Shown piece by piece: positions 1-32,589 of a stretch of 32,589 nucleotides of DNA (positions are counted from its first letter, which is position 1; each line of letters begins with the position of its first letter). The notes under the pieces were generated by a model, which was given only the letters and a program-made list of their open reading frames with translations, made no database searches and was not told the origin of the DNA. Source of the stretch: Gemmatimonadota bacterium (GTDB lineage: Bacteria > Gemmatimonadota > Gemmatimonadetes > Gemmatimonadales > Gemmatimonadaceae); NCBI GenBank assembly GCA_947461225.1, contig CANHJV010000028.1:1-32589 (forward strand), read 5' to 3'. The position numbers were made by a program, and so were the translations under genes.

Positions 1-35
1 CCGACCGGGGCGGTCGTTCACGACCCACCGTCCGA

Positions 36-69
36 AAGCAACAAGGCCCCGAGCACACAGCCCGGGGCC
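36..69 (-). terminator. Hairpin terminator after gcvH
   Basis: A 7-bp GC stem (GGCCCCG at 45-51 with CGGGGCC at 63-69) with an 11-nt loop lies about 30 nt past the gcvH stop. On the minus strand it is followed by the T-rich run TTGTTGCTTT. This fits an intrinsic terminator closing the coaE-gcvH unit. Confidence 0.6.
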
Positions 70-101
70 CCGCGTACCACGATCCCGTCGAGCGAAAAGC
101 C

Positions 102-488
102 TTACTCGCCCACGACGCCCTTGTACTCGGCGGCCGACAGCAAGCCAGCATCACCGCCGGCCGCGACGCGCACCTTGATCATCCAGCCGTCGCCGTACGG
201 GTCCGTGTTGATCAGGGCCGGTTCGCCGTCGAGGCGCCCGTTGATCTCGACCACTTCGCCGGCCACGGGCATGTACAGCTCCGAGACGGCCTTCACCGCT
301 TCCACGGTGCCGAACACATCGTGCGATCCGTACGTCGCGCCCATCTTGGGCAGTTCGACGTAGACGATGTCGCCCAACTCGCCTTGCGCGAAATCCGTGA
401 TGCCGATGGCCACGATCGCGGCATCGTCGGTCGCGCGGATGTATTCGTGTTCCTTGGTGTACCGCAGATCGGCGGGGATGTTCGACAC
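102..488 (-). CDS. gcvH: Glycine cleavage system H protein
   Basis: This is the lipoyl carrier of the glycine cleavage system. It shuttles the aminomethyl group from the P protein to the T protein and is reoxidised by the L protein in the cytoplasm. The 128-residue length is normal for the family. The lipoylation site is in the GTVEAVKAVSEL segment, with the modified lysine at about K66. The N-terminus (LRYTKEHEY) and the C-terminal GDGWMIKV segment are typical. The start codon is GTG at 488, preceded by GGAG with a 5-nt spacer. The gene lies 28 nt downstream of coaE on the same strand, so the two are probably co-transcribed. The P, T and L genes are not in the window. Family membership is clear from sequence; the operon is inferred from spacing. 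Confidence 0.95.
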   Translation of the reverse strand: MSNIPADLRYTKEHEYIRATDDAAIVAIGITDFAQGELGDIVYVELPKMGATYGSHDVFGTVEAVKAVSELYMPVAGEVVEINGRLDGEPALINTDPYGDGWMIKVRVAAGGDAGLLSAAEYKGVVGE

Positions 489-516
489 GAGGACTCCAGA
501 TGGGGAAAAGGAACGA

Positions 517-1146
517 TCACAATGAAGTATCCGCAGCGGAGCCGCGGAGGGGAAGCGCCTGAATCGTCTGCCAGAGTTCGGCGACGCGTACCGGAAGCTG
601 CTCTCGCGGACCGTCGTTGTCGATGATCCAGGTCGCTCCCGCTCGTTTTCGGGCGGCGGGCCACTGTGCGGCGATCATCGACTGGGCCTCATCGCGCGAC
701 AGTCCGCGGTCGTGCTGGAGGCGCTCGAGCCGCTGCGGCTCGGGCGCGTCGACCAGGATCACCCCATCGAACGCATGCTCGAGGCCGACTTCGAAGAGCA
801 GGGGGATGTCGGAAATGACCACCGCGTCGCCGCGGCGCTTGGCTATGGCCAGCTGCTCGTCGCGTAGCCGGCCCACGGCCGGATGTACGATGGCGTTGAG
901 CGCGTCGCGTGCCACCGGATCCCGAAAGACCTGGCGGCGGAGGGCCGGCCGGTCGAGCGTGCCGTCGGGGAGTAACACCGATGGGCCGAATCGCTCGACA
1001 ATGGCGTCGAGGGCTGCGGAGCCCGGACGCACTGCCTCACGGGCCAGCAGGTCCGCATCGATGATCGTCGCCCCGTGGGCCTCCAGCAGCGAGGCCACAC
1101 TACTCTTGCCGCTGGCGATGTTTCCGGTGAGCGCGAGGTGGAGCAT
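517..1146 (-). CDS. coaE: Dephospho-CoA kinase
   Basis: This enzyme phosphorylates the 3'-hydroxyl of dephospho-CoA, the last step of coenzyme A synthesis. The 209-residue protein begins MLHLALTGNIASGKSS, giving the P-loop GNIASGKS at residues 8-15. The DADLLAREAV motif typical of CoaE follows, and the lid region is near FRDPVARDALNAIVHP. The ORF track extends the start to 1200, but those extra 18 codons (MEGLRNLRSP...) are written through a perfect 12-bp hairpin belonging to the upstream gene. The ATG at 1146 puts the P-loop at the usual position. No Shine-Dalgarno is visible; a TAAGTT box ends 5 nt before the ATG. gcvH follows 28 nt downstream. The function is sure and the start is likely. 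Confidence 0.93.
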   Translation of the reverse strand: MLHLALTGNIASGKSSVASLLEAHGATIIDADLLAREAVRPGSAALDAIVERFGPSVLLPDGTLDRPALRRQVFRDPVARDALNAIVHPAVGRLRDEQLAIAKRRGDAVVISDIPLLFEVGLEHAFDGVILVDAPEPQRLERLQHDRGLSRDEAQSMIAAQWPAARKRAGATWIIDNDGPREQLPVRVAELWQTIQALPLRGSAADTSL

Positions 1147-1151
1147 GCCGA

Positions 1152-1157
1152 AACTTA
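1152..1157 (-). promoter_or_regulatory. Candidate -10 box (TAAGTT) of coaE, possible leaderless start
   Basis: On the minus strand TAAGTT is followed by five bases and then the coaE ATG. No good -35 is visible 17 nt upstream, and no Shine-Dalgarno precedes the ATG. The TANNTT form and spacing match the boxes before sbcD and ligA. This is inference from position and pattern only. Confidence 0.35.
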
Positions 1158-1169
1158 CCACCAACGCCA

Positions 1170-1196
1170 AAGGGCTCCGGAGATTCCGGAGCCCTT
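1170..1196 (-). terminator. Perfect 12-bp hairpin between the AraC-type regulator and coaE
   Basis: AAGGGCTCCGGA and TCCGGAGCCCTT form a perfect 12-bp stem with a 3-nt loop (GAT), 28 nt past the stop of the regulator gene. On the minus strand only a short T run follows (CCCTTTGG), so termination may be partial. Its position supports starting coaE at 1146. Confidence 0.6.
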
Positions 1197-1223
1197 CCAT
1201 GCGATGGCGATACCCGCGCCACG

Positions 1224-2039
1224 TTACGCGGCGGCGCTCTCCGGCATGTCGTCTTCTGGTTCCGAGATCTCTCGCCGCTTTTCGCGGTTGACGAGGAGCT
1301 CCTGAATCACCCAGCCGGCCCCGCCGCGCAGTCGAATCTGGTGTGGCGTGCAGCCGAGATAGCGCTGGCAGGTGTTCCGGAATGCACTACCCGACGGGAA
1401 ATCGAGCGCACCGGCGACGCCGTCGGCGCTGCGGGAGCCGTCCTCCAGCATGCTCGCGGCCACGATCAAGCGACCCCACGTCAGCAGCTGATGCGGTGGG
1501 GGCAACTCCGCTCCCTCCAGCCGCTTCGAGAGCAGTCGTCGCGACACGGCGATGAGGCGCGCCAAACTGTCTGGCGTCAGCCGCTCGTGCGCCCGGGTCA
1601 CCGACAGCATCACGGCATCACGCACGACGCTGCGCAATCCGGCGAGATGTGGCTTGAGCAGACTCGAGACACTGCGCGCTTCGGCCTGATCCAGAAGCGC
1701 CCCGAGCATCTGCGGCGTATCCGTTTCCTCGGCGACCACGAGCACATCGATGCCGCATCGACCGGCGTCGAACATGTCCTTGGCCCGTTCCCGCGTCAGG
1801 TCCACGTAGGCCACCAGCGCCGCTCGCGGCACACGGATACGCAGCTGGCGCACCCGTTCGAAATCCGCGCGGCCGTCGACGTATAAATCGAAGACCACCA
1901 CGTTGATTGGCCCACGCTCGCAAGCGCGGGTCAGAGACGTCCAGTCCTCGCAAGACACGAAGCGGTACCGGTCCCGCGCGGCGCTACGCAGCCGTGCGAG
2001 CCGGGGCTCGTGTGCGAGGAGCGTCGCGATTACGCCCAT
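1224..2039 (-). CDS. AraC-type transcriptional regulator with receiver-like N-terminal domain
   Basis: This is a predicted DNA-binding regulator of 271 residues from the ATG at 2039. The first ~125 residues resemble a response-regulator fold, with a beta strand ending in VVVFDLYVDG. D51 sits at the usual phospho-acceptor position, but the paired acidic residues normally near the N-terminus are not evident, so it may be a pseudo-receiver. The C-terminal ~100 residues carry an AraC-type double helix-turn-helix; the second helix pair is in FPSGSAFRNTCQRYLG followed by CTPHQIR. The ORF track start at 2108 is a TTG that overlaps the divergent kinase gene; ATG 2039 starts directly at the receiver strand. 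The gene is divergent from a hybrid histidine kinase, suggesting one signalling unit. The target genes are unknown. Confidence 0.75.
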   Translation of the reverse strand: MGVIATLLAHEPRLARLRSAARDRYRFVSCEDWTSLTRACERGPINVVVFDLYVDGRADFERVRQLRIRVPRAALVAYVDLTRERAKDMFDAGRCGIDVLVVAEETDTPQMLGALLDQAEARSVSSLLKPHLAGLRSVVRDAVMLSVTRAHERLTPDSLARLIAVSRRLLSKRLEGAELPPPHQLLTWGRLIVAASMLEDGSRSADGVAGALDFPSGSAFRNTCQRYLGCTPHQIRLRGGAGWVIQELLVNREKRREISEPEDDMPESAAA

Positions 2040-2107
2040 GCGACGATCCGTTCGGGGAAGGGGGGGCTTGACAATGACATCAGCCCAAAGACGCGGCGGG
2101 CGGGGCA

Positions 2108-5347
<3,240 letters not shown>

Positions 5348-5364
5348 CGGTTCGCCGCGACCTG

Positions 5365-5976
5365 CTAGAGCAGTTGCTGCTGCCCTTCGGTGGGTCGCGG
5401 GACAATGTGGCAGGCGCGGCATCGCGCTTCGTACGCATCAGCCGCGCCCACCATGATCGTCGGCGAGTTGTATGGCGCGGGTTTGCCGCCGATCAGTCGC
5501 TGATTCCGACTGGCCGGCGATCCGCATAACACGCAGATCGCGTGCAGCTTGTCGACCATTTCCGCGACGGCCATCAGCTGCGGCATCGGACCGAACGGTT
5601 CACCGCGGAAATCACTGTCGATGCCGGCGAGAATGACCCGCCGGCCGCGGTCGGCCAGACTCGACGCCACCTGCACGATCCCGGCGTCGAGAAACTGCGC
5701 CTCGTCGATGGCGATGACCTGTGCCATCGGATCGAGGCGTAACAGAATCTGGGCCGACGAGTCGACCGGAATCGCCTCGAAGGTACGCCGGTCATGGCTG
5801 GAGACATTCCATAACCCGGCGTACCGGTCGTCGAGATGCGACTTGAACACCTGCACGCGCTTTCGGGCAATGGTTGCCCGACGCACGCGCCGCAACAGCT
5901 CTTCGGTCTTGCCGCTGAACATTGATCCAGCGACGACCTCCATCCACCCGCCGGAGACCTGGAAGCTGCCGCTCAT
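5365..5976 (-). CDS. tdk: Thymidine kinase (TK1-like)
   Basis: This enzyme phosphorylates thymidine to dTMP with ATP in the pyrimidine salvage pathway. The 203-residue length is normal for bacterial type II thymidine kinases. The P-loop is GSMFSGKT near residues 17-24. The IDEAQFLD segment holds the Walker B and catalytic acidic residue. Four zinc-type positions are seen in CVLCG and CRACH, and the lasso loop contains the thymidine-binding YNSPTIMVG segment. The ATG at 5976 lies 2 nt after the stop of the upstream pseudo-helicase gene (TAACCATG), so translation is probably coupled. It ends 17 nt from the convergent kinase stop. The identification is secure. Confidence 0.95.
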
Positions 5977-5978
5977 GG

Positions 5979-7814
5979 TTAGCTCTCGCTGCTCCCTTCA
6001 GGATTTCCTTCGGAATTCACACGCGGCTTCCGGCTCGCATTCTGCATGCGGGCGCCGCGTTCGGACCACTCTTCCCGCCCTTCCGCGCGCTCACGCACCG
6101 GACGGTCGCCGAAGGCCCGACGTTCTTCGTCGGCGCGGGGCGGACGATCGTTGCCGCCGCGCGGCGGACCACCACGGCCCTCCGGGCGCGGGCCGCGGTC
6201 GCTCCCGAACGACGGGCGCGCCGCACGATCACCACCGAACGACGGACGGGCCGGACGGTCGCCGGCATCACGACGCGGCGGGCCGAACGTGCGCTCACTG
6301 CGCGGGCCTCGTGCGCCGCGATCCCCACCACGATCACCACCGCGCGGTGCGTCCCCGCCGCGCTCGTCGATCCGGGCGCTGAGACGACGGCCACGCAGCG
6401 ACACGGAGCCCAGCGCCTGCACGGCCTTGGCGGCGTCGTCGGCGTTGAGCTCGACGATCGCGTGCGACTCGAACAACTCCACCTGTCCGATCCGGTCACC
6501 CGGGATGCCGGCTTCGTTGGCGACGGCACCGACGATGTCGCCAACGCGCACGCCATCACGCTTGCCGGCCGCCAGGAACACGCGCTGCTTGCCATTGACC
6601 ACGGGCGCCTCCGGCTTCTGGCCGGCGGCGAGCGGGGTGCGCACGGGACCGGCGATGGTAGCCTTGGTGCGAGCCGTCACGAGATCGCGCCGCGCGCCCT
6701 CGTACAGGCGCAAGGCGGCCGCGGCAATCTCGAGCGAATCGTGCGTTTCCAGGAGCGGCGCGAGCAGCGCCATCTCGCTGGCTGAGGTGCCGCCGGAATT
6801 CGCGAGTGTCGTGCGGAGCGCGGCGCGTAGGGCCTGCACGCGGCTTTCGGCGTTGGCCTTGCGGGCGGCCGGCGTCCACGCCTCGGCGAGCCCGCTCGTC
6901 ATGCGACGGAAGGCCGCGAGCTCGTCCGCCATCAACAGGGCGACCGCATCCACCGGCCGTGCGGCCAACGCGTCCAGGAGCGCGTCATACGACACCGGCG
7001 ACTCCCACAAGACCACGAGCGCGACATGCTGCGACGTGGCCTGCCGCACGACCTGCACGTTCAGCCCATCCACGGCCATACCGATCCGAGTGATGGCGGC
7101 CTGCGCTTCGCGCTCGCCGGCATCGGTGGTCGTCACGACGACGATCGACGGGGGATCGACTTCATCGAGGATCGACCGGAGGGCGTCGGCACGTCCGGAG
7201 GCCGATGTGATCACGAAGCTCGGCGTCATCGCGAGCGGGGCGACGCCGGCCAGCATCGGCGTGAGGCGACGCGCGCGGCGCATCTGCGCTTCGAGGAAGG
7301 CTTCGATCTCGTCCGACTCGCTGTCGATGGTGCCGACGCGCATCATGTCGTCCGGCGAATCGCCGAGCAGCGCTTGCAGCGTGTCGCCCATCTTGTCGGC
7401 GAGAATCTCGTCGAGGCTGAAGACCACGAGGACCTGGAGTTGCTGCAGGTCGATGGCGGCGTCCTTGCGGAGTGCGAGCAGATCGGCGGCGGTGCCGGTC
7501 ACGATGGCCACCGGGCCGGCCGCCAGGACGCGACGGGCGCGTGTGGCGGAGGTGACCGGTACAACCCGCAGGCTCTCGTCGGCCAGCAGCAGGCGCGCTT
7601 GTTCGGCGGCGCTGAGTGCCTGTTCAACCGTGGGAGTGATGACCAAGCAGGCCGGCGCGGCCACGCCCTGCATCCGGCGGCTGCGTTCGATCCCCGGACG
7701 CATGGCGGCGGTCATCATCCGCAGATCTGCGGGTCCCTGCAGCACCACGTGCTGGCTCCGCGTCGCCCCTGGCGACGTCTCTTCCCGTTCTTGCTCGCCC
7801 ACGCCCCACCCCAT
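5979..7814 (-). CDS. Degenerate DEAD-box RNA helicase-like protein with DbpA-type RNA-binding domain and RG-rich tail
   Basis: This is a predicted RNA-binding protein of 611 residues from ATG 7814 (620 from TTG 7841; residue numbers here use the longer form). The order of parts follows a DEAD-box helicase. Motif Ia is present as [11 protein letters not shown] (~67-76), the motif Ib region as [10 protein letters not shown], and a motif II remnant as [12 protein letters not shown] (~142-153). A second RecA-like half begins near [10 protein letters not shown]. The motif I P-loop is absent, and the position of motif VI (HRIGRTGR in active enzymes) reads [15 protein letters not shown]-driven unwinding is therefore unlikely. 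Residues ~418-495 match a DbpA RNA-binding domain, and ~496-600 is a Gly/Arg/Asp/Pro-rich tail with repeated RPSFGGDR-like units. It probably acts as an RNA chaperone or scaffold. Its stop is 2 nt from the tdk start. Confidence 0.75.
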
Positions 7815-8025
7815 CGATTGTCGGTCAGCCTGGCCGCCCAACGGCCAGTGATTGTCGCGCCCCTATGGCGCATCGCGTACCCGCACAGCGCAACTGCGTA
7901 GCGCACCCCTGTCAGGCGCGCTTAATTGCTTCTTGCCCAGCGAGGAAAGGTATCCCGGTCCGGCCCCGAACTGCAGGGGCCCCGCGCGTTTCCCTTGCCA
8001 TCCACCTTCGTTCCGCGTCTCGATC

Positions 8026-9219
8026 ATGCCTCTGGTCTTCCAGCCGTCCGCTAATATCGCCCGACTCAAGGAATCCGCGACGCTGGCCGTGGCCGCGAAA
8101 GCGAGGGCGCTCAAGGCGGCCGGCCAGGCCATTATCGATCTCGGGGCCGGTGAGCCCGACTTCGACACGCCGGCGTTCATCCGGCACGCCGCCACCGCCG
8201 CCGTGGAAGCGGGGGCCACCCGCTACACGGCGACCGATGGCATTCTGCCGCTGCGTGAAGCCATCGCCGCCGATGCCAATCGGTTGCTCGCGCATGGCGC
8301 GCCGATCACCGCGGCCGAAGTGGTGGTGTCGAGTGGTTCTAAGCAGTCGCTGTACAACGCCTGCGTCTGCTGCTTCGGCCCCGGTGACGAGGTGCTGATT
8401 CCAACGCCGGCGTGGACGAGCTACTACGAGATGGTGGAACTGGCGCGGGCGGTGTCGGTGCCGGTGTTCGGTGACGAGGCCAACGATCTCAAGGTGACGG
8501 CCGATCAGCTGGCGGCCGCCGCGACGCCGCGCACGAAGGGGCTGATGCTCAATTCGCCGAGCAATCCCACCGGGGCCGTGTACACGCGTGACGAACTCAC
8601 CGCGATCCTCGACCTCGCGGCCGACAAGGGATGGTGGGTGCTTGCTGACGAGATCTATCTGCGCATCGCCTACGAGGGCGGTGCCCAGTCAGCGCTCGAG
8701 GTGGCGAAGACGCGCGACAACTTGATCGTGATCAATGGCGTCGCCAAGGCGTATGCGATGACGGGATGGCGCATCGGCTGGACGATCGCGCCGGTGGCCG
8801 TGTCCCGGGCGATGACGGCGTTCCAGTCGCATACCACGTCGAACGCGTCGGCGGTCTCGCAGTACGCGGCACTCGCCGCCCTCGCGCGACGCGACGAGGC
8901 CGACGAGGCGGTGAACTACATGGTCAAAGAATTCCGTCATCGTCGTGACGCGGTCGTGGCCGCGCTCGCCGCGTTCCCGACGGTGCGGTACGTCCATCCG
9001 GCCGGCGCGTTCTACCTGTATATCAACGTGGCCGGTTTCCGTGGGGCCGCTGATGCCGGCGCCGCCTTCGCCGCCGCCGTGCTTGAGGAACACCAGGTGG
9101 CGGTGGTGCCGGGCAGTGCCTTCCTGACGCCCGACTGGATTCGCGCGAGCTACGCCACCACGGAGTCGGTGGCGGTTGAGGGCGTGACGCGCATCGCCCG
9201 CTGTCTCACCGGCGCCTGA
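8026..9219 (+). CDS. Class I PLP aminotransferase, aspartate aminotransferase-like
   Basis: This is a predicted pyridoxal-phosphate transaminase of 397 residues, probably moving an amino group between aspartate and 2-oxoglutarate or a related pair. Visible features are the substrate-side segment LGAGEPDFDTP, the conserved MLNSPSNPTG, the WVLADEIYLRIAY strand that binds the cofactor, and the Schiff-base lysine K241 in VAKAYAMTGWRIGW. The C-terminal arginine expected to bind the substrate carboxylate is in WIRASYA. The ORF track starts at 7852, but ATG 8026 gives the normal family length and N-terminus. An AsnC-type effector domain gene follows after 37 nt, hinting at amino-acid-linked regulation. 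The aminotransferase fold is certain; exact substrates cannot be read from sequence. Confidence 0.88.
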   Translation: MPLVFQPSANIARLKESATLAVAAKARALKAAGQAIIDLGAGEPDFDTPAFIRHAATAAVEAGATRYTATDGILPLREAIAADANRLLAHGAPITAAEVVVSSGSKQSLYNACVCCFGPGDEVLIPTPAWTSYYEMVELARAVSVPVFGDEANDLKVTADQLAAAATPRTKGLMLNSPSNPTGAVYTRDELTAILDLAADKGWWVLADEIYLRIAYEGGAQSALEVAKTRDNLIVINGVAKAYAMTGWRIGWTIAPVAVSRAMTAFQSHTTSNASAVSQYAALAALARRDEADEAVNYMVKEFRHRRDAVVAALAAFPTVRYVHPAGAFYLYINVAGFRGAADAGAAFAAAVLEEHQVAVVPGSAFLTPDWIRASYATTESVAVEGVTRIARCLTGA

Positions 9220-9256
9220 GCGGCACCCGCGACTCTCTCACGTCTTCGAGGCGATC

Positions 9257-9535
9257 ATGATTACCACCATCGTGCTGGTGCAGGCTGATCCGAAAACCAT
9301 TCCGGCCTGCGCGACCGCGCTGGCGGGCATTGAAGGGGTCAGCGAGGTCTACTCCGTGTCGGGCGCGTGGGATCTCGTGGCCATCGTGCGCGTGCCCGAT
9401 CTCGAACGCATCGCGACCGTGGTCACTGAGGAGTTCGCCAAAGTACCCGGCATTGTCCGCACGCAAACGCTCACCGCGTTCCGTGCCTACAGCCGCAACG
9501 ATCTCGAGCAGGCGTGGGACATCGGGGTCGAGTAG
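9257..9535 (+). CDS. Stand-alone Lrp/AsnC effector-binding (RAM) domain protein
   Basis: This 92-residue protein matches the C-terminal ligand-binding half of Lrp/AsnC regulators and has no helix-turn-helix. The alpha-beta pattern MITTIVLVQADP, VYSVSGAWDLVAIVRVPD and IVRTQTLTAFRAY is typical of the RAM fold. In full-length family members this part binds amino acids and forms oligomers; alone it may sense an amino acid or modify a full Lrp protein. It follows the aminotransferase gene by 37 nt on the same strand and is probably co-transcribed. The ATG start is the only sensible one. The partner and ligand are not evident. Confidence 0.8.
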   Translation: MITTIVLVQADPKTIPACATALAGIEGVSEVYSVSGAWDLVAIVRVPDLERIATVVTEEFAKVPGIVRTQTLTAFRAYSRNDLEQAWDIGVE

Positions 9536-9544
9536 TCGACCCCG
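9523..9544. terminator. Small hairpin across the stop codon of the RAM-domain gene
   Basis: CGGGGTCGA and TCGACCCCG form a 9-bp stem with the 4-nt loop GTAG, which includes part of the TAG stop. It lies between convergent genes. No T tract follows on either strand, so termination is only possible, not shown. Confidence 0.35.
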
Positions 9545-9573
9545 GATACGCGCTGCGCGCTATGTGTCACGCG

Positions 9574-10557
9574 TCACGCGTGGCAGCGCTGCCGCTCGTT
9601 GCGTAGCAGTTCGCGCCACGCGTCCGCTTCATAGCGCAGTACGATCGTGTACAGCGGCGCGGCGGCGAGCCTGAGCCCGAAGAACAACTCCGACTTGCCG
9701 TCGTTGTCCACATCGATGTGGTCGAGGTAGCGATAGCGCGGCGGCGAGAGCCTGTTGCCCAGCGTCGTGTACGTGAACGTCGGCTTGTAGCCGTACACGC
9801 CTTTGTCCAGCACCACCACCAGATGTCGGGGCCGCGCGCCCATCTGGCGCACGCTGTCGGCGACCACTTCGGGGTCATCGTACACCACCACGATCGTGGG
9901 CCGCGGTCCATTGCCGGTCTCGGCCACGTAGACGTCCCGCGTGTAGCGCGGCAGCAGCGACATCGAGATGCCGGCGGCCGGGGCGATCAAGGTTGCAATC
10001 GCGCCGATCGCGGTCTGCAGCTCCGCCGCCGACAGCGCGGTCACCGGCTGGAGCGGCGGTCGCTTCCCATTGGTGAAGAATTCCACGCCCGCAGGGATCG
10101 AAGCCACCGCACCGGGCAGTATGATCGAGCAGCCGGGGATCGAATCGAGCGGAGCGCCCTCCCACATGCCGCGCGTTGACCTCACGGGCGCCAACTCCCG
10201 CCCACCGCGGTACGGGATCAACGATTTCCCACCGACCAGATAGTCGAGATCGAACGAGCGCCACCCGCGATCGCTCAAGGTTAGCAACCGGAATCCCTGC
10301 GGTCCCATCGTGGCCAAGGGGACGACACGGGCGCCAGCGCTGTCGCGCGTGACGCGGAACAAGACGTCGGGATGCGTGGCGAGCAAGGTGCTGTCCCCTT
10401 GCCAGACGGGATCGCCCTGATCGGCGCTGAGCGCGTTCTTGACACGCTCCGTGGTGTCGCACGCTCCGCCGAGGAGCGCGATCGCCAAGGGCAGGGCACG
10501 AAGGGCTACGCCGCGGAGTCGCGGGGCGGCGATGGCAAAAGGTCGGGAGAGTCTCAC
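9574..10557 (-). CDS. Putative lipoprotein with FG-GAP-like C-terminus
   Basis: This is an exported protein of unknown function, 327 residues from the GTG at 10557. The N-terminus is arginine-rich and followed by a hydrophobic stretch ending LLGGAC, a lipobox-like sequence with the lipidated cysteine at residue 33. The ORF track begins 87 codons earlier in a region without protein-like character, so GTG 10557 is preferred. Near the end, YLDHIDVDNDGKSELFFG looks like one calcium-binding FG-GAP-type repeat. The middle has no recognised motif. It is divergent from the nurA-herA unit and convergent with the RAM-domain gene. No enzymatic role is visible. It is probably attached to the outer or inner membrane; which one cannot be told. 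Confidence 0.6.
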   Translation of the reverse strand: MRLSRPFAIAAPRLRGVALRALPLAIALLGGACDTTERVKNALSADQGDPVWQGDSTLLATHPDVLFRVTRDSAGARVVPLATMGPQGFRLLTLSDRGWRSFDLDYLVGGKSLIPYRGGRELAPVRSTRGMWEGAPLDSIPGCSIILPGAVASIPAGVEFFTNGKRPPLQPVTALSAAELQTAIGAIATLIAPAAGISMSLLPRYTRDVYVAETGNGPRPTIVVVYDDPEVVADSVRQMGARPRHLVVVLDKGVYGYKPTFTYTTLGNRLSPPRYRYLDHIDVDNDGKSELFFGLRLAAAPLYTIVLRYEADAWRELLRNERQRCHA

Positions 10558-10636
10558 GCCGTGAGTTTCGTGGGCGGGAGCGCCGAAGTCCACCACCGGA
10601 GGCCACGGGATTCCCGCGCGACACGGATGGGCCGCG

Positions 10637-10665
10637 TTGTCTGCGGGCGCCCGTCCTGCTAGCGT
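10637..10665 (+). promoter_or_regulatory. Promoter of the nurA-herA operon, leaderless geometry
   Basis: TTGTCT (10637-10642) and TAGCGT (10660-10665) are separated by exactly 17 nt. The GTG at 10673 lies 7 nt after the -10 box, where transcription would be expected to start. No Shine-Dalgarno is visible. Both boxes and spacing are read directly; leaderless transcription is inferred. Confidence 0.5.
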
Positions 10666-10672
10666 GCCCCTC

Positions 10673-11722
10673 GTGACTGATGAACACCCGCCCGCCGCCG
10701 CTGCCGCTACGGCCACCGATGCCTCGCTTCGCGGCGCCTTGCGCTCCCTCCGCGTGCTGTTCGGTGACGGCGCGCTGGTGGCGGCCGGCAGTGGCCCGCC
10801 CCTCGAACGCATGGCCATGCGCAGCGATCCGCCCTCGGTGGCGCCCTGCGTGCCGCTGGAGGCGCCCGGCGCGCGCCAGATCGCGGTGCCGAGCGAACCG
10901 CTGGTCGCGGCCTTCCTCGACGGCGTGCAGCGGAGTCGCGTGGTGGGTTACCTCGCCGGCTCACCGCTCATCTATGCCTCGGTCGCGGCGGCCGTCCGCG
11001 AGCGGGTGGCGCGGCGCCTCGAGACGTGGCGCGCGCCGAGCGTGCGTCGCGCGCTCTTCGTCTCGCGCGGCAAGCTCGGGGAGACGGCATGGAACCAACT
11101 GGTGGAAAGCGGGGTCCCGATGGTGGACATTACCGCCGATGTCGCGGACGAGGCGATTCCGGTCCACCCCTTCGCGCTCCGCGCCCGGGCGCTCGACTTG
11201 GTCGCGCTGGAGCGGGAAGGGCTCGAACGCCGGCTCGCCGCGGAGTGGTGTCGGAGTGAATCGCGATGGCTCTGGATCGACGGCGGCATTTCCGGCAATC
11301 TGGCGGTCGACGAACGGGCCACCGCCTTCGGCGTGGTGAAATCGCACACGACGCTGTACGGGAGCGCGGAGCAGGTGGAATCGGTGCTCACCCTCCGGGA
11401 GGCGGAACGCTCACCCGCCTTCCTGGTCGGCCATCGTCCGCGTCGCGCGGTCGCGAGTTGGTATCTGCGTCTGCGCACCACGGCAGGCGGCGATCCGATG
11501 CACGGGCTGGTGCGCGTGGAGATCTCGCCGCCGATGGACATGCTCGACCCTGATCACATCACCGACGACGCGCGCGCCCGGCTCACCGAGCACTGTGACC
11601 GCCTCTCCGCCGGCATTCTTGCCGAGCGGGCCCCGCTCTCGCTTCCCGATCCGCGATGGGATACCCTCACCTACGGCATTCATGCCTGTGAGATGTATCT
11701 CGATGCGCTCGTCGGCATTTGA
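10673..11722 (+). CDS. nurA: NurA-like nuclease
   Basis: This is a predicted DNA-end nuclease partner of HerA, 349 residues from GTG 10673 (GTG 10664 is an alternative). Known NurA proteins form a dimer docked on the HerA ring and resect DNA ends. The sequence has an acidic LWIDGGIS segment (D203), followed by a strand and the conserved-looking FGVVKSH (K223). Near the C-terminus, RWDTLTYGIHACEMYLDAL supplies Y334 and H337, matching the late Tyr/His expected of the family. The first NurA acidic motif is not clear. The stop overlaps the HerA-like gene by 20 nt, and sbcD and sbcC follow, which supports the assignment. The call rests on weak motifs plus strong context, so a divergent NurA-like protein is the safest description. 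Confidence 0.6.
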   Translation: MTDEHPPAAAAATATDASLRGALRSLRVLFGDGALVAAGSGPPLERMAMRSDPPSVAPCVPLEAPGARQIAVPSEPLVAAFLDGVQRSRVVGYLAGSPLIYASVAAAVRERVARRLETWRAPSVRRALFVSRGKLGETAWNQLVESGVPMVDITADVADEAIPVHPFALRARALDLVALEREGLERRLAAEWCRSESRWLWIDGGISGNLAVDERATAFGVVKSHTTLYGSAEQVESVLTLREAERSPAFLVGHRPRRAVASWYLRLRTTAGGDPMHGLVRVEISPPMDMLDPDHITDDARARLTEHCDRLSAGILAERAPLSLPDPRWDTLTYGIHACEMYLDALVGI

Positions 11723-13727
11723 CCTTTTTCGTCGTGACGCTGTGACCTCGCCTTCCGTTGTGCCCGATGCTGTGTCGCTGCCGCTCGGTCGTGTCGTCGC
11801 GACCGAGAAAAAGCCCAATACGCCGCACGAGTTTCATTTCTGGACCGCGATCGATGCGCCCATCGGGATCGGCACGATCGTGCGCGTGGAGGGCAACACG
11901 CCAGTGGAGAACGTGATCCCACGCGTGTACGGGGTCGTCGTCGAAGGCTTCAGCTATAGCGATCTCCAGTCACCGCTGCACGATGTGCTCGGCCACGATG
12001 GCCGTCCGCACGCGGGGCCGCTGTCGCACACCGATCGCACCGAAATCCGGTTGTACACGGCGTCCGTGTTGCGGCACATCCCCGAAGAACCGTTGCAGCC
12101 GGTGCCGCTCGGGGCCGTGTATCTCGCCGACGATGCCGATGTGGCCGTGGCGCTGCGCATGGATGGCTACATCACGGGTGAATCATCTACCGGCATTCCG
12201 GTGGGCATGTACCGGGCCGGTGGCATGCGGTCGCCGATCTTCCTCGACGCCGATTTCCTGGTAGGACCGGAAGCCGCACACCTGAACATCTCCGGAGTGT
12301 CGGGACTCGCCACGAAGACCAGCGCCATCGAATGGCTGCTGCAGTCGATCTTCGCGCATTTCCCTGCCCATCGCGGAACCGTGGCCGCGGTGTGCTTCAA
12401 CGTGAAGGGGCCCGACCTGTGCTTCCTCGATCAGCCGGGCAAGCTCGAGCCGGCCGATCTCGAGATGTACGAGATGCTCGGCGTGCCACCGACGCCGTTT
12501 CAGGACGTGCAATACTTCGCGCCGTTCACCGCCCGCGGCTTCGCGCTGAACACGTTACGCTCCCATCCGGCGCTCGCCGACAGTGTGTCGCCGCTCACGT
12601 GGGGCCTCGGTGAAGTGCTGCAGTTCGCCGAGGTATTGCTGAACAAGGACGACATCGATGCGAAGGCCGACGCGCTCATCGATTTCATCCGAGAGCGCGT
12701 CGTCGGTAAGGACTTCGAGGAGCCCGGCTTTTCACGCACGCACCGCGTGCAGTCGTTCGCCGATCTCGACGCCTGGTTCCGCGATGTGCTGCGCAAGCTC
12801 GAGGATTCCAACGGCGACACGTGGCGCACCCACCACGCGGCCACCGTGCGCAAAGTCCGCAATCGGCTCTCCAATCTGTCCACGCGCTGCGCGGGCTTGG
12901 TGACCGACGATGGCGCCGTGTCCGATCTGCCCTTCGGGAGCTTTGTGGATCGCGCGGTGTACGTGGTCGATGTCGCTAATGTGGAGGAAGACGCGCAGGA
13001 TCTCGTTTTCGCCCGCGTGGTGTCCCGGTTGCGCGAACAACTCGAGCGACGAGAACTCGGCGTCGATCACGTCATCGTCTTCGTCGATGAGCTGAACAAG
13101 TATGCGCCTCATGATGGTCCCGATACGTATGTCCGCAAAATGCTGCTCGATATCGCCGAACGTGGTCGATACCTCGGGCTGGTGCTCTTCGGCGCCCAGC
13201 AATTCCGCTCGCAGGTGCATCGTCGCGTGACCGGCAACGCGGGGACCGCGCTATACGGGCGTATGGATGGTGATGAGCTGGCATCGCCCGGGTATCAGGT
13301 GCTGAGCCCGGCGATCAAGGCGCGCATGGCCACGCTCGACAAGGGGCAGCTCATGGTGCGGCATCCGCATTTCACGCAGCCGGTTTTCGTGCGCTTTCCC
13401 CGTCCGTCCGTGATGTCCGGTCGCGAGGGCGTGGAGCGCTTCCCGCAGGCGCCGGAGCCGTCGCTCGCGCAGGCGGTCACGCGTGAGCTGCGTCGCCTCG
13501 ACGAGACCATCGACCTGGGTTTCGTGCAGCAGACGATTCTGCTGTACGACGAGCCGGTGGTGCTGGCCGCGCGCAATGCGGTCGTGCGAACGCGTCCCGA
13601 CGATGTGAAGCGTGCCTTCGCGCGCGAACTCGCACGTCGGTCGCGCCCGACCGCGAGCGACGTCGAGTCGGTGACCCCGCGACCGCGCGCCCTGCGGTCG
13701 TTCTCCCCCGACGAATACGGCGGATGA
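11703..13727 (+). CDS. herA: HerA-like hexameric DNA translocase/ATPase
   Basis: This is a predicted 674-residue ATPase of the HerA/FtsK group, expected to pump DNA into its nuclease partner. The N-terminal ~130 residues (LGRVVATEKKP to PRVYGVVVEGFSYSD) look like the HAS barrel of HerA. The P-loop site reads ISGVSGLATKTSA (198-207), a GxxGxxxKT variant instead of GxxGxGKS; K205 and the next threonine are kept. Walker B is HVIVFVDELNKYAP with D462 and E463. Later segments GRYLGLVLFGAQQFRSQV and ALYGRMDGDEL match the sensor and arginine-finger region. ATG 11703 overlaps the end of nurA; GTG 11742 is an alternative start. It overlaps the next gene by 4 nt. The family is well supported; activity with the altered P-loop is uncertain. 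Confidence 0.82.
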   Translation: MRSSAFDLFRRDAVTSPSVVPDAVSLPLGRVVATEKKPNTPHEFHFWTAIDAPIGIGTIVRVEGNTPVENVIPRVYGVVVEGFSYSDLQSPLHDVLGHDGRPHAGPLSHTDRTEIRLYTASVLRHIPEEPLQPVPLGAVYLADDADVAVALRMDGYITGESSTGIPVGMYRAGGMRSPIFLDADFLVGPEAAHLNISGVSGLATKTSAIEWLLQSIFAHFPAHRGTVAAVCFNVKGPDLCFLDQPGKLEPADLEMYEMLGVPPTPFQDVQYFAPFTARGFALNTLRSHPALADSVSPLTWGLGEVLQFAEVLLNKDDIDAKADALIDFIRERVVGKDFEEPGFSRTHRVQSFADLDAWFRDVLRKLEDSNGDTWRTHHAATVRKVRNRLSNLSTRCAGLVTDDGAVSDLPFGSFVDRAVYVVDVANVEEDAQDLVFARVVSRLREQLERRELGVDHVIVFVDELNKYAPHDGPDTYVRKMLLDIAERGRYLGLVLFGAQQFRSQVHRRVTGNAGTALYGRMDGDELASPGYQVLSPAIKARMATLDKGQLMVRHPHFTQPVFVRFPRPSVMSGREGVERFPQAPEPSLAQAVTRELRRLDETIDLGFVQQTILLYDEPVVLAARNAVVRTRPDDVKRAFARELARRSRPTASDVESVTPRPRALRSFSPDEYGG

Positions 13728-14710
13728 CGTCGGCTGTGCGCGTCCGCGGGTGGTGGATCGCCCGGATGTGTGGTGTGCTCACCGGCTCGTGTACGCTTGT
13801 GTGCGCGCTGGCCTTGCCGCCAGCGCTGCGCGCGCAGTCGATGCGAGTTGGTCCCGATGGTGTGTCGCTCATTGTGCGACCGCGCGTCGGTGACACCCTG
13901 CGTCTCCAGATGGAGCAGACCATCGAGATGAGCGGACGACGCACGGAATCGTCGGTGCCGCCGGTGGGCTCGGGCGCTGGCATCGACGGGCGTCGCGCCG
14001 GCGGGACAACGCTGCCGGCCGCTAAGTCGCCGGAGTACGGGCCGCGTCGCACGCGCGCCTCGCTCCGGGTCACGAAGCTCGTGATGTATGCGCACTCGCT
14101 CGTCGAGGCGAGCGATCTATCGACCACGACCTTGCTGGCCACGACCGACTCGATGGCCATGTGGGCCGGGGCGCCCGCTGAACAGGGGCGGCCGGAGATG
14201 CTCCCGCTTCCCGCCGACGGACGGCAGGTGCGGGTTCGCGTGACGCCCGATGGGGGCATGCGGGTGAGCGATCCACCGCCGGGGGCCATGGAACTCGGGG
14301 CCACGCTGGCCTCGATGCCCGCGCTGTTGCCCACCCATGCGGTGCGCGTGGGCGAGCGCTGGGTGCGCGACATCGTGCTCCCGTCGCTTCCCGTGAGCGG
14401 CTATCGTGCCGACGGCGTGGTGCGCACGCGATTCCGCCTCGATTCCCTCACCCAGGGTGGACGGAACGCGTGGATCTCCATGGATGGCGAACTCCGACGG
14501 GATGGCGCCGCGCGCGAACTGCCGGCCGGCACGCGGGTGGTCACGGCCGGCACCGTGCTCGGCACCATGGTCCTTGATCGGCTCCGTGCCTGGATCGTCG
14601 ATGCCCGCACCGTGATCGACGTGCAGTCCGAGGTCACGCCCGGTCCAGCCGACGCGGCTCGGCCCATGTTGCTGGATCTGCGCATCGTGCAGCGGATTCG
14701 CGTCCGCTGA
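13724..14710 (+). CDS. Exported protein of unknown function within the herA-sbcCD cluster
   Basis: I do not recognise the family of this 328-residue protein. It opens with a basic N-terminus and a hydrophobic stretch ending PPALRAQS, a plausible Sec signal peptide of about 38 residues. The mature part is rich in beta-type segments (VSLIVRPRVGDTLRLQMEQ, GRQVRVRVTPDGGMRVS) with no catalytic motif or further membrane segment. Its ATG overlaps the herA stop (ATGA), so it is probably translationally coupled to herA although it would leave the cytoplasm. A 57-nt gap with its own promoter separates it from sbcD. It may simply be a hitchhiker. The coding call is firm from length, frame overlap and composition; function is unknown. 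Confidence 0.7.
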   Translation: MTSAVRVRGWWIARMCGVLTGSCTLVCALALPPALRAQSMRVGPDGVSLIVRPRVGDTLRLQMEQTIEMSGRRTESSVPPVGSGAGIDGRRAGGTTLPAAKSPEYGPRRTRASLRVTKLVMYAHSLVEASDLSTTTLLATTDSMAMWAGAPAEQGRPEMLPLPADGRQVRVRVTPDGGMRVSDPPPGAMELGATLASMPALLPTHAVRVGERWVRDIVLPSLPVSGYRADGVVRTRFRLDSLTQGGRNAWISMDGELRRDGAARELPAGTRVVTAGTVLGTMVLDRLRAWIVDARTVIDVQSEVTPGPADAARPMLLDLRIVQRIRVR

Positions 14711-14734
14711 ACAGCGAGAGCGCCGCTTCGCGCT

Positions 14735-14762
14735 TTGAGCGGGCGTGGTCGTTCTGTAGCTT
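14735..14762 (+). promoter_or_regulatory. Promoter of sbcDC, leaderless geometry
   Basis: TTGAGC (14735-14740) lies 16 nt before TAGCTT (14757-14762); shifting the -35 to TTTGAG gives 17 nt. The sbcD ATG begins 5 nt after the -10 box and no Shine-Dalgarno is seen. sbcD can thus be expressed apart from herA. Confidence 0.45.
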
Positions 14763-14767
14763 GCAGC

Positions 14768-15964
14768 ATGCGCCTGGTCCATCTCAGCGATCTCCATCTC
14801 GGATTCCGCCAGTATCAACGGCTCACGCCGACCGGAATCAACCAGCGCGAAGCTGATGTCGCCGCGACCGCGTCGCGGGCGGTCGCCCAGATCATTGCCT
14901 GTGCCCCCGATCTGATCGTGGTGGGCGGCGATGTGTTTCACACGGTGCGCCCCTCGAACCCGGCGATTCTGCACGCCTTTCGCACCTTCTCGGCCCTGCG
15001 CGATCGGCTCCCCGATACGCCGATCGTGATGGTGGCCGGCAATCACGATGCGCCGCGCACGTCGGAAACGGGGTGCATCCTACGGCTCTTTCGTGAAATC
15101 GGCGTGCACGTCGCCGATGCGAAGGCCGAACTGTTCACCTTTGCGGGGCGTTCGCTCGCGGTGCTGGCGGTGCCCGACGTGCCCGGGATCGATCGTCCGC
15201 CCTTCGTGCCGCCCGAAGGCTTCGAGCACACGGTGCTGCTGCTGCATGGTGAGATCGCCGGCATGCTCCCCGCGCACGCGGCCCCCGCCGATCGGGCGGC
15301 CATCGAGATCGATCCGGCGGAACTGCACGCCGAGCAGTGGAGCTATGTGGCGCTCGGCCACTACCACGTGTATCGCGAAGTGGCCACGCGGGCGTACTAC
15401 AGCGGCTCGCTCGACTACACGAGTTCGAATCCGTGGGGGGAACTGCGCGAGGAACGCGAGCAGCGCATCCCCGGCAAGGGCTTTATCGAACACGATCTCG
15501 TGTCGGGTGCCCATCGCTTTCATCCGGTGGCGCCATCGCGCCCGTTGTTGGATCTCGAACCGATCGATGCCAGTGGGATGGGCGCGACCGACGTCGACAG
15601 CGCGTTGCGTGCACGGGTCGACAGCGCGATCGGCGGGATCGACGACCGCGTCGTGCGCGTCACGGTGCGCAACATCGCGCGACACATCGTGCGCGAACTC
15701 AATCACGACGCGCTGCGCGAGTATCGGAAGCGCGCCATGCACTTCCATCTCGACACGCGTCGGCCGGAAGTCCTGGCGCGTCGTGGCAAGGGAGAAGGCG
15801 CGCCGGGCCGTCGGGCCACCTTGCCTGAGCTGGTGGCAGAGCGACTCAACGAGCGTCCGTTGCCGCCCGGAGTGGATCGAGAACAGCTCGTCTCGCTCGG
15901 CTTGCGCTATCTGCAGCAGGCCGAAGACGCCGCGATGGCCGCCCTTCCTGTGCTGGAGGGCTGA
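14768..15964 (+). CDS. sbcD: Exonuclease SbcD/Mre11 subunit
   Basis: This is the metallo-phosphoesterase nuclease of the SbcCD (Mre11-Rad50) complex, which opens hairpins and blocked double-strand ends. The 398-residue length is typical. All metal-binding motifs are present: HLSDLHLG (D8, H10), VVGGDVFH (D55), VAGNHD (N92, H93), LLLHGEI (H160) and LGHYHVYR (H198, H200). The ATG at 14768 places the first motif at the very start, as usual, and shortens the ORF-track form by 11 codons. sbcC begins 3 nt after the stop. The C-terminal ~100 residues are Arg/Glu-rich and probably bind DNA and SbcC. The identification is secure. Confidence 0.95.
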   Translation: MRLVHLSDLHLGFRQYQRLTPTGINQREADVAATASRAVAQIIACAPDLIVVGGDVFHTVRPSNPAILHAFRTFSALRDRLPDTPIVMVAGNHDAPRTSETGCILRLFREIGVHVADAKAELFTFAGRSLAVLAVPDVPGIDRPPFVPPEGFEHTVLLLHGEIAGMLPAHAAPADRAAIEIDPAELHAEQWSYVALGHYHVYREVATRAYYSGSLDYTSSNPWGELREEREQRIPGKGFIEHDLVSGAHRFHPVAPSRPLLDLEPIDASGMGATDVDSALRARVDSAIGGIDDRVVRVTVRNIARHIVRELNHDALREYRKRAMHFHLDTRRPEVLARRGKGEGAPGRRATLPELVAERLNERPLPPGVDREQLVSLGLRYLQQAEDAAMAALPVLEG

Positions 15965-15967
15965 CGG

Positions 15968-18445
15968 ATGCGACTGATCTCCCTCCGCCTCCAGAACTTC
16001 CGTCAGCACGCGGACACGCGCATCGAGTTCGAGCGTGGACTGACGGGCATCATCGGGCCCAACGGGTCAGGGAAGTCCACACTGTTGGAAGCGATTGCCT
16101 GGTCGTTGTACGGCACGCCCGCCGCACGAGGCACGCGCGATTCCATCCGGTTCTCACGCGCCGCACCGCGCGCCTCTGTAAAGGTGGAGCTGGAGTTCGA
16201 GCTCGCCGGCCACCGCTATCGCGTGATGCGCGGCCTCACGAACGCCGAGGTCTTCCTCGATGGCGGCGATGTGCCGATCGCCAACACGATTACCGGCGCC
16301 ACGGAGTTGCTGCAGCGACGGCTCGGCATGACGCGTTCCGAGTTCTTTCACACCTACTTCACGGGCCAGAAGGAACTCGATGTCATGGCCTCGCTCGGGG
16401 CGGCGGAGCGGGCCCGCTTCCTCTCGCGTGTGTTGGGCTACGATCGGATCAGCGGCGCGCAGGAGATTGCGCGCGAGCGTCGTCGCGCGCTCATGGCGGA
16501 AATCAACGGGCTCAAGCAGGGCATGCCCGACGCTGACGCCATCTGGCGCGGCGTGGCCGATGCCGAAGCCCGATTGGCGGTGGCGCGAACGCGTGCCGCC
16601 GAAGCCGACGTGGCGCGCGTTAGCACGGCCGAACGCCTGAGCGCGGTGGCACCGCAGTGGCTCGATGCGCAGGCGCAGCGGGACCAGATGCAGCAGCTGC
16701 TGGCCGAGCTGCGCGTGGCCGAGAGCGAGGCGATGGGATTCGCCCGCGATGTGGAGCGGCTCGATCGCGAGCTCGACGCCGTGGCCGTGGCGCACAGCGA
16801 GCTGGCGCCGTTGCGTGAGGCGATTTTGCCGCTGCTGTCGTTACGGGCCGAACTGGAATCGCTGGAGCAGCTCGCGGCGGCCGACGCGCGACGGCAGGCG
16901 TTGATGGAGCGGGTGCGTACCGCGGCCGAGGACGACGCCAAGCTGGCCGAACGTGCCACGCGACTGGAATCGGCGCCGACGCTGGAACGCGATGCGCAAC
17001 AGCAGCTCACTACGCTTCGCGGCACGCTCACCGAGGTGGAGCGGACGTTTGACGCCGAGAGCAAGGCCTGGACGAGGGATGGACAGGAGGCGGAGACCCG
17101 TCTCGAGGCTCTCCGACGGCAGTACGCGGAGTTGACCGACCAGCGCGACACGCTCGAGGGCCTCGGCGAGGAATCCCCGTGCCCCACGTGCGGGCGGCCG
17201 CTCGGTGCGTCCTATCGTGGCGTGCTCGACTTGCTCAACGAGCAGATCGAGACCGTGCGCATCGATGGGAACTACTACCGACAGCGCGTCGAACAGCTCG
17301 CCGCCATGCCGGCGGCCATCGAACTGATGGACGAGCAGCGCCGCACCCTGCAGACCGAGCTGTCGGCGGCCGAGCGGCGGCTGCTGCGAATTCAGAACGC
17401 GCTGGTGGAGGCCACGCAGGTCGCGGATGCGCGGGCTGAGCTGGCCACACGACTCGCGCAGGCGACGGAGCAACTGGCGGCGCTACCGCTGGGCTACGAC
17501 GCGCAGCGGCATCGCGCGTTGCGCGACGAGGTCGTGCGATTGCAGGAACTCGAAACGAAGGCCGCGCGGGTAGGCGGGCTCGTGGAGCGTGAGGATATCA
17601 CGCGCAGCGAACGGTTGCGTGTCACGGTCGTGCGAGACGCGGCGCGTACGAAGGTCGTCGAGCTCGAGCGGCAACGTACCGCGCTCGGGATGGACGACAC
17701 GTCGTATCAGCGTGTCCGTGACGCCCATGAGCGTGCCGCGACCGAAGCCCGTCGGGCGGAGCTCGATGCGGTCGGCGCCGCGGGCGAAGCGGAGCGGGCG
17801 CGGGCTGCGCTCGACAGCGCCGAGCAGGGGCGACGCGATCTCGCGCGGCTGCAGGAAACGCTCGACGTGCTCGAGAAGGACAAGCAGCTGCACGATGAGC
17901 TCGATCGCGCGCTCACCGACCTGCGCACCGATCTCAACTTCCAGTTGCGCCCGGAGCTGGCCGAGATCGCCAGCGGATTCCTCGATGGGCTGACGGATGG
18001 GCGGTACAGTGCGCTGGAGTTCGACGAGGACTACAAGGTGCTCGTCATGGAGGAGGGGCTCCCCAAGCCCGTCATCTCCGGCGGCGAGGAGGACCTGTGT
18101 AATCTCGTGCTGCGCTTGGCGATTTCGCAGATGATCGCCGAACGTGCCGGGCAGGCATTCTCGTTGCTCATTCTCGACGAAGTGTTCGGGTCACTCGACG
18201 AAACACGCCGGGCGAATGTGGTCGAACTCTTGCGCCATCTGCATGATCGATTCGAGCAGGTCATCGTGATCACGCACATCGAGCAGGTCCGTGAAGGACT
18301 CGATCGCGTGCTGTTGGTGCGCTTCGACGAGACGCGCGGGTGCAGTGTGGTGCACACCAGCGCGCCGGCGCTGCCCGATGAGCCGCTCGACGACGAGCTC
18401 GTCGGGGCCGACGGTCGCAGCCCGCTGACGCTGGCGGACACATGA
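15968..18445 (+). CDS. sbcC: Exonuclease SbcC/Rad50 ATPase subunit
   Basis: This is the SMC-like ATPase partner of SbcD, which holds DNA ends and gates nuclease access. The N-terminal half ATPase has Walker A GPNGSGKST (30-38). Residues ~180-395 and ~420-670 are long Glu/Arg/Ala-rich coiled coils. Between them is a zinc hook, CPTC, with C405 and C408, that joins two molecules. The C-terminal half has the signature ISGGEEDLCNL (S704) and Walker B LLILDEVFGSLD (D737, E738). At 825 residues it is on the short side for the family because the coils are modest. It starts 3 nt after sbcD and its TGA overlaps the next ATG. The function is secure. Confidence 0.95.
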   Translation: MRLISLRLQNFRQHADTRIEFERGLTGIIGPNGSGKSTLLEAIAWSLYGTPAARGTRDSIRFSRAAPRASVKVELEFELAGHRYRVMRGLTNAEVFLDGGDVPIANTITGATELLQRRLGMTRSEFFHTYFTGQKELDVMASLGAAERARFLSRVLGYDRISGAQEIARERRRALMAEINGLKQGMPDADAIWRGVADAEARLAVARTRAAEADVARVSTAERLSAVAPQWLDAQAQRDQMQQLLAELRVAESEAMGFARDVERLDRELDAVAVAHSELAPLREAILPLLSLRAELESLEQLAAADARRQALMERVRTAAEDDAKLAERATRLESAPTLERDAQQQLTTLRGTLTEVERTFDAESKAWTRDGQEAETRLEALRRQYAELTDQRDTLEGLGEESPCPTCGRPLGASYRGVLDLLNEQIETVRIDGNYYRQRVEQLAAMPAAIELMDEQRRTLQTELSAAERRLLRIQNALVEATQVADARAELATRLAQATEQLAALPLGYDAQRHRALRDEVVRLQELETKAARVGGLVEREDITRSERLRVTVVRDAARTKVVELERQRTALGMDDTSYQRVRDAHERAATEARRAELDAVGAAGEAERARAALDSAEQGRRDLARLQETLDVLEKDKQLHDELDRALTDLRTDLNFQLRPELAEIASGFLDGLTDGRYSALEFDEDYKVLVMEEGLPKPVISGGEEDLCNLVLRLAISQMIAERAGQAFSLLILDEVFGSLDETRRANVVELLRHLHDRFEQVIVITHIEQVREGLDRVLLVRFDETRGCSVVHTSAPALPDEPLDDELVGADGRSPLTLADT

Positions 18446-19419
18446 CCGCGACGCCGCGTCCCTGGCGCACGGCCCGTCCGCTCGAGGGGCCAAGCGTCGC
18501 CACCATCGACGACATTCCGCAGCTCAACGAGGTGTTCGCGGACGCGTTCACGGAGCGCTACCGGAAGGATGGTATGAATGGCGTGCGCGTGCCGCCGCTC
18601 AATCCGGCGATCTGGCGTTACGCGATCGAGGACGCCGGCGACGGTGCGCTGTGCTGGCGCGACGAACGTGGGCGCATTGCCGCGTTCAACATCGTGCATC
18701 ACTCCGGTACGGAAGGCTGGATGGGGCCGCTGTGCGTCCGTCCCGACTGCCAAGGCGCCGGACTGGGAAAGATCATCGTCGAAAGCGGCATGCGCTGGCT
18801 GCGCCAGCAGTCGGTGAAGGTGATCGGACTCGAGACGATGCCGCGCACGATGGACAACATCGGTTTCTACTCGAATCTCGGATTCGTCCCCGGCCATCTC
18901 ACGGTCACGCTGACGCTCGAGGCGGCGTTGGGCGAGCGCGCGCCGTCATTATTGTCGCGGTTGTCGTTGCGCGAGAAAGCGGCCGCGATGGCCGCGTGTC
19001 GCGATCTCACGCTGCGGGTCATGCCCGGGTACGACTTCACGCGCGAGCTCGAACTCACCGATCGTCACGCACTGGGCGACACCATTCTGATGGGGCCGCT
19101 CGAGGCGCCGACCGGATTCGCGGTCTGTCACACCGTTCCGCTGGTCGAGGGGCGGACGCGGGACGAACTCCGTGTGCTCAAGCTCGTGCTGGCCAGGCGA
19201 AGCGGCCTGCCCGCGTTGCTGGGCAGTCTCGCGGATCTGGCGCGCCGATCAGGAACACGGCGTGTCGCGATTCGGCTGCAGGGCGATTACCCGGATGCGT
19301 ATCGTACCCTGGTCGCGCTGGGCGCGCGGGTGCGCTGGACGGATCTGCGGATGAGCGCCTACGGCTGGAACGAAGTCCCTCCCACCGAGGGCATGGTGCT
19401 CTCGAATTGGGAGATTTGA
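18442..19419 (+). CDS. GNAT-family N-acetyltransferase, probably tandem GNAT
   Basis: This is a predicted acetyltransferase of 325 residues. The first ~150 residues form a clear GNAT domain: a WMGPLCVRPDCQGAGLGKIIV strand-loop-helix holds the acetyl-CoA pyrophosphate-binding RPDCQGAGLG, followed by GLETMPRTMDNIGFYSNLGF. The rest looks like a second, diverged GNAT half ending RMSAYGWNEVPP. The ATG overlaps the sbcC stop (ATGA), so it is translated with the repair genes, yet nothing in the sequence ties it to DNA. The substrate is unknown; small molecules or protein N-termini or lysines are all possible. It ends 12 nt from the convergent small membrane protein gene. Confidence 0.82.
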   Translation: MTATPRPWRTARPLEGPSVATIDDIPQLNEVFADAFTERYRKDGMNGVRVPPLNPAIWRYAIEDAGDGALCWRDERGRIAAFNIVHHSGTEGWMGPLCVRPDCQGAGLGKIIVESGMRWLRQQSVKVIGLETMPRTMDNIGFYSNLGFVPGHLTVTLTLEAALGERAPSLLSRLSLREKAAAMAACRDLTLRVMPGYDFTRELELTDRHALGDTILMGPLEAPTGFAVCHTVPLVEGRTRDELRVLKLVLARRSGLPALLGSLADLARRSGTRRVAIRLQGDYPDAYRTLVALGARVRWTDLRMSAYGWNEVPPTEGMVLSNWEI

Positions 19420-19431
19420 GACCGTGGGGGG

Positions 19432-19617
19432 TTAGCGCTTCTGGTCTGGACCCGACGGGGTGTCGCGCACGACGATGCGCCAGATCACGAGAAAGACGCC
19501 ACCGGTGAGCATCAGGTGGATCCAACCGGGGGCGTCGGTCGTATACGTGACACCGCCCCACGCGATGAGCATCACGATTCCGGCAAGCAGATAGAGGTCC
19601 ATGCCGTAATCTCGCAT
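19432..19617 (-). CDS. Small two-helix membrane protein, DUF5670/lmo0937-like
   Basis: This 61-residue protein has two hydrophobic segments, LYLLAGIVMLIAWGGVTY and WIHLMLTGGVFLVIWRIVV, joined by a short turn, and a polar charged tail. This matches the small lmo0937-type (DUF5670) family, where a glycine/tryptophan-isoleucine-histidine turn precedes the second helix. The function of that family is not known; some members are associated with stress. The start may be ATG 19617 or the internal ATG five codons later. Its upstream side faces the structured RNA promoter, so the two are divergent. The coding call is good; the family call is from memory of the pattern. Confidence 0.65.
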   Translation of the reverse strand: MRDYGMDLYLLAGIVMLIAWGGVTYTTDAPGWIHLMLTGGVFLVIWRIVVRDTPSGPDQKR

Positions 19618-19646
19618 TGCGCACGCCGTGGCGCACCATATACAAT
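19617..19646 (+). promoter_or_regulatory. Promoter of the structured RNA
   Basis: TTGCGC (19617-19622) and TACAAT (19641-19646) are separated by 18 nt and point to a transcript starting near 19653. TACAAT is one of the best sigma-70-type -10 boxes in the window. The -35 overlaps the start codon of the divergent small membrane protein gene. Confidence 0.5.
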
Positions 19647-19652
19647 ATCGGC

Positions 19653-19882
19653 GTGTAGTACCGATCCTCCGGGGTCGATACTCAACCCGTATGCGGGGCG
19701 GAGAGAATTACCTCTTGAGCCGATAAGTCCTAAGAAAAGGTCCGACAGACTGCGTTTACGTCATGCCCCAGTGCGGGGAAGGCGACCGCGCGGTGAGGAC
19801 CTTATCAGTATTCTTTGGGCTTCAAGACCTCCTCTTCGTTCCGCACCTTGTGCGAAAGCCCCGCCGGTTGGCGGGGCTTTCG
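19653..19882 (+). ncRNA. Structured RNA, candidate 6S-like RNA
   Basis: This gene-free stretch folds well by eye. A first hairpin pairs 19658-19667 with 19672-19681 (9 of 10 pairs, loop UCCG), and a second is CCCG-UAUG-CGGG at 19686-19697. A rod follows. Its base pairs GCGGA (19698-19702) with UCCGC (19840-19844); then comes a large internal bubble; then an apical arm closed by GGUCC (19739-19743) and GGACC (19797-19801) with nested CUGCG/CGCGG, GUC/GAC and CCCC/GGGG. The 5' bubble strand has TTGAGCCGATA (19715-19725), close to the CTGAGCCGATA of E. coli 6S RNA. The 3' strand can form a small hairpin, as in 6S. The bubble strands can also pair (UCUUGAGCC with GGGCUUCAAGA). 6S RNA mimics an open promoter and binds RNA polymerase. 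An attenuator leader for the pterin genes is the alternative. The structure is seen; the identity is inferred. Confidence 0.5.
19853..19882 (+). terminator. Strong intrinsic terminator of the structured RNA
   Basis: CGAAAGCCCCGCC and GGCGGGGCTTTCG form a perfect 13-bp stem with the tetraloop GGTT, followed by TGTGTCTGTCC. It ends the RNA about 100 nt before the pterin synthase start and would insulate that operon. The following ~100 nt (19883-19986) hold no promoter I can support. Confidence 0.85.
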
Positions 19883-19986
19883 TGTGTCTGTCCCTGAGCC
19901 GAAGGTCGTGGGCTGCCGTACTGGCACGCACCGGGGCGACGGGCCGGCCGATGGAACCTCTCCCCCGTTCGGGTCGTTGGGTACCT

Positions 19987-20400
19987 ATGCCTATCGTCAC
20001 CGCCACGCGACTGCTGCGCTTCAATGCGGCCCACCGCGTTCACAATCCTGCGCTCTCCGACGAGGAGAACACCCGCCTGTTCGGCAAGTGCAACAATCCG
20101 AACTGGCACGGTCACAACTACACGCTCGAGGTCTCGGTCAAGGGACCGGTCGACGAGCGCACCGGTTATGTGATCGACCTCGGGCTGTTGCGCGATACGG
20201 TGGAGCGGCACGTGGTCAGCGTGACCGACCATCGCAATTTCAATATCGACGTGCCCTACATGCAGGGGATCAACCCAACCACGGAGAATGTCGTGGTCGG
20301 CATGTGGCGTGAGTTGGAGCCGGTCGTGGCGCCCGGAAAACTGGTGCGGCTGCGCCTGTGGGAAACCGAGAATAACTATGTCGACTACGAGGGAGAGTAA
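19987..20400 (+). CDS. 6-pyruvoyltetrahydropterin synthase
   Basis: This enzyme converts 7,8-dihydroneopterin triphosphate to 6-pyruvoyltetrahydropterin, step two of tetrahydrobiopterin synthesis. The 137-residue length fits. Zinc ligands are H16 (FNAAHR) and H41/H43 in [11 protein letters not shown], and the catalytic cysteine is C35. The [11 protein letters not shown] segment, the TTENV motif and the [12 protein letters not shown] end closely follow the animal PTPS pattern, more than bacterial QueD, which has a shorter Cys-to-HGH region. ATG 19987 is chosen because the ORF-track extension runs through the structured RNA and its terminator. folE follows 4 nt downstream. A role in queuosine synthesis (QueD) is the alternative, but no other queuosine gene is present. 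Confidence 0.85.
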
Positions 20401-20404
20401 GCAC

Positions 20405-21049
20405 ATGATCCGACCGACTTTGGCGGCGAGTGTAGGCGTGGCGGCGGTCGATCCCGACGACATGGAAACGAACGGCGCCACGCAGGTGGAATTCGAGGGG
20501 CTCGTCCGGCGCCAGCTCGAAATGCTGGGTGAAGATCCCAATCGCGATGGACTGCTCAAGACACCGAGTCGCGTCGCGAAGTCGATGGCGTGGCTGACCC
20601 GTGGCTATGACCTCGATGCCCGCCAGGTCATCGGCGACGCATTGTTCGAGGAGAATCACGAGAACATGGTGATGGTGCGTGACATCGAGATGTATTCGAT
20701 GTGCGAGCATCACATGCTCCCGTTCTTCGGCAAGGTCCACGTGGCATACATCCCCAACGGCAAGATCGTGGGCTTGTCCAAGCTTCCGCGTGTGGTCGAG
20801 GTGTTCGCGCGTCGACTGCAGGTGCAGGAGCGGCTCGGCGAGCAGATCGCCAACGCGATCGACGAGGTGCTGCAGCCGAAGGGCGTCGGCGTCGTCATCG
20901 AAGCCGTGCACCTGTGCATGATGATGCGCGGCGTCGAGAAGCAGAGCTCGCGTACCATCACATCGTCGCTGCGTGGGCAGTTCCGCGACGACTCCAAGAC
21001 GCGCAGCGAATTCCTGCGGTTAGCGCACGGCCCGTCCGCGGCATTCTGA
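20405..21049 (+). CDS. folE: GTP cyclohydrolase I
   Basis: This enzyme opens GTP to 7,8-dihydroneopterin triphosphate, the first step of folate and biopterin synthesis. The protein is 214 residues from ATG 20405; the ORF-track start lies inside the preceding gene. Zinc ligands are visible as C100 and H103 in [10 protein letters not shown] and C171 in [12 protein letters not shown]. The [13 protein letters not shown] and [11 protein letters not shown] segments are typical of type I enzymes. It sits 4 nt after the pterin synthase and its TGA overlaps the SDR start (TGATG). This tight linkage points to dedicated biopterin supply, although the enzyme could also feed folate. The identification is secure. 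Confidence 0.95.
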
Positions 21050-21759
21050 TGCTCCAGGGCGCGTCGGCCGTGGTTACGGGCGCCTCACGCGGCATCGGTC
21101 GTGCCGTGGCTGGTGCGCTCGCCGCGGCGGGTGCGCGCGTGTTTCTACTCTCCCGTTCCGCTGGTGATCTCGAACAGGTCGCTACGCACATCGGGAAGGG
21201 GGCGGTCGCCGTGCCGTGTGATGTCACCAACGCCGACGCGGTGAGCCGTGCGGTCGAGGTCATCGGCGAGGGTGGGGCGGCCGGGCCGATGATCTTGGTG
21301 AACAACGCCGGCATCTTTCCGCTCGGCGCTATCGAACGTACCGATCCCGCGCTCTTCGAGCGCGCGCTGCAGGCCAATCTGGTGGCGCCCTTTCGATTCC
21401 TGCACGCATTCGTGCCGGGCATGCGGGCGGCCGGGCAAGGACACGTGATCACGATCGGGTCGGTCGCCGATCGCAGTATCTACAGCGGTAACGGCGCGTA
21501 CTCGGCCAGTAAATTCGGCGCCCGCGCGCTGCACGAAGTGCTGCGTGAGGAACTGCGAGGGAGCGGCGTCCGTGCCACGCTCGTGGCACCGTCGGCCACA
21601 GATACACCGATCTGGGATCCGATCGATCCGGATCACACGCCGGGCCTCCCGCCGCGGGCGGCGATGCTGCGCCCCGAGGACGTGGCTGATGCCGTGCTCT
21701 GGGCCGTGACCCGACCGTCCACCGTCAACGTCGACGAACTCCGCATCAGTCGGACCTGA
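21049..21759 (+). CDS. Short-chain dehydrogenase, probable sepiapterin reductase
   Basis: This is an NAD(P)H-dependent oxidoreductase of 236 residues, classical SDR type. It shows the cofactor motif TGASRGIG, NNAG, and the catalytic triad S138, Y151 and K155 (IGSVADRS, AYSASKFG). Arginine directly after the glycine motif (FLLSRSAGD) suggests NADPH. By itself it would be called a generic 3-oxoacyl-ACP-reductase-like SDR. Its overlap with folE and linkage to a PTPS make it the likely enzyme that reduces the two side-chain ketones of 6-pyruvoyltetrahydropterin, as sepiapterin reductase does. ATG 21049 overlaps the folE TGA. The SDR family is certain; the substrate is inferred from context. Confidence 0.75.
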   Translation: MLQGASAVVTGASRGIGRAVAGALAAAGARVFLLSRSAGDLEQVATHIGKGAVAVPCDVTNADAVSRAVEVIGEGGAAGPMILVNNAGIFPLGAIERTDPALFERALQANLVAPFRFLHAFVPGMRAAGQGHVITIGSVADRSIYSGNGAYSASKFGARALHEVLREELRGSGVRATLVAPSATDTPIWDPIDPDHTPGLPPRAAMLRPEDVADAVLWAVTRPSTVNVDELRISRT

Positions 21760-21843
21760 CCGGCACGTCGACCGGGATCGGTTGGTCGGCAACTCGCCGA
21801 ACCGGGCCATCGGTTGCACCTTCAGGGTAGCACGCTCGCCTGA

Positions 21844-24165
21844 ATGTCTCCATGCGCCTCTCCCGACCGACCCATGCCCGTCTTGCTGACCGAACGATCG
21901 CACCGCGCGCTTCGCACGGCCGCCTCCAGTGTCACACTGGCCCTGGCAGCCACCGTAGGCCCCTCGATGCTCGGCGCCCAGGGCGCAGTCCCCTCCGCCG
22001 CGCTCACGCCCGCCGACTTGCTCGACGTGCGGACGGTCTCGGCCGGCGACTACTCGCCCGATGGGAAGTGGCTGGTGGTGCGGATTGCCCGCCGAGGTGA
22101 CGGTTTGGGGTTTGTGGCGGCGCGCGATGGCGATCCGAGCTACACGCGCCCGGCACCGTCCCGCCTGCTACTCCTCAACACCGCGACCGGTGACACGACG
22201 GCCATCCTGAGCACGCCGCGCACGATCGGGACGGTGGCCTGGTCGGCGCAGAGTGAACGCCTCGCCATCGCCACGCGCGACACCGTTCCTCAGTTGCTGA
22301 TCTGGGATGTTGCCACTCGAAAGCTTCGCGCCCAGCCGCTCGGCGGCGCACGGCTGGCGGAGAACAGCGATCTGTCCTGGACCGACGACGGACGGCTTCT
22401 GCTGGCCATCCGGGAGCGGCACTGGTTGCATGAAGTCCGGGCGCGTTTCGATTCGCTCGTGCGGGGGCCGATCTCGGTGCAGGTCGGCACCGAACCGTTT
22501 CTCGCGTGGGACGTGCTGCGTCGACTCGGCAATCGCGCCATCGTGGTGGCGCTCACGCCCCAATCGGCGCGCCTCGATACGCTCATTCCCGCCTCGCAGA
22601 TCACGAGCTGGACGGCCTCGCCCGACGGCCAACGCCTCAGCTGGCGCGAAGACCGCAACGCCAAGACGAATTACGAGGGCGGACCGAGTAACGAATCCCG
22701 CCTGCTCACCCGTCTCAGGCGCGACAGCGATCGCGACAGCGCCGAGGTGGTGTTCGCCTCGTTGCGCGGTGTCACCGTGCTTCAGGCTGCTGACGGCGAT
22801 CGGTATGCATTTGCCCGTGACGGTGCGATCTATCTCGCGAGTCTCACAGACACGACGCCGCGACGGCTGATCGGCCCCGCGCCGCGGGCTCGCCGCGATG
22901 GTGCGCGTGGTGACAGTGCGCGCAGCAACGACGAGGAGCGCTTCACGCTCGCGGGCTTCTCGCCGTCGGGAGCAGATGTCGTCGTCTCCTCGCGCACGGG
23001 GTTGCACTTGATTCGCGTCGCTGACGGGACTCGTCGCACGATCGGGGCCGTTACCGACACGATCCGCGGGCCGCGCTTTGCCCTCGCCGACTGGAGTCGA
23101 GACGGACGCACCCTGCTCGTGAGCATGGCATCGCGCACCACCTGGAACCGCGCGCTGATTCGCGTGAACCTCGCCACCAATGTCATCGACACGCTCGTGC
23201 GAGACGGCCGCCTGTATGGTGCGCCGAAGCTGAGCCCCGACGGGGCACGCGTGGCGGTCATGATCGGTGAGAACGGCCGTCCAGCCGATCTGTGGCTCGG
23301 TGAGGCTGCGAGGTTCGTGCCGAAGCGACTGGTGGAATCCAATCCCCAATGGGCCTCACGCGCCCTTCCCAGCACGAAGCTCGTCGAGTATCTCGATGCC
23401 GACGGCCGATCGCAGTTCGGCGTGCTGACGATGCCGGCCGGTGGTGGACGCGCACTGCCCACCGTCTTCAGTGTGTACGAAGACTTCTTCGACGACAGCT
23501 TCGATGCCACGACGATGCTGCTGGCGAGTCGCGGCTACGCGGTGATGAAACCGTCGGTGACCTTCGAAACCGGCTATCCGGGCGAGGCCTGGCTGAAGGG
23601 CGTCACGGCAAGCGCCAACAAGCTGATCGAAATGGGTGTGGCCGACAGTAGCAAGTTGGGCGTGCACGGCACGAGCTACGGCGGCTATGCCACCAACCTG
23701 CTGATCACACAAACCAATCGCTTCAAGGCGGCAATCAACATTTCGGGCAAGGTCGATCTCGTGTCGTTCTATACCGACTCGCCGCGGCTTGGCGTGCGCA
23801 ACGTGAACGCCGCCGAGAAGACGCAGGATCGCATCGGTGCCACGATGTGGGAGCAGCCGCAGAAGTACGTGCAACACAGTGCCGTGATGTTCGCCGACCG
23901 GATCAAGACGCCGCTGCTGCTGGTAACGGGTGGCGAAGACCACAATGTGCCGGCGATCAACACGCGTGAGATGTATTTCGCGCTGCGTCGGCTGGGCAAG
24001 CCGGTGGAGTGGGTGAACTACACGAACGGTGGGCACGGCATTCCCATGACGAACGCCGCCGAGTTTGCCGATTGGCACAACCGGCTGCTCGGGTGGTACG
24101 ACCGGTATCTGAAGCCGGCAACGGCCACCGTCCCGGCGTCGGAACAGCAGCACCTTCTTCGTTAG
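21844..24165 (+). CDS. Exported S9-family prolyl oligopeptidase-like serine peptidase
   Basis: This is a predicted peptidase of 773 residues (763 if ATG 21874 is used). The N-terminus has a basic stretch, a hydrophobic core (SSVTLALAATVGPSM) and a likely cleavage after LGAQG, so it is probably periplasmic. Residues ~55-530 hold WD40-like beta-propeller blades (DYSPDGKWLVVRIARR, LSPDGARVAVMIG). The C-terminal alpha/beta hydrolase carries the triad: S611 in HGTSYGGYA, D699 in GGEDHNVP and H731 in NGGHGIP. The arrangement is that of dipeptidyl/acylaminoacyl peptidases of family S9, which cleave short peptides. The next gene starts 8 nt downstream. The family is secure; the substrate is unknown. 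Confidence 0.9.
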   Translation: MSPCASPDRPMPVLLTERSHRALRTAASSVTLALAATVGPSMLGAQGAVPSAALTPADLLDVRTVSAGDYSPDGKWLVVRIARRGDGLGFVAARDGDPSYTRPAPSRLLLLNTATGDTTAILSTPRTIGTVAWSAQSERLAIATRDTVPQLLIWDVATRKLRAQPLGGARLAENSDLSWTDDGRLLLAIRERHWLHEVRARFDSLVRGPISVQVGTEPFLAWDVLRRLGNRAIVVALTPQSARLDTLIPASQITSWTASPDGQRLSWREDRNAKTNYEGGPSNESRLLTRLRRDSDRDSAEVVFASLRGVTVLQAADGDRYAFARDGAIYLASLTDTTPRRLIGPAPRARRDGARGDSARSNDEERFTLAGFSPSGADVVVSSRTGLHLIRVADGTRRTIGAVTDTIRGPRFALADWSRDGRTLLVSMASRTTWNRALIRVNLATNVIDTLVRDGRLYGAPKLSPDGARVAVMIGENGRPADLWLGEAARFVPKRLVESNPQWASRALPSTKLVEYLDADGRSQFGVLTMPAGGGRALPTVFSVYEDFFDDSFDATTMLLASRGYAVMKPSVTFETGYPGEAWLKGVTASANKLIEMGVADSSKLGVHGTSYGGYATNLLITQTNRFKAAINISGKVDLVSFYTDSPRLGVRNVNAAEKTQDRIGATMWEQPQKYVQHSAVMFADRIKTPLLLVTGGEDHNVPAINTREMYFALRRLGKPVEWVNYTNGGHGIPMTNAAEFADWHNRLLGWYDRYLKPATATVPASEQQHLLR

Positions 24166-24173
24166 CCACACGT

Positions 24174-24830
24174 ATGCAACGCGATCTGCTCGACGCCCTG
24201 CGCTGTCCCGGCACGCACGAAGAAAGTTGGCTGGTGGCCATGGTGCTGGAAGCCAGTGGTGCCACGCTCCTTGTGGCGGAACTCGCCTGTCCGGTGTGCG
24301 GTGCGGAGTTCCGGATCGACGACGGCGTGGCGCACTTCGCGGGGCTCCCACCACTCGCGCCGCACCCGCTCGCGTTGTCGTCCGAGCCGGTCACCAGCGA
24401 CATGGTGCTGCGACTGGCGGCACTGTTGGGTGTGGCTGAGAGCCAACTCCCGGTGGGACTGGTGGGCCGCTACGCGACGGCCAGTGGCATGCTCGCGTCG
24501 TTCGTGTCGGCACCGCAGTTGCTGATCAACAGTGGCCCGGGGATTCCCGGGCCAGACGTCTCACGCATCGTGGTGGCCGATCGGCTCCCGCTTGGCGTGG
24601 AAACGCTGGCCGCGATCGCGGTCGATGCGGCCCATGCCACGCCCCCGTTTCTCGAGAGTGCCGCGCGGGCGCTGCGTATCGGCGGGCACCTCGTGGCGCC
24701 GGCGGATGCGCCGGTCCCCGCGGGGATGCGCGAACTCGCGCGCGACGCGACCGAATGGGTCGCCGAAACGACAACGCGCGCCAGCGGGCTCGTGGAGCTC
24801 CGCCGACGCGCGCCCGATTCCGTCGGCTAG
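24174..24830 (+). CDS. Zinc-ribbon plus methyltransferase-like protein of unknown function
   Basis: This 218-residue protein starts at ATG 24174, 8 nt after the peptidase gene. The N-terminal ~50 residues resemble a Trm112-like zinc ribbon (LRCPGTHEE, LACPVCGAEFRIDDGVAHF). Only three cysteines are seen, so a histidine may complete the site. The C-terminal part (FLESAARALRIGGHLVAPAD) looks like the late strands of a class I SAM methyltransferase. The glycine-rich SAM-binding motif I is not visible. It may be a degenerate methyltransferase or a partner subunit. It ends 3 nt from the convergent ligase gene. The coding call is firm; the function is not assigned. Confidence 0.6.
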   Translation: MQRDLLDALRCPGTHEESWLVAMVLEASGATLLVAELACPVCGAEFRIDDGVAHFAGLPPLAPHPLALSSEPVTSDMVLRLAALLGVAESQLPVGLVGRYATASGMLASFVSAPQLLINSGPGIPGPDVSRIVVADRLPLGVETLAAIAVDAAHATPPFLESAARALRIGGHLVAPADAPVPAGMRELARDATEWVAETTTRASGLVELRRRAPDSVG

Positions 24831-24833
24831 CGC

Positions 24834-26714
24834 TTACTCCTCGTACAGCCCGTCGATGAGCGGCTTGTATGTCTTGTCGATCACGCGGCGTTTGACCTTG
24901 AGCGTCGGCGTGAGTTCGCCGCGCTCCACGCTGAAGTCGTGTTCCAGCAGCGCGACCTTCTTTGGTGTCTCGTAGCTCGCCAAGGCCGCCAGCTGCGTCT
25001 TCACTTCCTTTTCCATCTTCGCATTGATCGTCGGCATCGCCAGCAACTCGGCGCGGCTCGTCCACACGATACTCTGCGAGGCGGCCCACTTCTCGAGCTG
25101 GTCCCAGTTCGGCACGATGAGCACGACCGGGAATTTGCGCTTGTCGCCGATCATCACGGCTTGGGACACGTACTTGTTCGTCCGGAGCATGTTCTCGATC
25201 GGCTGCGGTGCAATGTTCTTGCCGCCCGCCGTCACGATGATGTCTTTCTTGCGATCGGTGATGCGCAGGAATCCGTCGGAAAGTTCACCGATATCACCGG
25301 TGTGGAACCATCCCTCCTCATCGATGGCGTCCTTGGTCGCCTCGGGATGGTTGTAGTAGCCGCGCATGATGTGCGGGCCCCGCGAGAGAATCTCGCCGTC
25401 GGCCGCGATCATCACTTCCACACCGGGGATCGGACGGCCAACGCTGCCGAGTCGATAGTGTTGGAAGGTGTTGGTCGAGATCACCGGCGAGGTTTCCGTG
25501 AGGCCGTAGCCTTCCAGGATGACGAGGCCGGCCGAGTAGAAAAACTTCGCGATGTCGGGCGAGAGCGGCGCGCCACCGGACACGAAGAAACGCAGATTTC
25601 CGCCCGTCCGCTCCTTGAGCTTCGAGAAGACCAGCTTCTGTGCAAGGGCGTACTGCATCGCGAGCAGGCCGGAGGGCTCCCGTCCCGCCAACTTCTCGTC
25701 GGCCCATTTCTCCCCGACGGCCTTCGCCCAAAGGAAGATGCGCTTCTTGATCGCGCCGCCGGCAACGGCGTTTTCCACCACGCGCGCGTAGATCTTCTCG
25801 TACAGACGCGGCACCGACATCATCATCGTCGGCTTCACTTCGCTCATGTTCACCGGCACCGTGTCGATCGACTCGGCGTATGCAATGCGAACGCCGTACG
25901 CGAACAGGAAGTAGTCGCCGGTGCGTTCGAAAATGTGGCTGAGCGGAAGGAAACTCAGGGCGAGGTCGCTCGTGCTCACCTGCAGTGACGTCTTCGTGGC
26001 GATGACGTTCGAGTACAGGTTGTCCTGTGTCAGCATCACGCCTTTCGGATTGCCCGTCGTGCCCGATGTGTAGATCAGCGTCACCAGCTGATCGGGCGTC
26101 ACCGCCAACGCATCACGCTTGAACGTCGTAGCGCGCTCGGCGTTGTCGAGGGCCGCCCCCTTGGCTTCGATGTCGGCGAGGGTGAAGTCGCAGCCGTCGG
26201 CCTTGGTGGCCGAGAATCCGATGATCCATTGCAGCCCCGGCACTTCACTGCGGATCGACGCGACCTTCTTCGCCTGATCGGCGTTCGACACGAAGATGGC
26301 ACGCGCGCCCGAATCGTTCAGCAGATAGGGCAGCTGATCGGCGGGGAGCGTGGGATAGATCGGGACGTCAGTGATCGCGCTGCAGATGCAGGCATAGTCC
26401 GCGATCAACCACTCGGGGCGGTTCTCCGACAGAATCGCCACGCGCTCCTGCGCCACGATGCCGATGTCGGCGAGGCCGAGCGCCGTACGGCGCACGCGCT
26501 CCATGATCGTGCGGTGGGACATCGGCTCCCACACACCACGCACCTTCGTACTCAGCGCGTCGGCGCGGTCGAATCGCTCGACGGCGTCGAAGAACAGCGC
26601 GTTGATCGTGCCGTGTGGCGGCCGCGGGCCGCCGGACGCATAGCGTGACGAGGCAGGGAGGCCGTTCATCGTCACGTTCAGGGCAGGGTTGGAATCAGCC
26701 GCGACCGAAGTCAT
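24834..26714 (-). CDS. fadD: Long-chain fatty acid-CoA ligase (AMP-forming)
   Basis: This adenylate-forming enzyme activates long-chain fatty acids to acyl-CoA for degradation or lipid synthesis, usually at the inner membrane. It has 626 residues. Visible motifs are the ATP/AMP loop YTSGTTGNPKG, the A5 motif GYGLTETSP, the GWFHTGDIG motif, the DRKKDIIVTAGGKNI hinge and the C-terminal GELTPTLKVKRR lysine region. The eukaryotic-like size and LPLSHIFERTGDY segment match the long-chain group. Two starts are six bases apart; ATG 26714 is preferred because GGAG lies 6 nt upstream of it, while it abuts the first ATG at 26720. It has no same-strand neighbour nearby. Chain-length preference cannot be read. 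Confidence 0.9.
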   Translation of the reverse strand: MTSVAADSNPALNVTMNGLPASSRYASGGPRPPHGTINALFFDAVERFDRADALSTKVRGVWEPMSHRTIMERVRRTALGLADIGIVAQERVAILSENRPEWLIADYACICSAITDVPIYPTLPADQLPYLLNDSGARAIFVSNADQAKKVASIRSEVPGLQWIIGFSATKADGCDFTLADIEAKGAALDNAERATTFKRDALAVTPDQLVTLIYTSGTTGNPKGVMLTQDNLYSNVIATKTSLQVSTSDLALSFLPLSHIFERTGDYFLFAYGVRIAYAESIDTVPVNMSEVKPTMMMSVPRLYEKIYARVVENAVAGGAIKKRIFLWAKAVGEKWADEKLAGREPSGLLAMQYALAQKLVFSKLKERTGGNLRFFVSGGAPLSPDIAKFFYSAGLVILEGYGLTETSPVISTNTFQHYRLGSVGRPIPGVEVMIAADGEILSRGPHIMRGYYNHPEATKDAIDEEGWFHTGDIGELSDGFLRITDRKKDIIVTAGGKNIAPQPIENMLRTNKYVSQAVMIGDKRKFPVVLIVPNWDQLEKWAASQSIVWTSRAELLAMPTINAKMEKEVKTQLAALASYETPKKVALLEHDFSVERGELTPTLKVKRRVIDKTYKPLIDGLYEE

Positions 26715-26828
26715 CGCCATCTCCGACTGGAGCGAAAGGCAGGGCAGAGGCGCATCGGTGGAACGAACCGGAGCGACGCGAGGTGGGATGCATTGAAATT
26801 GCTCCCGGACGTCGTCTGGCGGGAGTCC

Positions 26829-27674
26829 TCAGGACGATCCGGACCCACGACGAACGGGGGCCGTCAGCCGAATCGGCGATCCCTTGAGCGACTTCCCCTT
26901 ATACGTGACCGTGGCGCGAACCACGACGGATTCCACCGCCGCACCCGTTGGAAACTGAAGCGCGCGGACGCGCACCCGCCGTCCGGCAACGCCGCTGTCG
27001 TCGGTGGTATCCATCGTGCTGGCCCGGCCTTGATCATCCACGAGGTACGCCGCGGCCATGGTGTCGTTGGTCGGATTCGCCGGCGTCAGCAACTGAAAGC
27101 GCACCGGCCACGATCGCGCCGGCGTGGCGGCACCGGACTCGAGGTGCACGACCCTCGCGGTGAGCGCCGAGGTCGTATTCTTATCGGTCCCGGTGCGTCC
27201 GGTATCCGGCAGACTGGTACCGAGGATCGTCGTCAGGCTGGTTCCGCTGACAGAATCCGGACGCGTGACGATCCGCAACATCCGAAGGACCTGCAGCGAG
27301 CTGCCAATGCGAGCGGCAACGCGCTTGTCGCCGCTCACCAGCTTCCTCGCGACGACCCGACCCGTGGCAGAATCGATCGCGAGTGCCGAGTCGATGTTGA
27401 AGTCGGCGTATAAATACCGCGGCTTGGCGTCGTCGATCACGTCACCGCGCACGTTGAACACGCGGGCGCGCACCGGCGCCACGATGCCATCGATGTTGCG
27501 CAGCGTATCGCCCACGACCACCGATGGTGACGGGAGGGGATCCAGTTCGATGGCCGCGGCTTCGTTCGGACCGAGACCCACCTCGGCGCACGCCGTGCCG
27601 ACGCCGGTGGCGGCGAGGACGGCCGTGATGACAAGGGCACTCGCGCGACGACGCGCGCGCACGGACGATGTCAC
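26829..27674 (-). CDS. Exported protein with Ig-like/beta domains
   Basis: This is an exported protein of 281 residues with an unrecognised family. Arginines at the N-terminus, a hydrophobic stretch (ALVITAVLAATGVG) and a cysteine in GTACAEVG suggest a signal peptide and possibly a lipoprotein, although the lipobox is poor. The mature chain is beta-rich with Ig-like features of surface proteins: VVGDTLRNIDG, RVFNVRGDVIDDAKPRY, an IDSATGRVVARKLVSGD segment and VVVRATVTYKGKS. The GTG start at 27674 overlaps the parA stop (GTGA), so it is translated with parA. The C-terminus ends in a polar tail. A role in adhesion or envelope structure is possible but not shown. Confidence 0.65.
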   Translation of the reverse strand: MTSSVRARRRASALVITAVLAATGVGTACAEVGLGPNEAAAIELDPLPSPSVVVGDTLRNIDGIVAPVRARVFNVRGDVIDDAKPRYLYADFNIDSALAIDSATGRVVARKLVSGDKRVAARIGSSLQVLRMLRIVTRPDSVSGTSLTTILGTSLPDTGRTGTDKNTTSALTARVVHLESGAATPARSWPVRFQLLTPANPTNDTMAAAYLVDDQGRASTMDTTDDSGVAGRRVRVRALQFPTGAAVESVVVRATVTYKGKSLKGSPIRLTAPVRRGSGSS

Positions 27675-28438
27675 GCGAAGCGCTCCGCCAGCCGCGTCGC
27701 GATGTTCACGTAGGCCTGGCTCGCCGCATCAGCCGGATTCCGCAGGACGACCGGCTGACCGGCGGAGAACGCATCGGCCGTGGCCGGCGTGCGAGGAATC
27801 GGGGTGTCGAACACGAGATGCTGCGGGAGGTGTTCGCGTACGTAGTGCACGACGCGTTCCGACGCCGGATTCCCCGGCTCGAACATCGTGAGCAGGATGC
27901 CTTCGAGCGTAAGCTCGTCGTTGCTGCTGATCACGTCCTGAATCGCCCGCAGAATTTGCGGAGTGGTCTGCAACGCGAGCGGTTCGCACTGCAACGGCAC
28001 GACCACGTGCTGACTGGCCGCCAGCACGCGACGGGTGACGGCACCGAGCCCCGGCGGTGTGTCCACCACGACCACGTGACACCGTTCGCGGGCCATGGCG
28101 AGCAGATCCGCCAGCACGGTGCTTTCACCAACGCGGTGCTGAAAGTCCGAGTGATCGGCCGACTCGCTCACGCTGCCCGCGAGGATGACGCGCAGCCACG
28201 GTAGGGCGGTGGGCAGAATCACTTCGCGCAGGGACTTCTCGCCCCGCAGGTAGTCGTCGAACCCGACCGTGGGGTGGCCGCGTCGCAATCCCACGCCATA
28301 GCGCACGGCCCCTTGCGGGTCGGCGTCGATCAGCAGCGTCTTGAGCCCGCGGCGCGCGAACGCGACCGCCAGATTTACGGCCGTGGTCGTCTTGCCGACA
28401 CCACCCTTCTGACTCACGATCGAGAGCACGCGTCCCAC
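27671..28438 (-). CDS. ParA/Soj-family ATPase
   Basis: This is a deviant-Walker ATPase of 255 residues, related to chromosome and cargo-positioning ParA proteins. It shows the P-loop KGGVGKTTT with signature K11 and K16, the switch I-like LIDADPQG and the VVVDTPPG Walker B region. ATP-dependent dimers of this family bind DNA or membranes. GTG 28438 is preferred to the upstream ATGs (28474, 28468): it has GAGGG 6 nt before it, lies 1 nt after the TPR stop, and gives the usual short N-terminus MGRVLSIVSQKGG. No parB or parS is seen nearby, so it is an orphan and more likely positions a protein cargo than segregates the chromosome. It is coupled to the TPR gene upstream and the exported protein downstream. 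Confidence 0.88.
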   Translation of the reverse strand: MGRVLSIVSQKGGVGKTTTAVNLAVAFARRGLKTLLIDADPQGAVRYGVGLRRGHPTVGFDDYLRGEKSLREVILPTALPWLRVILAGSVSESADHSDFQHRVGESTVLADLLAMARERCHVVVVDTPPGLGAVTRRVLAASQHVVVPLQCEPLALQTTPQILRAIQDVISSNDELTLEGILLTMFEPGNPASERVVHYVREHLPQHLVFDTPIPRTPATADAFSAGQPVVLRNPADAASQAYVNIATRLAERFA

Positions 28439-28439
28439 G

Positions 28440-28943
28440 TCAGCCCTCGTCGGTGTAGGCCGATCCATCGTCATCGCCGGAGGGCGCTGATGGATCCTGA
28501 TACTGGCCGTCGGCATCGTCCGCGGCACCCTGCAACTGCGCGAGCGTGCGCTCGGCGTGGGCACGGAATCGTGCGGACGTCGGATCCTGCTCGGTGCTGC
28601 AGTGGAGGAACGACTCGAGATGCATCGCGGCGTGCGCCGTGTCGCCCCGCTTCAGGAGCAGAAACGCCAGCCCGTAGTGGGCCCCCGGCGATTCTGCATC
28701 GAGCTGCAGGGCGCGACGATACGACCGAATGGCCTCTTCGGGCTGCCCGGTCTTCGAGAACGCGATAGCGATGTTCTGCAACACGCCGAGGTCGTCAGGC
28801 CGCTCGCGCAGGGCGAGACGATACGACGTCAGAGCGTTTGCATAATCGCCGCGCGACTCAAGATCGAGCGCTTCAGCCAGGAAGTCCGTGGGGCGCGGAT
28901 TGCGTCCGGACGAACCGCCCACGAGACGGCGCCACCAAGTCAT
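28440..28943 (-). CDS. TPR-repeat protein
   Basis: This is a predicted 167-residue scaffold protein from ATG 28943; the longer ORF-track form reads through the promoter. After a basic start (MTWWRRLVGGSSGRN), residues ~25-140 form about three tetratricopeptide repeats (DYANALTSYRLALRERPDD, QPEEAIRSYRRALQLDAES, DTAHAAMHLESFLHCSTEQD). TPRs bind partner proteins. The tail is acidic and disordered (ending GDDDGSAYTDEG). It is the first gene of the parA unit, with 1 nt between its stop and the parA GTG. It may be the adaptor or cargo for the ParA. No signal peptide is seen. The partner is unknown. Confidence 0.75.
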   Translation of the reverse strand: MTWWRRLVGGSSGRNPRPTDFLAEALDLESRGDYANALTSYRLALRERPDDLGVLQNIAIAFSKTGQPEEAIRSYRRALQLDAESPGAHYGLAFLLLKRGDTAHAAMHLESFLHCSTEQDPTSARFRAHAERTLAQLQGAADDADGQYQDPSAPSGDDDGSAYTDEG

Positions 28944-28995
28944 GCGCTCGCAGTGGATCGGAGGAAGAAAAAAGGAGAGCGACGATCGATGCGCT

Positions 28996-29024
28996 AAGCT
29001 ATCGGGAGAGCGCGTTGCCAACAA
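28996..29024 (-). promoter_or_regulatory. Promoter of the TPR-parA operon
   Basis: On the minus strand TTGTTG (29024-29019) and TAGCTT (29001-28996) are separated by 17 nt. Transcription would start near 28989, leaving a leader of about 46 nt that is very rich in pyrimidines and lacks a Shine-Dalgarno. The -35 overlaps the palindromic repeats at 29014-29040. Confidence 0.5.
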
Positions 29025-29040
29025 GTTGTCAACACGTTGC
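29014..29040. promoter_or_regulatory. Tandem palindromic operator candidate
   Basis: Two 10-bp near-palindromes, CAACAAGTTG (29019-29028) and CAACACGTTG (29030-29039), are separated by one base, preceded by GTTGC. They repeat every 11 bp, one helical turn, and cover the -35 of the TPR-parA promoter. This is what a dimeric regulator bound to one face of DNA would need. The regulator is not identified. The repeats are seen; the role is inferred. Confidence 0.45.
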
Positions 29041-29131
29041 CGCGCGTGTCGCCAGGGGGAATTCGCGTGGCCGCGTGGCCCCCGAACGGCTACGCGGTGT
29101 ACACTGCGGGATCCCTTACCGGAGCGCCACG

Positions 29132-29665
29132 ATGACCGCACCACAGCCGTATGCCCCCGACCCGTCCAAGGGCGTCATGATCGTGGATTGGCCGCTCTTC
29201 GGGGAGCTGTCGCGCGCGTTGGCCGTGCGGGTGGCGCGCGAGTGGACCCCGGAGCTCGTCATCGGCATCGCGACAGCGGGTGTCGTGCCGGGCGCGGCGG
29301 TGGCGGCGATTCTCGACCTGCCGTTCCACTCGATTCTGGTCTCCCGTCGCTATAACGCCTCGGCGGTTCGCGAAACGCCCGCAGTCTTCGGGGCGGCGCC
29401 GCTCGAGGTGCGCGGCAAGCGGGTGCTCGTCGTCGACGAGACCTGCGACTCCGGCCAGACCATGCGCCTGGCCGTTGGCGCGGTGGGAAATGGCGGCGCC
29501 CAGGAAGTGCGCACGGCCGTCAGCTTCAAGACGGGCAGCTTTGCCCCGGACTACTTCGCGTTGGCAACCCAGAGCATGATCGTGCTGCCGTGGGATCGCG
29601 AAATCCTGATCGACGGCGAGCTCCGGCCTAACCCGAAGTACGCCGGACTCCTCCCCGAGGTCTGA
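29132..29665 (+). CDS. Purine-type phosphoribosyltransferase
   Basis: This is a predicted PRPP-dependent transferase of 177 residues, of the Gpt/hypoxanthine group that salvages purine bases to nucleotides. The PRPP-binding loop is VLVVDETCDSGQTM, a variant of the usual VDDxxxTG motif. An earlier VIGIATAGVVPGA strand-loop binds pyrophosphate, and WDREILIDG lies near the C-terminus. ATG 29132 is chosen because GGAG lies about 8 nt upstream and the longer ORF-track form reads through the parA operator. Base preference cannot be decided: xanthine, hypoxanthine or guanine are all possible. It converges on the V4R gene across a long hairpin. Confidence 0.82.
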   Translation: MTAPQPYAPDPSKGVMIVDWPLFGELSRALAVRVAREWTPELVIGIATAGVVPGAAVAAILDLPFHSILVSRRYNASAVRETPAVFGAAPLEVRGKRVLVVDETCDSGQTMRLAVGAVGNGGAQEVRTAVSFKTGSFAPDYFALATQSMIVLPWDREILIDGELRPNPKYAGLLPEV

Positions 29666-29718
29666 GCGACCAGCGCCCAGCAGGCCCGCGTTTAGGCCAG
29701 CGTCTGGGCGCTGGTCGC
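29666..29718. terminator. Long bidirectional hairpin between convergent genes
   Basis: GCGACCAGCGCCCAG (29666-29680) and CTGGGCGCTGGTCGC (29704-29718) form a perfect 15-bp stem with a 23-nt loop. The right arm codes for the last residues of the V4R protein, whose TAA is in the loop. It probably slows or ends transcription from both sides, though neither side has a T tract. Confidence 0.55.
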
Positions 29719-30249
29719 CGCCCGCTCGTAGGGAATGCCGCGTTCCATCGCTTCCCACACGTAATTGAGCACGTCGACCGAGCCAAGCAGGAAGCGACAC
29801 TGCCCCTCGGCGGCCGATTCCGGGGTCACTTCGAGCACCGACAGCGGGGCATCGGCCAACCGCCCGAAGAAACCCGCGAAGAGCCCCGTGGAAACCGGGC
29901 AGCCGCTCGCCTCGGCCGCCGCTTCCCCCCAGTTGTTCGCGTCGAGCACCATCACCGCCTCGCTCAGCGATGACAGCTGGACCAACCCCCAGCCGATCTC
30001 GAAGAAGTACTCCCGAAGGAGGATCGGGAATCGACTGTCCAGGAGGTCGTCGGGGCCATGTTCGCTGCGATCCGCCAACCACGCTGAGAAGTGGTCGAAC
30101 AGCGCCTGCCCCGCCGCGTAGCCCGCGTCACGGACGGCGTCGATCAGGACCGCTGGATGCGCCTGCTGCGCAGACCGGCGAAGCCCGTCGAAGAATTCGA
30201 CCGGCACCGTGACGGTGCGGGTGGTCAGGAATGGAAGCGAAGTACTCAT
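29692..30249 (-). CDS. V4R-domain protein
   Basis: This is a predicted small-molecule-binding protein of 185 residues. The C-terminal part carries the V4R (4-vinyl-reductase) pattern, a conserved cysteine/glycine stretch GCPVSTGLFAGFFGRL and LSVLEVTPESAAEGQCRFLLG. V4R domains occur in BchJ of bacteriochlorophyll synthesis and in sensors of hydrocarbons. The N-terminal ~100 residues are helical, without DNA-binding or catalytic motifs. ATG 30249 is preferred to the ORF-track start 11 codons earlier. It lies 73 nt downstream of ligA on the same strand. No pigment gene is nearby, so a role in photosynthesis is not supported. The ligand is unknown. Confidence 0.65.
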   Translation of the reverse strand: MSTSLPFLTTRTVTVPVEFFDGLRRSAQQAHPAVLIDAVRDAGYAAGQALFDHFSAWLADRSEHGPDDLLDSRFPILLREYFFEIGWGLVQLSSLSEAVMVLDANNWGEAAAEASGCPVSTGLFAGFFGRLADAPLSVLEVTPESAAEGQCRFLLGSVDVLNYVWEAMERGIPYERAATSAQTLA

Positions 30250-30322
30250 GATCCGGTGACGCTCGCGCACGGAAGGGGTCACGTCAAGCGGTAACGGCGT
30301 GATAAACGGTGCCGGGAGTGTG

Positions 30323-32362
<2,040 letters not shown>

Positions 32363-32448
32363 CTAGGTGCGCGGTGCGGCATCCATCGCCGTCCGGGCAT
32401 CGGTCGAACACCACGGAGTTATTCACGCGCCTTGGCGCGGGAGGTCGC

Positions 32449-32589
32449 ATGTTCAACAGCGTCACGCGGGATCGCGGCGATCGCATGGATGGCCGTTCAC
32501 TCGGGCTTGGGCTGCTCATCGGGGCCGCGATTGGTGCCGGGGCCGCTCTGCTGATGGCACCGGCCAGCGGCGAACAGACCCGTCGCCAG
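32449..32589 (+). CDS. YtxH-like small membrane protein, cut by the window end
   Basis: The first 47 codons of a gene not in the ORF track are present. It begins with ATG 32449 after a strong GGGAGG Shine-Dalgarno. The sequence MFNSVTRDRGDRMDGRS is followed by a Gly/Ala-rich membrane helix LGLGLLIGAAIGAGAALLMAP and SGEQTRR. A glycine-zipper helix followed by AP and a basic stretch is the pattern of YtxH-domain proteins, which are linked to stress in Bacillus but whose biochemical role is unknown. A 6-bp inverted repeat (CGCGCC-TT-GGCGCG, 32427-32440) directly precedes the Shine-Dalgarno. The 3' end lies outside the window. Confidence 0.75.
   Translation, partial: MFNSVTRDRGDRMDGRSLGLGLLIGAAIGAGAALLMAPASGEQTRRQ

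Follow-up and report, generated by a model that had tools for sequence, protein, structure and literature searches.

A predicted intergenic RNA gene upstream of queD and folE is very probably the 6S RNA of a Gemmatimonas genome

In Escherichia coli, synthesis of the 6S product RNA begins at U44 of the GCCGAU motif. For Bacillus subtilis 6S-1 and Aquifex aeolicus 6S, collapse of the central bubble has been reported (PMC8876501). The Ms1 RNA of Actinobacteria, a rod resembling 6S, acts on RNA polymerase, and the fau/ygfA gene adjoins 6S in several groups (PMC9130861). Our literature search returned no 6S RNA under the names Gemmatimonas, Gemmatimonadetes, or Gemmatimonadota; an earlier listing in the 2014 survey of 6S RNAs (Wehner et al.) is possible. 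Here, we analyzed a DNA stretch of 32,589 nucleotides (the window), in which an earlier note had described a structured RNA at 19653-19882 as possibly 6S RNA. Covariance models support this suggestion in both directions, and we consider this RNA to be the 6S RNA of the Gemmatimonas genome with a probability of roughly 93%.

Promoter, leader, and fold of the RNA gene

The gap between a small reverse ORF and queD (ATG at 19987) contains no supported gene, in agreement with the gene-free gap claimed earlier. The reverse ORF (19432-19617, minus strand) encodes 61 aa, is hydrophobic, runs divergently from the 6S promoter, and has no Pfam match. It is kept beside the 6S RNA in family relatives, with 38-92% identity. 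The RNA gene and its promoter comprise the following features:

19617..19646, plus strand: promoter, with the -35 box TTGCGC (19617-19622), an 18-nt spacer, and the -10 box TACAAT (19641-19646)
19653..19689, plus strand: 5' leader with a single hairpin (19654-19684) in the fold; clade-specific insertion between the promoter and the 6S body
19690..19847, plus strand: conserved body of the putative 6S RNA (models R1 and R2; cross-detection with Rfam 6S and E. coli ssrS)
19692..19705, plus strand: closing stem, 5' strand, pairing with 19832-19845 (covariation, fold)
19713..19721, plus strand: helix P2, 5' strand UCUUGAGCC, pairing with 19817-19827 (covariation, Rfam 6S consensus)
19724, plus strand: presumed start base of the product RNA, homologue of E. 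coli U44 (pyrimidine conservation, E. coli alignment)
19725..19730, plus strand: distal 5' bubble strand AAGUCC, candidate 5' strand of the bubble collapse with GGGCUU (19817-19822)
19734..19806, plus strand: apical arm with the conserved tip CAUGCCCC-AGUGC-GGGGAAGGC (fold, covariation)
19807..19816, plus strand: central bubble, 3' strand (fold)
19817..19827, plus strand: helix P2, 3' strand GGGCUUCAAGA (Rfam 6S consensus, covariation, fold)
19832..19845, plus strand: closing stem, 3' strand (covariation, fold)
19853..19882, plus strand: terminator hairpin of 13 bp with a weak T-run, TTTCGTGTGTCTGTCC (fold)

The TACAAT box had been proposed as a promoter from the window alone. It is preceded by TTGCGC, and this pair is kept in most genus relatives at a spacing of 17-18 nt. 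The pair was recognized solely through this comparison with relatives, and a strict scan for the sigma-70 consensus detected no promoter site. In other families, pairs resembling TTGAC(N)/TATATT are located 1-20 nt upstream of the closing stem. Transcription is predicted to start near 19653.

The 19653-19882 segment folded with -110.6 kcal/mol (z = -5.9), and none of 200 shuffles was as stable. The body by itself (19690-19847) reached a folding z of -4.8 compared to shuffled sequence. The minimum-energy fold consists of one 5' hairpin, the closing stem, P2, the bubble, the apical arm, and the terminator hairpin. The rod with a bubble and the 13-bp terminator, both previously described, are therefore present, the latter with a T-run that is weak. 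Aligned relatives also have a hairpin at the terminator position, with differing sequences. The TTGAGCCGATA segment, which had been likened to E. coli 6S, is located at 19715-19725.

Of the two 5' hairpins that had been proposed, the one at 19654-19684 appears in the minimum-energy fold, whereas the second (CCCGUAUGCGGGG) would take up closing-stem bases on the 5' side. A hairpin-forming leader, 36-51 nt long, was found in the RNA of the window and in eight close relatives. In several other genus members, the promoter almost adjoins the closing stem, with no leader and with the -10 box ~16 nt before the body. Outside the closest relatives, conservation in the DNA similarity search begins at ~19690 rather than at 19653. 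The conserved unit is 19690-19886, and the first ~37 nt are the clade-specific leader. Judged from these sequence comparisons, the additional 5' hairpin is an insertion or extension confined to close relatives, and it loses the weight against 6S that it had been given.

The pairing between UCUUGAGCC and GGGCUUCAAGA had likewise been regarded as an alternative structure atypical of 6S. It is actually the helix that adjoins the bubble in the ground state (P2). The Rfam 6S consensus contains this helix, cccCuGAgCC/GGuUCaAggg, beside the bubble, and the E. coli version is CCCCUGAGCC/GGUUCAAGGG. This pairing therefore speaks for 6S and not against it.

Covariation was computed on alignment A2 (44 matches from several families), which was fitted to the model and so leans toward structure. 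Standard pairs occupied 94.8% of the A2 cells, compared to 79.2% in shuffles, and none of the 500 shuffles reached the observed value. When the pairing partners were slid by 1-3 columns as a control, pairing dropped to 43-56%. Compensatory changes, which the earlier note had proposed to look for, were double-sided in 28 of the 35 pairs. All 10 modelled pairs of the closing stem had changed on both sides, with 97% of cells paired. P2 was paired in 98-99% of cells, with C-G, U-A, and A-U exchanges, and the helices of the apical tip were also 98-99% paired, with compensatory changes present. These alignment data argue strongly for covariation of the helices, with margins that are large despite the structure-leaning alignment. 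The RNA thus combines the rod, closing stem, P2, central bubble, and apical arm of 6S RNA with compensatory changes.

Relationship to 6S RNA and occurrence in the phylum

The Rfam 6S model (RF00013), the search suggested in the earlier note, gave no match in the window at the gathering threshold or at E <= 10. The weak Rfam matches in the window lay on or around the terminator hairpin. In the genome from which the window originates (88.7% complete), the best Rfam 6S match scored 11.9 bits (L001) and is not credible. The gathering cut-off is a database threshold, and four of the eight control genomes with a match fall below it. Sub-threshold Rfam 6S matches were obtained in 15 of the 59 family genomes. 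All 15 coincide with a match, in the same genome, of R1, a covariance model built from alignment A1 of 33 relatives.

The Rfam 6S cut-off was exceeded in a single genome out of 200 from the phylum, namely G224 of the same class (56.6 bits, with the cut-off at 46.4 bits). The RNA of G224 (L090) was also matched by R1 with 49.6 bits, and R1 had been built without G224. A second covariance model (R2) was built from A2, with the G224 sequence included. In the opposite direction, R2 matched E. coli ssrS (annotated as L096:484-666) at positions 492-655 over the full model length. This match is modest (20.1 bits, E = 0.0013 in 47 kb), and its E-value is rough. Because Rfam, G224, R1, and R2 are connected by these cross-matches, the RNA shares common descent with 6S RNA, while scoring below the Rfam gathering cut-off. 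Its predicted length, independent intergenic location, predicted promoter and terminator, and usual single copy are those of a 6S gene (~180-230 nt). The comparisons show a predicted intergenic RNA gene of ~190-230 nt that has its own conserved promoter and the 6S architecture and is homologous to E. coli ssrS. It adds a new clade to a known family, outside the reach of the Rfam cut-off.

A DNA similarity search against 60 relatives detected the RNA in 27 of the 29 members of the genus, and further genera of the family also had it. R1 matched 57 of 59 family genomes, one of these matches being a fragment of 26 bases where a contig ends. Across the phylum, the RNA was found in 186 of 200 genomes with R1 and in 286 of 297 genomes with R2, the latter including four of five genomes of another class. 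It was nearly always present as a single copy in both searches. Three nearly complete phylum genomes (G204, G210, and G110) stayed without a 6S match when searched more fully, which reflects either real loss or further divergence.

When sequenced species were searched with a motif, nearly all named matches were to Gemmatimonas, Gemmatimonadaceae, and other Gemmatimonadota. Pattern matches in Acinetobacter (L136), Dehalococcoidia (L165), and Peregrinibacteria (L201) were rejected as chance. None had an Rfam 6S call, and R2 gave no match for L136 and L165 and 13.4 bits (E = 0.06) for L201. On two contigs, L174 (JAHEKL010000213.1) and L183 (JAPPJO010000075.1), a 6S of the Gemmatimonadota type precedes queD and folE, although both contigs come from metagenome bins labelled Gammaproteobacteria. 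They are probably misbinned or mislabelled.

Several genomes in several families contain two diverged 6S-like loci each. The two-copy pairs are L067/L269 (G080), L258/L268 (G286), L254/L273, L255/L272, and L257/L276, and further pairs are L260/L270, L264/L271, L267/L277, L256/L278, L259/L274, and L266/L275. Some of the second copies grouped by themselves in a small, rough tree, with the weak support given by a short RNA. Four family genomes (G068, G069, G083, and G239) have the divergent 6S type only. In some two-copy genomes, one 6S copy was observed a few bases from a tRNA gene (L267, L272, L273, L276, and L277).

Product RNA template and neighboring genes

Alignment with E. coli identified U19724 as the base homologous to U44. 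Among 70 distinct sequences, this base, part of a GCCRAY motif at the edge of the bubble, is U in 35 and C in 35, so that all 70 have a pyrimidine and none has a purine. This is what would be expected if transcription starts here. A product RNA beginning at 19724 as 5'-AUCGGCUCAAGAG, antisense to 19712-19724, is predicted, and its first nine bases are the same as in E. coli. The 5' strand of P2 (UCUUGAGCC) doubles as the template of this predicted product.

The fold class by itself does not separate binding of the core enzyme from binding of the holoenzyme, so that a 6S-shaped RNA could also act like actinobacterial Ms1, on core RNA polymerase without sigma and with no template role. The template motif and the pyrimidine start base, kept in all 70 sequences, argue against such a role. 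Moreover, the sequence homology points to 6S, no Rfam family besides 6S was called, and the Rfam search of the window at gathering thresholds gave no match to Ms1. An Ms1-like action is therefore very unlikely.

The RNA is followed by a queD-like gene and then folE, recognized by Pfam as PTPS and GTP_cyclohydroI, respectively. In 29 of 35 loci, one or both of these genes follow the RNA in the same orientation, an arrangement that would suit a cis-acting leader or riboswitch controlling queD and folE, which the earlier note had considered. However, the other six loci keep the RNA with neither gene downstream, so the link is not obligatory, and the RNA also occurs in another class. Its own terminator hairpin ends the RNA ~100 nt before queD, and Rfam gave no riboswitch match in the window, not even among the weak matches. 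Cross-detection with 6S accounts for the RNA, and 6S is known to have a folate gene as neighbor, as fau follows ssrS in E. coli. Control of queD and folE by this RNA is highly improbable. Because the RNA remains where queD and folE are missing, and because the fau order is familiar, we read the pterin genes beside it as conserved gene order and not as a sign of a switch.

A new RNA class unrelated to 6S, also raised earlier, would fit the lack of any Rfam 6S score in the window and the extra 5' hairpin, but this hairpin is a local insertion, the Rfam 6S/E. coli ssrS and Gemmatimonadota models detect each other, and L090 satisfies both models, so that a resemblance without kinship is highly improbable and largely refuted.

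Predicted refolding and comparison with known systems

As a 6S RNA, the molecule should refold once its template has been copied. With the template blocked in folding, the known 9-bp 3' hairpin was recovered for E. coli, which served as the control. In the RNA of the window and most of the relatives listed, the GGGCUU strand instead paired with a distal segment of the 5' bubble strand, which reads AAGUCC in the window. A 3' hairpin of the E. coli type after product RNA synthesis was rejected, because a local 3' hairpin formed in only 14 of 63 cores. Within the family and order, this distal strand reads AAGUCC or AAGCUC, and other families have GAAGCC. The bubble-collapse pairing was significant in 12 of 19 class-level sequences, with p ~0.1 for the window alone.

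By analogy with the 6S family, the folded RNA would mimic an open promoter and occupy the RNA polymerase holoenzyme containing the housekeeping sigma, which would lower transcription once nutrients are depleted. With nucleotides available again, the polymerase would start on U19724 and copy toward the 5' end of the RNA. Synthesis of the product RNA would unwind P2, and the freed GGGCUU could then pair with AAGUCC in a central-bubble collapse that takes the place of the E. coli 3' hairpin. The polymerase would then be released. We tentatively propose, at somewhat less than even odds, a deeply diverged Gemmatimonadota 6S lineage in which the polymerase is released by bubble collapse, with GGGCUU(C) switching from UUGAGCC to AAGUCC (GAAGCC in other families), and in which several families have duplicated, diverged 6S RNAs that possibly divide roles.

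The 6S reading supplies a missing part of the known distribution of a global transcription regulator, in a phylum that is common in soil and water, and for which the Rfam cut-off almost never reports 6S (1/200 genomes). The alignments are a ready annotation model, and the predicted product RNA can be searched for in small-RNA data. The phylum also offers a natural test of whether polymerases are widely released by bubble collapse, with the E. coli hairpin as a local innovation.

Compared to Ms1, which binds the core enzyme, the Gemmatimonas RNA differs in its conserved template motif for a product RNA. With E. coli ssrS (RF00013), it shares the closing stem, P2, central bubble, and apical arm with the CAUGC...GAAG(G)C tip, and UGAGCCGAUA is common to both at the start of the product RNA. 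Both are single-copy intergenic genes with a folate or pterin gene downstream. The two RNAs differ in sequence (~41% identity in the aligned body, 63/155), in the clade-specific extra 5' hairpin of the Gemmatimonas RNA, and in the score of the latter below the Rfam cut-off. They also differ in their template-blocked folds, with a 9-bp 3' hairpin in E. coli and bubble collapse in the RNA of the window. A bubble collapse like the one predicted here has been reported for B. subtilis 6S-1 and Aquifex. Like B. subtilis, some Gemmatimonadota genomes carry two copies of 6S RNA.
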